Shown here piece after piece: positions 1 through 64,000 of a stretch of 64,000 nt of DNA. Each line of letters starts with the position of its first letter. The stretch's first letter is position 1. Source of the DNA: Deltaproteobacteria bacterium (GTDB taxonomy: Bacteria; Myxococcota_A; UBA9160; UBA4427); NCBI GenBank assembly GCA_002719955.1, contig PBFW01000013.1:50432-114431 (forward strand), read 5' to 3'. Under the pieces are notes generated by a model. The model had not been told where the DNA came from, ran no database searches, and saw only the letters and a program-made list of their open reading frames with translations. The translations under genes were made by a program, and so were the position numbers.

Positions 1-774
1 GGTTTCACGCCTCCGGACGATTTCGAGGGCCTCTGCCCGGATACGGAACCGCTCGGCCCGTGGCTGGGCTGCGCGCTCGAGGAGAGGGTCTCCTACACCT
101 ACAACATGGGCACGAAGATCAACGGTCTTCATCATGTCGGGATCGCGGGAAAATTCTATAACGGGGTCGCCGGAGCCGACATCTCCAGGACCTGGGGAAC
201 GACCCGGCTCGGCCAGGAAACGCAGGGTCCCATCGTGACGCGCGGCGTGCTCATCGACGTCCTCGGCCAGAAGGTCGCAGCAGGCGAAGAGGCTGATCTC
301 GAGAGGCTCTCGAATGGTCGCCCCATGCTACGGGAGGGATACCGGATCACGCTCGAGGACATCGAAGCGACCCTCGAATGGGAGGGCGTGACGGATCCGA
401 TCGGTCCCGGCGACGTGATTCTGCTGCGCTCCGGGTGGCGCGAATTAATCGACCTCGACCCCACTCGCTACCTCGAAGGACGGCAACCGGGACCCTTCCT
501 GCGCGAGTGCCGCTGGCTCGCCGCGAAGCGACCCGCGATCATCTGTGTCGATAGTTGGTTCTTCGGCACGGGCTTCGATGATCTGCCGAGAACCATGCTC
601 TGCCATCAGGAGGTCGCCGTGCACTACGGGGTCCGCGTCGGCGAAGCCGTCCGCGCGGATGGCCTCGCCGAGGACGGGGTCTACGATTTCGTCTTCTGCT
701 TCGGCTCTTCGAACGCGCGCGGCGCCGTCTCGAGCAACACGCCGCCGATCGCTCTGGGACAGCCCGCGCTCTGA
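1..774 (+). CDS. Cyclase family protein (kynurenine formamidase-like), 5' partial
   Basis: The frame is open from base 1 through an ATG at 106 to the TGA at 772-774, so the true start lies outside the window and the ATG at 106 is internal. The visible 257 residues have the layout of the cyclase/kynurenine-formamidase-like hydrolases (PF04199): a central segment on organising a ring-hydrolysing metal site, a stretch ending AAKRPAIICVDSW, and a late CHQEVAVHYGVRV segment. Members open cyclic amides or esters with a metal-activated water. The N-terminal metal-binding region is not visible, so activity cannot be judged and the substrate is unknown. The gene points toward a block of frameshifted minus-strand genes and shares no operon with them. 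Confidence 0.7.
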   Translation, partial: GFTPPDDFEGLCPDTEPLGPWLGCALEERVSYTYNMGTKINGLHHVGIAGKFYNGVAGADISRTWGTTRLGQETQGPIVTRGVLIDVLGQKVAAGEEADLERLSNGRPMLREGYRITLEDIEATLEWEGVTDPIGPGDVILLRSGWRELIDLDPTRYLEGRQPGPFLRECRWLAAKRPAIICVDSWFFGTGFDDLPRTMLCHQEVAVHYGVRVGEAVRADGLAEDGVYDFVFCFGSSNARGAVSSNTPPIALGQPAL

Positions 775-901
775 ACTCCTGCCCACGATGGCGGGCGGCG
801 GCCAGCCTTGCAGCGGGGCCGGGCCCACCAGCCGAGATCGTCAGAGGACGATCGTCGCGACCGTCATCACCCTCCACGCCCCAAACTCGTCGCCCGCGCG
901 C

Positions 902-1424
902 TCATTTCCCCGCTTCGCCCATTGCGCCGAGAACCAGCTCGCGCGCGTAGATCGGCAGACCGCGCGTCGGTGATCGGCCACCATTGCCGGAGCTGGTGTT
1001 GACGATCTGCCCCTCCTCGCCCTGCTCGAGCAGGAGTGGCACGAACGAGCGCAACCCGTGAATGACCCTCATGATATTCACCGAGAGGATCCACTCCCAA
1101 TCGTTCAGATCGCATTCCCACATGAATCCACCACCCGGTGCACGAGCGCCCCCGCGTTATTGCACACGATATGGACCGCGCCTAACTCACGAAGGGCCGC
1201 GTTCCGGAGCTCGTCGACGGAGGACTGGAAGCGGACATCGCACACGACGCCCTGGGCGGCCCCCCCTCCTGCTCGAACGACTTCACCGCGGCGGTGAGGG
1301 AAGTCTCCTCGACATCCGAGATCACCACTTTCATGCCCTCTTCCGCAAAGCGGCGCGCCATCGCGAGTCCGATCCCGCTCGCCGCCCCGGTGACGACCGC
1401 CACGCGTCCGCTCAGCTCTTTCAT
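902..1424 (-). pseudogene. Frameshifted and truncated short-chain dehydrogenase (SDR)
   Basis: From ATG 1424 the minus strand reads a classical SDR N-terminus (MKELSGRVAVVTGAASGIG, the TGxxxGxG NAD(P)-binding motif). The reading then jumps frame near the seven-C run at 1260-1266, continues as VCDVRFQSSVDELRNAALRE up to the NNAG motif, jumps again near 1128-1143, and resumes as WECDLNDWEWILSVN up to the catalytic-serine strand (NTSS). The YxxxK catalytic motif and the rest of the Rossmann fold are absent, and the frame ends at 902. At least two indels plus loss of the C-terminus make a functional product unlikely. The homopolymer position leaves room for sequencing error at the first site, but not for the missing end. 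Confidence 0.8.
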
Positions 1425-1439
1425 GATTTCGGCCCTCGC

Positions 1440-2207
1440 TCAACGATTCCAGAAGAAATAGCCGTACCGCTGATGCACGAAGGGAGCGATCCAGTCGCCC
1501 GGGACGCGATCGACGATCTCGGCACCTGCACGGATTCGAATTCGACATAGTGGAGACGCACCAAGCGGCGGACGCGAATATCGACAATGGGATCGATCGC
1601 TGAGTCACGCAGGATGACCTCGCCCTCCACGCGTTCCCAGGGGCTGACGTCGTAGGTACGCCGACAATGGACGAGGACGGGATCCTGATCGAAACCCTTG
1701 TCATCGGGCAAGATCATGAATTTGAAATAGAAGTCGAGCGTTTCGCACGGGGGCGGGACGGGCAGCGTCTCGACGACACGGCCGCGCAGCTCGGCGTAGG
1801 CGATTCCTCCGCGAACGATCGTCGCCCCGACGCCATCGCCCACCCGCTCGATGCTGCAGTCGGCGATCTTCTTGGGCTCACCCCAGGTCGCTCGGCCCCC
1901 CGACCACGGCGGCTTCGCTTCCCATCGGCATCGCGAGTCCATACTCGCCCTGAAGGTCGCCGTGGGCCGCGCGCACGGTGATATTTCCGATCCCGAAGCC
2001 GGCACCGCTCTCCATCTCGACCTGTCCGATGCTGAGATGGACGATGGGCTTGAGGCCCGGCACCAGGGGTCGGGGTAGGACGGACGCGATGATCTCCGGA
2101 TCGGTCTCGTAGTCCGCCCAGAGGGCCTTGGCAGTGGCCTTGACCGGGGCTGAACGTGTTCCACCGCTCGGTTCAGCGACTCGTGCCGCATATCTCACGC
2201 AGGTCAT
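1440..2207 (-). pseudogene. Acetoacetate decarboxylase-like protein, two frameshifts
   Basis: The start is ATG 2207, preceded at ideal spacing by AGGAGGACCGG. Three consecutive frames together give one acetoacetate-decarboxylase-family protein (PF06314). The first runs from MTCVRYAARVAEPSGGTRS to the GLAMPMGSEAAVVGG segment. The second continues GEPKKIADCSIERVGDGVG to about 1530. The third ends PGDWIAPFVHQRYGYFFWNR, with the stop at 1440-1442. Frame changes fall near the six-C run around 1893-1898 and near 1525-1535. The strong Shine-Dalgarno site and near-complete length suggest recent damage or uncorrected sequencing indels rather than old decay. It lies head-to-tail between the broken SDR and the broken TetR gene, which would have formed one operon. 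Confidence 0.75.
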
Positions 2208-2265
2208 CTCCGGTCCTCCTGTGTGATTTCGTCCTTTGCATCCTTCGGGATCACCGCCGACTGCT

Positions 2266-2872
2266 CTACGCCGTCCCCGAACGCCCCTCGATCGAATCGC
2301 ACAGGAATCGAGAAGCATTTTCGAGCTGCTCGCGAATCGGATAGCCGTCCTGATTCGCCCAATCGATCATGATCCGATAGAAGGTTCCGATCACCGCATC
2401 GCAGAGCGTTTCGAGCGGGTGCTCCGCCGCGACATCGCCCACCGCGATGCCCTCCTCGAGCAATCCGATCATCGCTCCCCGGGCCGCCTGCAGATCCGCC
2501 GAGCCGAAGAGGACGGCGACGAGCGCCGCGAGCAGCTCGGGATGGGGCGGTCCCCGCTGCAACGAGACCTCGACGCTGTGCAAGAAAAAGAGGCTGAGAC
2601 GCTCGCGCGTCGACTGTCCTCGCTCATGGGCGGCGGCGATCCGAGCCGTCACCTCGGCAGTCGCGTCGATCCCCAGTTGATGGACGACATCTCGCTTGCT
2701 CGGGAAATGATTGAAGAAGGTCCGCAGGGCGATATCGGCCTGATCGCAGATGGCCTCGACCTTGGTGGCCTCGATGCCGTGCTCGACGAAGAGCCCCCGG
2801 CGGAAGTCAGGATTCGACCTCGCACCTCGCGTTTATTCCGCTCTGTCCGGCTCTCCGGCTCTCCGGCTTCAC
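2266..2872 (-). pseudogene. TetR-family regulator, frameshifted near the N-terminus
   Basis: The minus strand reads a TetR helix-turn-helix (LFVEHGIEATKVEAICDQ, then ALRTFFNHFPSKRDVV) followed by a ligand-binding domain ending at 2266. That frame has no start: it is closed by a stop at 2833-2835 with no ATG, GTG or TTG before the HTH. The expected N-terminus (RTERNKREVRGRILTSA) sits one frame away and joins at the five-C run 2794-2798, so one base appears to be missing there. The true start is unclear; a GTG at 2872 in a third frame is one candidate. The gene is divergent from the MaoC operon and heads the broken minus-strand group, so it may once have controlled both. Confidence 0.75.
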
Positions 2873-3080
2873 GGGAGCAAAGACAAATTCTACTGCAGCT
2901 GAGTGCAAGGCTGCATCCGAGTGCATATCATGGTTCAATTAAGGGGCCCGGCCGAGTCGGATAGGAAGAGCGCGAGACCCGATGATTCTTCGTCGAGGCG
3001 AGAGACCTCGCGACAGACGACGCCGCTTCGAAAACAGACCGGCCACCGATGGCCGATCACAGAATAGAGAGGTTGTAGCG

Positions 3081-4250
3081 ATGTCAGATTCCGAACCCCG
3101 AACCACGATGGACACAACGGAGGTCGACAAGTGGCTCGGTGTGCCGCTCGGTGGTGGCCAGTTCCACGACGATATCCACATCAACGATATCCGGCGTTGG
3201 GCGCAGGGGATGCAGAATCCGAATCCGCTCTATTTCGACAATGACTTCGCGGCGGAGAGCGTATTCGGCCAGATCGTCGCGCCTCAATCCTTCACCGTGA
3301 ATTGCACCGTCGGCCACGGGGCGACGCCCGCGATCCAGGGCTATATCGATGGCACGCATATGCTATTCGGCGGTGACGAGTGGTGGTTTAACGGCCCCCG
3401 TGTGCGGCCCGGCGATCGCGTCAAATCGGACAGGATGCTTTACGACTATGTCGTGAAGAACACGAAATTCGCCGGACCGACCATGTTCTCGCGCGGCGAC
3501 ACGACCTATATCAACCAGATCGGTGAAGTGATCGGCAAGCAGCGGTCGACCTCCATCCGCTATTTCGCGGAGGAGGCGGCGCGCATTGGCGGCGATTATG
3601 GTGAAGCGCGGGAGGATCCGGTCTGGTCCGATGAGGATCTCGAAAAGATCGAGAAGGAGAAATTCGAGTACTACCGAACCTTCCACGACATGGGACACGA
3701 AAAGCGCCTGATGGTGAAGGTCGGCGACACGCTACCGACTTGCCCGATCGGACCGCATACCGTCGCGAGTTTCACGACCGAGTGGCGCTCGTATACGATG
3801 ACGGTCTGGGGCGCGACCTACGACGAGGGCCTCTCCTCGACGCTCGAGGCCGGCTGGATTCCGGAGATGTCGCGAGACCCCGAAGGTCAGAAGATCGACC
3901 CCGCCGAAGGGGACGGCTTGTATCGAGGACCTTCGCGGGGCCACGTCCAGCCCCGCTACGCGCGCCTGATCGGGATGCCACGAAGCTATGGCTACGGCGC
4001 GACCATGGGCGGCTGGATCCTCGACTACCTGGCCAATTGGGCCGGGGAGCACGCTTTCGTGATCCACTCCGATATGAAATACACGGGCCCGGCGCATACC
4101 GGCGACGCCACCTACATGAACGGCGAGGTGACCGGCATCGACTACAGCAATGCCGATGGTCCGCTCGCCAATATTCATGTCCGGATGACGAATCAGAAGG
4201 ACGTCGTGCTAGCGAAGGGGGATGCACAAGTCCTGCTCCCGGCCGGCTAG
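3081..4250 (+). CDS. MaoC-like double-hotdog hydratase/dehydratase
   Basis: This 389-residue protein has two hotdog halves. The N-terminal half (residues about 15-170) resembles the FAS1-like/MaoC N-terminal dehydratase domain (HINDIRRWAQGMQNPNPLYF, then FGQIVAPQSF). The C-terminal half (about 210-385) has an HXGXATMGGWILD-type helix and a GDATYMNGEV strand. Such proteins hydrate or dehydrate acyl-CoA thioesters in beta-oxidation or in side-chain degradation. ATG 3081 is preferred over an in-frame ATG at 2982 because AGAGAGGTTGTAGCG sits just before it and conservation begins there. It leads an operon with an acyl-CoA synthetase and an MFS transporter, pointing to uptake and activation of a carboxylic acid. 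The exact substrate is not evident. Confidence 0.85.
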   Translation: MSDSEPRTTMDTTEVDKWLGVPLGGGQFHDDIHINDIRRWAQGMQNPNPLYFDNDFAAESVFGQIVAPQSFTVNCTVGHGATPAIQGYIDGTHMLFGGDEWWFNGPRVRPGDRVKSDRMLYDYVVKNTKFAGPTMFSRGDTTYINQIGEVIGKQRSTSIRYFAEEAARIGGDYGEAREDPVWSDEDLEKIEKEKFEYYRTFHDMGHEKRLMVKVGDTLPTCPIGPHTVASFTTEWRSYTMTVWGATYDEGLSSTLEAGWIPEMSRDPEGQKIDPAEGDGLYRGPSRGHVQPRYARLIGMPRSYGYGATMGGWILDYLANWAGEHAFVIHSDMKYTGPAHTGDATYMNGEVTGIDYSNADGPLANIHVRMTNQKDVVLAKGDAQVLLPAG

Positions 4251-4260
4251 ACGGCGAGTC

Positions 4261-5970
4261 GTGAAAATCACCGAAGCATCCGAAGCGCTGATCGGGAATG
4301 ATCCGAGTCGGCTGACGCTCGGTCGTTTTCTGAACGACGTGACGGCGGCCTATGCCGGGCGCGAGGCCGTCGTATTCGACGGCCAGCGCCTCGGCTATGC
4401 CGATATTCGTAGCGAGACCATCGAGATCGCCCGCGCGCTGGTGGGTGCGGGTGTGGTCAAGGGCACGCGGGTCGCGTTATTGATGCCGAACCGCCCCGAG
4501 TGGATCACGGCGGCCTTTGCCGTGGGCACGATCGGCGGCGTCGTGGTCCCCGTCAGCACGCTCGCGACCCCGGCTGAACGAGCGCACGTGCTCCGGCATA
4601 GCGATGCGGCGTTCCTGCTCGTGCAGCCCTCGCTGCTCTCGCGGGACTATCTCGACGAACTCACGGATCGCCATCCCGAAATCGGGACCAGCGTGCCTGG
4701 CCGCATCCGTTGTCCGGCGCTGCCTCAACTGCGGCAGGTCTTCGCGCTCCACGGCCCAGGGAGGGGCGCGATCCAGAGCTGGGACGCGTTGCGCGCGCTC
4801 GGGCGGGATGTGCCTCGAGAACTGATCGACGAGCTCGCGGACGAAGTAGAGCCCATGGACGATGCGTTCGTAATCTACACCTCGGGCTCGACCGCCCTGC
4901 CCAAGGGCGTCATCCATCGCCACCGCGCAGCGGTCACCCAGTTCTGGCGTTTCAAGGAACAATTTCGTCTCGACGCCGATGAACGCGTCTACAGCGCCCA
5001 ACCCTTCTTCTGGACCGCGGGGATCTCGATGACGCTCGGCTGCACGTTCGCGTCCGGGGGCACCCTCCTGCTCCAACAGGTCTTCGAACCCGGCGGAGCC
5101 CTCGAACTGATCGAATCTGAGGGCGCTACCGTCGCCTTTGCCTGGGCCCATCAATCCCACGCCCTGGCCGAACACCCCAGCGCAAAGGGCCGCGACTTGA
5201 GTTCCCTGCGCAAGGTGAGTTCCGACAGCCCGCTCGGCCGGCTCGCGGGGGCGGACGGCAACGCCTGGGGTCCCGGCGCCTCCTTCGGGCTGACTGAAAC
5301 CTTCACGATCTGTTCGTCGATCCCCTCGGACTCGGATCTGGATCTGCGCAGCAGCACTCATGGCCGAACGCTGCCCGGCATGGAGATCCGCATCGTCGAT
5401 CCCGAGAGCGGGGCCGTCTTGCCCGACGGAGAGCCCGGTGAGATCGAGGTGCGTGGGATCACGCTGATGCGCGGCTACCACAAGGTCGACACCGAAGCCG
5501 TGTTGGGTTCGGATGGCTATTTCGCCACCAACGACGGCGGGCATTTCGACGACAAAGGTTACCTGCACTGGACCGGTCGGCTCGGTGATCTGATCAAGAC
5601 CGGGGGCGCCAATGTCTCGCCCGGAGAAATCGAACGATTGCTCGACACGCGAGCCGATCTTCACACTGCGCGGGCCGTCGGCGTAGCCCATCCCACGCTG
5701 GGCGAGATCGTGGTGGTCTGCGCCGTCCCCGCTCCCGATGCCAATCCCTCCGAGGCCGATCTTCGAAGGTTCCTGAAGGGGCACCTCTCCGCCTACAAGC
5801 TGCCCCGCCGAACGCTCTTCCTCACGGAGGCAGAACTCAACCTGACCGCCAACAACAAGATTCGACTCGAGCCGCTCCGCAAGCTGGCGCTCGAAAAGCT
5901 GGAAGCGGAAGGAGCCGAGATCGCGGGCCACCGCTACCACGCGCATCTCGAGGACACCGGACGAGCATGA
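4261..5970 (+). CDS. AMP-dependent acyl-CoA synthetase/ligase
   Basis: A 569-residue ANL-superfamily enzyme that activates a carboxylic acid to an acyl-adenylate and then an acyl-CoA. Visible motifs in order are the phosphate-binding loop YTSGSTALPKG, the A5-type motif GLTETF, the YFATNDGGHFDDKGYLHWTGR adenylate-binding hinge region (aspartate and arginine), and a C-terminal lysine in the NNKIRLEPLRK segment. The GTG at 4261, ten bases after the upstream stop, is taken as the start; an ATG at 4222 would overlap the MaoC gene by 29 bases. It is followed by an overlapping MFS gene (ATGA at 5967), so the three genes are probably co-translated. Confidence 0.9.
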   Translation: MKITEASEALIGNDPSRLTLGRFLNDVTAAYAGREAVVFDGQRLGYADIRSETIEIARALVGAGVVKGTRVALLMPNRPEWITAAFAVGTIGGVVVPVSTLATPAERAHVLRHSDAAFLLVQPSLLSRDYLDELTDRHPEIGTSVPGRIRCPALPQLRQVFALHGPGRGAIQSWDALRALGRDVPRELIDELADEVEPMDDAFVIYTSGSTALPKGVIHRHRAAVTQFWRFKEQFRLDADERVYSAQPFFWTAGISMTLGCTFASGGTLLLQQVFEPGGALELIESEGATVAFAWAHQSHALAEHPSAKGRDLSSLRKVSSDSPLGRLAGADGNAWGPGASFGLTETFTICSSIPSDSDLDLRSSTHGRTLPGMEIRIVDPESGAVLPDGEPGEIEVRGITLMRGYHKVDTEAVLGSDGYFATNDGGHFDDKGYLHWTGRLGDLIKTGGANVSPGEIERLLDTRADLHTARAVGVAHPTLGEIVVVCAVPAPDANPSEADLRRFLKGHLSAYKLPRRTLFLTEAELNLTANNKIRLEPLRKLALEKLEAEGAEIAGHRYHAHLEDTGRA

Positions 5971-7259
5971 CGCAGGGGAACCTCTTCGATCCAAAGCAGC
6001 AGGATTCACCCGGCTATTCGAATTTCGTGCTCGGCGCACTCTTCGTCGTCTACATCTTCAATTTCGTCGACCGGCAGATCCTGGCAATCCTGATCCAGCC
6101 CATCAAAGAGGATCTCGGCGTCTCCGACACGATGATGGGGCTTCTGACGGGCCCGGTCTTCGTCATCTCCTACCTGCTCGCGGGCTTGCCCATGGCGCGC
6201 TGGGCGGATCGTCATTCTCGCGTGTGGCTGATCACGGTGGGGATGGTGGTCTGGAGCGCCATGACGGTCGCCTCGGGCCTGGCGCGCAATTTCATGCACT
6301 TGGCCGTCGCCCGACTCGGAGTCGGTCTCGGCGAAGCCTCCTTCACGCCTTCCGCCCACTCCCTCATCTCCGACTATTTTCCACCGGATCGGCGAGCGAC
6401 CGCCCTGGCGATCTTCGCGGCTGGGGCCGCTCTGGGGTCGATCGCCGGCTATCTGGGCGGCGGCTATATCGGTCAATATATCGGCTGGCACGAGGCGTTC
6501 CTCTACGTCGGCGCGCCCGGCCTCCTGGCCGCGGTCGTCTTTCGCTGGACCGTTCGCGACCCCGTCCGCGGGGCTTTCGACGGCCCCAAGACGGGCACGG
6601 CCGATCAACCGCTCGGGGAGGTGCTCCGCTACCTGATCAGGCGCCGCTCCTATGTTCTCATCGTCGCCTCGGCGATGCTCCACGGATTCTCGAGCTACGG
6701 CTCGAGCTATTGGATCCCGACCTTCTTGATCCGGGTTCACGGCCTCTCGCTCTCGCAGGTCGGTCTCATCCTGGGCGGCATCGTCGGGGTCGCCGGCTTC
6801 GTCGGCCAGATCATCGGGGGCCGCATCTCCGACGCGATGGGCCGACGCGATCTGCGCTGGTATATGTGGACGCCCGCCATCAGCTCGATCGTCGCCCTGC
6901 CCTTCCTGGTGGCCTTTCTCCTGATCCCGAACCTCTATTGGGCAATCGGCTTCTACATGCTCGGCGGATGGGCGGTGAATATGTGGACGGGTCCGACCTA
7001 CGCGATGGCCCAGGGCGTCGCAAAACCGCATATGCGCTCGATGGCCGCTGCCATCGTGATCTTCATGCTCAGTCTGGTGGGGGCCGGATTGGGGCCCTTG
7101 ATCGTCGGCGTGCTCAACGATTGGCTGGAACCCCGCTTCGGCGCTGAAGCCGTGCGCTATTCGCTCCTGGTCGTGATCGTCCCGCACACCCTGGCCTCGA
7201 TCTTCAACCTGATGGCTGCACGCACGCTCCGGGAGGACTTGCGGGAGGCCTCGTCGTGA
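5967..7259 (+). CDS. MFS transporter
   Basis: A 430-residue protein with about twelve hydrophobic membrane segments and the MFS cytoplasmic-loop signature between helices 2 and 3 (GLPMARWADRHSR), plus a related copy after helix 8 (GGRISDAMGRRD). The pattern matches spinster-like or hexuronate-like MFS carriers often found with catabolic gene sets. The start codon overlaps the stop of the acyl-CoA synthetase gene (ATGA), strong evidence for co-expression. Together with the MaoC hydratase and the synthetase it may import the acid substrate of this pathway, or export a product. Direction and substrate cannot be read from the sequence. Confidence 0.88.
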   Translation: MTQGNLFDPKQQDSPGYSNFVLGALFVVYIFNFVDRQILAILIQPIKEDLGVSDTMMGLLTGPVFVISYLLAGLPMARWADRHSRVWLITVGMVVWSAMTVASGLARNFMHLAVARLGVGLGEASFTPSAHSLISDYFPPDRRATALAIFAAGAALGSIAGYLGGGYIGQYIGWHEAFLYVGAPGLLAAVVFRWTVRDPVRGAFDGPKTGTADQPLGEVLRYLIRRRSYVLIVASAMLHGFSSYGSSYWIPTFLIRVHGLSLSQVGLILGGIVGVAGFVGQIIGGRISDAMGRRDLRWYMWTPAISSIVALPFLVAFLLIPNLYWAIGFYMLGGWAVNMWTGPTYAMAQGVAKPHMRSMAAAIVIFMLSLVGAGLGPLIVGVLNDWLEPRFGAEAVRYSLLVVIVPHTLASIFNLMAARTLREDLREASS

Positions 7260-7340
7260 TGCGCGCGAAGGGAGCGGGAAACGAATCGATCGTTCAGCGC
7301 TCGAGGGTCGATGACTCGGGCGTCTCGGCATCGCCTGGAC

Positions 7341-7952
7341 TCACGCCCTGGGCGCACGATCGCCCGTGATCATCTCGCGGAAGAGGGCGAAGAACGTCTC
7401 CCCGGTCGTCGCCAGATAGACGTGAGCGATCAGGAAGAGCGTGAGAAAATAACCGAGTATCAGGTGCAGGATCGCGATCGGCCATAACCCCGGCCTTCCC
7501 ATCACGTGCTCTGGCGCCAGGATCGGAAAGAGCAGGAGTACGCCCGAGGCCGTCGAGATCGGCATCAACACGTACATCACGATCGCATAGGCCAGCTGCT
7601 GGATATGATTATTTCGAAGCCCCGGGGAAATGGGCGGCGGGTCGCCACGGAACATTCCGTGCCCGTAATACTTGGCCTGCACGACCGTCGAATGAATGAA
7701 GTCGACATCGCCCGGCAGGTAATGGCGTTGATGACCGGAAACCACATTCGCGACGACGAAAAAGATCCAGAGAGCCGCGTTGGCGATTCCGGACGCATTA
7801 TGCGCCTTGACCGCAACCGAGAACGGAATCCATGCCCAGAACGTTCCCGCCAGATGCATGCTCAGGCCGGTCAACATCAGAATCAAGAAGAGCAGCGCCT
7901 GCATCGCGTGCCAGAGACGTAGCCAGAGTGGATTGACGATCTCAGTCTTCAT
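7341..7952 (-). CDS. Cytochrome b561-type membrane subunit (thiosulfate/formate-reductase gamma-like)
   Basis: A 203-residue protein with four to five hydrophobic helices and heme-b histidine candidates in helix 1 (WLRLWHAMQALLF), in the loop/helix pair near residues 50 and 115-120 (AHNASG, NHIQQLAY), and in the last helices (AILHLILGYF, LIAHVYLATTGE). This is the layout of the prokaryotic cytochrome b561/PhsC family that passes electrons between the quinone pool and periplasmic redox proteins. The start overlaps the end of the upstream heptaheme cytochrome gene by 11 bases. Together they probably form a membrane quinol-to-periplasm electron module serving the molybdoenzyme encoded divergently at 9979. 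Confidence 0.85.
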   Translation of the reverse strand: MKTEIVNPLWLRLWHAMQALLFLILMLTGLSMHLAGTFWAWIPFSVAVKAHNASGIANAALWIFFVVANVVSGHQRHYLPGDVDFIHSTVVQAKYYGHGMFRGDPPPISPGLRNNHIQQLAYAIVMYVLMPISTASGVLLLFPILAPEHVMGRPGLWPIAILHLILGYFLTLFLIAHVYLATTGETFFALFREMITGDRAPRA

Positions 7953-8880
7953 GCCGCCACCTCACCCGCAACGTATACACCACCCGCGCGAACCCGTGGA
8001 GCACGACGATTCCGACAACGGCCGTGAACAGAATCAGGCCCAAACGTTCAAGCATCGGACTTCGGCTGGATCCGACCACGTAGACATCCTCTCTCAGGCT
8101 ATTGCTGTGCTCGGCGCGTTGCGGTCCGTAGACGACGTCCAGGAGTAGCGAGATCGGCGTGTGGCAACTCGAACAGTCGCGGACCGCTTGATCCTTGCCC
8201 GTGACATCGTGGTGCGTGGATTCCGTATCGGCCGTATGACACGCGATGCATTTCACCTTGCGCAGGTGATTCGCATAATTGGGAAAGGTGTCGTGTGCGG
8301 ACCGCACGTCCTGCTGGGCGAAACGAGAGCGGCGCTCGGAGGTGGAACTGTGGCAACGCAGACATAAGGCATTGCTCTGATCGATTCTCAGCAATGCATC
8401 GCCGGAGTCGTTGATCGGTCGAAAAGCGTGCGGGTCGTGGCAGTCATGACAATCCATGCGGCCGAGATCTGTATTTCCGTGCACACTTTCCTTGAGATCG
8501 GCCTTTCGCTCCGGCAGGTGCAGCCATTCGAGTGCGGGATCTCCCTCGTGGCAGAGAACGCAGGAATAGAGCGCGGGCCTACCCGAACCGCGATGTGGGG
8601 GGGCAGCGTCATATCCCCTTTCATGGCAAGTGCGGCAGGCGAGCGACCCGTGCGAGGAGTTCTCGAAAGTGGTGGTGTCGATCGACAGGTAGATCGTGCG
8701 CCCCGCGACCGGATCATTGATCTGCCAATCATTGATACCGTGGCAGCTCTGACAGGCAGCGCTATCCGCGTCGAGCCTCCCCGCCGCCGCCACCACCGGG
8801 GAGGGCCAGCCACCAGCAAGGCCGAAAACGACCAGGCCGAAGGTCAACAATCGCTCCTTGTGTCCTGCGCAGCGACTCAT
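7942..8880 (-). CDS. Heptaheme cytochrome c, membrane-anchored
   Basis: A 312-residue protein with a signal peptide (RLLTFGLVVFGLAGGWPS then AAA) and seven CxxCH heme-binding motifs in order: CQSCH, CRTCH, CVLCH, CHDCH, CLRCH, CIACH and CSSCH. Numerous other histidines can serve as sixth ligands. A single C-terminal membrane helix (LGLILFTAVVGIVVLHGF) followed by a basic tail anchors it with the heme domain outside. The ATG at 8880 is chosen because the signal peptide follows directly; longer in-frame starts add an unlike N-terminus. It overlaps the cytochrome b561-type gene downstream. The probable role is to carry electrons from the membrane cytochrome b to a periplasmic terminal reductase. 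Confidence 0.9.
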   Translation of the reverse strand: MSRCAGHKERLLTFGLVVFGLAGGWPSPVVAAAGRLDADSAACQSCHGINDWQINDPVAGRTIYLSIDTTTFENSSHGSLACRTCHERGYDAAPPHRGSGRPALYSCVLCHEGDPALEWLHLPERKADLKESVHGNTDLGRMDCHDCHDPHAFRPINDSGDALLRIDQSNALCLRCHSSTSERRSRFAQQDVRSAHDTFPNYANHLRKVKCIACHTADTESTHHDVTGKDQAVRDCSSCHTPISLLLDVVYGPQRAEHSNSLREDVYVVGSSRSPMLERLGLILFTAVVGIVVLHGFARVVYTLRVRWRHED

Positions 8881-9195
8881 CGAGGACTCCTCGGCGGTAG
8901 GGCTCCGCCTCGCTGGAGAATCTCCAGGCGGCCGGAAATATGTGCGTCCAAATGTCTCACCAAGTGACAATTCTAGCAATCGAAGGTACAGATCGGAGGC
9001 AGTTGATTATGACTCTTCGCCGCGAGAAGGGTTGATCCATCCGGCCATCGTGTCGCGTGACAACCCGTACTCGGGCCATTGTACTCGGGAATCGCAACAG
9101 GCTGACCACCGTCCACGCGATCTTGAAGCCACTGAGTCCGATGACTGCAAGATTGGCACGTATGATGCTAGTTTCGTTCACCGGGAGCACACTCC

Positions 9196-9900
9196 ATGAT
9201 GTCAAAGGCAAGCAGAACTCGAAATCTCACCCTTCTACTCCTCCTATTGATTCCGGCCTCGTTCCTGGCCGCGCGCGGCGGCGGAGCGGATGACGAGCCC
9301 GCGCCCACGAAGGGCCCGCGCTGGGTCGGTTCCTCCGCCCGGAGCATCGATGTCGGAAAGGCGACCTTCGCGACCTGCGTGGGTTGCCATGGCGAAGCGG
9401 CCAAGGGTCGCGTGGGAATTGGACCACGAATCGCGAGCGAGAGCTATTTGGCGGCCGCTGGCGACGATTTTCTGATCCAAACCATCGAGAAGGGGCGGAT
9501 CGGCACGACCATGGTGCCCTGGGACGGCATCCTGAGCGACGAGCAGATCCAGGGGCTGGTCGCCTACCTGCGATCGCTTCATCCAGTCGCTCCCGCAACC
9601 CTGGACGAATCAAAGCTCAAAGGCGATGTCGAAAACGGAGAGCAGATTTTCCGCACGATCTGTTCGGGCTGCCATGGTCGATCAGGTGCAGGCTATCAGG
9701 AGACGGCCAATGGCACGGGGATCGGACGCAAGGCCTTCCTGGATTCCGCCAGCGATGGCTTCATCCGATACATCGTGAGCCACGGGAAGACCGAGACGAT
9801 GATGCGTGGATTCGCCGAGAAGAACGTGACCGCGATCGCCAATCTCACACCGCAGGAGATCGACGACACGATCGTCTACCTGCGCGCAAACGCCTGGTAG
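9196..9900 (+). CDS. Diheme cytochrome c
   Basis: A 234-residue exported protein with an N-terminal signal peptide (NLTLLLLLLIPASFLAARGG) and two cytochrome c domains, each with a CxxCH motif (CVGCHG and CSGCHG) and later methionines available as axial ligands (TTMVPWDG and TMMRGF). Two adjacent ATGs at 9196 and 9199 are both usable. It is divergent from the heptaheme gene and lies 78 bases before the NapA-type molybdoenzyme, so it is probably its soluble or lipid-associated electron donor. It fills the place that the diheme NapB subunit has in classical nap operons, but it has a tandem mono-heme layout rather than the NapB fold as far as can be seen. Confidence 0.88.
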   Translation: MMSKASRTRNLTLLLLLLIPASFLAARGGGADDEPAPTKGPRWVGSSARSIDVGKATFATCVGCHGEAAKGRVGIGPRIASESYLAAAGDDFLIQTIEKGRIGTTMVPWDGILSDEQIQGLVAYLRSLHPVAPATLDESKLKGDVENGEQIFRTICSGCHGRSGAGYQETANGTGIGRKAFLDSASDGFIRYIVSHGKTETMMRGFAEKNVTAIANLTPQEIDDTIVYLRANAW

Positions 9901-9978
9901 CAGACCTGCATTCCTGGCCGGAATGATTCGAAGCCAGACGCGATCGAGAACGGCGCAAGCGTGCCGAAGGGGAAAGCA

Positions 9979-12756
9979 ATGTCGAGTGAAGAGAATCCGG
10001 AAACCACAAAGAAGGCTTCGAGCACAAACCATTATGGCTCGAAGGAGCGCGAGGTCCTTTCGGAGCCCTCCCCGACCCCCGAGCCGACGGGTTTCCGCAG
10101 ACGCACCTTCCTCAAGGGCGTGGCGACCGCAGCCGTTGGCGGCGCGGTCGCGTGCGGGCAGGGAGAGGAGAACGAACACGTGGACGCGCCCGAATCCAGC
10201 GCCCACAAAGCGGCCTCTTCGCCGGACGGAACACCCGCGGTCCCCGCCAAGGATGTTCCCACCGACATCCTGGCCCAATGTCCCTATTGTGGCGTCGGTT
10301 GCGGCACGCTCATCCAGACCGAGAAGGGCCGGATCGTCGGGATGAAACCGGATCCGAAACATCCCACGAATCGCGGACTGCAATGCATCAAGGGGCTGAC
10401 GTCGGCGGAGGCGATCTATGTAGATCGCTTGACCGTTCCCCTGGTTCGCAAGGACATGACCGACATCATCAAGGGCCACGCGAGTTCGACCAAGGGCCGA
10501 TTCGACGACTCGGTTTTCCGTGAGGCGACCTGGGAGGAAGCCGAGCAGATCATCGTCGATCAGACGGTCGCCAGCATCGAGAAATTCGGTGGCAACTCCA
10601 TCAGTCTCTACGGATCGGGGCAGCTCCCCGTCGAGGGGCAATACCTCGAAAACCTGTTCATGAAGGGTGTGATCGGATCGAATACCATCGAAGCCAACGC
10701 TCGAATGTGCATGACGTCAGCGGTCACCGGTTATTTCAAGAGTCTGGGAAGCGACACACCACCGACCTCCTATGAGGACATCGAGCTGGCCGACATGGTC
10801 ACTCATTGGGGCCACAACGCGCGAGGCTCCCATCCGATCGTCTTCTGGCGCATCGCCGACCACAAGACCAAGACAGGAATTCCGACGCTCGTCGTCGACC
10901 CACGGCGGACGGGAACCGTTCAGGGATACGAGGGGGTCGACCCGAGTAACTCCTACCATTTTTCCACCATCAACGGAGACATCTCGATCCACAACGCGAT
11001 CGCGCACGTTCTCCTCACCAAACATGATGATGCAGTCGCCTGGCATCTGCTGAAGGAGCACGCGACGGGGTGGAAACCCTATATAAAGGCCTGCAAGGAA
11101 CGTTATTCGCCGGAGCAGGTCGAGCACATGACGATGATCGATCCGAAATACCTTCGCGAGTTGGCGGCGGTTTGGGCGGAGGCGTCCAAAAAGGGACGCA
11201 AGCGGGGCCAGGGCGGCGTGCTCTCCTTCTGGGGGATCGGATACAACCAGCACCTGCACGGGCAGAACAACACCGTCAGCCTGATCAACTTGATGGCCCT
11301 CTCGGGCAATATCGGGCGGCCCGGATGTGGCCCCTTTTCGATGACAGGTCAGCCCAATGCGATGGGAGAGCGACTCACGGGCGGACTCACGGGTCGCCTC
11401 CCTTTCAATCATGGTCTCGAAAACGAGAGCTGGCGCAACCACATCGCAGACATGTGGAGGGTTCCGCGAGAGCGACTCGAAAAGGTGAAGGGGCTCCAGA
11501 ATACCGGCTATGCGGTAGGGATGATGGAGCGGGCGCTGAAGGACGAGGTCAAGCTGATGTACCTCATCTATGCGACGCATATCGACCTTCCGGATCAAAA
11601 CACGCTGGTCCGACCGGCGCTCACGAAGACCTTCAACGTGGTCCAGGAGATCTACCGGCACGCTCCCAACAACCTCTATGCCGACGTGATCTTGCCAGCG
11701 GCGACCTGGGGCGAGTGGGTGGGGGGGACCTATATCCAATCCGAACGAAGGGTCTACGTGACCGACGGAACGGCGAATCCCATCGCCGGGACCCGACCCG
11801 ACATGGACATGGTCATCGACAAGGGGAAGATGATTGCCGACCGACTCGGGCTCGATGCCGATGCGATCTTCCCCTACAAGCGCATGGAAAACGGTTTCTA
11901 CGATCCCGAGGATGTTTTCCGCGATCTGGTGCGCGCTTCGAAGGGGTCGGATGCGGATCTTTCGGGCATGCTCGAGGTGGAGGAGAAAGACGGGGTCGGC
12001 CTTTACGATCAAATCCGTCAGCACCGCGGAATCCAGTGGCCCGCTCCGACCTATGCGATCGCCAAGGCCGGCGGAACCAAGCGCCGATACCTCGGACAGG
12101 AGAACTGGTTGCACAAGCCCTATGGCGCCTTTCGCACCAATGATGGCAAGCTGCATATCCATCTCTGCGAACAGAACTACGAGGGCCGCGAGAAGATCAT
12201 CGCGGAACTCTCCCGGGCGGGGACCGAGGAGGGCTTTTACCTGATCGACAACATGGACCTGCTGAAGACGGCTCGCGACCGTGGGCTGACGCCGGAACTC
12301 CCGGACGAAGCGTTCCGGGGCCGAGCCGCAGCCGACATCCCCAAGGACAAATACCCCTTCTGGGTCGGTCTCGGCGTGGTCTACGAACATTTCCACACGT
12401 CGAAGACCATCCGTGCCGGAACGACGCGCCGCCTGGTTCCCGAGATGTACGTCGAAATGCACCCGGAGGATGCGAAGGATCTGGGGGTCGCCGACGGGGA
12501 ATGGGTCAGGGTCGTCACGCGTCGAGGATTCTACGAGGCGCGGGCCTCCATCGGCCTGGATTCGGTGGTTCGTCCCGCACGCAATACGGTGCCCAAGGGC
12601 TATATGTTCAGCCCCTGGAATCTCTCGGTGGCCGACTCGGCGGATCCGGCGAAGAATCGCTGGCTGGTCAATGGCGTGAGCCACCGAGCCTTCGATCCGG
12701 TGAGCGGGCAGGTGGACTTCAAGAAGCTCGCCGGGCGTATCGAGAAGATCACCTAG
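9979..12756 (+). CDS. napA: NapA-type periplasmic molybdopterin oxidoreductase
   Basis: A 925-residue Mo-bisMGD enzyme. A twin-arginine signal (FRRRTFLKGVA, residues 39-49) indicates folded export. The [4Fe-4S] cysteines are C101, C104, C108 and C136 (CPYCGVGCG and GLQCIKG), and the probable Mo ligand is C244 in ARMCMTSAV, as in periplasmic nitrate reductase. The C-terminus carries NapA-like signatures (YPFWVGLGVVYEHFHTSKT, then FDPVSGQVDFK). An unusual 35-residue Ser/Pro-rich stretch precedes the Tat motif, and about 40 residues separate it from the cluster. ATG 9979 is chosen over GTG 9961 because AAGGGGAAAGC lies just before it. Downstream NapG/NapH-like genes support the family call. Nitrate as substrate is an inference; other oxyanions are possible. 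Confidence 0.85.
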   Translation: MSSEENPETTKKASSTNHYGSKEREVLSEPSPTPEPTGFRRRTFLKGVATAAVGGAVACGQGEENEHVDAPESSAHKAASSPDGTPAVPAKDVPTDILAQCPYCGVGCGTLIQTEKGRIVGMKPDPKHPTNRGLQCIKGLTSAEAIYVDRLTVPLVRKDMTDIIKGHASSTKGRFDDSVFREATWEEAEQIIVDQTVASIEKFGGNSISLYGSGQLPVEGQYLENLFMKGVIGSNTIEANARMCMTSAVTGYFKSLGSDTPPTSYEDIELADMVTHWGHNARGSHPIVFWRIADHKTKTGIPTLVVDPRRTGTVQGYEGVDPSNSYHFSTINGDISIHNAIAHVLLTKHDDAVAWHLLKEHATGWKPYIKACKERYSPEQVEHMTMIDPKYLRELAAVWAEASKKGRKRGQGGVLSFWGIGYNQHLHGQNNTVSLINLMALSGNIGRPGCGPFSMTGQPNAMGERLTGGLTGRLPFNHGLENESWRNHIADMWRVPRERLEKVKGLQNTGYAVGMMERALKDEVKLMYLIYATHIDLPDQNTLVRPALTKTFNVVQEIYRHAPNNLYADVILPAATWGEWVGGTYIQSERRVYVTDGTANPIAGTRPDMDMVIDKGKMIADRLGLDADAIFPYKRMENGFYDPEDVFRDLVRASKGSDADLSGMLEVEEKDGVGLYDQIRQHRGIQWPAPTYAIAKAGGTKRRYLGQENWLHKPYGAFRTNDGKLHIHLCEQNYEGREKIIAELSRAGTEEGFYLIDNMDLLKTARDRGLTPELPDEAFRGRAAADIPKDKYPFWVGLGVVYEHFHTSKTIRAGTTRRLVPEMYVEMHPEDAKDLGVADGEWVRVVTRRGFYEARASIGLDSVVRPARNTVPKGYMFSPWNLSVADSADPAKNRWLVNGVSHRAFDPVSGQVDFKKLAGRIEKIT

Positions 12757-12777
12757 ACTCTCGCATTGGAGTTGAGA

Positions 12778-13365
12778 ATGTCGGGCCGTCGTCATTTCCT
12801 GGGCTTGTCGATCTCGGCTCTGATCGGCGGACTCGGTGCGCTCTTCGCCGGGCCCCGCAGGGCCCGATCGGGTTTCCTGCTTCGGCCACCAGGGGCGAGA
12901 CCGGAATCCGATTTTCTGGACGCGTGCGTGCGCTGCATGCGCTGCGCTGATGCCTGCCCCAACGGCTGCATCCGATTCCACGGCCTCTCAGAAGGACTCG
13001 AAAAGGCGCTCACTCCCTATATCCACGCCCGATCTCGTGGCTGCATCGTCTGCGGAAAATGTGCGGAGGCCTGTCCGACGGGTGCCCTGAAGCCCTTCGA
13101 GACTTCGCCGGAAGGCCTGCTCGCCGGCGTCAAGATGGGCACGGCCCGATTGAACAAGAGTCTCTGCTTCAGCTACAACGGCCGGACATGCGGTGCCTGC
13201 TATCGGGCCTGTCCACTGCCCGGAACCGCGATGAAGATCGGGCTCTACGAGAAGCCGCTCCTCCAGGAGGCCGACCAATGCATCGGATGTGGGTTATGCG
13301 AGCAAGCCTGCTTGCATCTTCCCCAGGCGATTCGCGTGGTTCCCGTATCGGAGACCGTCGGATGA
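12778..13365 (+). CDS. napG: NapG-like Tat-exported ferredoxin (four 4Fe-4S)
   Basis: A 195-residue polyferredoxin starting at ATG 12778, with GGAG seven bases upstream. A Tat-like motif (GRRHFLGLSISALIGG) opens the protein. Four cysteine clusters follow: C50/C53/C56/C60, C89/C92/C95/C99, a third around C138/C141/C145, and C168/C171/C174/C178. That number and spacing match NapG/MauM proteins, which pass electrons with the membrane quinol dehydrogenase NapH to periplasmic nitrate reductase. It lies 21 bases after the NapA-type gene and its stop overlaps the NapH-like start (ATGA), so the three are one translational unit. Confidence 0.87.
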   Translation: MSGRRHFLGLSISALIGGLGALFAGPRRARSGFLLRPPGARPESDFLDACVRCMRCADACPNGCIRFHGLSEGLEKALTPYIHARSRGCIVCGKCAEACPTGALKPFETSPEGLLAGVKMGTARLNKSLCFSYNGRTCGACYRACPLPGTAMKIGLYEKPLLQEADQCIGCGLCEQACLHLPQAIRVVPVSETVG

Positions 13366-14855
13366 TCAAGCTCGATCGACGCCTTCCACAAATTCTGCGT
13401 CGTGCGACCCAATGCGCGGTGCTCTTCTTCATCGCGTTCACCGCCTTCGGCGGTCTGTACCGAAATTACAAGATGGCCCACGGCCAGCAACGCCTCGTCA
13501 CCCTGATGGAGGGACCGGTCTGGGGCGCTCTCTACGGCCTCTACGAGAAGATGCTCTCGGTATTCGGCGATCCCTTCGAAGCCAGCGACCTCTTGCTGGG
13601 GTTCCCCTGGTCGGGACGCCTCTTTGGACTGGAAACGGTGGACCCCCTTTTGACGGCTTCCCTCGCGGTGCGGGGCATCATCCCCCCCTCCTCGCTCTTC
13701 CTCGGCCTCGCCATTCCAGTCGGGATCGCGTTCGTATTCGGCAAGTTCTTCTGCAGTCACCTATGCCCCGCGCGCCTCCTCTTCGAGCTCGGCGAATCCG
13801 TGCGACGCGGATTGACCCGCCTCGGTCTCGAACTTCCCGAGTGGTCTTCCCCTCTTCGACTCGGGGGGTGGGTGCTCCTCGGCGGATTGCTGGCGACGAC
13901 TTTCTCGAGCGCGGCGGTCTGGCTGCTGATCCTGCCCTACGCGAGCCTCGGCGTGGGCGTGCACCTCTGGGTGGCCGGCGGTGCACCCACTGTGTTCTTT
14001 TGCGTCCTCGTTTTCTGGCTCGCGATCGACGTCTTGCTGGCACCGGGGCTCTTCTGCAAGAACCTCTGTCCGACCGGCTCCCTGCTCGAGCAGTTCGCTC
14101 GCTTTTCGCGGCTTCGAATCACGAAGCGAATCGATGCGAGTCCATGCCCGAATGGCTGCCACGTCTGCAAAGAGACCTGCCCCTACTCGCTGCTTCCGAA
14201 AGACGAAATGCACGATCCTTCCTGTGATGCCTGCGGCCGATGCGTCGAGGCCTGTCCGCGCGAAAGGCTGCAACGCCGTCTCATGTTCCCGATCGTCGGC
14301 CTCCTGGCGATCGCATGGCTCCCCGGAGTCGCCGATGCTCACCACAACAAGGGCATGCCCCATTACGGCTATTTCGAGAACTATGCCCAAGTTCCGAGTG
14401 AAGAATACCTGACGATTCAGGGGCGCTGGGAGATGGGGGCCACCCTCTTCAATTTCCAAGGACTCGACCGCCGCACCGCCGATACGCCGAATGACGTCAA
14501 GATCTACATCTCTCTCTTCGACGTGGAGGCCGGAAGTGGATGGGAGGGGCTCGTGGATTTCTCGATCCTTCACGAAGGCGAACCGATTGCGGAGTTCACC
14601 CGCGAGAAGGTCGACGAGGAGTCGGTTTACTCGACGCGGGAGACGATTCCCGAAAGCGGCGACTACGAGCTCATCGCAAGGGTCGATGGCGACCGCATCT
14701 CCCTGCCCTTCCACGTCGACCTCGCAGGGGAAGGTCTGCGCTGGGGCCCGATCCTGGTGTTGTCCCTCTTCGGCCTGGGGCTATTCGGGCTCGCGCTCTT
14801 CGGCCGAACCCGACGCAGAAGCGGACGCGGCCATCGTCGAATGGGGCGGACTTGA
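13362..14855 (+). CDS. napH: NapH-like membrane ferredoxin with fused C-terminal periplasmic domain
   Basis: A 497-residue protein starting at ATG 13362, overlapping the NapG stop. Residues 1-300 are NapH-like: several membrane helices, two CxxxCP motifs (C131/C135 and C232/C236) used by NapH/NosR-type proteins, and two [4Fe-4S] clusters (C262/C266/C269/C273 and C288/C291/C294/C298). Typical NapH ends there. Here a further helix (IVGLLAIAWLPGVADA, 311-326) leads to a domain of about 130 residues beginning HHNKGMPHYGYFENYAQVP, predicted beta-rich and periplasmic, and a last membrane helix (WGPILVLSLFGLGLFG). The added domain resembles the small periplasmic modules met near copper and nitrogen-oxide enzymes, but its role is unknown. 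The next gene overlaps by one base. Confidence 0.85.
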   Translation: MIKLDRRLPQILRRATQCAVLFFIAFTAFGGLYRNYKMAHGQQRLVTLMEGPVWGALYGLYEKMLSVFGDPFEASDLLLGFPWSGRLFGLETVDPLLTASLAVRGIIPPSSLFLGLAIPVGIAFVFGKFFCSHLCPARLLFELGESVRRGLTRLGLELPEWSSPLRLGGWVLLGGLLATTFSSAAVWLLILPYASLGVGVHLWVAGGAPTVFFCVLVFWLAIDVLLAPGLFCKNLCPTGSLLEQFARFSRLRITKRIDASPCPNGCHVCKETCPYSLLPKDEMHDPSCDACGRCVEACPRERLQRRLMFPIVGLLAIAWLPGVADAHHNKGMPHYGYFENYAQVPSEEYLTIQGRWEMGATLFNFQGLDRRTADTPNDVKIYISLFDVEAGSGWEGLVDFSILHEGEPIAEFTREKVDEESVYSTRETIPESGDYELIARVDGDRISLPFHVDLAGEGLRWGPILVLSLFGLGLFGLALFGRTRRRSGRGHRRMGRT

Positions 14856-15436
14856 TGGAGCCGCTCTCACGCAGAGCCCTGATGGGCGATCTCTTCCGCC
14901 GGACACTCGATGTCGCCACGAGGGCGGCTCGATCCGGTGTGGATCGTCGCTTTCCGCCGCGCCGCCGCCCGCCTGGGGCCAGCCCCGAACCCGCCTTCCT
15001 CACGCAATGCACGCGCTGCGGCGCCTGCGCCGAAGCCTGCCCCCATGATGCGATCCATCATTTCGACGAGGAGACGGGCCCTCTCGCGGGCACGCCGGTG
15101 CTGATTCCGGAGAATCGGGCTTGCCACCAATGTGAGGATTTCCCCTGCGCGGCCGCCTGCCCGGAACCGGCGCTCCAGATGCCGAGTACGACGACCTGGC
15201 CTCTGGGTCGGGTGCGACTCGTCGAGGAGCACTGCATCGCCTTCATGGGCCCGGAATGCGGTGCTTGCATCAACACCTGCCCCGCAGATGCGCCCGCGCT
15301 CCGACTCGAACACTGGCGACCCCATCTGGACGCAGAGTTCTGCGTGGGATGTGGCCTCTGCATCGAGCGCTGCCCGACCTCCCCCAAGGCCCTCGAATTG
15401 GAACCTCTCGAAGGTGGGGTGACTGGCCGCCAATAA
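14855..15436 (+). CDS. NapF/NapG-type polyferredoxin (four 4Fe-4S)
   Basis: A 193-residue protein whose ATG overlaps the stop of the NapH-like gene (TGATG). Four cysteine groups are visible: CTRCGACAEACP, CHQCEDFPCAAACP, CGACINTCP and CVGCGLCIERCP. The N-terminus (PLSRRALMGDLFRRTLD) has a double arginine but no hydrophobic core after it, so the protein is more likely cytoplasmic and NapF-like, or loaded onto the membrane complex from inside. It is the last gene of the molybdoenzyme operon. A role in maturing the molybdoenzyme or feeding electrons to the NapH-like subunit is inferred from position. Confidence 0.82.
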   Translation: MEPLSRRALMGDLFRRTLDVATRAARSGVDRRFPPRRRPPGASPEPAFLTQCTRCGACAEACPHDAIHHFDEETGPLAGTPVLIPENRACHQCEDFPCAAACPEPALQMPSTTTWPLGRVRLVEEHCIAFMGPECGACINTCPADAPALRLEHWRPHLDAEFCVGCGLCIERCPTSPKALELEPLEGGVTGRQ

Positions 15437-15439
15437 CAT

Positions 15440-16581
15440 GAAAGCGATGGATGCGCCCTCCGAACCGACTCTGATACCAGACCCATCCGAGCGCTGTCGA
15501 GACGGCCAGAGCCACACCGACCCTCTCGATCTTGCCCCGGCTCCACGGTCGTTCCCCTGGACCTCTCCCGTCGCCGCATTCACGACCAGCTGATAGGCTC
15601 GCCCCCGGTGTTGCATGACCAGGAACCACACAGGCAAGAGCACATGTTCGTAGGGCAAGGCATCCCATCGCGTCGAGATCAAATGAATGCGCTGTTGATC
15701 TCTACCGATGTCGCGCTTGGCGGTGGAATGCAGCTCGTCCTCGATACGCTGACGCGCAATCTTGAATCCCTCATCGAGGGGAACGCCGTAGGTTTTGGCG
15801 ACATAGCCCGCCAATAAATCCGGTGCATGGGAAACACATTTCTGGAAGGGCCAGGATTCCAACCCGTCAAGGATCTCTCGGGGAAACGAACGATCGGCGG
15901 AGACGGGCCGATCATCGAAGAGCCGCTGAAAACTCCCCGACGCGGGGCGCCAGCGAATCGTACGCCGCCGCTCGTCACGTCCGTCCACCCACACCGTCCG
16001 CTCACGGATCGTCCCTCGCTCGCCGGAATAGCGGGTGAAGATCATGGCGTCGAAGGTCCAATAGGGCTGGTAGACGCCGCGGATACGATCGGGCACATCG
16101 GATTTCCGGAAATCGTTCGGCGCGAACCACAGACCCTCGAGCCAGGATCCCACGGCTTTCCTGGCGCGACCCAACGAAATCCCGAAAGGCAACACCGCGT
16201 CAACCGGAATGCGATTTTCGGCTCGTGCGACCGGTTCAATGTGAATCGGCGAGGCGCAATAGACACATTTCTGGGTCGTCAGGTTGCCGCAAAAGATCAT
16301 GATCGAAGCGCAGAAGTCGCAGCGAGCCCCATAGCCGCTCGCGCCCCCGGTGTCTTCGTCCTCACGCTGCTCGACCTGGGCCCCGAACACCAATACGAGG
16401 TCCTGCTCGGAAAATTAGGTGTCGGGATCGAGGCTGGTCTCCTTGCCCAAACCGCAATAGGGGCATCGCAACGGCTGGCTCCCTACATAAAAACCAGATC
16501 GGCGCCGCAACCCTCGCAGGAAAAATCCGACGAACGGGTTTCGGGCGGATCATTGACGGATTCTCTGCGCGCGGGGTCCAT
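15440..16581 (-). pseudogene. Zinc-ribbon membrane protein (TFIIB-type ribbon), disrupted
   Basis: From ATG 16581 the minus strand encodes SSDFSCEGCGADLVF, then a frame change at a five-T run near 16490 restores YVGSQPLRCPYCG. An in-frame TAA follows near 16416, after which the frame continues with CDFCASIMIFCGNLT and KCVYCASPI, a long soluble region (RGVYQPYWTFDAMIFTRYSG), and LPVWFLVMQHRGRAYQLVVN. Another frame change near 15560 reaches a hydrophobic helix (VALAVSTALGWVWYQSRFG). This is the pattern of zinc-ribbon proteins often mis-annotated as PriA-like helicase or TFIIB-type proteins. Two frame changes and a nonsense codon make it a probable pseudogene. The exact 3' end, next to the ferredoxin gene on the other strand, is uncertain. 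Confidence 0.65.
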
Positions 16582-16815
16582 GATCGATTCCTCGGTCGTG
16601 ACCCCGTAGAAATCGGCCCGGGTGCGGAGGGACTTGAGGGGACTTGAAGCTGCCCGGAGATCAGAGGGTGGGCCGCAGGACTGCATGAAGGTGTCCAACG
16701 ACGGGCGCGAGCAGCGACCGGCCGGGCGGGTTGCGCCGCCCACTCTCGATCGACGCACTTCACGCACGCCGATTTCGGGACCTCGCGCTCCCACTCCCAT
16801 CGGCTCCCGCTCCCC

Positions 16816-17718
16816 TCAGCTGAGAACCGTCGTCGCATAGAGCTCCCGGTAGCCGTTCGGGAATTCAGTCTCGTCGTAGAAGCCCCTCGCGACCAGGAAG
16901 CGGTGGAACGCGGGCAGGTTGTAGCAGGGGATATTCGCCTGGAGATGATGTTCAAGGTGATAGTTGAGATGGAAAGGAGCGACGAAGAGCTTTTCCCACC
17001 ATCGGACCCTCGTCGTCCGCGTATTCTTTCGCGGATCGAGATCGAAGAGATCCGGCACGGCGCCGTGCTCGGCCACCTGGCGCAGCCGCGCAATCAGCAT
17101 GTAGGCCGTTAGATAGGCGATCGGCCACATGAGGAAGAGGAGAGCTTCACCGAACGCTATCAGCACGCCCAGGAGAAGGCCGTTCATGATCAGGTGGCCG
17201 GCCAGGGCGTTCCCATTCCAAGGCGCCTTCGCCAGATCCTGCTGCCCGCGACGCCAGGTCGCACGCAGGGCCTTCCACCCGGTCTGTCCCGTCAGATCAC
17301 GAATGATCTTGCGCCGAAATCTCTCTCTCGAGATCGGATAGCTCTGATAGTTGGGGAGATCCGGATCCTTTCGGGTTCCCGCAAACGCATGGTGCTTCTG
17401 GTGACCCGCGGCGTAGCGGGGTTGATCGGACAGGATCGGATAGGCGCATAACCATTGACCCAGGACCGCGTTGGCCCAGCCTTGGGAAAAGAGCGCGCGG
17501 TGACCGCAATCGTGCAGGAGTGCAGCGAATGCGAGCTGGCGTCCGCCGAGGAGCGCGATCCCGACGAGGATCGTGAGCGGGTTCGTCCAGACCGAAACAC
17601 CGAAGAAGATGGCCGCGATAAAGGTCCAATTGAAGGTGATATAACCGATCGCCTTCCAATCGCTCCTCTTCGTAAAGGGCTCGAACTCTTCGCGACTCGC
17701 GATATCGGTGACCTTCAT
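16816..17718 (-). CDS. Membrane fatty acid desaturase
   Basis: A 300-residue integral-membrane diiron desaturase. The three histidine boxes are intact: HDCGH near residue 89, HQKHH near 126, and HLEHH near 256. Hydrophobic pairs at about 25-70 and 175-215 place the boxes on the cytoplasmic side. The family inserts double bonds in acyl chains or hydroxylates carotenoids and related lipids with O2 and ferredoxin. It is the last gene of a minus-strand group with a TetR regulator and a carotenoid-isomerase-like FAD enzyme, separated from the latter by 136 bases. The operon suggests modification of a polyisoprenoid or fatty acid, but the substrate is not specified by sequence. Confidence 0.9.
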   Translation of the reverse strand: MKVTDIASREEFEPFTKRSDWKAIGYITFNWTFIAAIFFGVSVWTNPLTILVGIALLGGRQLAFAALLHDCGHRALFSQGWANAVLGQWLCAYPILSDQPRYAAGHQKHHAFAGTRKDPDLPNYQSYPISRERFRRKIIRDLTGQTGWKALRATWRRGQQDLAKAPWNGNALAGHLIMNGLLLGVLIAFGEALLFLMWPIAYLTAYMLIARLRQVAEHGAVPDLFDLDPRKNTRTTRVRWWEKLFVAPFHLNYHLEHHLQANIPCYNLPAFHRFLVARGFYDETEFPNGYRELYATTVLS

Positions 17719-17854
17719 TCGCCTCTCCGATCATGCATGACAGTCGAGAGATTCTATCTCATCCCGTCCAGTGAAATGAATTCATCTCGACTCGCGGGTG
17801 CCCGATCTCTCGAAGGGCTCCTCACTTCTCGAGGTGCTCGACGCCTGGGGGAAA

Positions 17855-19531
17855 TCAGTGGCTCTCACGCCAGGCATCCCAATCGGGATCGAGGTCGGGA
17901 AGCTGGTCACGATCTCCGAAGATGCGTCCTTCGAGGATCGGTCCCATGAGGTCACTCTCGAGCACTTCACCGGCTGTCTGGATGCCGCTGCTCATCACGC
18001 CGGCGATGCCCGGACCGCTCGGCGTACTCGCACCGCAGAGGAACAAGCCCTCGATCTCGGTGCGCGGCCCCAGACGCAGTGGCCCCACCTGGCTGCACGA
18101 CATCTCGATGCCATAGGACGTGCCCCCGGTCGATCGAGTAAAGCGCTCCTGGCTGACCGGGCTGGCCGCCTCTTTCCAAACGATGTGTTCGCGAAGATCG
18201 GGAATGATCTGTTGCGAAGTATCGATGAGCTCTTCGACGAGTGCGGCCTTGCTCTCTCGGTAGTCGGCATCGCGATGGTAACGCCCGCCATCGGCCGGTC
18301 CGCGACCGACATGCCAGACGTCGTATTCCCGGGGTGCCAACGTCATGATCTGCAGGTTGGTATGACCCTCGGGTGCGAGGTGTCGACTCTCGGGATCCTT
18401 CAAACTGGCAGCGGTCAGATAGCACATCGCTTTCGAAGTGAGCTTGCCCGCGTCGAGTTCGTCATAAATGCCCTCGAAATCGTAATCGCCCCAGATGAAA
18501 TGGTTGCTATTCGGCATTCCGCGAGCAGCGAGGTCGATATCCAGCCCCAGATAGACGCAGAAGAGCGGGACGGCCATCTTGAGTGAGCGCACGCGCTCGA
18601 CGGTCTCGGGCGCCCAATATTCCCGACCGACGAGTTCGGCGAAGGTCCGCTTCACGTCTGCGTTGGAAACGACAATCGGTGCATCGATCTCCTGCGGCGT
18701 GCGATTCTTCTTGCCCGCGAGCACACCGAGTACGCGACCGCCCTCGATGCGAATCTTGCGAACGGGACTCTGGGTGCGAACTTCACCTCCATAGGCGCGA
18801 ATCGCCTCGATGAGTCGACCCGCGATCACCTGACCGCCACCGACGGGGTAATAGGCACCTCGTAGGAAATGATCCGCGAGGCCCGCTGCCATGACGACCG
18901 GGGTATCCGATGGGCGGACTGCGTAACAACCTTGCTCCCCGAGGATCACCGCCGCGGCCCGCTCGGAGAGATTCTTCCCCGCAAAGAGCTCCGTGATCGG
19001 ACGCAGACCCCATTGCAGAAAGCCCGGAGCCACGTCCACCACATCGGACATGGCGAACTCGTTTCGCCGCAGGCGATGGCTGGCCGACGAGATCTCCTGC
19101 ATCACGTCGAGCACGCCATCGAGTGCCTCTCTTTCATATGGAAAGGTCTCGTGCAAGCGCATGCGATAGCGATCCCAGCCGAAGGGCACGCGGAAGGTCA
19201 GGTCGGGAAAATGAAGGGTCGAGTAGCCGTCCGAATCAAGGGGACGAAAGACGACACGCTCGGCCAGACCGAGCCCATTCAACGCAGCGGTGATGACGCC
19301 GTCGCGCCCGCATTCACCGATATAGTGGATCCCGACATCGAATTCGTATTTCCGCCCCTGGTGCTTGCGGCGAAAGACCTGCGAATTGCCGCCGCCCACG
19401 TAATGCGCTTCGAGCACGAGCGTACGTTTTCCGGCCGCGCACAGATAAGCCGCCGTACACAGCCCGCCGAGTCCGGAGCCGATGACGATGGCGTCCCATT
19501 GTTCGCGTTTGTCGTCGAGATCGGGTCTCAT
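17855..19531 (-). CDS. FAD-dependent oxidoreductase, phytoene desaturase/carotenoid isomerase-like
   Basis: A 558-residue flavoprotein with the dinucleotide-binding motif near residues 14-45 (IVIGSGLGGLCTAAYLC, then LVLEAHYVGGGNS) and a second FAD-contact segment close to the C-terminus (GLFLCGASTPSGPGIAGVMS). Overall arrangement and length match the CrtI/CrtISO/retinol saturase group, which isomerise, desaturate or saturate polyene or retinoid chains. Its ATG overlaps the stop of the TetR gene upstream, so the two are translationally coupled, and the desaturase gene follows. Whether it acts on carotenoids or another lipid cannot be said; no other carotenoid gene is in the window. Confidence 0.87.
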   Translation of the reverse strand: MRPDLDDKREQWDAIVIGSGLGGLCTAAYLCAAGKRTLVLEAHYVGGGNSQVFRRKHQGRKYEFDVGIHYIGECGRDGVITAALNGLGLAERVVFRPLDSDGYSTLHFPDLTFRVPFGWDRYRMRLHETFPYEREALDGVLDVMQEISSASHRLRRNEFAMSDVVDVAPGFLQWGLRPITELFAGKNLSERAAAVILGEQGCYAVRPSDTPVVMAAGLADHFLRGAYYPVGGGQVIAGRLIEAIRAYGGEVRTQSPVRKIRIEGGRVLGVLAGKKNRTPQEIDAPIVVSNADVKRTFAELVGREYWAPETVERVRSLKMAVPLFCVYLGLDIDLAARGMPNSNHFIWGDYDFEGIYDELDAGKLTSKAMCYLTAASLKDPESRHLAPEGHTNLQIMTLAPREYDVWHVGRGPADGGRYHRDADYRESKAALVEELIDTSQQIIPDLREHIVWKEAASPVSQERFTRSTGGTSYGIEMSCSQVGPLRLGPRTEIEGLFLCGASTPSGPGIAGVMSSGIQTAGEVLESDLMGPILEGRIFGDRDQLPDLDPDWDAWRESH

Positions 19532-20205
19532 CGCTTCGTCTCCGTCGAATATTTGGCGTGAGGAGGATCCGGGTGGACGCCCAACTGAACCGACGGACGA
19601 GTCCCACGCAGCAGCGCCTCGATCATGGGTGCCTCGAGCGCTTCGAAGCTACGCGTTCGCAACTGCCCCGCGAGTTCGAGAGCGGCCAACCCGTGCAGAC
19701 CCGCCCAATAGAGATGGCTGACCGTCTCCGGATCGCCGTCGAGCACCCCCTCTGCACAGGCGTACTGGACGCTATTCCGAAAGGCCCCCCAGGCCCGCCC
19801 GCGGGCTGCGAGAAGTTCCGGGTACACCTCGGCATCGGGTTGCCCCAGCTCGAAGGCCACCCGATAGGCGTGAGGGTGCTCGCGGGCGAAGCGAAGGTAG
19901 GCCCGCCCGATCTCGATGAGCCGGCCTTCGGCGCCGGCTTCACGCGCAGCCGACTGCTCGCACGCGCGGGCGAGTTGTGCGAAGGCGCGCGCCCGAACCA
20001 CGGCGAAGATCTCGTCCTTGTTGCGGAAATAGCGATAGGGTGTCCCGCGACTGCACCCCAACTCGTCCGCGAGCCCTCGCAGGCTCACGCCCGCCACGCC
20101 CTGCTCCGCAAATCGCCGCGTCGCCACATCGCAGAGGCGGCGGCGGAAGTCTTCGACAACCCGATCGCGCAGAGCGGGGCGACCCATCCCGCCAGGGTCT
20201 CGCAT
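19528..20205 (-). CDS. TetR-family transcriptional regulator
   Basis: A 225-residue regulator when started at ATG 20205; further in-frame ATGs at 20187 and 20241 are possible. The HTH lies at about residues 25-60 (GVSLRGLADELGCSRGTPYRYF). The C-terminal domain shows the TetR_C pattern with GRAYLRFAREHPHAYRVAF. Its stop overlaps the start of the FAD oxidoreductase gene (ATGA), so it is likely a local repressor of this operon. The divergent intergenic region to the TetR gene at 20393 is shared, and both regulators may bind there. The inducer is unknown but probably a lipid or hydrophobic acid, judging from the operon. Confidence 0.88.
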   Translation of the reverse strand: MRDPGGMGRPALRDRVVEDFRRRLCDVATRRFAEQGVAGVSLRGLADELGCSRGTPYRYFRNKDEIFAVVRARAFAQLARACEQSAAREAGAEGRLIEIGRAYLRFAREHPHAYRVAFELGQPDAEVYPELLAARGRAWGAFRNSVQYACAEGVLDGDPETVSHLYWAGLHGLAALELAGQLRTRSFEALEAPMIEALLRGTRPSVQLGVHPDPPHAKYSTETKR

Positions 20206-20348
20206 TAAATTGTCACTGTCAATTTTTCTTGATGGCTTCAACGCGCGATCCAGCGCGTTTTCCCCCTGGGCAGAGAGCCGCCGTGGAGCGACATCAAATA
20301 CCGGAATTCACCAGATCAACATTGCGATTGCGTTTGCATCTGATAAAC

Positions 20349-20370
20349 ATGAATACGAATTATGATTCAT
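20349..20370. promoter_or_regulatory. Imperfect palindrome, candidate TetR operator
   Basis: An AT-rich 22-bp element begins ATGAAT and ends ATTCAT, with 8 of 11 positions symmetrical across the centre. It lies 22 bases upstream of the TetR start at 20393 in the divergent region between two TetR genes, the usual place for an autoregulatory operator. Symmetry is imperfect, so this is a candidate only. Confidence 0.4.
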
Positions 20371-20392
20371 ATTTTCTGCAGGGTATCAGCCA

Positions 20393-21100
20393 TTGAGTCC
20401 CCACTCTCAGATCCGATGGATTCGACCCGTCCTTCAGGTGCGCAGCCAGCAGACACTCGAGCGCCTGCTCGATAGCGCGGAAGAGCTGATCGCCGACAAG
20501 GGCTTCGAGGACATCACGGTCGCGGAGATCGCGTCGCGCGCCGGTGTCTCCGTGGGTGCGGTCTACTCTCGCTTTCACGACAAGCAGGGCGTGCTGCATT
20601 GCCTGCAGGATCGCTTCGTCGACGAGGCCAACCTGACCACCGATAACGCCTTCGACCCCGAACGATGGAGGGGGGCGAGCATCGAAGAGATCATCAGCGA
20701 GCTGATCACCTTTCTGGTCGAGATCCACCGCAAGCGCCGTGGCGTGATGCGCGAATTGGTGGCCCGCGCCAAGAACGAACCTTCGATGATCGAACGCAAG
20801 GGACGCCTCGTCGCGCGGATCGGGGAGTGCCTCGAATCCTTGCTGATCGCGCGCGCCGAGAGGATCGGGGCTCCGGCCCCAGCGATGGCGATTCGCTTCG
20901 GGCTTCGACTCGTTCTCTGCATGCTCGAGCAGGCGATCCTCTTCGACGATATCCGCGCCTACGGAATCCCCGACTCGGACGAACAGCTCGCGTCAGAACT
21001 CACGCGAGCCTATCTGGCCTATCTCGACGTAAACGGGGAATCGCTGAGCGTCGGACCTACGAACAACCTTGAAGATGAACTTGAGACGAGGAGAGAATAA
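20393..21100 (+). CDS. TetR-family regulator of the diiron operon
   Basis: A 235-residue TetR protein with TTG as probable start. The HTH is at residues 40-75 (GFEDITVAEIASRAGVSVGA, then YSRFHDKQGVL). The ligand domain is of ordinary length and ends in a short polar tail. Its stop codon overlaps the start of the next gene (TAATG at 21097-21102), tying it to the SCP2-like gene and the two ferritin-like genes that follow. It is therefore the likely local regulator of that group; an imperfect palindrome sits just upstream. Confidence 0.87.
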   Translation: MSPHSQIRWIRPVLQVRSQQTLERLLDSAEELIADKGFEDITVAEIASRAGVSVGAVYSRFHDKQGVLHCLQDRFVDEANLTTDNAFDPERWRGASIEEIISELITFLVEIHRKRRGVMRELVARAKNEPSMIERKGRLVARIGECLESLLIARAERIGAPAPAMAIRFGLRLVLCMLEQAILFDDIRAYGIPDSDEQLASELTRAYLAYLDVNGESLSVGPTNNLEDELETRRE

Positions 21101-21537
21101 TGGCGATTGCGTTTCCTTCATTGGATTTCTTCGAGGAACTCGCGCGTCGAATGGAATCGAACGCCGCCGAGTTCGAGAAACTCGGCTTCTGCGACACCGT
21201 GATGGGAATCAAAGTGGATGGCGACTCGTCGCATCTCTACTCCCTGACCTTCGACGTCTTCGACTGCTCCGAGGTCCGCGAACTGTCGAGAGCCGACGAC
21301 GCTGAGCTCGATTTCCTGCTCGAAGCTCCCCTGCCGCTCTGGAAGGAAATGTTCGAATCGATCCAGAAGAACGGTCGGCCCGATCCAGCCTACACCTTGA
21401 ACAGCCTTTCCCATGTCGGTGACCGAATGCGGGTCGTCTACGACGATCCAGAGGGACACGACAAATTCTACCGCTTCATGGCCACGATCCAGGCATTCGT
21501 CGACCAGGCATCAGACCTCGAAATCGCGTGGGCCTGA
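21100..21537 (+). CDS. Small protein, possibly SCP2 sterol-carrier-like
   Basis: A 145-residue acidic, soluble protein with no signal peptide. The pattern of alternating strands (IKVDGDSSHLYSLTFDVFDC), a segment AELDFLLEAPLPLWKEMFES and a final helix (DKFYRFMATIQAFVDQ) resembles SCP2/sterol-binding-type domains, where a conserved tryptophan follows a short strand. The resemblance is weak and was judged by eye. It is translationally coupled to the TetR gene and precedes two ferritin-like paralogues, so it could deliver a hydrophobic substrate to the diiron enzyme. That role is an inference. Confidence 0.5.
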   Translation: MAIAFPSLDFFEELARRMESNAAEFEKLGFCDTVMGIKVDGDSSHLYSLTFDVFDCSEVRELSRADDAELDFLLEAPLPLWKEMFESIQKNGRPDPAYTLNSLSHVGDRMRVVYDDPEGHDKFYRFMATIQAFVDQASDLEIAWA

Positions 21538-21563
21538 GGCCCGCGTCCGGAGGACAAAACCCG

Positions 21564-22688
21564 ATGAGTTATTACGGCGCAAACGATTTCTCCTACAACT
21601 CCGACTTCAATCTCCGCATTCGCGATATCAAGAAGGGCAATCTCGATTTCAGCTGGCTCGACGACGCACGCGAAACGATCGAGATACGCCGCCGGGATCC
21701 CCGGCGCGGCCTCACGCTCGAGGATTGCGAGGTTGGCCCCTACGCGATCGACAACACACCGGATATCGTGCGAGAGAACCGCGGCGTGTCACCCCGTGGC
21801 GCAATTCTGGCCGAGGGATCCGATCAGCCGGATCTCGGACCTTCGCTCAACAAGAGAACGGATGTCTGGGGTTATCGCGTCCAGCGCTATTGGGAAGAGG
21901 CCATGAGCCGGCAGTGGGATGTTTCGACGGATATCCCCTGGCAGGAAATGGACAAACACGAGATCCCCGACGAAGTCGAAATCGCCTTCTGCCAGCTCTG
22001 CACGCTCCTCTCCGAAGTGGAGATGATCGCCACCGATCTGCCCGCCAAGTGGAGCCACCACATGAATAGCCATTTCCAAGAGGTGAAGGGCTTCATCGCA
22101 ACACAGGCCATCGACGAAGCACGGCATGCGGAAGCCTTCCGCAAGCGGGCGCTGGCGGGGGCGGGGCTCTACCGAGCCAGCGTGCGCGGCGAACATGCAC
22201 TCAAAGGGATCCTCGAAGCCGACAGTTACAGCGAGGGCAGCGTCTTTCTTCACGTGCTCGGCGAAGGATTCATCTTGACACTCTTCCGCTCGAGCGAGTT
22301 CATCTCCCCCACTCCCGTGGAGCAGCGGATGTTCCAACTCGTGATGCAAGACGAGGCGCGGCATGTCTCCTACGGACTGCAGCATCTCAAATACCTGATG
22401 GATCATTGCCCGGAGATCCGACCGCAGATCAACGGTTTCCTCGACGAGGCCGAAAGGCATCTGACGGGCCTCTTCAACCCAGACCAGCTCGAAAGCATGA
22501 TCGTTCTCGGCGGAAAGGGGACTTCCCCCGAAGCCATCCGGCGCGGGATCGCGGTGGTCGGAGCCTTCCAGGGCAAGCAAATCGAAGAGTATTTCCACCG
22601 GGCCGAGCGGGCGGGTCTACCCGAACGACGCGAACGCAGCCCCTTGCTGGAACTTCAACAGCGCATGATCGCCGGCGTGGCGTGCTGA
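21564..22688 (+). CDS. Ferritin-like diiron oxygenase/oxidase (active copy)
   Basis: A 374-residue protein with a good Shine-Dalgarno (CCGGAGGACAAAAC) before ATG 21564. It contains a four-helix diiron centre: glutamates at E151/E153 (helix A), the first ExxH at E185/H188 in QAIDEARHAEAF, a glutamate E234 in LGEGFILTLF, and the second ExxH at E264/H267 in QDEARHVSYG. This is the ligand set of ferritin-like diiron oxidases related to ribonucleotide reductase R2, AurF-type N-oxygenases and fatty-acid oxidases. All ligands are present, so it should bind two metals. It is followed 18 bases later by a paralogue lacking them. Confidence 0.85.
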   Translation: MSYYGANDFSYNSDFNLRIRDIKKGNLDFSWLDDARETIEIRRRDPRRGLTLEDCEVGPYAIDNTPDIVRENRGVSPRGAILAEGSDQPDLGPSLNKRTDVWGYRVQRYWEEAMSRQWDVSTDIPWQEMDKHEIPDEVEIAFCQLCTLLSEVEMIATDLPAKWSHHMNSHFQEVKGFIATQAIDEARHAEAFRKRALAGAGLYRASVRGEHALKGILEADSYSEGSVFLHVLGEGFILTLFRSSEFISPTPVEQRMFQLVMQDEARHVSYGLQHLKYLMDHCPEIRPQINGFLDEAERHLTGLFNPDQLESMIVLGGKGTSPEAIRRGIAVVGAFQGKQIEEYFHRAERAGLPERRERSPLLELQQRMIAGVAC

Positions 22689-22706
22689 TTCGAGGAGACG
22701 AACGAG

Positions 22707-23807
22707 ATGGGCTACTACGCACGAGATGATTTCTTCAACAATCCCGAAATCCTGCAGCGCTCTATCGAAATCCTGAAGGGCACGCTCACGCTGGACTGGA
22801 TGGATCTCGACGTCAAGGAAGCGAAGTGTCGGCCGAGCAACGCGCGGCGCGGCCTGACCTTCGATGACACGAATATCACCGGCTATGGCTGGAATGAGAT
22901 CCCCGAGAAGATCCGCCACAACTACTCAATGGCACCGCGAGGTGCGCATTTGCCTCCTGGATTGCCTCACCTGGGCTACGACATCAATCGCAAGAGCGAA
23001 GTCTGGTCCGATAATGCACCCGCGCTCTACGAGGAGTCGAAATCTCGCCATTGGATTCCCTCGCGTGAGGTTCCCTGGGATGCTGTCGAAGAACTCGGAC
23101 ATTCCGAGGAATTCGAACGCGGCCTGGCTCAACTCTACACAGACCTAACATGTATGGCGACGCTTCTCGGCGATATCCCCTCGAAATGGGTGTGGCATAT
23201 CAACCAGGAGTTGGTCGAACTCAAGATGTGGCAATGCACGCAGATGTTCGATGCCGCCCAGATGGCCGACGTCTTTCGGAAACGGGCGATCGCGGGCGGC
23301 ACGGGCCTGGGTCGAGATCATGTCTCCCTCGGCGAATTACTGAAGAGCGTATTCGACGCGGGCAATTACCCCTGCGCCTCGGCCTCTGCCCATCTTCTCC
23401 TGTGCGGATTGATGCAGGTATTGCTCCGCCATATGGGTGCCCTTTCCAGAAACGCAGCAGACCAGACCATCGCTCGCTTCGCCGTCCAGGACGTCTCCCG
23501 ATCACTCGCATACGGAATTGGACATATCCAATACCTGCTCGGGCAGCGACCCCACGAAGCGACGAGCCTTCGGGACCATCTCGACGAAGTGGAGAGCGCG
23601 TTAGTCGGCCTTCTGGCCGCCCCCATCTTCATTTCAACGCTCGCCCTGATCACGGCGGGAAGTCGCAGCGAAGCGGGCAACGCCGTACCGGCCGTGACCG
23701 CGCTCTACCGCTGCCTGGCCGATGAACACGGAGCGCGGCGGCGAGCGGCCGGCATCGAGAGCGAGTCGAGCCCGCTCGAAGCCTTCGTTCAGGAGATGGA
23801 GACATAA
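22707..23807 (+). CDS. Ferritin-like paralogue without diiron ligands
   Basis: A 366-residue paralogue of the preceding protein, alignable over most of its length (for example PAKWSHHMN versus PSKWVWHIN, and AFRKRALAG versus VFRKRAIAG). The metal-site positions are all changed. LLSEVEM is replaced by DLTCMAT. DEARH becomes DAAQM. LGEG becomes LLCG. QDEARH becomes QDVSRS. No glutamate or histidine survives at the expected ligand positions, yet the reading frame is intact and the packing residues around them are kept. It is therefore probably a non-catalytic partner, for example the beta subunit of a heterodimer, rather than a decaying copy. Shine-Dalgarno GAGGAGACG precedes the ATG. Confidence 0.82.
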   Translation: MGYYARDDFFNNPEILQRSIEILKGTLTLDWMDLDVKEAKCRPSNARRGLTFDDTNITGYGWNEIPEKIRHNYSMAPRGAHLPPGLPHLGYDINRKSEVWSDNAPALYEESKSRHWIPSREVPWDAVEELGHSEEFERGLAQLYTDLTCMATLLGDIPSKWVWHINQELVELKMWQCTQMFDAAQMADVFRKRAIAGGTGLGRDHVSLGELLKSVFDAGNYPCASASAHLLLCGLMQVLLRHMGALSRNAADQTIARFAVQDVSRSLAYGIGHIQYLLGQRPHEATSLRDHLDEVESALVGLLAAPIFISTLALITAGSRSEAGNAVPAVTALYRCLADEHGARRRAAGIESESSPLEAFVQEMET

Positions 23808-23872
23808 CGCCCGAATGAGCTGCACGCGGTCCTCGCCGAATCACGATCGGCCGGCCGCCGGTGGCTCGGCGC

Positions 23873-24862
23873 TCAGCCGAGCACGTGGGGCAGCACCCGA
23901 TCGGTAAAGATCCCGAAGGTCTTCTCGCTGAGTGGGGAGAGCAGCAGATAGTCGAGCGAAATCTCCTCTTCCAGTTCTTGCAGGAGATCGACGACGCGTT
24001 CGGGAGATCCGTGGAGGACGACGTCCGAAAGATAATGCTCTTCGGGATCCATCGCCTTCCCGTCTTCGCGGAAGGAAGCGAGAGCCTGCTTCGGGAGGTA
24101 GGAGTTCGCGGTCCATCGCGCGCCTCGGCGAGCGATCGCCTCCGCCTCCGCATCTCCCTCCGCCACGGCAACGAGCCGAGCGACCGGGATCTCACGACCC
24201 TTCGTTTCATGACCGGCGTCGGCCAACCCATCGAAAAAGATCTGCTTCTTTCGCGCGATCTCTCGGTGTGCGGAATGGGGGTCCATCATCACGGAGAGGC
24301 CAGACGCCGCCGCCCACTCGATCGCGCCCACCGATGTGGCCGCCGCCCAGACCGGCGGATGCGGTCGCTGGGCGGGCTTCGGCAGGACCTCGACACCGTC
24401 GAAGGAGTGGAAGCGACCTTCATAGTGCAACCTCTCCTGGGTCCACGCCGCGAGCACGATTTCAACGGCTTCCCGGAAACGATCTGTACTCTCTTCGGGC
24501 GGCACACCGAAGACCTCGAATTCCACCGGGTCGAACCCACGACCCGCGCCCCAATTGATTCGGCCGCCCGTCAGGACATCGAGCAATGCGATCTCCTCGG
24601 CGATTCGCAGCGGGTGATAGAGCGCGGCGAGAGTCACTGCGGTGCCGATACGCAGATTCTCCGTGCGGCCCGCGATATGGGCTGCCATGACGTGTACCGA
24701 GGGACAGACGCTATAGCCGGTGAAATGATGTTCAGCGAGCCAGACAGCGTCATAGCCGGTGCGGTCCATGATCTCGACGCGTGCGAGCGCTCTCTCGTAT
24801 ACATCTTCGAGGGGGATACTCCGCTCGCGCCAGCCGAAGAACTGCAGTACCCCGACCTTCAC
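23873..24862 (-). CDS. LLM-class flavin-dependent oxidoreductase
   Basis: A 329-residue luciferase-like monooxygenase-family protein starting at GTG 24862. Recognisable family features are the N-terminal MKVGVLQFFGW strand, the YDAVWLAEHHFTGYSVCPS segment near residues 38-56, and RINWGAGRGFDPVEFEVFGV near 130-150. The group binds FMN or F420 in a TIM barrel and oxidises small aldehydes, alkanes or sulfonates. The GTG overlaps the TGA of a short upstream open stretch (GTGA), and it is convergent with the diiron operon. Substrate is not evident. Confidence 0.87.
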   Translation of the reverse strand: MKVGVLQFFGWRERSIPLEDVYERALARVEIMDRTGYDAVWLAEHHFTGYSVCPSVHVMAAHIAGRTENLRIGTAVTLAALYHPLRIAEEIALLDVLTGGRINWGAGRGFDPVEFEVFGVPPEESTDRFREAVEIVLAAWTQERLHYEGRFHSFDGVEVLPKPAQRPHPPVWAAATSVGAIEWAAASGLSVMMDPHSAHREIARKKQIFFDGLADAGHETKGREIPVARLVAVAEGDAEAEAIARRGARWTANSYLPKQALASFREDGKAMDPEEHYLSDVVLHGSPERVVDLLQELEEEISLDYLLLSPLSEKTFGIFTDRVLPHVLG

Positions 24863-25286
24863 GCCCCCTCCTCGCTGAGCAAGGGCGCCGTCGCCGCACC
24901 GCGCAGCATCACGCCCCTGCGATGCGCGCCCACTTGATTGCGACCGTCCTCGATCCTCTCTTGCACCGCCGCCTCCAACTTTCGTAATCGCTGATCATCG
25001 ACTCCTGAGATCCGCCCCGACTTCGACGACCATTATGTCATAGGGCGAGCCGAATGAGCGGATCGCCTCGCGCCGCACCACCGCAGCGTACCCGCCCCGC
25101 CCCGGACGCGGACGCTGGCGACATCCACCTCACTCGGGATCCAAGGGGCCGGTGGACGAGCGCCCCTTCCCGGATCCCCGACGAGGTGAGGCGCGCGCAT
25201 CACGACCGAGGCGGTTCTGGGATACGCTCCAGGATCGAGTGGAGCCGGGAAGAACAACGCTCAGACAACCGAGAGAGGTCCCCAGA
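24863..25286. other. Intergenic stretch with a possible short coding remnant
   Basis: No complete gene is seen in these 424 bases. On the minus strand an open stretch of about 58 codons (containing DDQRLRKLEAAVQERIEDG) ends in a TGA that overlaps the GTG start of the LLM gene, and a further short open stretch ends at an ATGA just before it. Neither has a convincing start codon, so they look like remnants of a gene that once preceded the LLM gene. The promoter of the SDR at 25287 must lie in the right-hand part. Confidence 0.35.
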
Positions 25287-26102
25287 ATGTCAGAATTCAT
25301 GAAACAATACGGGCCCTGGGCCATGATTGCCGGCGGAGCGCAAGGAATCGGCGAAGCCTATTCCCGTGACGTCGCAGCCAAGGGCCTGAACGTAGTCGTG
25401 CTCGACAATTCGCAGGAGGCGCTGGATTCATTCAAGCCCGAGATCGAAGCGGACTATGGGGTCGAGTGCCTGGCGCTTCGGGTCGACCTGGCGCGCTCCG
25501 ATCTATTGGAAGTCGTGACAGAAGCGGTGGGTGATCGAGAGGTCGGACTGCTGATCTACAACGCCGGACTTGCCGATGTCGGCCCCTTCTACAAGAAGGA
25601 AACGGGCCTCGAATACGAGCAGATGAGAATCGCCATCAATATCACCGGCCCACTCATTCTCAGCTACCACTACGCGAAACCGATGTTGGCCCGCAGGGCG
25701 GGTGGCATCATCCTGATGTCATCCGGAGCCGGTCTCCAAGGATCCCCCTATTATGCCCATTATTCGGCGACCAAGGCCTACGATATTGCCCTCGCCGAAG
25801 CGCTCTGGGGCGAATTCAGGCCCTACAACGTGGATGTATTGGCGTGCGTTGCGGGCATGACGCTCTCCACCGCAGCGAAGGGCTATCAGCACCTCGACAC
25901 GTCGACCTTCCAGACGACGACCGAGCTGGTCGAGGAGGCGATGGCAGCCCTGGGAAAAACATCCACCCTGATGGCGGGGGAATCCAATCGGAGGAATCAG
26001 GAAGCCCTGAACGCCATGCCCCGGGAGGCGCGGATCGAGATCATGGGAAAGCATGCGATCGACAATTTCCTCGGTGGCGAGGCGCCCGAACAGAATCTCT
26101 AG
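25287..26102 (+). CDS. Short-chain dehydrogenase/reductase
   Basis: A 271-residue classical SDR beginning at ATG 25287, with GAGAGAGGTC upstream. It has the cofactor motif GGAQGIGEAY (TGxxxGxG variant with Gly for Thr, residues 16-25), the NAG motif in YNAGLADVG, the serine strand LMSSGAG, and the catalytic YSATKAYD (YxxxK). The family oxidises or reduces hydroxyl and keto groups with NAD(P)H. An acidic residue after the second strand (VVLDNS) favours NAD. It stands between oppositely oriented genes and seems to be a single transcription unit. Confidence 0.9.
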   Translation: MSEFMKQYGPWAMIAGGAQGIGEAYSRDVAAKGLNVVVLDNSQEALDSFKPEIEADYGVECLALRVDLARSDLLEVVTEAVGDREVGLLIYNAGLADVGPFYKKETGLEYEQMRIAINITGPLILSYHYAKPMLARRAGGIILMSSGAGLQGSPYYAHYSATKAYDIALAEALWGEFRPYNVDVLACVAGMTLSTAAKGYQHLDTSTFQTTTELVEEAMAALGKTSTLMAGESNRRNQEALNAMPREARIEIMGKHAIDNFLGGEAPEQNL

Positions 26103-26163
26103 TCGATCGAGGCGTTCCCGACCCCACTCTTCCTGCCCCCTTGGTGATCTCCCATCGCTCCGC

Positions 26164-27033
26164 TCAGAGAAATTCGAGGAGCGCGCTGCGGAAGGCCGCG
26201 GGCTGGTCCAGCATGATCGCATGACCCGCGCCCGGGATCTCGACGGCCCGCCCCTCGACGAGCACATCCGAGACCATTCGCCGAAGAGTCTCCGCCGGCA
26301 GCAGGGGGGAGTGCTCACCACGAATCACCAGTGTGGGGCAGGTGATCCTCTCCAGGTAATGCCAGATGCGCGCATTCTCCTTTTCCAGCCATGCCTTGCG
26401 GTCGAATTTCATGCGGGTCTCAACGCTGCGCTTCGATTCACGGCGTAGGAAACGAGCGTCGAGTTTCGGGGAGAAGGAGCCATCTGGGGTCCGCCGCAGC
26501 GAATGCTCGGCAAACGACGCGCGAGCCTTCGCTTCGAGCAGAGGGTAGATCTCGGCCAGCGTCGCCTCGTAATCCGCCACTCGATCGAATCGGGGAGCGA
26601 GCAGACGCAGGCTCTCTGGGCGCGCCGCATCACCGCGATCAACGGGAATATCGGGACCCGCCTCCGCGAGGACCAACCGGCTCGTGCATTCGGGATGACG
26701 GCCCGCGAAACGCAAGCAGGCATGCCCGCCCTGGGAATGTCCGACCAACACGACCGAATCGAATTGAAAATAGTCCACGACCGCTTCGACATCCCGTGCG
26801 ATCGCCGCATTGTGATAGCGGTATTCCGGGTCCGACTCCGAATCGCCGTGACCGCGGTTGTCGATAGCCACCACACGGTAACGATCGCGTAGATCGGGAA
26901 CGAGCACGTCCCACAAATGGGCATGATGGCCATAACCGTGCACGAAGAGCAGGGGCACACCCTCACCGCCCCAGTCGACCACGTTGAGCATGAGATCATC
27001 CGCTCCAGGAACCATTCGTCGGGTCGCACGCAT
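26164..27033 (-). CDS. Alpha/beta hydrolase
   Basis: A 289-residue alpha/beta-hydrolase fold protein. The oxyanion-side motif is LLFVHGYGHHAHLW, the nucleophile elbow is LVGHSQGGHACL (GxSxG), the acid residue is likely in TLVIRGEHSPLLP, and the catalytic histidine is in EIPGAGHAIMLDQP near the C-terminus. All triad elements are present. Members hydrolyse esters, C-C bonds of ring-cleavage products, or lactones. The surrounding catabolic genes make a degradative role likely, but the substrate cannot be read. It is convergent with the SDR at 25287. Confidence 0.9.
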   Translation of the reverse strand: MRATRRMVPGADDLMLNVVDWGGEGVPLLFVHGYGHHAHLWDVLVPDLRDRYRVVAIDNRGHGDSESDPEYRYHNAAIARDVEAVVDYFQFDSVVLVGHSQGGHACLRFAGRHPECTSRLVLAEAGPDIPVDRGDAARPESLRLLAPRFDRVADYEATLAEIYPLLEAKARASFAEHSLRRTPDGSFSPKLDARFLRRESKRSVETRMKFDRKAWLEKENARIWHYLERITCPTLVIRGEHSPLLPAETLRRMVSDVLVEGRAVEIPGAGHAIMLDQPAAFRSALLEFL

Positions 27034-27304
27034 TCACCCTCTCTACCCCAATGGAGTGGGCGCAACAAGCCGTATCGATTCTCCGACGGACGCGCAGCCC
27101 TCCATCCAGGGGTACGGAACCCTCGACGACCCGGCCCGGGACATCCACGGAACGAACTGAGAGGACGCAGAGATTGGCCGCCTTCGCAGCATTGCCAGGG
27201 GCAGAAGAAGCTTGATAGGCTCACTCTTCGAGGCCGGGATCGAACACGGGCCCTTTCCCGCGAAGCCCGGTCCGGCGTTCTCTGCGCCGCTTCAGGAGAG
27301 CACG

Positions 27305-28015
27305 ATGTTTCTACTGCGCGAAGAGCACAAGGTTATTGGACTCAAGGAGGAGGATTTCGAGGAGACCTATCGCAATGAATGGCTGCCGGCGCTCGCGAAG
27401 AGCGAAGATGCGCGCTTGCTCTATTTCACACATCTGGCCCACGGCTCGGGTCATTCCTACCGCGTCGTGACCTATACGCTCCTGCGCGACGGTCTCGCCT
27501 GGGGGCGCCTGGTCGACCGGGTCGATCGCGGCGATCTCAAGAGTCTGAGCGAGAAGCTCGACGAATCGCGCTACGACGTCGAAGCGAAGCCGCTCTTGCC
27601 CCTGCCCTGGTCGAAGATTCAACAGATCGAGATCGACGAGGTGCCGACCGAGCCGGGTGAGCACGAACTCTCGCTCTTCATGGAGGACACCGTCTGGCCT
27701 TTCGAGGGCCGATTCGAGGAATATGTCCGGCGCTCCGGAGAGCAATACTCGACGGAATACGACAAGAGCTTTCCAGATACGCCGAAGCTACTCGAGATCC
27801 AGTCCTCTTTTCGCACCACCTACGGCAGCCACCAGCGGCAAGAGGTCGTGCTGTGGCAAAAGGTGCTTCGGCCCGAGGGCCTGCTGCATTTGATCACGGA
27901 AGAGATGCCAAAGAGCTTCAAGAAGCCTGGCCGCTGGATGCTCGATGCCTTGTCCTTGCGCGACCAATGGCAGAGCCGCTTGTTGCGCACCTCGAGCTGG
28001 TCGCCGCGCTTCTGA
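27305..28015 (+). CDS. Protein of unknown function, two similar alpha/beta halves
   Basis: A 236-residue soluble protein from ATG 27305, with CAGGAGAGC as ribosome-binding site. I do not recognise the family with certainty. Both halves seem to follow the same plan: a strand starting near MFLLREEHKV or HELSLFMEDT, a helix containing an aromatic/arginine pair, and a closing strand. This would fit a tandem dimeric alpha/beta-barrel (NIPSNAP/ABM-like) fold. No catalytic motif or signal peptide is visible. It lies 72 bases before the candidate selenoprotein gene on the same strand, so the two may be co-transcribed. Confidence 0.7.
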   Translation: MFLLREEHKVIGLKEEDFEETYRNEWLPALAKSEDARLLYFTHLAHGSGHSYRVVTYTLLRDGLAWGRLVDRVDRGDLKSLSEKLDESRYDVEAKPLLPLPWSKIQQIEIDEVPTEPGEHELSLFMEDTVWPFEGRFEEYVRRSGEQYSTEYDKSFPDTPKLLEIQSSFRTTYGSHQRQEVVLWQKVLRPEGLLHLITEEMPKSFKKPGRWMLDALSLRDQWQSRLLRTSSWSPRF

Positions 28016-28087
28016 GTGGCGGCGGCGGTAGACTGTCATGAACCCTGAACGGATCGCGCCGCTTTGCTGTTGCGATCAGAGGAAGCG

Positions 28088-28699
28088 ATGCGAGAGATCC
28101 CCTTCTATTTCGACTATGCTTGACCCTGGGCCTATTTCGGCAGTTGCCGAGTCGTCGCCTATTTTCAGGATCTGAATGTCAAGATCGATTTTCGCCCCGT
28201 CCAACTCCGCGACCTGATCGAGGTCCCGGAAGGTGCGGGCAAGTCCGCGCCGCGCCCGAAATCCGGTCCGCGTAAGAGCGCCGACTACCAAAACAGCATC
28301 CAACACTGGTCGGCGCTATGCGATGCGAAGATCTCCCCCGACGCGAAGGACTTCATCACCTCGGATACCAGCCTGGCTCTGCGAGGCGCCCTGGTCGCCA
28401 AGGACGAGGGACGCTTCGCTGAATATCACCATCCGATCTACGCGGCCCGCTGGGCAGCCCCACGCGACCTCTCGGAACCCGCAGTCGTACGTCAATTCCT
28501 CTCCTCCGCGGGGCTCGACGGGAAGGCCGCCTTGGCCCGGGCCGAATCGGAGGAGCTCACGGATCGACTGAAGCGTGAGACCTGCGAAGCGATCGAACGA
28601 GGCGTATTCGGTGTTCCGACGATTTTTGTCGGCGACGAGATGTTCTGGGGCAACGACCGTTTCGAATTGGTGCGGCATTTCCTGGAGAACACGGCCTGA
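28088..28699 (+). CDS. DsbA-family oxidoreductase with in-frame TGA (candidate selenoprotein)
   Basis: From ATG 28088, with AGAGGAAGCG as ribosome-binding site, one frame runs 204 codons to a TGA at 28697-28699, interrupted only by a TGA at codon 12 (28121-28123). The protein begins MREIPFYFDYA-U-PWAYFGSC. In DsbA/FrnE-type proteins this position, just before PW/PY, is the active-site cysteine (a serine in kappa-class relatives), so selenocysteine is the natural reading. The rest is an intact DsbA/2-hydroxychromene-isomerase fold including the cis-proline strand FGVPTIFVGDEMFWGNDRF. A SECIS-like hairpin follows the TGA at the expected distance. A simple nonsense mutation cannot be excluded; no SelB/SelC is in the window. 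Confidence 0.7.
28124..28169 (+). promoter_or_regulatory. SECIS-like hairpin just after the in-frame TGA
   Basis: The 46 bases after the TGA can fold as an extended hairpin. The apical stem TCGGC/GCCGA (28137-28141 with 28146-28150) closes a four-base loop AGTT. A middle stem GGC/GCC (28129-28131 with 28157-28159) and a base stem CCTG/CAGG (28125-28128 with 28166-28169) continue it. The apical loop starts 18 bases after the TGA and has G in its first two positions, both of which agree with known bacterial SECIS rules. The pairing was found by eye and not energy-scored. Confidence 0.5.
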
Positions 28700-28779
28700 G
28701 TCAGGGCTCCGATTCCCCTTCACACCGGGGGAGTTCGCCGACGGACGGGCGTCCTGCGCACTCCCAGAAGGGATTCCCG

Positions 28780-29448
28780 TCAGTCGCTCCCCGACGATCG
28801 CGCCCAGATCGGCACAAAGGGCTTCTCTCCGCTCATCTGCTCCGGTCGCGCACCGCCCAGCTGATGGACTGGGCCGGGAAACCCCATCGTCTTCCAACCG
28901 ACATAATCCCGATTGCCGCCATATTTCGGATCGAGCGTGAATCCGAGAATCGTGTGCATTCGCAGCGTCGCAAAGAAGGCATCTGGCGCCGCATCGGCAG
29001 CGCTCCAGCCTTCGATCGTCGCGGTCTCGAGCTCCGCGAGCACGCGATCCTGATGCTCGGCCGACAGGTCGGCGAAACTGGAATCGAATCGCCCACGGCA
29101 TAACCGTTCGAGTTCCGCGAGCGCGGACCGATAGCCAGGCGCGGCGGCCCCATCCTCTCCCGCCAACGCCTTGTCTATGAAGTTGACGCAGCCCGCCTCG
29201 ATCGCACCGGGCGTATCGTCCGTGGGCAGGATGCGGCCCGTCATCGCCTCGACGACGCGCCACTCGCGCTGCGAAAGAAGGGCTGGCTCATCGCTCGCCG
29301 CGGCCTCCGCAACGGCGCGGGTGCGCGGAAGGGTCATCGAAATCCACAGGCCGGCCCCACCGACGAGCAGTTCTCGACGCGACCATTCGGACGCGCTCTT
29401 CCCGACCCCGTTCTCCGCCCCGCGATCGCTTCCGGGCTTTCGGTTCAC
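28780..29448 (-). CDS. Gluconate 2-dehydrogenase subunit 3-like protein, Tat-exported
   Basis: A 222-residue protein with a twin-arginine signal (EWSRRELLVGGAGLWISM, residues 21-38) and the subunit-3 family fold: a helical region REWRVVEAMTGRILPTDDTPG and a C-terminal segment GGNRDYVGWKTMGFPGP. In gluconate/sorbitol-type dehydrogenases this small subunit accompanies a GMC flavoprotein and carries it through the Tat system. Its ATG overlaps the stop of the GMC gene upstream (29445-29448), which matches that partnership. It has no metal or heme motif of its own. Confidence 0.88.
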   Translation of the reverse strand: MNRKPGSDRGAENGVGKSASEWSRRELLVGGAGLWISMTLPRTRAVAEAAASDEPALLSQREWRVVEAMTGRILPTDDTPGAIEAGCVNFIDKALAGEDGAAAPGYRSALAELERLCRGRFDSSFADLSAEHQDRVLAELETATIEGWSAADAAPDAFFATLRMHTILGFTLDPKYGGNRDYVGWKTMGFPGPVHQLGGARPEQMSGEKPFVPIWARSSGSD

Positions 29449-31088
29449 GTCGTCTCCCGTCGCATTCGCCGCGCCAGAAATCGCGTCACGGCGCGATCGG
29501 CGATGGCGAAAATCGTCAGCGTCGGGTTATAGCCGCTGCTGGTCGGAAAACAGCTTCCGTCGGATACGTAGAGATTCGAAACCTCGTGGCTCCGGCAATC
29601 ACGATCGACCACCGAAGTCGCGGGGTCGCTTCCCATTCGACAGGTGCCCATGATATGTCCGCTGCCGCCCTTGGCGCGGCTGAAGTCGAATCCGTAGGCC
29701 CGAACGGCACCGGAGGCCATCGCAATCTCCTTCATCGCCTCTTCGAAATAACGCGCGAGCGCAAGGTCATTGGGGTGGCTGCGATGGGTGATGCGCGGAA
29801 GAGCGATCCCCAGGTCGTCGACGTGGTCGGGGTCTAGATCGACCCGATTGGCGTGCTGGGGGAGATCTTCGCCGGTCGAGATCAAGCAGCCGAGATAGGG
29901 ATAACGACGCATGAAATCCTTGAGCGGCTTGCCCCAGGCGCCGTGCTCGCGCCCGAGATATTCGTTTGCCTTGTAGGCGGCCCACAAGGGACCGGGCTCC
30001 GGTGCCTCGGAGATGATCGCGCCGCGAAGGAACCCGCGGCTCGCCTGACTCGGATGCAGATCGTCCACCGAGACCATACCCACCGGACCGAAGGCGCCCA
30101 TCGACGGCTCGGGCAGCTCGAATCCCGCGTAGGAGAGGATATGGAACATCAGGTTTCGCCCGACCTGCCCCGAGCCGTTCGCGAGCCCGTTCGGGAAGCG
30201 GGCCGAGCGAGAGGAGAGCAGGAGGTGGGGCGATCCGAGCGAACCGGCCGCCAACACGAACGTCCGTGCGCGGACCTCGCGCTCGCTCCCCTTCGCATCG
30301 ATGGTCCGCGCCATCTCCACGCGCCCATCCTGACCGACGACGAGTTCGACGACCCGGGTCTCCGTTCTCAGGTCGAGGCCACCCGTCGCCCGGGCCGCTG
30401 GGATATGGATCGAAAGTGTCGACGCCTTCGCGTGCGTCGGACAGCCGAAGGTCGAACACTGTCCCGCGTACATGCACATCCCGCGACCGCCGTAGGGCCG
30501 CGGGTTGACGGCGAGCGGGGTCGCAAAGGGATGTTGACCGAGTTTCTGGGCGCCCTGCTGAAGCGCCAGCGTGGCGCGACGAGGCGGATGAGCCGGATTG
30601 GGATAGGCCTGGTCGCGCCGTGGCTCGAAGGGGTTCGAGCCCGCCAGGCCGGCCACGCCGAGTCGTTTCTCGGCCCGATCGTAATAGGGAACGAGGTCTT
30701 CGTAGGCCAGCGGCCAATCCGCCAGGCTGGCTCCCTCGACGGGTCCCTCGGTCGAGAGCACCCGGAACTCGTCCTCTCGCATGCGCCAACAAACGGCCCC
30801 CCAATGGGCGGTACCGCCGCCGACACATTGGGCCAACGAGGCCGAGTGATGCGCAGTGGCGATTTCGGCGCTGTCCGCGCGCAGCGTGTTGCGCCAATCC
30901 GGTGCGAAACCGTCGTGGCGATGTGTATTGGTCAGCTCGTCGTGGCGCGCGAAATCGGCGGGGCCGAGTTCGGGGCCACGTTCCAGGCCGACCACATCGA
31001 GTCCGGCGCGCGTACACACGTCGATCCAGACGCCTCCGCCCGCGCCGGTTCCGATCACGCAGACGTCGTGGATGGGCTCGCTGGGCAC
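29445..31088 (-). CDS. GMC-family FAD oxidoreductase
   Basis: A 547-residue glucose-methanol-choline oxidoreductase with the N-terminal FAD motif VCVIGTGAGGGVWIDVC, a middle signature around AHHSASLAQCVGGGTAHWGAV, the FVLAAGSLGSPHLLL segment, and a C-terminal flavin/active-site region with GSGHIMGTCRMG and SGYNPTLTIFA. It lacks its own signal peptide; the coupled subunit-3-like gene has one, so the pair may be exported together to oxidise an alcohol or sterol-type substrate and pass electrons to a cytochrome. It is divergent from the MarR gene at 31239, whose operator candidate lies between them. Confidence 0.9.
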   Translation of the reverse strand: MPSEPIHDVCVIGTGAGGGVWIDVCTRAGLDVVGLERGPELGPADFARHDELTNTHRHDGFAPDWRNTLRADSAEIATAHHSASLAQCVGGGTAHWGAVCWRMREDEFRVLSTEGPVEGASLADWPLAYEDLVPYYDRAEKRLGVAGLAGSNPFEPRRDQAYPNPAHPPRRATLALQQGAQKLGQHPFATPLAVNPRPYGGRGMCMYAGQCSTFGCPTHAKASTLSIHIPAARATGGLDLRTETRVVELVVGQDGRVEMARTIDAKGSEREVRARTFVLAAGSLGSPHLLLSSRSARFPNGLANGSGQVGRNLMFHILSYAGFELPEPSMGAFGPVGMVSVDDLHPSQASRGFLRGAIISEAPEPGPLWAAYKANEYLGREHGAWGKPLKDFMRRYPYLGCLISTGEDLPQHANRVDLDPDHVDDLGIALPRITHRSHPNDLALARYFEEAMKEIAMASGAVRAYGFDFSRAKGGSGHIMGTCRMGSDPATSVVDRDCRSHEVSNLYVSDGSCFPTSSGYNPTLTIFAIADRAVTRFLARRMRRETT

Positions 31089-31209
31089 GGCCGCATGCTA
31101 GCGCCCTGCCCCTTTCGATTGAACGCCGCGATGCCGTGGCTGGAAGGGGCCGTGGTCAGAGGAGACCCCATTCGATAGATATTATTGTAATTATATCGCA
31201 CAACACTAT

Positions 31210-31225
31210 ATTGATCGAAATCAAT
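31210..31225. promoter_or_regulatory. Perfect palindrome, candidate MarR operator
   Basis: ATTGATCGAAATCAAT consists of perfect 6-bp arms around CGAA. It ends 13 bases before the MarR start codon and adjoins the Shine-Dalgarno, within an AT-rich stretch (31175-31225) that is unusual for this GC-rich genome. The position suits autorepression and control of the divergent GMC operon. Confidence 0.55.
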
Positions 31226-31238
31226 CGGAGGCTGGATC

Positions 31239-31814
31239 GTGATCAGTGATCGTCTGGACAAGCACGATGCGCCCAGCCGAGACACGGCCGAAACCCTCGA
31301 GAATCTGCGCAAGCGTTGGGAAGAAGAAGTGCCCGGGCTCGACGGCAGCCGCCTCCCCGTGGTCGCCCGCCTGCCCCTCCTCGCCGCGTTTCACCAACGA
31401 GCGTATGCGCGACTTCTCGCCCCCTTCGGAATCAGCCCCGCGGACTATGGGGTGCTCGGTACGATCCGGGCCCTCGGTCTGGGCACCACCACGTCTCCCT
31501 CCGATCTCGTGAGATTTCCCGTCCAGACGCGCGTCGGGATGACTCGCACCCTGGACCGCCTCGAGAATGAAGATCTCCTCGAGCGCTCCCCGCATCCACA
31601 CGACCGCCGTCGCGTATCCGTAGAACTGACTGACCGCGGAGCCGAAGTCGCCGAGACGATCTATCGCGCAGAACTCGACCTCCTGGAAGAAGCCCTGCTG
31701 GGGTTTTCCGAAGAGGATCGACGGGCGCTGGTCGGTTTCATCGACCGAATGATCGACAACTTCTGCTCCTACGCGCCCGCTCGACCCGCAGATGCGAGCG
31801 CCAACGAGAACTAG
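31239..31814 (+). CDS. MarR-family transcriptional regulator
   Basis: A 191-residue winged-helix regulator starting at GTG 31239, with CGGAGG upstream. The MarR core runs from about residue 50 (FHQRAYARLLAPFGISPADY) through a recognition region (VQTRVGMTRTLDRLENEDLL) to the wing with the DxRR signature (HPHDRRRVSVELTDRG). It has a longer than usual N-terminal segment. It lies divergent from the GMC/subunit-3 operon and upstream of the 3-beta-HSD-like gene, either of which it could control. MarR proteins commonly respond to phenolic or lipophilic compounds. Confidence 0.9.
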   Translation: MISDRLDKHDAPSRDTAETLENLRKRWEEEVPGLDGSRLPVVARLPLLAAFHQRAYARLLAPFGISPADYGVLGTIRALGLGTTTSPSDLVRFPVQTRVGMTRTLDRLENEDLLERSPHPHDRRRVSVELTDRGAEVAETIYRAELDLLEEALLGFSEEDRRALVGFIDRMIDNFCSYAPARPADASANEN

Positions 31815-31910
31815 CACGGTCGATCGAGAGAAGCTCAGGTTTCGACCAACCACGGAATCAAACCAAGAACCAAAGGAGCACGTCCGACTCCACCCAGCGG
31901 AGCAATCCAG

Positions 31911-32978
31911 ATGGAATCCAATCGCCCGCCGACCGCCGTTTCCGAACTCGGCCTCTGTCTGGTGACGGGCGCGGCCGGCTTTCTCGGCCGCAACCTCGTT
32001 CAGCGTCTGCTCGGCGAGGGACTGAGCGTACGCGCCCTGGTTCGGAAGACGCCCCTGAATCTCGTGGACGAGAAGCTTCGCTGCGTTCAAGGTGATATCT
32101 CGGACCTCGACGACCTGGTGCCCGCCTTCGACGGTATCGATACCGTGTTTCATACGGCCGCACTGATCCGGCTGCTGGGCGGGCCCGCGATGCGACAGAC
32201 CTATCGCGACGACGCATGGCGCGTAAACGTCACCGGGACCGAGAACGTGATCGAGGCCTGCGCCTCAGCGAAGGTCGGACGCCTGGTCTACACGAGTTCC
32301 GTAGACGTCTGTTTCGAAGGCAAGCCACTTCCCGAAATGAACGAATCGCTGCCCTATCCCAAACGTTTCAAGTCCATCTATGCCGAAACGAAAGCGGAGG
32401 CGGAGAAGCGCGTACTCGCTGCGAACGGCCTATCTGGACTGCGAAGCTGTTCGATCCGACCGGATGGAATCTACGGCGCCGAGCCGAACGAGATGATCGA
32501 CCGCTTCGTTGAGATCCTGACGGCCGGCGGTCTGGTGGCTCGTATTGGATCGATCTCGGCATTGCAGGACAACTCCCAAGTGACGAACCTCGTCGACGGC
32601 CATCTGCTCGCCGCACGCCATCTCGTCCCGGAGGGGAACGCCTGCGGCCAGGCCTATTTCATCGGGGACGACGAACCCATGAATTCTTTCGAGTTCTTTC
32701 GCCCTCTGATCGAAGGACTGGGACATCGCTTTCCAGAGCGTGAGATTCCGATCTGGCTCCTCAAACCGTTGGCACATCTCTGGCAGGCCGCGCATTTCAC
32801 GCTCGGCATTCCAAAGCCCATGCTCTCGCCCCACGAACTCGACAAGGTCTCCGTCACACATTATGCGAGCATCGACAAAGCTCGAAATGAGCTTGCCTAC
32901 GCACCGCGGATCTGCGTCGAAGAAGCCATGCAGGAATGCCTGAAATACTGTAAATCGAATCTGAACTCGAGAAGCTAG
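31911..32978 (+). CDS. Extended SDR, 3-beta-hydroxysteroid dehydrogenase-like
   Basis: A 355-residue NAD(P)-dependent extended SDR. The cofactor motif is VTGAAGFLGRNLVQRLL (residues 19-35), followed by VFHTAALIRLLGG and the catalytic YAETKAEAE (YxxxK). The C-terminal half (residues about 220-345) is typical of the 3-beta-HSD/sterol-4-carboxylate-dehydrogenase group, including PIWLLKPLAHLWQ. Those enzymes oxidise ring hydroxyls of steroids or related isoprenoids. Position next to the VOC protein and GMC oxidoreductase supports a role in steroid-like or terpenoid conversion, which is an inference. Confidence 0.85.
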   Translation: MESNRPPTAVSELGLCLVTGAAGFLGRNLVQRLLGEGLSVRALVRKTPLNLVDEKLRCVQGDISDLDDLVPAFDGIDTVFHTAALIRLLGGPAMRQTYRDDAWRVNVTGTENVIEACASAKVGRLVYTSSVDVCFEGKPLPEMNESLPYPKRFKSIYAETKAEAEKRVLAANGLSGLRSCSIRPDGIYGAEPNEMIDRFVEILTAGGLVARIGSISALQDNSQVTNLVDGHLLAARHLVPEGNACGQAYFIGDDEPMNSFEFFRPLIEGLGHRFPEREIPIWLLKPLAHLWQAAHFTLGIPKPMLSPHELDKVSVTHYASIDKARNELAYAPRICVEEAMQECLKYCKSNLNSRS

Positions 32979-32998
32979 GCCTAACGACCGGAGAGACA

Positions 32999-33418
32999 AT
33001 GCAAGATCAGACCACCCCCCAGGAAGAACACGCCACGGTCACAGGCTGCCATCACACGGCGCTCTGCGTTCACGATCTCGATGAGGCGCGCCGATTCTAC
33101 GGCAAGGTCCTGTCGCTCGTCGAAATCGAACGCCCACCCGAAATCGCCAAGAAATTCCGCAGCGCCTGGTTTCTGATCGGCTCATCTGAGCTCCATGTCA
33201 TCGAGAACCCGAAGTTCCAGCGCCTCGACTCCTCCCTGGCTCCACACATCGCCGTGTGTACGAGCGACTTCGATGCGTTCACCGCTCAGGTCGCGCAGCG
33301 CGGCGGAAAATTCCGGTTCGGGCCCGCCCCCGGACCCGACGGTATCCTGCGCGCGGTGATAGAAGACGCGACCGGCAATGTCGTCGAGATCACGACGGCC
33401 CCTCTCCGCGAGCCCTGA
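32999..33418 (+). CDS. VOC-family (glyoxalase/dioxygenase fold) protein
   Basis: A 139-residue single-domain VOC protein, 21 bases after the SDR. It contains a first metal-ligand candidate in GCHHTALCVHDLDEARRFYG, a middle strand with SSELHVIENPK, a third ligand candidate in APHIAVCTSDFDAF, and a glutamate in GNVVEITTAP, giving a plausible His/His/Glu set in the paired beta-alpha-beta-beta-beta units. Members include glyoxalase I, methylmalonyl-CoA epimerase and fosfomycin-resistance proteins. The substrate is unknown. It ends just before a regulatory palindrome and the next TetR gene. Confidence 0.85.
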   Translation: MQDQTTPQEEHATVTGCHHTALCVHDLDEARRFYGKVLSLVEIERPPEIAKKFRSAWFLIGSSELHVIENPKFQRLDSSLAPHIAVCTSDFDAFTAQVAQRGGKFRFGPAPGPDGILRAVIEDATGNVVEITTAPLREP

Positions 33419-33423
33419 GCCTT

Positions 33424-33445
33424 ATTTCGACATAGATGTCGAAAT
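33424..33445. promoter_or_regulatory. Perfect 10-bp palindrome, candidate TetR operator
   Basis: Arms ATTTCGACAT and ATGTCGAAAT are perfect inverted repeats separated by AG. The element starts six bases after the VOC stop and ends 33 bases before the GTG start of the TetR gene. Perfect 10-bp arms are far beyond chance for a site in this position, so it is most likely the operator of the TetR protein and hence of the methyltransferase/HgcAB-like operon. Confidence 0.75.
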
Positions 33446-33478
33446 CAACTAGACTGCTCCCGAGTTCGAAAGCCAGCC

Positions 33479-34060
33479 GTGCCGAAGATCGTGGACGCCG
33501 ACAGACAGCGCGACGAGATCCGCAATGCCGCAAGGGTCGTCTTTGCGGAGCGCGGGGTGCGTGGTACGGGCCTTGCCCACGTGGCCGCGGCCGCGGGGAT
33601 GGGGCGTTCGAGCCTTTATCACTACTACCCTGACAAGGATTCCCTGCTCGGCGATCTCGTGAAGGAGATGCTCGATCAGGAGCTCGCGATGTTTCGCGAA
33701 TGCTTGCGCAGCCCCGAGCCCCCCATCGCCCGGCTCGAAAACCTCGCGCGAGCCTGTGCGGCGCTCTTCCCCGAGTGGGCGCTCTTCGGACGAATGATCC
33801 TCGACCTCCGGCTCGCTGATGTGCAATTCCTGAAGAGAACGTTTCGCGCCCTGCGGCGCGAACTCGCTGCTGTCCTCGCCGAGGGCCAGGAGAACGGGAG
33901 CTTTGCCGCAGAGCTGAACGCGGATGTGACGGCATCGCTGCTGATCGGGACGATCGATGGGCTGCTCCTGCAATATTTCATCGACCCCCGTGCGCTGCCA
34001 AAGCCCGCAGAGATCGCGGACACGCTCTTTCTCACCACCCGGAGGATCGTCGAGAAATGA
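33479..34060 (+). CDS. TetR regulator heading the HgcAB-like operon
   Basis: A 193-residue TetR protein starting at GTG 33479. The HTH lies at residues 14-58 (VVFAERGVRGTGLAHVAAAA, then GRSSLYHYYPDKDSLLGDL). The ligand domain ends with VTASLLIGTIDGLLLQYFID. Its stop overlaps the ATG of the methyltransferase gene (ATGA at 34057-34060), so regulator, methyltransferase and corrinoid-protein genes form one translationally coupled unit. A perfect palindrome lies 33 bases before the start, consistent with self-repression. The signal it senses is unknown. Confidence 0.9.
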   Translation: MPKIVDADRQRDEIRNAARVVFAERGVRGTGLAHVAAAAGMGRSSLYHYYPDKDSLLGDLVKEMLDQELAMFRECLRSPEPPIARLENLARACAALFPEWALFGRMILDLRLADVQFLKRTFRALRRELAAVLAEGQENGSFAAELNADVTASLLIGTIDGLLLQYFIDPRALPKPAEIADTLFLTTRRIVEK

Positions 34061-34710
34061 GTTCCCTGGCCCTGATGCGCTGGCTCGAAGGAAGCCCGGA
34101 ACGCTACGACAGAGGAATGCGGGCGCTCACCTTCGGCCGGGTCGATCGCCTCCACGCGGCAGTGGCCGTCGCGGCCGTTCGAACGCCGGGCGACGCTGTG
34201 CTCGAGATCGGATGTGGGACCGGCAGCGTCACCACCCTGTTGTTGGCGCGCGGGGCCCGCGTCACCGCGTTCGATCAGGCCCCGGAGATGCTCGAGCAGG
34301 CGCGTGCTCGTTTCGCGCCGAACGATCCGGTCGAATGGATCGAGCGAACCGCCTCGGAGATCGATGCGCTTCCCCGAGCCGCCTTTCAGTCGGTCGTGTT
34401 GAGCCTGTGTTTGTCGGACATGTCCTCGAGCGAGCGCGCATTCGTGCTGCGCGAGGCCGCCCTGCGCCTCGTACCCGGCGGCCGCCTCGTCGCCGCCGAC
34501 GAGGTGCGCGCGTGCGGATTGCCTCAGCGAATGCTGCAACGTCTGTGGCGAATCCCGCAGGTGGCGCTCGCCTGGCTGCTCGTGGGTGCCGTATCGAGCC
34601 CGATCCCCGACCTGGCGAGCGAACTCGAAGCCAGCGGCCTCGTCGTCCGAGAGAGAGACCAGTGGCTGTTGGGCACATTGGCGCTCGCCGTGGCGGAGCG
34701 CCCGGAATGA
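34057..34710 (+). CDS. Class I SAM-dependent methyltransferase
   Basis: A 217-residue Rossmann-fold methyltransferase. Motif I is VLEIGCGTGSVTTLLLARGA (residues about 48-67), motif II ends at AFDQAPEMLEQAR, and motif IV/V lie around FQSVVLSLCLSDMSSSERAF and RLVPGGRLVAADEV. It belongs to the UbiE/type-11 group. The ATG overlaps the TetR stop and its own stop overlaps the next ATG (34707-34710), so it is made together with the HgcA-like protein. A role in supplying or removing a methyl group in connection with the corrinoid protein is suggested by that coupling but is an inference. Confidence 0.87.
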   Translation: MSSLALMRWLEGSPERYDRGMRALTFGRVDRLHAAVAVAAVRTPGDAVLEIGCGTGSVTTLLLARGARVTAFDQAPEMLEQARARFAPNDPVEWIERTASEIDALPRAAFQSVVLSLCLSDMSSSERAFVLREAALRLVPGGRLVAADEVRACGLPQRMLQRLWRIPQVALAWLLVGAVSSPIPDLASELEASGLVVRERDQWLLGTLALAVAERPE

Positions 34711-35837
34711 CGTTATTCGCGAGGCTGGAAAGCGCCACTCGCGAGGTCTGGCAGACCGCCTTTCGCCTCGTTCCCTGGCCCACCAAAGCCGGCCTGCGCT
34801 CGGTCGGCACACCCGACGAAGCGAGCCCCGTGCTGGTGACCTGCAATTACGACCTCACGGTGCGCCGTCTGTTGAAGGCGCTCGCAGGCTGCGACGCCTG
34901 GGTGGTGGTCGCCCCCACCCGCGGTATCAACGTGTGGTGCGCAGCAGCGGGGGGGCATATGGGCAGCCATCAGGTGGTGAGTGCACTCAAAACGTCGGGC
35001 GTGGCCGATCGCGTTGACCACCGCGACGTGATCCTTCCCCAGCTCGCCGCGACGGGTGTCTTGGCGCTCGATGTCTTTCGCCGCAGCCGCTGGCGAGTCC
35101 GCTTCGGTCCCGTCGCGGCGTCCCAACTGCCCGCCTACCTCGCTGCGGGGGCGGGCAAGGGTGAGAAGACCGAGGCCATGCGCCGCGTGACCTTCCCGGC
35201 GAGCGACCGCATGCAGATGGCGGCTTCCTGGGCGGCGCCCGCATCCATCGTCTTCGGCGGCCTCGCACTCCTCTTCGAGCCCGCCTGGGCCTGGCCGCTC
35301 TGTTTACTCGTCAGCGTCATGGCGATCGCGGTCTTCGCGATCTTCGATCGCCTCGGCGCGCATCGGAAAGCGATCCTGGCTGTCGCCTCGACGACCGGAG
35401 CGCTCAGCATCACCCTCCTCTTCGGCGGGGGGGGCGTCGCCGCAGCCGTCGCGATGGCCGCGGCTCTCTCGATGGCCGCCGCCCTGACCTTCGACTACGA
35501 GGGCACCACGCCGCTCGAGGGGAGCGGCCATTTTGAAGGGCGAGCGTGGACAATCACGCTGGATACGGACCGGTGTGAGGCGATTGACCGGTGTTGGGAG
35601 GTGTGCCCCAAAGGCTGCTTCGAAAAGCTCGAGGGCAGGAACAAGATCGAACTCGCCCACGAGGATCGATGCATCCGCTGCGGCGCGTGCGTCGTGCAGT
35701 GTCCCCAGGACGCCCTCTTCTTTCAAGATTCGGACGGGGCGCGCATCGAGCCGGACGTGATCCGCCGTTTCAAGCTGAACCTATTGGGTCAGCGGTCGGT
35801 CGATTCGTCGTCCTCCGACGCCGGCGCGGGATCGTGA
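34707..35837 (+). CDS. hgcA: HgcA/HgcB-like fused corrinoid-ferredoxin membrane protein
   Basis: A 376-residue protein from ATG 34707. Residues 40-165 match the HgcA corrinoid-binding domain: PVLVTCNYDLT, TRGINVWCAA with the cap-helix Cys78 (lower axial cobalt ligand in HgcA), HRDVILPQLAATGV, FGPVAASQLPAYLAAG and MRRVTF. Residues 170-262 form about four to five membrane helices as in HgcA. Residues 280-335 are an HgcB-like ferredoxin: one complete cluster (C322/C325/C328/C332) and one with C290, C296, C300 and isoleucine 293 where the second cysteine is expected. The cap motif reads NVWCAAAGG instead of NVWCAAGK. HgcA and HgcB are normally separate; they methylate mercury. The function of this fused variant is open. 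Confidence 0.82.
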   Translation: MTLFARLESATREVWQTAFRLVPWPTKAGLRSVGTPDEASPVLVTCNYDLTVRRLLKALAGCDAWVVVAPTRGINVWCAAAGGHMGSHQVVSALKTSGVADRVDHRDVILPQLAATGVLALDVFRRSRWRVRFGPVAASQLPAYLAAGAGKGEKTEAMRRVTFPASDRMQMAASWAAPASIVFGGLALLFEPAWAWPLCLLVSVMAIAVFAIFDRLGAHRKAILAVASTTGALSITLLFGGGGVAAAVAMAAALSMAAALTFDYEGTTPLEGSGHFEGRAWTITLDTDRCEAIDRCWEVCPKGCFEKLEGRNKIELAHEDRCIRCGACVVQCPQDALFFQDSDGARIEPDVIRRFKLNLLGQRSVDSSSSDAGAGS

Positions 35838-35940
35838 CGATTTCGAGGGGCTCGAGAACAAGGATCGGAGAGCGTCCAGTCGTCGGAAGTCGGCCGCAAT
35901 GGCAAATCTACGGAGTGGAGTCCGCAGACGGATTCGGCGC

Positions 35941-36618
35941 ATGCCGTCGCGACGGCGCGTGGTTCGTTCGCGTCGAACCTTTCTGGCCCAGTCGATCTTC
36001 TTCTTCGCCACAAGCGCCACCTTCGCCGCGCGCCTCTTCGGTCTCTCGGAAAAGGGGGATCTGTCACGCGGAAGGATTGCCGCCTTTCGACCGGACGGGC
36101 TGATTCGGCCGCCCACACCGCCAATCGCAACGACGGGGCTTCAGGCGGAGCTGCATTCGCTGCGGACTCTGCGGCACCGTATGTGAGAGCAGCTGCATTC
36201 AACATTTCGGTCTCGATGAACCCGAGCACGGAGCGTTCACCCCCTATCTCGATGTGCGGGACCGCTCCTGTGTGCTCTGTATTCGCTGCACGAAGGTCTG
36301 TCCCACCGGTGCGCTTTCCGAGGTGGAAGACGAACTCGAGGTCATCGCCAAGCGCGTCGATATGGGAAAGGCCTGGTCGATCCCGACCGCTGCCTGTCTT
36401 GTCAGGGCAGGATCTGCGGCATCTGTCATGACGCCTGCCCTCTCCCGGGCAAAGCGATTCGGCTGGTTTCCGGAGCCAAGCCCCTGGTGATCACAGACGG
36501 ATGCGTCGGATGCGGACGCTGCGTCGAATTATGTCCACAGAATCCTACGGCGATCGACATCCGGAGGCGCTGCCGAAAACCTACTCCTCCGACACGCTCT
36601 ATCGGAGCAATCAGGTGA
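35941..36618 (+). pseudogene. NapG-like polyferredoxin, frameshifted
   Basis: ATG 35941 opens a Tat-like N-terminus (SRRTFLAQSIFFFATSATFA). Two frames later the cysteine groups are all recognisable: SCIRCGLCGTVCESSC near 36150, CVLCIRCTKVCP near 36270, then after another frame change near 36366 CLSCQGRICGICHDACP and CVGCGRCVELCP, ending at 36618. So a complete four-cluster NapG-type ferredoxin was once present, with at least two indels. It follows the HgcAB-like gene on the same strand and overlaps the NapH-like remnant, repeating the gene order of the intact cluster at 12778-14855. Confidence 0.75.
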
Positions 36619-37061
36619 TCGGGGGGGGCGTCGCTGCCGAACTCTTCGGTATCCCCTCCATGGATCCGCTCGCCGGCGCGCTGGCGATGCGCGGAGACGA
36701 CGCTTCACTGCGTACGCTGCTCACCCTCACGATCCCCGTTGTATTGGCACTCGTCGCAGGACGCGCCTTTGTGGTTGGTTCTGCATGTTCGGAACGCTTT
36801 CACGGGCACTCGACGCGCTCTGCGCGCGGTTTTCACACGACCGCTTCATGGCGTTGCCCAGGCGGCCCTGGCTCCGCTAGGGCGCGCTGATCGTCGTTCT
36901 CACGACAAGTCTGCTCGGTAGCCATTTATTGCTCTATCTCCTATTGCCCTACCTGCTGCTTCAGCAGAGTGTGTACTCGGCTTGGTTGCTCGGCGGAGGG
37001 AGCGCGATCGTCACGGGGAGCATCACGGTGAACAAGGGCATCGGACAGATTTGGCGCTCGG
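36531..37061 (+). pseudogene. NapH-like remnant
   Basis: From ATG 36531 the frame gives SYGDRHPEALPKTYSSDTLY, LFGIPSMDPLAGALA and a membrane helix LLTLTIPVVLALVAGRAF, the NapH pattern. A frame change near 36770 restores CGWFCMFGTLSRALD, a stop occurs near 36880, and a last hydrophobic stretch (LLLYLLLPYLLLQQSVYSAW) runs into the 3' end of the P450 gene. The second CxxxCP motif and ferredoxin part are missing. With the NapG remnant it shows a second electron-transfer module in decay next to the HgcAB-like gene. Confidence 0.65.
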
Positions 37062-38333
37062 TCAGCAACGCCTCGCTTCGGCCTCCGGATCGATTCGGTA
37101 TCGGATCGGCATCGACTTGATGCCCCCCACGCTGCTCGACCGCAGTCGTTCGACGGACCCCGCCGGCGCGATTTCGTCGAAGCGCCCGACCAGCTCTCGC
37201 AACATCACCCGCAACTCGAGCCGCGCCAGATTCGCTCCCATGCAATAGTGCTCGCCCACACCGAGAGCCAGATGGGGATTCGGGTGGCGACTAATATCGA
37301 AGCGAAAAGGATCTTCGAAGACGCGCTCATCTCGGTTCCCGGACGCGTAGAAGAGCGCAAGGGTTTCACCCGCCCGGATCTTCTGGCCCCCGATCTCGAC
37401 GTCTTCGACCGGTGTCCGGGCCATCTGGACCACCGGCGTGGACCAGCGAAGCACCTCTTCGGTGGCCCGCGTGACGGCCGAGGGGTCCTCGGCGAGCATC
37501 CGCCATTGGTCGGGATTCTCGAAGAAGCCCTGCATCCCACCGCTCAGCGCATTACGGGTGGTCTCCGTCCCGCCAACGACGATGAACAGACAATAGGAAG
37601 TGAGCTGATGCGGCGTGAGGGGGGCTCCGTCGATCTCGGCGCGGGTGAGCACGCTCACCAGATCCTCGCCATCGCCCCCGCGACGATCATCCGTCAACTC
37701 GCCGAAATAGGCATAGAGTTCTGCGGAAGCTCGCAGACGCGTCTCGTGGGCCGTTTCATCGGGCCTCTGATATTGCGGATCGGTCGCCCCGACGACCGCA
37801 TTCGCCCAATCCGAGAGAAGCCCCCAATCGCTGCGGGGCAGGCTGAGCATCCACGCGACGACGGCCAACGGAAGCGGTGCCGAAACCTTCTCGACGAAAT
37901 CGCATTCGCCCTCGATCGCCTCCTGCGCGAGGTCGTCGATGATCTCGCGTGCGAGGTCGGAAACCTCGGACTCGATCGCCCGCATCCCGCGCGGCGTGAA
38001 GCGGCGCGCCAACAGTTCACGGAATTGGCGATGCTGCGGGGGATCCATATGGATCATCGTCTCGGGCTCGCGCTCGTCCTCACTTGCGTAGTCCGCACCC
38101 ACCACGATCTGGAATCTCGGACGATTCGAAAAAAGCCGCGGTCGGCGGGAGACCTCGACGATGTCTTCGTGGCGGGTCAGAGCCCAGAACGGGTAGTCGG
38201 GTCCTTCGAAATAATAGACGGGCGCTTCGCGCCGCAGCCGACTCCACGTCTCGTGGGGATAACCGCTCTCGGCGTAGAGACCGGGATCGATCAGCTCCGC
38301 CCCTGCCAGATCCGCACCTGCATTCCGCGTCAT
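37062..38333 (-). CDS. Cytochrome P450
   Basis: A 423-residue soluble bacterial P450. The I-helix oxygen-binding motif is VVGGTETTRN (residues 252-261), the K-helix ExxR is EVLR (293-296), and the heme-binding loop is LALGVGEHYCMGANLARLE with the thiolate ligand C364. Also present are the HMDPPQHRQFRELL C-helix region and FANDERVFEDPFRFD-type meander (here RDERVFEDPFRFD). Members in this group hydroxylate terpenoid, steroid or fatty-acid substrates using ferredoxin. No ferredoxin partner is adjacent. It precedes a SnoaL-like gene on the other side of a short gap, and neither is clearly co-transcribed with the nitrilase. Confidence 0.92.
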   Translation of the reverse strand: MTRNAGADLAGAELIDPGLYAESGYPHETWSRLRREAPVYYFEGPDYPFWALTRHEDIVEVSRRPRLFSNRPRFQIVVGADYASEDEREPETMIHMDPPQHRQFRELLARRFTPRGMRAIESEVSDLAREIIDDLAQEAIEGECDFVEKVSAPLPLAVVAWMLSLPRSDWGLLSDWANAVVGATDPQYQRPDETAHETRLRASAELYAYFGELTDDRRGGDGEDLVSVLTRAEIDGAPLTPHQLTSYCLFIVVGGTETTRNALSGGMQGFFENPDQWRMLAEDPSAVTRATEEVLRWSTPVVQMARTPVEDVEIGGQKIRAGETLALFYASGNRDERVFEDPFRFDISRHPNPHLALGVGEHYCMGANLARLELRVMLRELVGRFDEIAPAGSVERLRSSSVGGIKSMPIRYRIDPEAEARRC

Positions 38334-38403
38334 TCAAGCCCTCCCGATGAGCTTCGATGGAGTGTGGCGCGTTCGAGACACCCGGCGTCCATCAAGCGGC
38401 CGA

Positions 38404-38817
38404 TCATGTGCCGAGGGTGCTGTCGACGGCTCCGCCGTATTCCCAATACGCCCGAACCGACCAGACCTTGCCCTCGTCGTTCACCCGGTAGATCACGATC
38501 GCCTCGACCTCGAGCGGCGGCAGTCCAGGCACCTCGTTGGTCGAATCGACGAGAAAGGCACATTCTTTTCCACGTGGCTTCGCCTTTACGCATTCCACCG
38601 TCATCTTGCCCAAACCAATACTCGCGTCCCAGAACTTCGCGAGATCGGATTTGCGATGTCCCTGACCGGCGGGATCGAGAGGCGAAACCCCCACCGGATC
38701 CTCGAAGAGGCAATCCTCTGAAAAGAGGTCAATCCAGTCTTGCTTCCGCCCGGTACTCATGAGACGAAAACTGTCGAGCCCCGCTCGCTGGGCAGGCTGA
38801 TCCTCGGGAATTTCCAC
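38404..38817 (-). CDS. SnoaL/NTF2-like small protein
   Basis: A 137-residue protein with the cone-shaped NTF2-like layout: an N-terminal helix, WIDLFSEDCLFEDPVG, then a mixed sheet ending VNDEGKVWSVRAYWEYGG. This is the pattern of SnoaL/ketosteroid-isomerase-like proteins. GTG 38817 is used as start because GGAGGAGCAGAC lies directly before it; a later ATG (MSTGRKQD) would cut a conserved helix. Such proteins isomerise or cyclise steroid or polyketide intermediates, but many have no known activity. It lies upstream of the P450 gene on the same strand, 70 bases away, suggesting a shared transcript. Confidence 0.75.
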   Translation of the reverse strand: MEIPEDQPAQRAGLDSFRLMSTGRKQDWIDLFSEDCLFEDPVGVSPLDPAGQGHRKSDLAKFWDASIGLGKMTVECVKAKPRGKECAFLVDSTNEVPGLPPLEVEAIVIYRVNDEGKVWSVRAYWEYGGAVDSTLGT

Positions 38818-38870
38818 GTCTGCTCCTCCGCCTGACTTCCCTTTATAAAATCCCGTTCCCCTCTTGTCGA

Positions 38871-39848
38871 TCAGGGGCCGTGAATCAGCTTGGTGTACTC
38901 CGAAGCGATCAGCTCTGATGTTTCCGAGAGGCGATTGGCGCGCCAATCGCGCCACGGGAAAATATTCTCCCAGCGATGAAGCTTCTCGAAACTCACCGTG
39001 GCCGAAATCAATTCCTCGCTCGGTCCGGCCACCACGTAGGGTCGTGCGAAGGCAGGGAAATCTGGGCCCGCGATCAGGCTATTGCCGGCATAATTCCCGC
39101 TACGTCCCTCGTCGACGGCACCCGCGGCATAACTTTCGGGTCGATCAGAACCGGCGACCTGATTCGCGCTGACGGCGTAAACGAAATTCTCCTGTGCACG
39201 GGTGCAGGTGACGGCGACCATATTCTCGCGTTTGTGTGGCCCGTCGAAGGATGCGCAGGTGTTGAGGATCACGCGCGCACCCTTGAGCGCGAGCAAACGG
39301 GTCGGCTCCGGATTGAACCAGAAGTCGTAACAGATGATCACACCGACGGGGCCGAAACGCGTCTCGAAGATGGGCAATGACTTGCCGGGCTCGAAGGTGA
39401 TGCCCTCGGTGACCCACGGAAGCGTGCCCAGATGGAGCTTGCGGTAAGTCCCCTGGATGCCTTCGGGGCCCACGAAGGCGGAGGCGTTGTAGAGGATCCG
39501 AGGGTCCCGCGCGTCGCGCTCGATCAGGCCAAAGGCCACATAGAGGTCGAGTTCTCGAGCCAGTTCGGCGACACGTTCCGTCGAAGGTCCGGGAACGGTC
39601 TCCGCGAGATCGGCGTGGTAATCGCATTCAGTCGCGCCTTCGCGGCAGGGCGTGCAGCCGCCGCAACCGGTCAGCGCCTCCTCCGGAAAGGCGAGGATCT
39701 CCACGCCCTGTGAGGCGGCCTCTCGCATATTTGTTTCGATCTTTGCGAGATTGGCCGCCTTGTCTCCTGGAACACAGGTGAAATTGACGGCGCCGAGGGT
39801 CACGGTCTTCTCGTAGCCGGAATATCGCTCGGGGATCATTGGGGGCAC
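38871..39848 (-). CDS. Nitrilase-superfamily carbon-nitrogen hydrolase
   Basis: A 325-residue nitrilase-fold hydrolase. The catalytic triad is present: glutamate in ILAFPEEALTG, lysine in GTYRKLHLGTLPW and the nucleophilic cysteine in VGVIICYDFWFNPEPTR. A cysteine-rich insertion (CGGCTPCREGATECDYH) near residues 62-78 is unusual for the family and could bind a metal. Members hydrolyse nitriles or amides, or act as N-carbamoylases. ATG 39848 or the slightly later ATG three codons on is the start. It stands upstream of the SnoaL-like and P450 genes and may be the first gene of that unit. Confidence 0.88.
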   Translation of the reverse strand: MPPMIPERYSGYEKTVTLGAVNFTCVPGDKAANLAKIETNMREAASQGVEILAFPEEALTGCGGCTPCREGATECDYHADLAETVPGPSTERVAELARELDLYVAFGLIERDARDPRILYNASAFVGPEGIQGTYRKLHLGTLPWVTEGITFEPGKSLPIFETRFGPVGVIICYDFWFNPEPTRLLALKGARVILNTCASFDGPHKRENMVAVTCTRAQENFVYAVSANQVAGSDRPESYAAGAVDEGRSGNYAGNSLIAGPDFPAFARPYVVAGPSEELISATVSFEKLHRWENIFPWRDWRANRLSETSELIASEYTKLIHGP

Positions 39849-40102
39849 TCCTTTCGACCTCCAGGTTGAGATAGATCGCTGGACGTCTGCGCCATTCTAG
39901 TGCGTTCGATGGCGCTTGTGAGCCGCTGCGGTCGGGTCCGATGCTGAGCGCGTCGATCTCGCCTCCTGCGACCAGACGACGGAAATCACGAGGCCCCTTT
40001 TTTTCGGCTTCGATCGTCGTCATGATATCGACCAGGGTGTCGCCAGCCCGGAGGACGACCACCGGGAATCCATCGGATACGTGACGGGGAGGGGCTTCGT
40101 TC
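39849..40102. other. Divergent intergenic region with a doubtful small ORF
   Basis: This 254-base region separates the nitrilase gene from the FAH gene and should hold both promoters. A minus-strand open frame beginning at 40104 (ATG overlapping the opposite FAH start) reads GFPVVVLRAGDTLVDIMTT and then loses coding character near 39900. It could be a truncated gene, but no family is recognised and the start overlap is odd. No clear palindrome or terminator was seen. Confidence 0.25.
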
Positions 40103-41026
40103 ATGAGTGATTACCGCCTGTTGACCTACGAAGGAGAGGAGGGACCGACCGCTGGGATCCTGATCGGAGATCGCATCCATCCGACCGGGACCGTTCTGGG
40201 GTCGAGCGCTCCCGCGCATACCATTCTGGACATCCTCGATCGATGGGACGCTTCTCGTCCCCTGCTCGAGGCGGCCGCCGCTTCTCCTCCGAGCGGCGGG
40301 AAGGCACTCGATTCGGTTCGTCTGCTGGCACCGCTGCTCTATCCCCCGACGGTCTACTACACGGGTGCGAACTACTGGGACCACGTCCTCGAGATGGCCG
40401 AGCTGAACCGAGATGCTGACGGCAACCTGCCCTCGACGGAAAAACCCGCGGACCCCTGGCTCAATATCAAGGCATCCCAGAGCACGGTCATCGGTCCTGG
40501 CGCACCGATTCGGATTCCGGCTTTCTCGAAGATGCTCGACTGGGAGGCGGAGATCGCGCTGGTCGTGGGTCGACCGGGTCGGAACCTGACTCCGGCGAAC
40601 GCACTCGATTGCCTGGCGGGCATGGCGATCGGGAACGACTTGTCGGCGCGCGACTTCGTGAAGCGGGAGAACTCGATCTTCGTCTGGGATTGGCTGGCCC
40701 AGAAATGTTTCGATGGCTCGACACCGCTGGGCCCCTGGATCACGCCCCTCTCCGCGATCCCCGACCCGAGCGCGATGTCGATCCAGCTGTGGGTGAACGA
40801 TGAGCTGAAGCAGGATTCGAACGCCTCGCAGCTGGTACACGATTTTTCGGAGCTTCTCGTTTACCTGTCGCTGCACGTCACGTTACAGCCTGGGGACGTT
40901 ATCTTGACCGGGACGCCCGCTGGAGTGGGCTTTCCGACAGGGGACTTCCTCCAGCCCGGAGATATCGTTCGCATCGCGGTCGAGGGCTGCGGTGTGCTCG
41001 AGAATCCGGTCGTAGACGGAGTGTGA
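40103..41026 (+). CDS. Fumarylacetoacetate hydrolase family protein
   Basis: A 307-residue FAH-family enzyme. The C-terminal catalytic domain shows the family motifs: YYTGANYWDHVLEM, SKMLDWEAEIALVVGR with metal-binding acidic residues, AGMAIGNDLSARDF, and GDVILTGTPAGVGF. All expected metal ligands (Glu, Glu, Asp) appear present. The family cleaves C-C bonds of dicarbonyl ring-cleavage products or acts as hydratase/isomerase on them. It starts an operon with an extradiol-dioxygenase-type protein, a MaoC hydratase and an acyl-CoA synthetase, which fits hydrolysis after meta cleavage of a catechol-like ring. Confidence 0.9.
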   Translation: MSDYRLLTYEGEEGPTAGILIGDRIHPTGTVLGSSAPAHTILDILDRWDASRPLLEAAAASPPSGGKALDSVRLLAPLLYPPTVYYTGANYWDHVLEMAELNRDADGNLPSTEKPADPWLNIKASQSTVIGPGAPIRIPAFSKMLDWEAEIALVVGRPGRNLTPANALDCLAGMAIGNDLSARDFVKRENSIFVWDWLAQKCFDGSTPLGPWITPLSAIPDPSAMSIQLWVNDELKQDSNASQLVHDFSELLVYLSLHVTLQPGDVILTGTPAGVGFPTGDFLQPGDIVRIAVEGCGVLENPVVDGV

Positions 41027-41030
41027 TTCG

Positions 41031-41936
41031 ATGGAGATTCGCGGAATCGGTTATCTAGGCTTGAATGAAACAGAGCTTGCCCCGTGGCGGGAATTCGGTG
41101 AGGACCTACTCGGCTTCATGCCCGTGCCGGCGGAGGATTCCGGGCGGCCCGAGAGCGACTGCGCTCTCTTTCGAATCGACCATCGGAACTGGCGTCTAGC
41201 GGTGCATCGCGCCGAAACGCCGGGCCTCGCCTATCTCGGATGGGAACTTTCCGACTGCGAGGCCTTCGAAGACGCCCGGGATCATCTCGTCTCCTGCGAC
41301 ATCACGCTCGACACGACCGTCGCCGCAAAGGATCGGGGCGTGAGCGCCCTGGTCCGTTTCGTCGACCCCTACGGACATGCGCACGAACTCTTCTACGGGG
41401 CACCGACGAACCTCGATCGACCCTTCGTGTCGCCCGCCGGCGTGACCGGTTTCGAGACGGACAACGGCCTGGGACATGTCCTCTTCGCCGTGCCCGACGC
41501 GCACAAAGCCGAAGACTATTACGCGCGGGTGCTCGGCATGAAGACCACCGACCGAATGGATATGGGCGGCGGCAAGCGCACGATCTTCATGCGCTCACGG
41601 GTGCGCCATCACATGCTCGCGCTCACCGATGTGCTGCCCCAGCACGGCTTCGGGCACGTGATGTTCGAGACCCGGCAGATCCGGGACGTGGGGAGCGCGT
41701 GGGATCGGGTCCAGGCCGCTGAAACACCGATTTTCATGTCGCTCGGGCAGCATGCCAATGACCCGGCGGTGTCCTTCTATGTCGAGACGCCCTCGGGCAA
41801 TGGCATCGAGTTCGGCTGGGCAGCCATGCTGATCGACGAGGCGCGCTGGATGGTGCGCGAAATCGGCCCGAACGAACTCTGGGGACATCGCGGCCCACAG
41901 ATGGACGAGATCGAAGCCGGGGGAGGCCGGGGATGA
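41031..41936 (+). CDS. Extradiol ring-cleavage dioxygenase, VOC type I (BphC-like)
   Basis: A 301-residue two-module VOC protein of the 2,3-dihydroxybiphenyl 1,2-dioxygenase type. The C-terminal module has the metal triad: histidine in NGLGHVLFAVPD, histidine in HGFGHVMFET and glutamate in GNGIEFGWA. The N-terminal module (residues 1-125, FVDPYGHAHELFYG at its end) is the structural half. The enzyme should open a catechol ring next to the hydroxyls using Fe(II) and O2. It begins five bases after the FAH stop, and its own stop overlaps the MaoC ATG, so the group is a single operon. Confidence 0.88.
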   Translation: MEIRGIGYLGLNETELAPWREFGEDLLGFMPVPAEDSGRPESDCALFRIDHRNWRLAVHRAETPGLAYLGWELSDCEAFEDARDHLVSCDITLDTTVAAKDRGVSALVRFVDPYGHAHELFYGAPTNLDRPFVSPAGVTGFETDNGLGHVLFAVPDAHKAEDYYARVLGMKTTDRMDMGGGKRTIFMRSRVRHHMLALTDVLPQHGFGHVMFETRQIRDVGSAWDRVQAAETPIFMSLGQHANDPAVSFYVETPSGNGIEFGWAAMLIDEARWMVREIGPNELWGHRGPQMDEIEAGGGRG

Positions 41937-42835
41937 CGATGGACCTTTCGCGGGTGGGCTTCGAATCGGAGCCCAAACGCATCACCTGGGCAGCCAGCGA
42001 TTGCAGCCTCTACGCGCTCTCCCTGGGCGCAGATTTCGGCGAACTTCCCTTCGTCGCAGAGGAAGCCATCGGTCATCCTCAGAAGGTCTTCCCGACCTTC
42101 GTTCTGGCCGGTGTCATGTCGGACGAGTCGGCCTCGTGGACCCATCCCGGTTTCCATACCGGCGACTACGATGTCCATCAGATCGTTCATGGTGAGCAGC
42201 GCCTCGAACTCTTCGCTCCCGTCGAGCCGAAGGGCGATGTCATGGTGCGGACACGGGTCGCGGGGATCTACGACAAGGGATCCGGAGCGTTGGTCGAATT
42301 GGTGGTGCACGCGGATGATCGGGCCTCGGGGACGCCGCTCTTTGCGGCCGTGACCTCCCTCTTCATCCGCGGAGAGGGTGGGTTCGGCGGTGAGCGGGGC
42401 CCGGCGCGACCCCAACTCGACCCGCCGAGTCGTGCGCCGGATTTCGAGGTGACCTACTCGACGCTTTCGGTCCAGAGCCTCCTCTATCGGCACGGGGGCC
42501 ATGATCCCCACCCGATTCACGTCGACCCCGAGGTGGCACGCCGCGGGGGCATGAAGGGACCAATCTTGATGGGTCTGAACACCCTGGGGATGGCCGGGCG
42601 CGCGGTCCTGCACACGGCCGGTGATTCGGAACCGGGCCGGCTCCGCTCGATCGAGGGACGCTTCGCCTCCCCTGCCTATAACGGGGACACGCTCACCACC
42701 CAGATGTGGACCGGCGACGACGTCGGTACCCAGGACGGAGAGGACGACGTCGTGCTCTACCGCGTCCTCAGCCATGAGGGCGCGGCGCTGCTCGACCGCG
42801 GCCGCGCGGTCTTCGCGCGGGATGCGTGGACATGA
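41933..42835 (+). CDS. MaoC-family hydratase (enoyl-CoA hydratase 2-like)
   Basis: A 300-residue double-hotdog protein starting at ATG 41933 (ATGA overlap with the dioxygenase) or ATG 41939. The C-terminal half carries a hydratase-2-type motif YRHGGHDPHPIHVDPEVAR, in which the usual DxNPxHxD reads HDPHPIHVD: histidine replaces asparagine, while the D and H catalytic pair are kept. The following GPILMGLNTLGMAGRAV matches the family. It should hydrate a trans-enoyl-CoA in side-chain or ring-fragment beta-oxidation. Its stop overlaps the acyl-CoA synthetase ATG. Confidence 0.87.
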   Translation: MTMDLSRVGFESEPKRITWAASDCSLYALSLGADFGELPFVAEEAIGHPQKVFPTFVLAGVMSDESASWTHPGFHTGDYDVHQIVHGEQRLELFAPVEPKGDVMVRTRVAGIYDKGSGALVELVVHADDRASGTPLFAAVTSLFIRGEGGFGGERGPARPQLDPPSRAPDFEVTYSTLSVQSLLYRHGGHDPHPIHVDPEVARRGGMKGPILMGLNTLGMAGRAVLHTAGDSEPGRLRSIEGRFASPAYNGDTLTTQMWTGDDVGTQDGEDDVVLYRVLSHEGAALLDRGRAVFARDAWT

Positions 42836-44373
42836 TCGACGAGCGGGATCTCTGGGCGCTGATCGAGGCGCGCGCAAATCTGACGCCGGATCGAACGCTC
42901 CTGATCGACGAGCGATCGCAGGAGATTGGATTCGCCGCCTTTCGCGACCGGGCCGAACGGGTCGCGGCCGGGCTTGCGGAGCTCGGGGTGACGAGCGGTG
43001 ACCGCGTTTCGTGGCAGCTTCCCACGTGGATCGAATCGGCGGTGCTGATCGGAGCGCTGGCGCGGCTCGGCGCGGTGCAGAATCCGATCCTGCCGATCTA
43101 TCGAGAGCGCGAGCTGCGCCATATCCTCGGCGAAGTCCAACCGAAGCGGCTCGTCGTCCCCTCGGTCTGGCGCGACTTCGACTACGCCAAGCTCGCTCGG
43201 ACCGTCGTCGAAGGCAGCGAAACGACGGTCCTGATCTGTGATCGCACGCTTCCAGAGGGCGATCCCGCCGCACTTCCCCGAATCCCATCGGAGGGACGCG
43301 ACGCCAACGCGATCCGTTGGATCCTCTACACCTCCGGAACCACATCATCGGCAAAGGGCGCCCTGCACAGCGATGCCTCGATTGCCGCAGGCTCGATCGG
43401 AGTCTGCGAGTCGCTGCGGATCGAGCCGGAGGATCGCTGGGCGATCCCCTTCCCCGTGACCCATATCAGCGGCATCGGAATGTTGATGGTCTTTCTGATG
43501 ACCGGGTCGAGCGGCGCGTACGTGGAACAGGTCGGCGAGTCGACGCCGAAGTTGTTGGGATCACTCGGGTGTACCTATGCGGCGGGCGGGACGCCCCTCG
43601 TGATCCGCTATCTCGAAGAGCAGCGACGCCATCCCACCCGCCCACTCTTTCCCAAACTCAAGGCCGCAATGGCGGGGGCCGCTCCCAAGCCCCCTCAGCT
43701 GCACGGTCAGGTTCGGGATGAAATGGGCGGGCTCGGCGTCGTGTCGTGTTATGGGTCGACCGAGGTGCCCTTCATCAGCGTGAGCCTGAGCGACGACGAC
43801 GATGAACGACTCGCTCGCACCGAAGGACGGGCGAATCGAAGGGCCGAGCTCCGAATCGCCGACGAGGAGGGTCGCCCGCTCCCTTCCGGAGGCATCGGGG
43901 AGATCCGGGTGCGCGGGCCACAGGTTTGCCGGGGCTATCTCGACGTGTCACTCGATCGAGACGCATTCGACACCGACGGCTTCTTTCGGACCGGAGATCT
44001 CGGTTGGGCCGATGCGGAGGGCTACCTGACGATCACGGGACGACTCAAGGACGTGATCATCCGCAACGGCGAAAATCTCTCGGCAAAGGAAATCGAGGAT
44101 GTCCTCTTCGATCACGAGGGCATTGCCGAAGCCACGGTGATCGGGCTCGCCGACCTCACGAGAGGCGAGCGATGCTGCGCCGTCGTCGTTCCTCGCAGCG
44201 GCGCGGAGATCGGGCTGGAGGGCATCGCCCAATTCTGTCGCGACGCCGGGCTCGCCAGCCAGAAGATTCCGGAGCAGTTGGAGTTCGTCGAGGCCCTCCC
44301 CCGCAACGCGAGCGGCAAGGTCCTCAAGCACGAACTCCAGGCTCGTTTCGAAACGCTGCCGAGGGGCGGATGA
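42832..44373 (+). CDS. AMP-dependent acyl-CoA synthetase/ligase
   Basis: A 513-residue ANL ligase starting at ATG 42832, overlapping the MaoC stop. Motifs are the P-loop YTSGTTSSAKG, CYGSTEVPFIS (A5), FRTGDLGWADAEGYLTITGR (A7-A8) and the catalytic lysine in NASGKVLKHEL close to the C-terminus. The aromatic/fatty-acid ligase profile agrees with activation of an aromatic or terpenoid acid before degradation. It is the last gene of the operon and is followed by 106 bases to the next gene, where a new transcription unit begins. Confidence 0.9.
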   Translation: MIDERDLWALIEARANLTPDRTLLIDERSQEIGFAAFRDRAERVAAGLAELGVTSGDRVSWQLPTWIESAVLIGALARLGAVQNPILPIYRERELRHILGEVQPKRLVVPSVWRDFDYAKLARTVVEGSETTVLICDRTLPEGDPAALPRIPSEGRDANAIRWILYTSGTTSSAKGALHSDASIAAGSIGVCESLRIEPEDRWAIPFPVTHISGIGMLMVFLMTGSSGAYVEQVGESTPKLLGSLGCTYAAGGTPLVIRYLEEQRRHPTRPLFPKLKAAMAGAAPKPPQLHGQVRDEMGGLGVVSCYGSTEVPFISVSLSDDDDERLARTEGRANRRAELRIADEEGRPLPSGGIGEIRVRGPQVCRGYLDVSLDRDAFDTDGFFRTGDLGWADAEGYLTITGRLKDVIIRNGENLSAKEIEDVLFDHEGIAEATVIGLADLTRGERCCAVVVPRSGAEIGLEGIAQFCRDAGLASQKIPEQLEFVEALPRNASGKVLKHELQARFETLPRGG

Positions 44374-44479
44374 GGCGGCGGACTCGAGGTCCGCGACGGG
44401 TCCAGCTTGCCTCTGGAGCGCCTCAGCAGCAGATCACTCTGGGAACCCCAAAATCAAAAACTGTGATAGAATCACCACA

Positions 44480-44932
44480 ATGCACCTTGTTTCTCGCATG
44501 ATCGCGATGCTCATGGTCGCCGTCTTCGCCGGCGCGTCGCTGATCCCTTGCGATGCGCGCATGTCGATCGAAAACACGGGTGATGAGAGGGTGCTCTCGA
44601 ATCACGCGGTGGGGGTTGCGGAGACCGATGCGCACGCACATTACGACGCTGCGGGCGGCGGGAGCGGCCATTCGGCGCATGCACAGGCGGAGCGGCCTTC
44701 GTCCCAGGACCACGCAACCCACCAAAACTCGCTCGCGCTGACGCGACCCTGCCCTTGCGGCTGCGACAAGAATCTAATCGCCACGCCGCCCGTGTCGGAG
44801 CCCGCCCTTCTGCAGGCCGCGACGACACTTTTGACCCCGCGCCCGCCGGAATACTCTCCGACCGCAAAGCCGGAGCTTCCTGTCTCCCCACCCGGAGACC
44901 TGGATCACGTACCCAAAACCCTGATCAGCTAG
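44480..44932 (+). CDS. Small exported His-rich protein
   Basis: A 150-residue protein with a short N-terminal hydrophobic stretch (MIAMLMVAVFAGASLIPC) that could be a signal or lipoprotein signal with Cys at the end. A histidine-rich middle (NHAVGVAETDAHAHYDA, then SGHSAHAQAERPSSQDHATH) and a CPCGC motif suggest binding of a transition metal. I do not recognise the family. It precedes an outer-membrane-like gene with a Met/His-rich segment, a combination often seen in copper-handling clusters, so metal resistance is possible. Confidence 0.6.
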   Translation: MHLVSRMIAMLMVAVFAGASLIPCDARMSIENTGDERVLSNHAVGVAETDAHAHYDAAGGGSGHSAHAQAERPSSQDHATHQNSLALTRPCPCGCDKNLIATPPVSEPALLQAATTLLTPRPPEYSPTAKPELPVSPPGDLDHVPKTLIS

Positions 44933-45130
44933 TCGAAACGTATACGAATCCACAAGCGAAGAGTGCGCATTGCGCAGTCTTTAAATCACGTCTGTGGATC
45001 GCGGCGGCGTTGCGAGAGCCCTCAATGGTCTCTTCGCGACGTCAGATCATCGACATCACGACGCGATGCTCCCTCGTCGAGGGAGCATCATATCCGCGTT
45101 GTGCGCACGTCTGAAAAGGGGTCCCTTACC

Positions 45131-46132
45131 GTGATCCATCCGAAATTCTTCTTTCTCATCCTCATTGTGACCGTACTCACAACACTTTCCGGAAACGCGC
45201 TCGCCTACTACGACGACTTCCCGGACCAACACGCTCCGCTCGGAGTGATGGGCGACCATCTGCACGACCCGGGAGAGCTGATGTTCTCTTATCGATATTC
45301 GCGGATGGCCATGGCCGGCAACCGCGACGGGGACGACCGTGCCTCGACGAGTTCGGTGCTCGCCGATTTCATGGTTGCACCGACCGATATGGACATGGAG
45401 ATGCACATGCTCGGCGCCATGTATGGCGTGAACGATCAGTTCACGGTCATGGCCATGCTTCCCTTCGTCCGGAAGACGATGGACCACGTCACGGGAGGCG
45501 GCGCCCACTTCACGACCCGTTCGGACGGACTCGGAGACATCAAGATCAGCGCGCTCTACTCGCTCTTCGAGAACGAGTCCCACCGAGTCCACATGACCGC
45601 CGGACTGAGCATTCCGACCGGCTCCATCAAGGAGAGGGGCACCACGCCCATGGGGGATGTGCGTCTGCCCTATCCGATGCAGCGCGGCTCGGGGACCTGG
45701 GATCTCTTGCCTGGGCTCACCTACCGCGGAAAGCACGAACGTCTGACCTGGGGCCTGCAGGCGCAGGGGACGATTCGCCCACATAGCAATAAGAGACATT
45801 ACCGGCTGGGAAACCAGTACGAGGTGAGCAGTTGGGGGGCATGGCGCTGGACGAACTGGATCAGCACCTCGGCGCGGCTGGTCTGGAGCCAGACGTTCAA
45901 TATCGAGGGTGCCGACGGCGCTCTGATGCCCATGGTCGTTCCGACCGCAGATCCGAAGCTGCGGGCCGGACGGCGCCTCGACCTGCTCCTGGGGGTCAAT
46001 CTCGCGCCGCGCGGTTTCGCCGAAGGCCATCGCCTGGCCATCGAGGTCGGTCCTCCCGTCTACCAACACCTGGACGGCCCGCAACTCGAAACCGATTGGA
46101 AGCTGGTCGTCGGCTGGCAGTGGGGATTCTAG
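45131..46132 (+). CDS. Outer-membrane-like beta-barrel protein
   Basis: A 333-residue exported protein with a signal peptide (FFFLILIVTVLTTLSGNALA) followed by alternating amphipathic strands and aromatic girdle residues, ending in WKLVVGWQWGF: a terminal phenylalanine, as in outer-membrane barrels. A Met/His-rich region (DMDMEMHMLGAMYG) near residues 95-110 may bind metal. It resembles the MetA-pathway/phenol-degradation transporter-like family. GTG 45131 is used as the start because AAAGGGGTCCC precedes it; upstream codons are not conserved in character. It lies 198 bases after the His-rich gene and ends at a strong hairpin. Confidence 0.75.
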   Translation: MIHPKFFFLILIVTVLTTLSGNALAYYDDFPDQHAPLGVMGDHLHDPGELMFSYRYSRMAMAGNRDGDDRASTSSVLADFMVAPTDMDMEMHMLGAMYGVNDQFTVMAMLPFVRKTMDHVTGGGAHFTTRSDGLGDIKISALYSLFENESHRVHMTAGLSIPTGSIKERGTTPMGDVRLPYPMQRGSGTWDLLPGLTYRGKHERLTWGLQAQGTIRPHSNKRHYRLGNQYEVSSWGAWRWTNWISTSARLVWSQTFNIEGADGALMPMVVPTADPKLRAGRRLDLLLGVNLAPRGFAEGHRLAIEVGPPVYQHLDGPQLETDWKLVVGWQWGF

Positions 46133-46156
46133 AGCCCTGGGACGACCAGGAGGATT

Positions 46157-46192
46157 GGCGTTCCTCGAGCGAAGGCCCGCTCGAGGAACGCC
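46157..46192. repeat. Perfect 14-bp inverted repeat
   Basis: GGCGTTCCTCGAGC and its exact complement are separated by eight bases (GAAGGCCC), 24 bases after the barrel-protein stop. The stem is very strong but is not followed by a T run, so it is either a factor-dependent terminator or the border of the IS3 remnant that begins here. Confidence 0.6.
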
Positions 46193-46343
46193 GACCTTCC
46201 CGGCAGAGTTCTGCGACGCTCTCCTCGCCCCGCAGCCCTTCGAGCACGATCCGGATCTTCTCTTCCGGGGAGGGCCTCCGTCGGGTCCTCCGGCGGACCT
46301 CTCTCACTGCCGCTTCGCTCGTTTATTTCTTCTGCTTCGCCAT
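46190..46343 (-). mobile_element. IS3-family orfA remnant
   Basis: From ATG 46343, with GAGGAGTGTCTCGAT upstream, the minus strand reads MAKQKK, a TAA, then TSEAAVREVRRRTRRRPSPE and EEKIRIVLEGLRGEESVAEL before ending at the inverted repeat. This is the beginning of an IS3-type OrfA (HTH protein). The stop after six codons and the missing rest show it is dead; no OrfB or terminal repeats are nearby. Confidence 0.75.
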
Positions 46344-46455
46344 ATCGAGACACTCCTCGGGGTCCTCCGGACCCCGGATATGTCTCTTGGCTTAGGAGCC
46401 GTTGGAGTCCGAATCCTGCTGACGGGCTACAGCCGACGTCCTCAGCCCGCGAGAG

Positions 46456-46575
46456 TTCGAGAACGCCTCTATCGATGAGATGCTGAGGCAGACCGGAGGC
46501 AATAAGACCGCAGCGGCACGGATTCTGGGCCTGAATCGGACGACCCTATATCGGCGAAGATCCGAAATGCTTTGA
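46456..46575 (+). pseudogene. Fis-type HTH fragment of an NtrC-like regulator
   Basis: 39 codons ending at TGA 46573-46575 read ENASIDEMLRQTGGNKTAAA and ILGLNRTTLYRRRSEML, the C-terminal Fis DNA-binding helix-turn-helix of sigma-54 response regulators. Nothing upstream in frame belongs to such a protein, so this is an isolated 3' fragment, 200 bases before a second broken NtrC-type gene. Confidence 0.7.
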
Positions 46576-46774
46576 GGCTCGAGAAGCCGCGTGGTAGATC
46601 TGCGTTTCGTTGGGCTCCAGCCGCAGCATCACTCCCCATCGGTGGGGATCCCGTCTCATTGAGGGCTGCCTAGAGGAGATCCCAGAGGGGGTCCGAATCG
46701 ATGCGACTGGCAGCAAGTTCTTCCGAGTTCTTGCCGATGCTCAAGGCAGGATCGCCAACTCGGAGGTTCCGGCC

Positions 46775-47720
46775 ATGTCCGACTCGACGAAGTTCGCTGC
46801 TTCGGTGTTCATCATCGATGACGATGTGAATCTGTGTGAGTGGCTCACTTTCCACCTCGACGACGAGAATCGGGACGATGCGGGCTGGTGGGGGCGGTCT
46901 CCTCTCATGCTTGAACTTCATCGCTCGGTCGAACGGGTTGCGGGCAGCAATGTGAGCGTCGTGATCGATGGGGAGAGTGGAACGGACAAGGAGTTGGTGG
47001 CACGGGCGATTCATGATGTCGCCGAGCTGGGCAGTTCCTTGCAGGCAACGCTGCTTCGAGTGCTTCAGGAGCGAAGGTTCTCTCGTCTCAGCGGGTCGGA
47101 AGAGATCGTTTCCAATTCCCGACCGGTGGCCGCGACCCATCAGGGCCTGATGGCGGCGGTGGCGGAAGGTGAGTTCCGTGAGGGTCTCTTCTATCGACTT
47201 GCGGTCTTCGAACTCGACCTTGCCCTTGCCCTTGCCCTTGCCCCTCTGCGGATGAGGCGGGACGACATTCCTGAACTTTCGGCAATCTTCTTGCGCGAGA
47301 TGGCGAGAGAGTCGGGCACTGGAATTCTGCCTAGTCTCAGCTCGGATGCGATGCGGGTGATGGTGGAATACGACTGGTCGGGAAATGTTCGCGAACTCAG
47401 GAGTGCCGTCCGCCGGAACTTCGCCGCCTCGGGGCGCAGACGATTCGACATGAGCACCTGCCACCGCGAATCCTCGATCCGGAGCACGGGCGTTCAAAGG
47501 ATGGTCGGGCGGAAGATCAGCCCTTGGAGCCCGATTTCGACACAACGGCCGATTCTCTGCAAGCCAAGCGAATCTTCCTGTGCTCGATCGCGTGGAGCTC
47601 GCGCGAGCCGCTGTCATTCAGGTGCTAGAGCAGAGCCAGGGACGTGTCGACGAGGCCGCGCGATTCCGTGGAGTCGGTCGAACCATTCCACTATCGAAAA
47701 CGCGGAAAATACGGACTCCT
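46775..47720 (+). pseudogene. NtrC-family response regulator, internally deleted and frameshifted
   Basis: ATG 46775 opens a receiver start (SVFIIDDDVNLCEWLTFHL) that is cut after about 30 residues and joined to the AAA+ domain. The Walker A region reads GESGTDKELVARAIHD with D in place of the glycine of GTGKE. The GAFTGA loop and Walker B are missing. Later motifs survive (LLRVLQERRFSRLSG, REGLFYRLAVFELDL, YDWSGNVRELRSAVRR), after which the frame is lost near 47460; traces of the Fis domain appear near 47580-47700 in another frame. A four-unit CTTGCC tandem repeat at about 47218-47241 encodes LALALALA. The gene cannot make a working activator. Confidence 0.7.
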
Positions 47721-47883
47721 CTAGGCATTCTGATCTGTTCGTTCACGGGGAGATGGCCTGAGATTCGATTGGTTGGAACACCTGACCTACGGGGTATTAG
47801 GTACGGCAGGCAGACCCTTCAGCCTGGTACTCCCACCTCATGAATGATCTCTCGGGATTCGTCTCGGATCAACCGAAGCGCTG

Positions 47884-48918
47884 GTGATGCCGATGAACAA
47901 AGGAATCCCCACTTATGGAAATTCGCCAATGGTCCAGTCGACCCATTCCTCAGATGCTTCATTAGGCAATACGAATATGGACCCAGAGCGGGCCCTCATC
48001 ATCGACGATGATCCGAGGATTGGAGAGCTGGTCGAGTTCTGCCTGAAAGGGGTGGTCGAAATCGTCGAACAGGCGAAGACTGCGGAGGCGGGAATCTCGA
48101 TCGCAAGGAGCACCCCCCCTGATGTGATCCTGCTCGACGTGAATATGCCGGGGTGCGATGGATTCCAAGCCTGCAGGTCATTCAAGGAAGACGCCCTCCT
48201 ACGCGATATCCCGGTCATTTTTCTCACAGGAGAGACAGGGCCGCATCAGATTGCACGGGCCCTGGATTACGGCGCCATGGATTTCGTTACGAAGCCCTTC
48301 GTTGCGATCGAGCTCCAGGCACGTGTTCGCGCTGCGCTGAGGACCAAACGGCTCGTGGACATGCTGCGCAGCCAAGCACTCTTGGATCCGCTGACGGGCC
48401 TAGGAAATCGAGGAGCGCTCGATGCGGCCCTCAAAGCACAGGTGGCCGACCATGCCAGGCACGCGTCGCCCTTTGCGTTCGCTCTCATAGATCTCGATCA
48501 CTTCAAACAGACCAATGACGGCCACGGCCACATGGCTGGCGACGATATCCTTCGCCATGTCGGCCTCTGTCTTCGGAATCGTTGTCGTCCCTATGACGTC
48601 GCCGGTCGTTTCGGGGGAGACGAGTTCGGACTTCTTCTTCGAGACAGTGAGGCCCCAGCTGCGGAGGCAGCGGTCAGGCGCATACTTCGAGATATCCGTG
48701 AAGTCGAGATTTTCGTTGACGGTTCCAAGGTCGCCGTCTCAGCGAGTGCAGGCCTCGTGACCGCGAATCGGACCTGGCTGCTCCCCTCGACGGGCGAACT
48801 GCTCAAGGTCACGGACGGCGCGCTCTACGCCGCGAAGCGCGCGGGTCGTGACCAGCTCATCTGCATGGATCCCGGCACAGAAAAGAGCCGGGAGCCGGAC
48901 GATGAGTCGAGAGAGTAA
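47884..48918 (+). CDS. Response regulator diguanylate cyclase (REC-GGDEF)
   Basis: A protein of up to 344 residues with a receiver domain (RALIIDDDPRIGELVEF, phosphoacceptor aspartate in VILLDVNMPGCDGF, lysine in DFVTKPF) and a GGDEF domain with an intact active site RFGGDEFGLLLRD and the LDPLTGLGNR signature before it. The expected product is cyclic di-GMP under control of phosphorylation. There is no strong Shine-Dalgarno; ATGs at 47887, 47893 and 47977 are alternatives to the GTG at 47884. It overlaps the start of the periplasmic-binding-protein gene by one base, and the hybrid kinase follows, so these three form a signalling operon. Confidence 0.9.
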   Translation: MMPMNKGIPTYGNSPMVQSTHSSDASLGNTNMDPERALIIDDDPRIGELVEFCLKGVVEIVEQAKTAEAGISIARSTPPDVILLDVNMPGCDGFQACRSFKEDALLRDIPVIFLTGETGPHQIARALDYGAMDFVTKPFVAIELQARVRAALRTKRLVDMLRSQALLDPLTGLGNRGALDAALKAQVADHARHASPFAFALIDLDHFKQTNDGHGHMAGDDILRHVGLCLRNRCRPYDVAGRFGGDEFGLLLRDSEAPAAEAAVRRILRDIREVEIFVDGSKVAVSASAGLVTANRTWLLPSTGELLKVTDGALYAAKRAGRDQLICMDPGTEKSREPDDESRE

Positions 48919-50207
48919 TGCCCTCACGACAGAAATCGATTTGGATATCGACGCTCCGAAGCGCTTTGCGGCGAGTCATTTCGGGTTCCGGTGCATTGTG
49001 CGTGTTCTTCTCTGTACTCCTTCTTCCATTCTTGGTTCGAGCTGAGAAGCGGACCCTCCATCTCGACCTCGATGCGGATCGGAATGCGGCGCTCACTTCG
49101 ACGCTTTCCATCGAGCGCGGGATTCGGACGACCCTGTCAGAGGTGGACAACCGTCTCGGTGGCCTCCCCGCAAAAATTATGACGCTCGATCATCATGGGA
49201 GTACACCTCAGAGCAAGCGACACCTCGAACAGTATCCGCGAGATGATCGGGCCCTCGCACTTTTTTCGAGATTGCACTCACCCCCTCTGCTCGCACATAG
49301 AGACTTTATCAATCAGAAGCGAATCCTGGTGCTCGACGCCTGGGCGGCAGCCGGGCCGATCACCCGCTCGAGTTCGGCCGAGAACTGGATCTTCCGGCTC
49401 TCGGTGGACGACACAAAAGCGGGTGCTGCGGTGCTGAATCATGCCTTTGCTGAGCTGAGCGCGCGCACGCAGCACCTACTGCTCGAGCAGACTGGTTGGG
49501 GCCGCTCGAACGAAGAGGCGATTCAGAGTGCCTTGGCTCTGCGAGGACATGCTGCAGCCGGCGTGAACTGGTTCAACTGGGGTCTCCAGCAAGGGGCCAC
49601 GCGCATTCTCCTTCGCCAGATCCGCGCAACGGAGGCGGATGTCATCCTGCTCGTCGCGAATGCGGCCGAAGGCAGGTCCCTCATTGGGGCAATGAACTCG
49701 CTTCAGGAGGATCAGCGACTTCCCGTCGTCAACCATTGGGGAATTACGGGAGGGATGTCGAGTGACGCCATCGCCCGGGATCTCAGTGAGGGTTTTCATC
49801 TCTGCTTCATTCAAACCCGATTTTCATTTTTGGACCGAGCGCGAGACCCTTTCGGCAGGGCCGTATTCGAGCGGACACGGCAGCTCTTCCCAGAGACCAT
49901 CAAGACGCCCTCGGACATGAAAGCGCCTACGGGATTCATCCATGCATACGATCTCACGCGGATTCTCATCGCGGCCATCTCACAGGCGAAACTCACCGGT
50001 GAGATCGAGAAGGATCGAGTGCGCGTTCACACGGCCCTCGAGGATCTAAAACTTCCCGTGAGGGGGCTGATCAAGAGCGATCGACGACCCTTTCGCGCAT
50101 TCAACCAGGCACACCCCGATGCGCACGAAGCCCTCGGCGGAGATGATCTGACCTTCGCGCGGTTCGCAAAGGACGGAAGTGTCAAATTGGATCAGGGTGA
50201 ATCTTGA
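48918..50207 (+). CDS. Periplasmic binding protein (branched-chain amino acid-type, sensor partner)
   Basis: A 429-residue exported protein with a hydrophobic signal stretch (SGALCVFFSVLLLPFLVRA, about residues 22-41) and a type I periplasmic-binding fold: ILVLDAWAAAGPITRSSS, NWIFRLSVDDTKAGAAVL, ATEADVILLVANAAEGRSLI and FIHAYDLTRILIAAI. No transporter subunits are nearby. Its ATG and stop overlap the flanking genes (48918 and 50204-50207), tying it to the REC-GGDEF protein and the hybrid kinase. It therefore probably presents a small ligand to the kinase, in the manner of LuxP, rather than serving import. Confidence 0.85.
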   Translation: MPSRQKSIWISTLRSALRRVISGSGALCVFFSVLLLPFLVRAEKRTLHLDLDADRNAALTSTLSIERGIRTTLSEVDNRLGGLPAKIMTLDHHGSTPQSKRHLEQYPRDDRALALFSRLHSPPLLAHRDFINQKRILVLDAWAAAGPITRSSSAENWIFRLSVDDTKAGAAVLNHAFAELSARTQHLLLEQTGWGRSNEEAIQSALALRGHAAAGVNWFNWGLQQGATRILLRQIRATEADVILLVANAAEGRSLIGAMNSLQEDQRLPVVNHWGITGGMSSDAIARDLSEGFHLCFIQTRFSFLDRARDPFGRAVFERTRQLFPETIKTPSDMKAPTGFIHAYDLTRILIAAISQAKLTGEIEKDRVRVHTALEDLKLPVRGLIKSDRRPFRAFNQAHPDAHEALGGDDLTFARFAKDGSVKLDQGES

Positions 50208-52879
50208 AGCGAACATCGAAAGAGTTGCAGACCACTCCGCGCCAGCTCCCGATCTCCGCAGCGCTCACATTGTTAGTTCTACTGACGACCGGCGTATTTG
50301 CCATTCTAGTGGGGGGCTGGGTACTCGTTCGCGATGCCAGTGTGCTCCAGCAGCAGCATGAATTGATAGCGGATCGCGAGCTTGATGTTCGTCGCGACGC
50401 CTTGCTCACCTTTATCGACGATCGCTTGGCTGTCCTACGCGACTACGCCGCCTTTCCGCTCCTGAGCCAGACCGTGATGCAGCCCGAAGCACTTCGCGCC
50501 GATCTCGTAGACTTCATGGATCCGCTGCTTCTGCTCGGCCAGAGGCAGCAGCTGGTCTTACTCGATTTTGAGGGTCGCATTATCTACGCAACTCGTTCTG
50601 ATCCGCCATTCGGCTTGGATGGGAATTTCGATCTCGAAGATGTACTCGAGATGGGGGCTCAGAAATACGTCGACGTAGTACAGGAGGACGGACGACTCTA
50701 CTGGCACCTTGCAGTTCCGGTGATGCATCATGACGTGACAGAGGGTGCGCTCTTGACGCGCATCCCGCTCGACGATGCGCCCCTCGATCCCGTCGCTGAT
50801 GATAAGGAGAGCGGCCGTTCGCTGCAGTTGATGAGATACGGATCGCTTCTCGCCAACTACGGTCATGCCGAAGTTGGTTCGCAGCATCAGCTCCCACTAA
50901 TCGAAGCGGTCGGCTTGGAGCTTCACTATCGAGTCGATTCCTCGGACACGCGAGCTCGGCAGCTGGGCGGCGTCCTCGAGATGATTGGTATCAGCCTCGC
51001 GCTCCTGATCACGATCGTCCCCATCGCAGCGCAGATCGCTCGTCGCGCGATCGCATTACCCTTGGAAGATCTACGTAGCCGCACCTCCCATCTGGCAGTG
51101 GGGAAGATCTACGAAACACTCCCGGAAACACAGAGGATTCGGGAGGTTCATCGACTGGCCGCAGACTTCAACGCGATGGCCAAGAAGGTCCGAAAGCGCG
51201 AAACGTCGCTGCGAGAGATCCAGGGCGAGTTGGGGAAGCGCGTGAACCGCCGCACACGCGAACTCGGCAAGCGTCAACGAGAACTTGAGCGCCGCCAGGC
51301 CGAACTCAGAACGATCAATGCCGAACTCGAGCGATCGCAGCACGCAGCGGAGGCCGCAAATACGGCCAAGAGCGCGTTCCTCGCGACGATGAGTCACGAG
51401 ATTCGGACGCCGATGACGGCGGTGGCAGGGTATGCGGATTTGCTGATGCGTTCCGCACACGAGTTGCCAGACCGATGTGTCGACTGGGTCAAGCGCATCG
51501 GTCTCAACACGGAACATCTCGTTTCATTGATCGGAGACATCCTCGATCTATCGAAGATCGAGGCGGGGCAGATGGTGCTCGAGCTAGAGCCCTGTGATCC
51601 CGTTCTCGCGATCGAAAGTGTGGTGTCGGTTATGGAGGTCGCTGCACAGGAAAAAATGATCGCTTTGAATGTGGAATACGTCGGGCGGGCCCCCGAGACG
51701 CTTCATGCGGATTCGTTGCGGCTGAGACAGATATTGCTGAACCTGGTCGGCAATGCTGTGAAGTTTACGGACGAAGGTGAGGTTCGCATCTGTGTGAGGG
51801 AGGTTTCGGGGACCCAGTTCGAGGGGAGAGAACTCGCCTTCGAGATCTCTGACACGGGAATCGGAATCAAGGAGGATCAACTCGATGAGATATTCGCACC
51901 CTTTACCCAGGTCCATCCTGTTCACCATTCCGAGCGCGGTGGAACAGGGCTGGGCCTGAATATCTCTCGCAGGCTGGCGTGGCTTCAAGGGGGAGAAATC
52001 AGCGCGATGTCCGAATTCGGGATGGGGAGCACCTTCACGTTGAGGCTGCCGGTGAGGGATGACGCGGAGTGGCTCTCGGCGGAGACACGGCTCAGCAAGA
52101 AGACGGCCGACAGAGGAGAGGAGCGAAAACAATCGATTCGGGGGGCTCGTGTACTCGTCGCGGACGACAATTCAGACAATCGGGAGATCGTGGCTTTCCT
52201 CCTGCAAGACATGCATGCGGAGGTCGATATGGCTTGCGATGGAGCAGAGGCCCTGAGGGCCGTTCTCTCAGGGAGGCGCTCCGGTTGCGAATACGATCTC
52301 GTATTGATGGACATGCGAATGCCAGTCATGGATGGCTATACCGCCACACGCGAGCTGCGAGCAGCTGGCGTGGAGACATCGATCGTCGCTCTCACAGCAC
52401 ATGCGATGTCCGAAGACGTTGCGAAATGTCAAGAGGCGGGATGTGATGCTTATCTCGCCAAGCCGATCATCCCCAGTCTCTTCAGATCCGCAGTCTTGCA
52501 TCACGTTCGCCGCCGCGTCGATGTTGATCGAGCAGCGTCCATCGACGAGCCACGACGATCAGAGGCTCGCGACGAACCGGGGGGGATCGAATCGGATCTG
52601 AGTGATGATCCCCGGTTTGCCCCCATCCTACGCAGGTATATAGAGAGCCTTCCAGATTCCATCGAATCTCTGGAAGATGCCTGGTCTGCCCGTGACTCCG
52701 AGAAACTGAGGGCTGAACTTCACATGCTTGCCGGGACCGGTACGAGCTATGGCTTCGAGGAGATTACGGTCGAGGCCCGTCATTGCGAGGGGATGATACG
52801 CCGCGGCGAGGAACTGACCGAACTCGATGCCCCCCTCGCCGCGCTTCTCGATCGACTGCGAGCCATTGTGTCAGGATGA
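50204..52879 (+). CDS. Hybrid sensor histidine kinase (HisKA-HATPase-REC-Hpt)
   Basis: An 891-residue membrane kinase. A first helix (residues 20-43), a periplasmic sensor region (44-255) and a second helix (257-278) precede a HAMP-like linker and a coiled coil (330-385). HisKA carries H398 in FLATMSHEIRTPM. The ATPase has N-box LLNLVGNAVKF, SDTGIGI and GGTGLGL. A receiver follows with D703 (LVLMDMRMPVMDGY), and an Hpt domain with H840 in LRAELHMLAGTGTSYGFEE. All phosphorelay residues are intact. The start overlaps the binding-protein gene by four bases. The relay probably ends on the REC-GGDEF protein. Confidence 0.92.
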   Translation: MKRTSKELQTTPRQLPISAALTLLVLLTTGVFAILVGGWVLVRDASVLQQQHELIADRELDVRRDALLTFIDDRLAVLRDYAAFPLLSQTVMQPEALRADLVDFMDPLLLLGQRQQLVLLDFEGRIIYATRSDPPFGLDGNFDLEDVLEMGAQKYVDVVQEDGRLYWHLAVPVMHHDVTEGALLTRIPLDDAPLDPVADDKESGRSLQLMRYGSLLANYGHAEVGSQHQLPLIEAVGLELHYRVDSSDTRARQLGGVLEMIGISLALLITIVPIAAQIARRAIALPLEDLRSRTSHLAVGKIYETLPETQRIREVHRLAADFNAMAKKVRKRETSLREIQGELGKRVNRRTRELGKRQRELERRQAELRTINAELERSQHAAEAANTAKSAFLATMSHEIRTPMTAVAGYADLLMRSAHELPDRCVDWVKRIGLNTEHLVSLIGDILDLSKIEAGQMVLELEPCDPVLAIESVVSVMEVAAQEKMIALNVEYVGRAPETLHADSLRLRQILLNLVGNAVKFTDEGEVRICVREVSGTQFEGRELAFEISDTGIGIKEDQLDEIFAPFTQVHPVHHSERGGTGLGLNISRRLAWLQGGEISAMSEFGMGSTFTLRLPVRDDAEWLSAETRLSKKTADRGEERKQSIRGARVLVADDNSDNREIVAFLLQDMHAEVDMACDGAEALRAVLSGRRSGCEYDLVLMDMRMPVMDGYTATRELRAAGVETSIVALTAHAMSEDVAKCQEAGCDAYLAKPIIPSLFRSAVLHHVRRRVDVDRAASIDEPRRSEARDEPGGIESDLSDDPRFAPILRRYIESLPDSIESLEDAWSARDSEKLRAELHMLAGTGTSYGFEEITVEARHCEGMIRRGEELTELDAPLAALLDRLRAIVSG

Positions 52880-53548
52880 TCCTGGAAGAGGCCACCGGGG
52901 GAGTGCGTGCAGGGTCCAAAATGCTGATGTGCGGACACTCGATGCTTCGCTTGACGTTCACACCCCGGGGAGCGAACCTGAATGACCTTGAGCTCATCTT
53001 CCGGGGCGTCGTGATGTCTTCATGCATTGAGTCGCCATGATCGGTGGGTCGCTCGGCCTGATCACCGGACTCATCGTGTCTTCCAGGATCATGGGTTCCG
53101 CATTGGAGAGCATGCCGAGGGCGACGATCCGGTCGGCACCTGCGTCGCGATACGCCGCCAGCTCGCCCTTCCCGGGAAGGGCCAAGTCGCCCCCGATGGG
53201 GCCGCACTTGTCAGAATGCGTAGTATCGGCGGTGCGGAAGACACCGCTTGAATCGCTTATCCACCAAAGCTTGAAATCGCCCCATCCTCATGTCGGTCGT
53301 GTTCTTCGGGCTCGGAATCGGTCTGTACTGGCTGGCCCATCGCGAACAGCCGGCAGGTACGAAGCTGTTCGTCCGCCATGACGCGATCATCGCCGTAGTC
53401 CTCGGAGCCCTGTCGGGGCCGCGGTCGTGCTCATTGCAACGGGGAAGGTCAGCGTCAGCGCGGGCTGAACGCCCTGACGACGACTTTGAACGGAGCGAGA
53501 AGAGGAACGACGGCACGGGCAGCAGCCGCCAACCTGCAGCCGGACTTG
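52880..53548. other. Gene-poor stretch with an LLM oxidoreductase fragment
   Basis: No intact gene is seen. On the minus strand 53026-53212 reads KCGPIGGDLALPGKGELAAY and RDAGADRIVALGM, resembling the C-terminal end of a luciferase-like oxidoreductase; it has no upstream remainder. A plus-strand open frame at 53290 begins SVVFFGLGIGLYWLAHREQP (one membrane helix) and soon loses character. A 55-bp repeat lies at 53208-53262. This looks like a scar region between the kinase operon and the M48 gene. Confidence 0.45.
53208..53262 (+). repeat. Dispersed repeat, copy A
   Basis: Begins TTGTCAGAATGCG and ends GCTTATCC. It matches copy B at 60295-60349 in about 44 of 55 positions without gaps, by hand alignment. 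Both copies lie in gene-poor scars. Confidence 0.6.
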
Positions 53549-55477
53549 CTAAGTGGCGCCCAGCGTCTGGCCCGGAAGAAGCGGCGGCACGGGGCATCCG
53601 AGGGTGTCGGCGATGGCACGGAAGAGCTCCGCTTCCTCGAGCGTGACCTCGTGGTCGGCCGTGATCAAGTCGGCGCAGGTGGAGAGGAATCGGCGCTTGA
53701 GCGCAGGCGTGAGACCCGATAGTGCCTCGAGAGCAGCGTCGAGCCCGGGCAGGTCGATCGCCTCGCGGGACAGCAGTTGGAGACCGGACAGCTGCAGCGA
53801 CTCCCCGGCTTCGGAAAAAGCCCGCTCGGCCGCTGCACCGGCATTTGAACTCGCTGCCACCAGCGCCGAGAATACCCACTCGCAGGGTTCGGCCAGGCGC
53901 TTGAAGCTGCGGATCCGGCGCGGGTGCCGCGTCACGCCTTCGAAATGCGGACGCAGGTGAGTGAGGAGGATGCGCTGGAGGGCCCACTCGAAAATGCTGA
54001 TGCGGTCATCGGCCTTCACCAATTCCACGACCACGTGGGTGAAGCGCCGATACTGGTCGGATGACAATTCGCGTAGCGCGGGCAGCGCCAGGTCAATCAG
54101 CGGCAGCCGAACTCCGGCCTCGAGCCGGCTGACCTCGGGCAGGAGACCCCGCATCAGCTTCCACACATCGGGCTCGGCCGAAGAGGGCAAGAGTTCGAGT
54201 TGGCGAGCGCGCGCCGCGGGTTCGGCATTCACCAGCAGTGCATAGATGACGGCCCGGGCCCCGTAGGGTTCGTGGGCCGCGTCGATCACCGACCGGGGCA
54301 GACTGGCAATCAGCTCATTTGCATGTTGCAGGTGGTCTTGTGTGACGCTTCCGATCTGGGCCACGGCGTGGTCGGCCGGTTCCGGCGAAAATCCCATGGC
54401 AAGTCCGGTCGCGGGTGCCGAGGCGCTCACGGGAGTCGCGCGTTGGGCCTGACCGTCCGCCTGCCAGGATGAATCGAGGCGCGCAATGCGCTCCTCGAGG
54501 GGCGGATGCGTGGCGAAAAGGGAATTGAGCCCGGACGAGACGGCCCGGCCGAAGAACATGTGGCTCGACTCGGGAGCACGGGGATTCATCATCTTGGAGC
54601 CCGCCTCGAATCCGCCGATCTTCTTGAGCGCGTCGGCAATGCCGGAAGGATTGCGGGTGAACTGGACCGCCGAGGCGTCGGCGAGGAACTCCCGCTGGCG
54701 GCTCACCGAGGCCTTGATGAGGTTTCCCACCAAGGTGCCGATGAAACCCACGAGCATCATGATGCCGCCAATCACGAGCAGCACCTGCGTGGAGTTGTCC
54801 CGGCTGCTTCGGCTTTGGAAGGCGCTGCCGTAAATCGACGAACGGAGCAGGATGTTTCCAATCAGCCCGACGACGAGGATCCCGAAGAGCACACCCATGA
54901 GCCGGATGTTGAGACGCATGTCACCGTTCAGGATGTGGCTGAACTCGTGGCCGATCACTCCCTGCAACTCGTCGCGGCTGAGTTGCTCGACGCAACCTCG
55001 GGTCACCCCGACCACCGCGTCGCTCGGGGTGAACCCTGCAGCGAACGCGTTGATGCCCGGTTCGCCCTGCAGCATGTAGACAGGCGGAGTCGGATTCCCC
55101 GAGGCGATCGCCATCTCTTCGACCACGTTCAGAATGCGACGTTCCAACGGATCCGTGCTGTTGGCATGGATCAGCGTTCCGCCCAGACTCTCGGCTACCG
55201 CCCTTCCGCCTCCGGCGAGTGAGGAGATGCGGTAGAGGCTGGCGCCGCCCACCACCAGAGCCGTCGCCCCTGCGATCTGGAGCATCAGCAGCGGGTCCAC
55301 CCAGCGCACGTTCCAGACTGTCGCCCCGCTGACCGGGTCTTGCCCGTAGCCCAACAGGATGGCGGCAGCCACGTAGAGCGTGGCCGTCATGCCGACCACG
55401 GCCAATATGAATAGGACGACAAGGCGCTTCGTGTTCCGCCGCGCGTCGTCCTGGAGTTCGAAGAAATCCGAGGCCAT
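53549..55477 (-). CDS. M48-family zinc metalloprotease with long C-terminal TerB-like region
   Basis: A 642-residue protein starting at ATG 55477. Two membrane helices (residues about 18-42 and 65-85) precede an M48 domain with the zinc motif GHEFSHILNG (HExxH) and the downstream glutamate in REFLADASAVQF; two more helices lie between. M48 proteins of this type (HtpX-like) usually stop near residue 300. Here about 300 extra residues follow, ending ADHEVTLEEAELFRAIADTL, which looks like a TerB-type helical domain. The LemA gene sits just upstream on the same strand, a common pairing linked to membrane-protein quality control. Confidence 0.88.
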   Translation of the reverse strand: MASDFFELQDDARRNTKRLVVLFILAVVGMTATLYVAAAILLGYGQDPVSGATVWNVRWVDPLLMLQIAGATALVVGGASLYRISSLAGGGRAVAESLGGTLIHANSTDPLERRILNVVEEMAIASGNPTPPVYMLQGEPGINAFAAGFTPSDAVVGVTRGCVEQLSRDELQGVIGHEFSHILNGDMRLNIRLMGVLFGILVVGLIGNILLRSSIYGSAFQSRSSRDNSTQVLLVIGGIMMLVGFIGTLVGNLIKASVSRQREFLADASAVQFTRNPSGIADALKKIGGFEAGSKMMNPRAPESSHMFFGRAVSSGLNSLFATHPPLEERIARLDSSWQADGQAQRATPVSASAPATGLAMGFSPEPADHAVAQIGSVTQDHLQHANELIASLPRSVIDAAHEPYGARAVIYALLVNAEPAARARQLELLPSSAEPDVWKLMRGLLPEVSRLEAGVRLPLIDLALPALRELSSDQYRRFTHVVVELVKADDRISIFEWALQRILLTHLRPHFEGVTRHPRRIRSFKRLAEPCEWVFSALVAASSNAGAAAERAFSEAGESLQLSGLQLLSREAIDLPGLDAALEALSGLTPALKRRFLSTCADLITADHEVTLEEAELFRAIADTLGCPVPPLLPGQTLGAT

Positions 55478-55505
55478 TTTCCCTAGAACCTGCTCGCGAT
55501 CGGGA

Positions 55506-56108
55506 TCAGAACTCGACCTTCGGCGGCTCAGCGATGGCCTCGCTATCGAATTCGAGTAGGCCTGCGTCCTGGCCGTGGCCGAACATGCCGGCAAAGATCA
55601 CGGGCGGAAAGCCCTGCTTGTACGTGTTGTATTCGGTGACCGCGTCGTTGAAGGCCTGGCGAGAAAAGGAGACCTTGTTCTCCGTCGACGTCAGCTCCTC
55701 GGTAAGCTGTTGCATGTTCTGGCTGGCCTTGAGATCGGGGTAGGCCTCGGAGAGAGCGAGCAGGCGGCCCATGGCTCCGGCTAGTGCGCTCTCGGCGCCG
55801 CCGAGCTTCTTCATGGCTTCGGGATCCCCGGGGTTTCCGGACGCCTGCTCGAGCCCGCCCACGGCCTGGTTGCGCGCCTGGATGACCGCCTCGAGAGTCT
55901 CCCGCTCGTGCGTCATGTATCCCTTCACGGTCTCCACCAGGTTCGGGATCAGATCGTGGCGCCGCTTCAGCTGAACCTCGATCTGGGCGAACCCGTTCTG
56001 ATAGCGATTCCGCAGAGCCACCAGCCGATTGAAGATCCCAATCACATACATGAAGCCGAGGACGACGATCCCGGCCAGTACGATGAGAATGACTATCCCG
56101 GTCGACAT
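55506..56108 (-). CDS. lemA: LemA family protein
   Basis: A 200-residue protein with an N-terminal membrane helix (IVILIVLAGIVVLGFMYVIG), then the LemA signature NRLVALRNRYQNGFAQIEVQ and LKRRHDLIPNLVETVKGY, a long helical hairpin, and EYNTYKQGFPPVIFAGMFGH close to the end. LemA proteins are small membrane-anchored coiled-coil proteins, frequently next to M48 proteases as here (28 bases between the genes). Their biochemical role is unclear. Confidence 0.93.
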   Translation of the reverse strand: MSTGIVILIVLAGIVVLGFMYVIGIFNRLVALRNRYQNGFAQIEVQLKRRHDLIPNLVETVKGYMTHERETLEAVIQARNQAVGGLEQASGNPGDPEAMKKLGGAESALAGAMGRLLALSEAYPDLKASQNMQQLTEELTSTENKVSFSRQAFNDAVTEYNTYKQGFPPVIFAGMFGHGQDAGLLEFDSEAIAEPPKVEF

Positions 56109-56187
56109 GGGGCCTCCTCTCTGAGATTCGTTGCCAGAATTGTACCTCGTCGGGACTTGTTCTGCCTGTCCGCGATCGATGTCGGTT

Positions 56188-56535
56188 TCAGTCCGGCTTT
56201 ACGCGTTGACCGGTAAAGGTGAAGCGGAAGGCGCTCGTCGCCGAACTCGCCGGGTCGAGCGGGTTCTCGTCGGGCGCGAACGTTTCGCCGAACAACGAGC
56301 CGCTCACGGCCTGAAACTTGCCCCTCTTCTCGTCACCAAAAGCCATCGAGAAGACGACCCCAGTCACACCTGTAGGATTCCCTTCGTCATCGAAGTTGAA
56401 GTCGATCTGCGTGACCGTGATCTGGCGCCTGCCCGTTCGCCTCGCGCTTTCGAGACCGTCTGTAAATTCGAAAGTCGATGCCGGCTGGCTGACGCTCGCG
56501 AAGGCGCCGTCTCTAGCCCGGATTATTCCCGAGCC
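56188..56535 (-). pseudogene. 3' fragment of an unknown protein gene
   Basis: An open minus-strand frame of 115 codons ends at TGA 56188-56190, begins right after a TAG at 56536-56538 and has no start codon near its beginning. It has good third-position GC and protein-like content (RRQITVTQIDFNFDDEGNPT, GVVFSMAFGDEKRGKFQAVS, AFRFTFTGQRVKPD), suggesting the end of a beta-rich exported or structural protein. I do not recognise the family. It adjoins IS remnants, which probably destroyed the 5' part. Confidence 0.45.
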
Positions 56536-56651
56536 CTAACGGAAGAAGGCCACTGAACTGCTAGAAACGGGTTGCTTATACCTGTTTCCTGCATTCCAGA
56601 GGCCTTCTGCATCTCCGAGTCTACAACACAGTCTGTTCTCTTTCCCATCTT

Positions 56652-57320
56652 GATTCCGAAGCCCGTGCTGGCGGTCTTCGACCCGGCCCACAGCAGCTCC
56701 GACGGCGGCGCCTTGCTTTTGAAGGGCATCGATGAGCGGCTGGCCTGAGCGAGAAGCTGGCCTCGTGTCTGCGTGATGGCCGCGATCCGGGCAAGGTGCG
56801 TCACGAGATCGCAGAACTGTTCCGACAGCGGATATTCACCATCACCCTCGGATATCCGGACTGCAAGGATGCCCGCGTGCTGGCCGAGGATCCCGCCCAC
56901 AAGATGCTAGTGGGTCGAGCCCCCATCTCGGGAGATCGCCTAGCGTCCCAGTCGACGCTGTCGCGCTTCGAGAATGGCGTGGGCCACGGCGAGCGCTACC
57001 GGCTGGTCGAAACGGTCACCGACACCGTGATCGATCGCAAGCGCCTTGGCCGCAAGGCCAGGACGATCATCCTCGACTTCGACCCCACGGACGATCCGAC
57101 CCATGGCAGCAAGAGTGCTCCTTCTACCACGACCACTACCGAACCCACTGCTTCCTACCGCTCATCGGCACGATCCAATTCAACCGTGAAAAGCAGCAAT
57201 CGGTCCTATGCTCGGGGCTATCGCTCCGGCGGTCCTCGACGATCTCGACGAAGAGAACCTGGCCGCATCCTCGCCGGGTCGTCTTCAAGGCCGAGGTGGT
57301 GAGCTACCCGGGCCGCGAGC
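56652..57320 (+). mobile_element. IS1380-family transposase remnant
   Basis: Three frames on the plus strand read in order PKPVLAVFDPAHSSSDGGAL (with LLLKGIDERL), then after a frame change near 56745 SEKLASCLRDGRDPGKVRHE, IAELFRQRIFTITLGYPDC, DRLASQSTLSRFENGVGHGE and IILDFDPTDDPTHG, and after another change near 57110 LIGTIQFNREKQQSVLCSG. These are the conserved blocks of IS1380-type DDE transposases. The element is frameshifted and lacks its C-terminal half and visible terminal repeats. Confidence 0.8.
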
Positions 57321-57470
57321 CGAGGCATTCTCTTTGCGCAAACACTTCAGTTCCGTTCGCTCGTCCTCGCTCATCGATTCGTTTAGACCTTCAGCGTTGC
57401 GAACCCATTCACCAACTGACTTTGCGCTGATCCCAAGCTCCATTGATCGAGGGCGCCACGAGCGCCTTCC
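57320..57470 (-). mobile_element. IS3-type orfA fragment
   Basis: The minus strand reads MELGISAKSVGEWVRNAEGL and SMSEDERTELKCLRKENAS, the middle of an IS3-family OrfA with the leucine-zipper-like end. It lacks start and continuation and abuts the IS1380 remnant. This is a second, independent IS3 trace beside the one at 46190-46343. Confidence 0.65.
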
Positions 57471-57522
57471 CGCGGACCGATGAGCGGGAAACCCTCGCCC
57501 ATGCGGACGAACGAAAGGCCGG

Positions 57523-59211
57523 TCAGTTCGACCAGTAGACCCAATCGTCGCCAAGCTCGACCGGCACCGAGGTGTCCTTGTCGACAGGTGTTGCGAAAGA
57601 GGCCGTCGGTGGCCAACGTGAATTCATCTGCTCGGAGTTGTGTGCGAGGAACGCTCGCTCTAGTTCGACAACCTTGTCGGGCCGCGTTGCTGCGAGATTG
57701 CGCCGCTCCGTCGGATCGGCGCGCAGGTCGAAGACCCAGCGTCGCCCGGGAGGGTCGCTCATGTTGAGCTTCCAGCCCCGGACGAGCGCTGTCTTGGACG
57801 CCCCGCTACGCCAAAACAGTGCCTCGTGGGTCGTCCCGTCAGCCTCGCCCTTGGCGAAGGGGAGAAGATCGATACCGTCGATCAGGCGATCCTTTGGAAG
57901 CTCCGCTCCGGCAACGGAGGCCGCGGTGGCAAAGACATCGAAGTGGTGGACGGGTTGGTGCACCGCGGTACCGGAGGGAAGCTGCGCTGGCCACTTGAAG
58001 AAGAAGGGCACGTGGATTCCTCCCTCGAAGAAGGTGGCCTTCCATCCGCGGTAGGGTGAGTTCACGCTGGGCAAGCCGAGGGATCCCGGGGCTCCATTGT
58101 CGGAGGTGAAGATCACCAGAGTGTTCTCCTCGAGCCCCTGCTGGCGAAGCGCGTCGAGCACGCGGCCCACGCCGCGGTCGAGCGCTCGGACCATCGCTGC
58201 GTAGATGCGTTCGCGGTGGAGTGGGATATGCGAGAGAGCCTCGTAGTCGTCGAGCGTCGCCTGGAGCGGCGTGTGCGGGGCAAAGTGCGCCAGATAGAGG
58301 AAGAACGGGCGCTCGCGATTCGCCTCGATAGCCTTCACCGCTTCGTCGCTGAGATAGTCTGTCAGGTAGCCCTGCGGCTCGAAGGCTCTGCTGCCGTTGA
58401 AGCTGACCGCGTGTTGCATAACACGCCAAATGACTCGGTCGGCCTGGTCGAAGTTGAGCTTCGCGTTGACGACCCCCGGGTCGTCCTCCGGCAGGTAGAG
58501 GCCGCTCTCCATCATGAGGCTCTCTTCGAACCCTTGGTCGTGCGGCGCCATGCCGTTTGCACGGCCCAGGTGCCACTTGCCGACGTGCACCGTGTGGTAG
58601 CCCGCGTTGCGGAGCACTTCGGCAATCGTCACCTCTGATGGTGGCATCCCCATCTCCTCAAACGAGAGTGTGTTGTCGTCCTCGGCAGGCAGGGTTGGAG
58701 CGATCCGGGGCTGCCCGGCCGCATCCACCCACATGACGAGCGGAATGATGCTGGACGGCGCTGGCGTGTACTCGAAGCCGAAACGGGTCGAGTAGCGACC
58801 GGACATGAGGGCGGCTCGCGCGGGTGCACAGGTCGCGTTGCCTGCGTAGCCGTTGTGGAAAATCACGCCCTCCTTCGCAATCGAGTCGATGTGCGGCGTC
58901 GGGACGGTTCCGCCCGCGACACCTCCGCCCGCGAAGGTGATGTCGTTCCAGCCGAGATCGTCGGCGACGATCAGCACGATGTTGGGCGGTCGCTTCTCAC
59001 GACTGCGTCCCGCCGGATCCGGTCCCGAGGACCACGAAACCGGAACGTTCGGATCCACCGATGAACTCAAGTTCACAAGGATGCCGACCCCGGCGAGCAA
59101 GAGTTCGATGCGATACATCCACCCAACGCCTACGAGCAGCCCCACGGCCAAGACGACTCCGAGAAGGCGACGCATCGACGAGGAGATCGACATCGTCATT
59201 CGTGGGATCAT
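57523..59211 (-). CDS. Arylsulfatase (sulfatase family S1)
   Basis: A 562-residue exported or membrane-anchored sulfatase. An N-terminal hydrophobic helix (LLGVVLAVGLLVGVGWMY) is followed by the metal-binding NIVLIVADDLGWND (D84, D85), and the active-site signature CAPARAALMSGRYSTR with C128, the residue converted to formylglycine in CxPxR sulfatases. Further family motifs are VGKWHLG, FFLYLAHFAPHTPLQ and IFTSDNGAPGS with the second Asp/Asn metal pair. It should hydrolyse a sulfate ester in the periplasm. No formylglycine-generating enzyme is in the window. The gene is monocistronic and flanked by IS scars. Confidence 0.92.
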   Translation of the reverse strand: MIPRMTMSISSSMRRLLGVVLAVGLLVGVGWMYRIELLLAGVGILVNLSSSVDPNVPVSWSSGPDPAGRSREKRPPNIVLIVADDLGWNDITFAGGGVAGGTVPTPHIDSIAKEGVIFHNGYAGNATCAPARAALMSGRYSTRFGFEYTPAPSSIIPLVMWVDAAGQPRIAPTLPAEDDNTLSFEEMGMPPSEVTIAEVLRNAGYHTVHVGKWHLGRANGMAPHDQGFEESLMMESGLYLPEDDPGVVNAKLNFDQADRVIWRVMQHAVSFNGSRAFEPQGYLTDYLSDEAVKAIEANRERPFFLYLAHFAPHTPLQATLDDYEALSHIPLHRERIYAAMVRALDRGVGRVLDALRQQGLEENTLVIFTSDNGAPGSLGLPSVNSPYRGWKATFFEGGIHVPFFFKWPAQLPSGTAVHQPVHHFDVFATAASVAGAELPKDRLIDGIDLLPFAKGEADGTTHEALFWRSGASKTALVRGWKLNMSDPPGRRWVFDLRADPTERRNLAATRPDKVVELERAFLAHNSEQMNSRWPPTASFATPVDKDTSVPVELGDDWVYWSN

Positions 59212-59541
59212 ACGGTGGCCCGCCGCGGGTGCCCGCAGCGGTACTTTTCCCCGAGGCTACAAGACGCGAAGCGGGTTTGGCCGCCCGACATTATCACGTG
59301 CCTAATCCTTTCGAATGGCTTGTGGTGGATAGTCTCCCCGCAAATAGGGTAAAGGGAGAATAGGAATTTCAAGCCGCGCTTTCAGCACCACCGATCGCAG
59401 GCCCCAAGGGGCCCGTTCCGGGAATCTCCAGTGGTGAGAACGTGGCGCGGTTGCACGATTCTTATCCGTCCGTCTGGGATGCGAGCTTGGGCCGCGCCGG
59501 CCGCATCGCGCCTGAATGCACAGACAATCCGTTTGCCGCCC
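59212..59541. other. Intergenic stretch, no gene seen
   Basis: 330 bases between the sulfatase start and the isochorismatase-like stop. No coding frame, palindrome of note or tRNA was found. The sulfatase promoter should lie in the left part; an AT-richer segment at about 59330-59370 is the only compositional feature. Confidence 0.4.
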
Positions 59542-60156
59542 TCACGCCCAGATCCTGAGCAGCGCGTCGACCCTCGTCAGCGTGGTGAGTCCGTCGAGGG
59601 TGTTTTGGAGTACCTGTTCGCCGTAGGCCGTCGGAAAACCGGCCACGGCATCGCGCGGAATGACCACCGAATAGCCTCGGTTCACACCCTCGATGGAGAT
59701 TCCGATGATGCCACGGTTGAGCGAGACCCCGGTTGCGATGATCGTGCGCGTCTCGAGGCTCTTCAGGTACGCGTTCACCGGAGTGTCGGTGAAGGGCGAG
59801 ATGCCGTGCAGTCGCTGAGACTCGAGGTCGTCGGGGTGGTGGAGCGCCGGCAGCACCTCCGCGGCCGGCGAGTCCACGGGGATGTGTTCGGGATCTTCCA
59901 TCAGCGCGCTCACGAACGGCATGTTGCGGTAGCTGCCGATCTTGTCCGGGCGGAAGGCTGCAGTGCAGTGGAGGATACGGATACCCGCCGCCCTCGCTCC
60001 TTCAAAGAGCGCAGCACAGCGGTCGATGATGCCGAGCTCCGCGACGGCGTCACCGGGGCCGCTGAAGCGTGCGAGATCGCCCACCACCCCCCGCTGCATC
60101 TCCATGCAGAGGATGGTGGTGTGCTTCGGATCGACCAGCGACGCGAGCTCCATCAT
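59542..60156 (-). CDS. Isochorismatase-like (cysteine hydrolase fold) protein without catalytic cysteine
   Basis: A 204-residue protein with the isochorismatase alpha/beta fold: TTILCMEMQRGVVGDLARF at the N-terminus, AFRPDKIG with the expected lysine, and TRTIIATGVSLNRGIIGISI at the usual nucleophile position. In active family members this last block reads Gx(S/T)xxCV; here the cysteine position holds glycine, and the N-terminal catalytic aspartate (DxQ) is glutamate. The protein may be a non-hydrolytic relative, as isochorismatase itself lacks the cysteine in some cases. Substrate is unknown. Confidence 0.78.
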   Translation of the reverse strand: MMELASLVDPKHTTILCMEMQRGVVGDLARFSGPGDAVAELGIIDRCAALFEGARAAGIRILHCTAAFRPDKIGSYRNMPFVSALMEDPEHIPVDSPAAEVLPALHHPDDLESQRLHGISPFTDTPVNAYLKSLETRTIIATGVSLNRGIIGISIEGVNRGYSVVIPRDAVAGFPTAYGEQVLQNTLDGLTTLTRVDALLRIWA

Positions 60157-60597
60157 TGCGACCTCCCAACGCGAATGATGGCAACGCCGGGGACGCTCGT
60201 CGAGCGAAGCGACTGGGCGGGGTCCTCCACTTCGACGAGAGGAAGGCCGCTTAGACGCCCCCGAAAGGGGCCACCTATCCCCGCCGGGGCTTGGTTGTCA
60301 GAATGCGCAGTATCGGTAGGGCGAAAAACGCAGCTTGAAACTCCTATCCGCGTCGCCCGCCCCATCGCCTGCTGTCACCCTGTCGTCGTCCCCGAGCGCA
60401 CGGCGGCTGTGGGACTCGGCGCTGGGGCGGCGGCGCTGGGGGCGGGGAAGCGGTGATCCGTTACGTGACCGCTTAGGTCCAGAAGGATTCAATGTGACGG
60501 ACGTTAGGGAGATGGGTAGCGAATCGCCGCCGACGGGCACAACACCGTAACCCATTCATATCCAATGGCTGTTTCTCAGAAATCCATTGACCGAAAA
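60157..60597. other. Gene-poor stretch containing repeat copy B
   Basis: 441 bases without an intact gene. It holds the 55-bp repeat at 60295-60349 and GC-rich simple sequence at about 60420-60450. No promoter or terminator could be assigned. Confidence 0.4.
60295..60349 (+). repeat. Dispersed repeat, copy B
   Basis: Begins TTGTCAGAATGCG and ends CTCCTATCC. About 44 of 55 positions match copy A at 53208-53262. On the minus strand both copies read into frames ending in RYYAF or RYCAF and a stop, so the repeat may be the preserved 3' end of a mobile or duplicated gene. Confidence 0.6.
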
Positions 60598-60846
60598 TCA
60601 CGGAAGAAGCGCCGCAATGTCAGCGCCCCCTCCATGTTGCGCCGCTGTCTTAGCAGTTAGGCCCTTGTCGTTTCGAATGAGCGCATCCGCCCCGTGTTTC
60701 AAAAGAAGCTCTACGGCCTCCCTGTGACCATTGTAGGCAGCTAGATAAATGGGTGTATTACCGTAAGTGTCTATGACGTCCGGCGGGAAGCCCTGTTCGA
60801 GATGTTCCTGAATGCCGGCGTAATCGCCACTCCGCGCCTTGCTCAT
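60598..60846 (-). CDS. Small ankyrin-repeat protein
   Basis: An 82-residue protein made of about two ankyrin repeats: YGNTPIYLAAYNGHREAVEL, LLKHGADALIRNDKGLTA and AAQHGGGADIAALLP. No signal peptide or membrane segment is visible, so it should be cytoplasmic; ankyrin units bind other proteins. It is short for the family and may be the end of a longer gene, although it starts with a proper ATG. Its start abuts an acyl-CoA dehydrogenase remnant on the opposite strand, so the junction probably marks a rearrangement. Confidence 0.75.
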   Translation of the reverse strand: MSKARSGDYAGIQEHLEQGFPPDVIDTYGNTPIYLAAYNGHREAVELLLKHGADALIRNDKGLTAKTAAQHGGGADIAALLP

Positions 60847-61362
60847 CCGCGGAAACGCCCTGGGAGAACAGGGCTCAGGGCATCAGGCGGCTCGAGACCG
60901 CCTGGGTGCGGGCCGCGTCTATCATTGTATGAACTGCGTGGGCCAGATGTGGCGGGCTTTCGACATGACGATCAAGCGCTCGATGGAAAGAGAGGTACAC
61001 GGTGGCCCCTCGAAACCAAACAATTCATCCAGGGCTTCATCGCCGATTCCTATATCGACATTCATTCGGCCCGGCTGATGACGATCCGATGTGCGGAGAT
61101 CATGGAGCAGGGATTGGACGCCAGAACGGATATTTCGGCGATCAAGATCGCCGTTCCCGCCGCCATGCACCGAGTGGTGGATCGGGCGATTCAGGTCCAC
61201 GGCGCCCTTGGCGTTTCGAGCGAAATCCCGCTGGAGGGAATGGATCGAGGAGCGCGTACCCTTCGCCTCGCCGACGGTCCCGACGAGGTTCATAAGATCC
61301 TGATCGCCCAGAACGTCCCGAGCGCGTATCGGAACGGAGAATCCTGGGACTTCGGCCTCTAG
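60847..61362 (+). pseudogene. Acyl-CoA dehydrogenase, C-terminal remnant
   Basis: Frame one reads HQAARDRLGAGRVYHCMNCV and FDMTIKRSMEREVHGGP; a frame change near 61003 leads to LETKQFIQGFIADSYIDIHS, IKIAVPAAMHRVVDRAIQVH, GALGVSSEIPLEG and RLADGPDEVHKILIAQNV, ending at 61362. These are the C-terminal helical domain of an acyl-CoA dehydrogenase. The N-terminal two thirds (FAD-binding part) are missing and replaced by the ankyrin gene, so it is dead. Confidence 0.8.
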
Positions 61363-61431
61363 ACCCCATCGCCATGGGCCCGATGACCGAGAGGGGGCGC
61401 CACGGCTCAGACCGGCCTGAGACGAAGGAAG

Positions 61432-62541
61432 TCAGCCCACCGGCACCGCGAAGACGGTGATGAATGCCAAGACGACGGCCACCAGACCGATCGCAGCTCT
61501 CTCGAAGGTGTTTCTCGTGATGCCGATCGCCACCATGCACTGCAATAGGTAATAGAAGGCGAATGCTCGAGAGGCCAACGCCACCAACGTCAATGTCTCA
61601 TGGAAGGCCAGGACGATCGCGAAACCGCAGATCACCAGATAGGCCAGTCTGCGGTCGATGCGCTGCTCCGAGACCTCGATCATGTTGCCAGCCCCCGCGA
61701 TGGTATCGGCGACGGCAGCGCTGAACTGGCTCAGAACCGCTGCGGCGATCAGGGGGGCGGGAAGCCAAACGGCGGCCTTCCCCGCCAGGACGATGAGTGC
61801 GCTGTCATCGACCGTGTCGCCGAGGAAGTACATCAGGGGCGTCGCCAGGGCGACGAAGAGGAGATAAACCCCCGTCGACACGATCTGCGACAAACGACTG
61901 GAGCGGATTCGTGTCTGGCGATCGAATTCCTGACCGAGATAACGCGAGGTCTCGAATCCCTGGGTCACGATCAGAGTGCCGCCCAGCGTCGTCAGGATGA
62001 GCCATGGAGTCGCGTCCGGAAGCGAGGGCCATTGCAGCGCTCCAGCTTCGGCCGCGTCCAGATCGTAGCCCCCGAATCCGATCAGCACCGCGACGATGAT
62101 GACCAGCGTGATCCTCAACGCATAGCCCTCGAGTTTCTGCAACATGTCGAGGCCCCGAGTGGCACCCACCAGGGCGATCAAGCTGATCACCGATACCGTG
62201 ACGACATGCTCGTGGAGCGGGCTGTCGAGGCCAATCCCGTGGAGCAGGAAAGCCGAAAGGATATTGATATAGAGTGAGACGGAGATTACGTAGGCCAGTA
62301 CCAGGGCCACGTCCGCAACCTGTTCCGAGCGCCGGGCCAGAAGCGGAGCATTGCCGGCCTCCAGAAGCGGCTCGAAGTGGGCAATGTTGAAGCGGACCAC
62401 GCTTCCCACCGCGTAGGCGAGGGCACAGACAGCCGCCATGGCAAAGACCGAATAGGGGCCCACCAAGCCACTCAGAATCGGCACGATCACCAGAAAGCCA
62501 CTGCCAAAAATCGACGCGAGTGGCGTCGCTGTCGCAGTCAT
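61432..62541 (-). CDS. APC-superfamily-like membrane permease
   Basis: A 369-residue integral-membrane protein with about eleven hydrophobic helices, starting at ATG 62541. The N-terminus (LASIFGSGFLVIVPILSGLV) has a glycine-rich first helix as in LeuT-fold carriers, and internal motifs such as LGGTLIVTQGFETSRYLGQE resemble amino-acid or nucleobase permeases. The family cannot be named with certainty. It stands alone; neither neighbour is on the same strand close by. Confidence 0.75.
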   Translation of the reverse strand: MTATATPLASIFGSGFLVIVPILSGLVGPYSVFAMAAVCALAYAVGSVVRFNIAHFEPLLEAGNAPLLARRSEQVADVALVLAYVISVSLYINILSAFLLHGIGLDSPLHEHVVTVSVISLIALVGATRGLDMLQKLEGYALRITLVIIVAVLIGFGGYDLDAAEAGALQWPSLPDATPWLILTTLGGTLIVTQGFETSRYLGQEFDRQTRIRSSRLSQIVSTGVYLLFVALATPLMYFLGDTVDDSALIVLAGKAAVWLPAPLIAAAVLSQFSAAVADTIAGAGNMIEVSEQRIDRRLAYLVICGFAIVLAFHETLTLVALASRAFAFYYLLQCMVAIGITRNTFERAAIGLVAVVLAFITVFAVPVG

Positions 62542-62804
62542 GAGCTCTTTCAAGCCCGCTATTCTATCAGATCGGGTCGGTATTCGTCCGGGTGGGAATC
62601 CCGAACTCGGCTCCAGGAAGCATAAGTCCGCGAACAAGGAAGATGTCTACTGGCTGAGAACTCGTCCCGCGGTCGTCCCACGCAGCCGGGCGTTCCGAGG
62701 CTCTCGGTGTCGTCGCCCCTGCTGTCTTCAAACATCACCAGATGACGAGACATGTTGCATCCGTCCATGAGCCGCGGACCGCCGTGAGACCGAATGCGAT
62801 AGAC

Positions 62805-62840
62805 CCATTTAATGGATTTTATAACCCATTAATTGGGTTA
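62805..62840. promoter_or_regulatory. Double AT-rich palindrome, candidate operator of the wHTH/NTase pair
   Basis: Two related inverted repeats lie in tandem 33-68 bases before ATG 62873: CCATT-T-AATGG (62805-62815) and TAACCCA-TTAAT-TGGGTTA (62822-62840, perfect 7-bp arms). Both contain CCATTAAT-like cores. The region is far more AT-rich than the genome, which fits a promoter with overlapping operator for the winged-helix protein. Confidence 0.6.
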
Positions 62841-62872
62841 AACTCGTCAGCGAACCACCAAGGGGCGGCGCG

Positions 62873-63205
62873 ATGCTCGAAGGCCTTTTCGGAAACGCCA
62901 GCGCGGAGAAGGTCCTCCTATATCTCGAGCAATACGGTGCGGGATACGCGACCGAGATCGCGCGGCGTTTCGACGGACTGTCCCTCCACATGGCTCAGCG
63001 TCAGCTCGAACGCTTCGAACGAGCCGGCGCCCTCGTGAGCAGACTCAGTGGCCGCACTCGCCTCTACATCTGGAATGCACGGTACCCATTTCTCAAAGAG
63101 CTGCGCGCGCTGCTCGCAAAGGCGCTCGACGCCTTACCTGCCGCGGAACGCAAGCGCTACTTCGAAGAGCGACGAAGGCCCCGGCGGACCGGCAAGCCGC
63201 GGTGA
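62873..63205 (+). CDS. Winged-helix DNA-binding protein, possible antitoxin
   Basis: A 110-residue ArsR/MarR-like winged-helix protein: KVLLYLEQYGAGYATEIARR, LSLHMAQRQLERFERAGALV and a wing with SGRTRLYIWNARYPFLKELR, followed by a basic C-terminal tail. AAGGGGCGGCG serves as ribosome-binding site. It overlaps the next gene (nucleotidyltransferase-like) by four bases and follows a palindromic AT-rich operator. Small HTH plus nucleotidyltransferase pairs are a known toxin-antitoxin layout (AbiE-like); this protein would be the antitoxin/repressor. That assignment is an inference. Confidence 0.75.
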   Translation: MLEGLFGNASAEKVLLYLEQYGAGYATEIARRFDGLSLHMAQRQLERFERAGALVSRLSGRTRLYIWNARYPFLKELRALLAKALDALPAAERKRYFEERRRPRRTGKPR

Positions 63206-63771
63206 GTCCTGCAAAGAAGGCAGAGGCCGAGATCAACAAAGACTCTCCCCTGGAAGAGGTCGCCACCCTCGTGTGTGCCCGACTCGAGGCAGACGGAATC
63301 TCGGTCGTCCTCTCCGGCGGCGCAGCGGTCTCGATCTATTCCGAGAACGAGTACGAGTCCTATGACCTCGACTTCATCCCGACCGGTCTGGCCCGACGCG
63401 TCGATCACACGATGCAGGCCCTCGGCTTTGAGCGACAGCAACGTCACTGGGTGCATCCACACAATCGCTATTGGGTTGAGTTTCCAGCGGGCCCCGTCGC
63501 AATTGGCGAAGAGGTGATCCACGACTTTGCGGAACGCCGCGGTCCGGCGGGTGTGCTGCGAATTCTGCATCCCACCGAATGCGTGATGGATCGGCTCGCC
63601 TGGTACTTCCACAATACGGATCGCCAATGTCTCGAGCAGGCTCTCCAGGTTGCGCGAGGACATCCCATCAACCTCGCGCGGATCAAGCGATGGGCGGCAG
63701 GTGAAAGGCCGCATGGGGCCGAGCGGTTTCGAGAATTTCGGAGCCTGCTCGAGGAATCTTGGTCGACGTGA
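63202..63771 (+). CDS. Nucleotidyltransferase-fold protein, possible toxin
   Basis: A 189-residue protein with the nucleotidyltransferase signature VVLSGGAAVSIYSENEYESY followed by DLDFIPTG: glycine pair plus DxD-type acidic residues about 14 residues on. A later acidic/aromatic region (HPTECVMDRLAWYFHNTDRQ) is typical of AbiEii/MNT-type proteins. Its ATG/GTG overlaps the winged-helix gene stop, so the two are co-translated. Such enzymes nucleotidylate tRNA ends or proteins and act as toxins in AbiE-like modules; the substrate here is unknown. Confidence 0.78.
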   Translation: MSPAKKAEAEINKDSPLEEVATLVCARLEADGISVVLSGGAAVSIYSENEYESYDLDFIPTGLARRVDHTMQALGFERQQRHWVHPHNRYWVEFPAGPVAIGEEVIHDFAERRGPAGVLRILHPTECVMDRLAWYFHNTDRQCLEQALQVARGHPINLARIKRWAAGERPHGAERFREFRSLLEESWST

Positions 63772-64000
63772 TGCCATTCGAGGAGCATTCGGCGGCTCGG
63801 TCCATTCACCTATCCTGGTCCTGGGCAATCCATTTCCGGATCGTCGCGGAGTAGATCGATCCCAATCAACGACAGAAACCGCTAGCCATAGAGATTGCGA
63901 AAAAAAAGAACACCCTAGGACGCCCCTGGATCTCGCAGGACGATAGAATGGTGGAGGCGGCGTCAACCGAACTGCCGCGGTAACTATCCAATTCCATTGA
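63772..64000. other. Right-end stretch, no gene seen
   Basis: 229 bases after the nucleotidyltransferase gene contain no clear coding frame. An eight-A run occurs at about 63900-63908. Whether a gene begins beyond the window cannot be said. Confidence 0.4.

Follow-up and report, generated by a model that had tools for sequence, protein, structure and literature searches.

What does a protein that resembles both halves of the mercury-methylation system HgcAB do in a bacterium that likely respires oxygen? The protein is encoded in a stretch of 64,000 nt from a Deltaproteobacteria bacterium (GCA_002719955.1, contig PBFW01000013.1, positions 50,432–114,431 of the forward strand; hereafter the window), taken from an assembly with a completeness of 94% and a contamination of 8.6%. 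A preliminary description had read it as a fused HgcA/HgcB-like protein with an altered motif, either a mercury-methylation variant or a relative that transfers methyl groups from a corrinoid to some other acceptor. We find that the gene is a real, conserved member of a corrinoid methyl-transfer module, whose family and gene pairing are already named in NCBIfam, and that its product is unlikely to be an established-type mercury methylator.

An operon encoding a TetR regulator, CpaM and an HgcAB-like fusion protein

The HgcAB-like gene (34707–35837, + strand) runs uninterrupted from ATG to stop and encodes 376 amino acids. It is preceded by a gene for a TetR-family regulator, the first of the operon (33479–34060, +; Pfam TetR_N, 1.4e-13), and by one for a class I SAM-dependent-type methyltransferase (34057–34710, +), which matched NF043040, the corrinoid protein-associated methyltransferase CpaM, with 245.1 bits (cut-off 180). 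As the TetR stop overlaps the CpaM start in ATGA, and the CpaM stop the HgcAB-like start in the same way, the three genes look translationally coupled. A perfect palindrome 5' of the TetR gene, TTTCGACATAGATGTCGAAA (33425–33444; TTTCGACA-N4-TGTCGAAA), overlaps a promoter-like site (33427–33455) and is a predicted TetR operator.

The fusion protein comprises a corrinoid-fold domain (residues 22–147; 34770–35147, +), four predicted membrane helices (residues 165–262; 35199–35492, +) and an HgcB-like dicluster ferredoxin part (residues 282–340; 35550–35726, +). Its cap motif, NVWCAAAGG (residues 75–83; 34929–34955, +), holds Cys78 (codon 34938–34940), the predicted cobalt ligand, and conforms to the N(V/I)WCA cap-helix signature of HgcA. 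The HgcA hallmarks reported at the outset, TRGINVWCAAAGG around Cys78 and an HRDVILPQL block, are both present, and the gene has the reported limits. The corrinoid assignment is a predicted fold match; Pfam placed CdhD at residues 23–143 (E = 2.3e-12) and 4Fe-4S domains within 281–346. HgcA-like membrane helices had also been proposed and are indeed present, with four long ones in an AlphaFold model (165–190, 192–215, 220–238 and 243–262; pLDDT 89.4, pTM 0.87) against the five described for HgcA (PMC7305189).

Elsewhere in the window, at 37062–44373, lies a catabolic-looking set encoding a cytochrome P450 (37062–38333), a nitrilase-type hydrolase, an FAA hydrolase, a BphC-like VOC protein (41031–41936) and an AMP ligase. 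No metal genes were seen among the scanned window neighbours of the operon. The genome also encodes a protein of the heme-copper oxidase family (COX1, 429 bits), which by its sequence indicates a terminal oxidase, and the host likely respires oxygen. The oxygen-dependent setting that had seemed unexpected is thus real, given the P450, the BphC-like protein and COX1, and it is not unique: two actinomycete isolates carry the same gene pair.

The window protein is a member of the NF043039 family

The window protein scored 386.6 bits against the NCBIfam model NF043039, "HgcAB-like fusion protein" (cut-off 285), covering model positions 2–349 of 350. With this full-length match and no structural difference, the window copy is a further member of an already named family, set apart from the rest of NF043039 by its place in a mostly Myxococcota clade with a TetR gene and the TTTCGACA palindrome. 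The score, together with a position on the HgcA side of our trees, bears out the description as a fused HgcA/HgcB-type corrinoid protein.

The scores of the window protein for the HgcA model NF040863 (158.7 bits) and the HgcB model NF040864 (51.9 bits) lay under the respective cut-offs of 275 and 99. Like HgcA and HgcB of mercury methylators, it has a corrinoid domain, a cap cysteine, a membrane part and a dicluster ferredoxin; unlike them, it is fused, lacks the cap lysine, has a predicted 3-Cys cluster A and neither Cys73 nor tail cysteines, comes with its own methyltransferase gene and falls outside the HgcA rows. True HgcA/HgcB membership was rejected on these grounds (cut-offs, lysine, cysteines, clade), and by the available sequence tests the protein is likely outside the mercury-methylating HgcAB kind. 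A role as an acetyl-CoA synthase corrinoid subunit was ruled out by score, by the absent N-terminal part and by the trees; the CFeSP large-subunit model gave 77.3 bits (cut-off 306), with its C-terminal domain alone aligning. The CFeSP large subunit includes a barrel. In contrast to the window protein, this subunit (AcsC/CdhE) lacks the cap Cys (PMC7305189) and has an N-terminal Fe-S domain.

A literature search for CpaM and the HgcAB-like family found no paper on function or biochemistry. Fused HgcAB proteins, including that of Kosmotoga pacifica, served as paralogous roots in PMC7438021, and PMC7573106 gives 80% similarity over a short region for fused proteins related to those of Kosmotoga and Methanococcoides. 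As the K. pacifica protein (P0137) scored 480.5 bits for NF043039 and fell among our HgcAB-like rows, the "fused HgcAB" of the literature is of the NF043039 kind, at least in this case.

Distribution and phylogenetic placement

A homologue search that scored 7998 candidates returned 2205 proteins, query counted, at E ≤ 0.001; the best non-query homologue was 77% identical over 99%. The reading frame is thus no chance one. Two conserved peptide patterns were run against a genome collection (one genome per species, 84,980 species) and yielded 98 relatives, the best 80 of which were analysed. Their hosts include Myxococcota and other "Deltaproteobacteria" MAGs, Acidobacteriota, Chloroflexota, Aminicenantes, Heimdall- and Baldrarchaeota and an archaeon of the Desulfurococcales. 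The actinomycetes are represented by two isolates, Actinocrispum wychmicini (DSM 45934) and Rhizocola hellebori (NBRC 109834). Of 282 genomes from the window's phylum, 23 had an HgcAB-like protein over the cut-off, as did none of the six other genomes of the window's genus. One actinomycete order had the family (E ≤ 1e-40) in a single genome out of 397, the one around which the search was centred.

We computed two trees, of 109 and 81 rows. Nine fragment loci were left out of the larger one (L044, L047, L059, L060, L062, L097, L100, L106 and L108), and a further 16 HgcAB-like and 12 HgcA rows out of the smaller. CFeSP rows formed a separate clade in the 81-row tree (support 100/100) and were separate in the 109-row tree as well. 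HgcA rows formed one clade (support 99 with 28 rows in the 109-row tree, 100/99 with 16 rows in the 81-row tree), outside which the window protein fell in both trees, the HgcA sampling being narrow. It lay on the HgcA side, far from the CFeSP subunits; the grouping with acetyl-CoA synthase corrinoid subunits away from HgcA, which the preliminary description had held to speak against its reading, was therefore not found. The window's own clade holds 26 rows, mostly Myxococcota (support 98, 109-row tree). Rooting on the distant CFeSP draws the HgcAB-like rows as paraphyletic, but an AU test did not reject a single HgcAB-like clade (p-AU 0.525, 81-row tree).

A small third lineage on the HgcA side, for which we coin the name HgcA2, includes one gene each in L030 (genome G198) and L117 (genome G093), which form a 100/100 clade and have the cap lysine. 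The L030 protein scored 167, under the HgcA cut-off of 275, and the L117 gene is followed by an HgcB-like ferredoxin that has a Cys73-type cysteine and no CC tail.

Cap motif and cysteine ligands across the family

All 88 rows that have a residue at this position carry Cys78 (89 rows, 88 distinct; one gap, in a fragment), and 86 of them carry G82, a conservation that is partly by construction because one of the two peptide patterns used to find the HgcAB-like loci included the cap motif. All 28 HgcAB-like rows off the search pattern also had the cap cysteine, and all lacked the lysine. The lysine of NVWCAAGK occurred in 28/28 HgcA rows versus 0/74 HgcAB-like rows; as these HgcA rows come from four loci and from the hits of a single query (24 of the 120 listed), HgcA diversity is thinly sampled here. 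The contrast first drawn between NVWCAAAGG and NVWCAAGK is correct. Viewing the motif as a one-off alteration is not, since the cap motif is common to the large NF043039 family, and the missing ferredoxin cysteine to most of its members.

That cysteine is the second of the first ferredoxin motif (C290-x5-C296-x3-C300), replaced by I293 as had been noted; the second motif is complete, whereas HgcB has two complete CxxCxxCxxxCP motifs. Of the 77 rows with a residue in this column, 19 have a cysteine, and the substitution is, judging from the alignment, a lineage trait. HgcB cluster A is ligated by C20, C23, C26 and C60 (PMC7305189); applied to the window protein, this map leaves three of four ligands and hence predicts a 3-Cys cluster. 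The second motif kept its four cysteines in 76/76 rows, and 60 of these 76 had no cysteine after it. The window protein has none after C332 and thus neither an equivalent of Cys73 nor a C-terminal pair, the residues of HgcB required for mercury methylation. Exceptions are L090, L091, L094 and L095, with CxCPTC motifs after the ferredoxin and, in the first three, cysteine-rich tails, as well as four Heimdallarchaeota loci with CC close to the C-terminal end.

Pairing and fusion with CpaM

The preliminary description had suggested looking for conserved co-occurrence with the methyltransferase. Counted by HMM domain coordinates over the 80 related loci, CpaM lay upstream on the same strand in 74, with domain ends at most 303 nt apart. 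Of the remaining six, five lie at contig ends, four with at most 200 nt of contig and one with 571 nt; L094 is a true miss. In nine of the 80 loci, CpaM and HgcA parts are fused in frame. Eight of the nine are from Chloroflexota; a separate ORF for an HgcB-like ferredoxin comes next in seven of them, and none was found in L104. The ninth, L093, joins CpaM, HgcA and ferredoxin in one frame (three-module chain model with pLDDT 88.4, pTM 0.86). Directly 3' of this chain, at L093:11082–12140, lies a gene for a URO-D family protein (222.6 bits), whose fold also occurs in corrinoid methyltransferases.

CpaM was absent from six HgcA- or CFeSP-type loci (about 1.5 kb upstream covered) and from 14 control genomes. 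In the window's phylum, 22 of 266 genomes had CpaM over the cut-off, 21 of them together with an HgcAB-like protein over its cut-off; in the 22nd (G233), the HgcAB-like gene is cut by the contig end. Of the other two genomes with an HgcAB-like protein over the cut-off, G182 has a CpaM cut by the contig start (177.7 bits) and G266 has CpaM in locus L012. The co-occurrence is thus very strong; against it as a rule stand L094, which lacks CpaM, and G091, with a CpaM-like match under the cut-off (113 bits) and no HgcAB-like gene over it. Since CpaM is nearly obligate and repeatedly fused, it is best read as a dedicated methyl loader of the corrinoid protein, as predicted from adjacency, fusions and NF043040.

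NF043040 is named by association only, and the model name gives no substrate. Cysteine columns above 30% in CpaM are one in the SAM motif and a variable one; by these columns and a CpaM family score over the cut-off, an ArsM-like arsenic methyltransferase was ruled out. The nearest solved folds include Coq5 and phosphatidylethanolamine methyltransferase, unspecific among 1820 matches. Clustering of ORFs within eight places of the gene in 99 loci (11 others left out for over-long ORFs) gave, after CpaM, TetR regulators (13 loci), ABC ATPases (10) and response regulators (7) as the commonest neighbours, and no regular partner other than CpaM and regulators. Nearby ORFs on the opposite strand in L079, L081, L082 and L086 (Heimdallarchaeota) and in L005 and L006 resemble AmmeMemoRadiSam radical-SAM or MEMO proteins, as named by eye.

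A related clade linked to metal genes

One clade of seven rows (support 99/91, 81-row tree), picked after the first tree had been seen and distinct from the window's clade, is metal-linked in every row. ArsR/SmtB regulators lie upstream in L091, L094 and L095 (68–82 bits, cut-off 55). In L090:1–1248, ArsR-type and CpaM sequences share one open frame of 415 aa, by fusion or upstream read-through. P-type ATPase genes follow 25–61 nt downstream in L098, L102 and L103 (Pfam, all three); the L098 ATPase, the only one scanned with the heavy-metal model TIGR01525, scored 502 bits, and those of L098 and L103 are 67–68% identical to the L102 copy. L098 and L102, from A. wychmicini and R. hellebori, which we take to be aerobes, also encode MerA (585 and 565 bits, cut-off 454) at 6.1 and 5.0 kb from CpaM, with ArsR regulators and, near MerA, MerB-like ORFs under the MerB cut-offs. 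L103, on a shorter contig, has a GntR-ArsR open frame and no MerA was seen there. Beyond this clade, metal genes were scarce: L100 has an ArsR-like ORF, and P-type ATPases stand 1.6 kb from the gene in L110 and 5.3 kb from that in L043. A literature search for the actinomycete mer link found nothing in print; true hgcAB is often preceded by arsR (PMC10349881). Given the ArsR/SmtB regulators, heavy-metal ATPases and merA near members of a related clade, a metal(loid) acceptor is, by analogy, likely for the window's clade as well.

Could the window protein then be a true mercury methylator, a divergent HgcAB turning Hg(II) into methylmercury? The cap cysteine, the HgcA-side phylogeny, the two actinomycete copies near merA and the extra cysteines after the ferredoxin in L090, L091, L094 and L095, which recall HgcB, would fit. 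Yet the window protein is under the HgcA and HgcB cut-offs, lacks the cap lysine, Cys73 and the tail cysteines, and sits in a genome with no MerA over the cut-off (best 399 versus 454). Moreover, no MeHg was made by Methanococcoides methylutens (PMC5893877) or by Pyrococcus furiosus (PMC5038027), two cultured organisms whose HgcAB is fused. The absent Cys73 and tail cysteines and these two cultures weaken the mercury half of the original alternative, and we consider this reading improbable; a related corrinoid methyl-transfer protein, the other half, is the better reading.

The MerB-like ORFs and merA near the two actinomycete copies suggest detoxification, and the system might conversely run in reverse, the corrinoid protein stripping methyl or alkyl groups from organometals or other donors and CpaM serving in cofactor repair or disposal. 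With the MerB-like ORFs under the MerB cut-offs and a SAM enzyme usually being a donor, such a reversal seems very improbable.

TetR genes and palindromes in the window's clade

Among the 27 own-clade loci with enough sequence 5' of CpaM, 20 have a TetR gene there, 13 of them recognised by HMM and 7 by eye; none was seen in L034, L036, L042, L046, L048, L049 and L092. The operon's palindrome, with at most three mismatches, occurs within 1.1 kb 5' of CpaM in 18 of these 27 loci, a count that is partly circular because the operator consensus was drawn from the window and a few loci before counting, which leaves unaffected the zero sites found in 372,127 background bases. The window's genome has one perfect site, at the operon, two with one mismatch and five with two; the reversed pattern gave none. 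Since the perfect site is unique and both one-mismatch sites lie inside open frames, the TetR protein probably acts mainly on its own operon. Bound at 33425, it would repress the operon until an effector appears.

TetR regulation is typical of small organic effectors, and the conserved operator is one reason to consider an organic acceptor such as a lipid, an isoprenoid or a small electrophile, with CpaM and the corrinoid protein forming a membrane C- or N-methylation system. The catabolic neighbourhood of the window operon, the CpaM fold near Coq5 and phosphatidylethanolamine methyltransferase (unspecific as it is) and the absence of metal-holding cysteines beyond the Fe-S ligands and Cys78 point the same way. 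In the TetR proteins of the window's clade (25 rows), no cysteine reaches 80% conservation, and this, the cysteine-less tail and the genome without MerA over the cut-off speak against a metal in this clade. However, the clustering of 99 loci gave no such enzyme as a regular partner, the related clade is metal-linked, and Cys-ligated corrinoid is known to serve Hg. We therefore hold an organic acceptor to be possible, if on the unlikely side, and a metal to be the acceptor most plausibly.

A proposed model for methyl transfer by CpaM and the HgcAB-like protein

Based on these results, we suggest, as a proposition about evenly poised between right and wrong, that CpaM and the HgcAB-like protein carry a methyl group from SAM via a Cys78-held corrinoid to what is likely a soft metal or metalloid, in a manner unlike the established HgcAB way. 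Low-potential donors such as 2-oxoacid:ferredoxin oxidoreductases, domains of which the genome encodes, would supply electrons with which the ferredoxin part brings the cobalt to Co(I). CpaM would then bind SAM and pass its methyl group to Co(I), as the near-obligate pairing and the fusions suggest. By homology to HgcA, the Cys78 thiolate would ligate the resulting methyl-Co(III) from below, making it a donor of a methyl anion or radical. Lastly, and this is the weakest step, a metal(loid) at the face of the membrane would receive the methyl group.

By the comparative evidence, the methyl-donor half of this scheme appears well supported. Purified HgcAB takes its methyl group from SAM, not methyl-THF, via Cys-ligated methylcobalamin (PMC11588087). 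It performs this SAM-dependent methylation without CpaM (same source), so CpaM may instead act elsewhere, on the acceptor, the product or a lipid. As for the genome context of the proposed loading by CpaM, MetH (1675 bits) indicates, by sequence, use of B12, and POR domains are present that could be a low-potential electron source; for de novo B12 synthesis, cobyrate-synthase-type GATase gave matches of 30 bits only.

A bolder version of the metal reading is that, next to HgcAB and ArsM, CpaM and the HgcAB-like protein make up a third organometal system, a SAM-fed corrinoid machine with a Cys ligand, in oxygen-respiring cells. The metal-linked clade would then be part of the mercury-resistance clusters that aerobic actinomycetes carry (MerB-like, MerA, ArsR, CpaM, HgcAB-like protein and heavy-metal ATPase), and the window's TetR clade would be a re-tasked branch. 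We regard this as rather unlikely.

As a related family, NF043039 offers a clean route to the origin and original function of HgcA. A methyltransferase that is nearly obligate and sometimes fused agrees with the result, published in 2024, that HgcAB is fed by SAM (PMC11588087), and it allows the loading of the methyl group to be separated out and tested. A survey in which fused HgcAB passes for a mercury methylator would likely give too high a count. Since a homologue of the mercury-methylation proteins lies near merA in the culturable A. wychmicini DSM 45934 and R. hellebori NBRC 109834, a mercury role outside anaerobes is directly testable; were the third organometal system real, HgcA-type carbon-mercury chemistry would run in aerobes.
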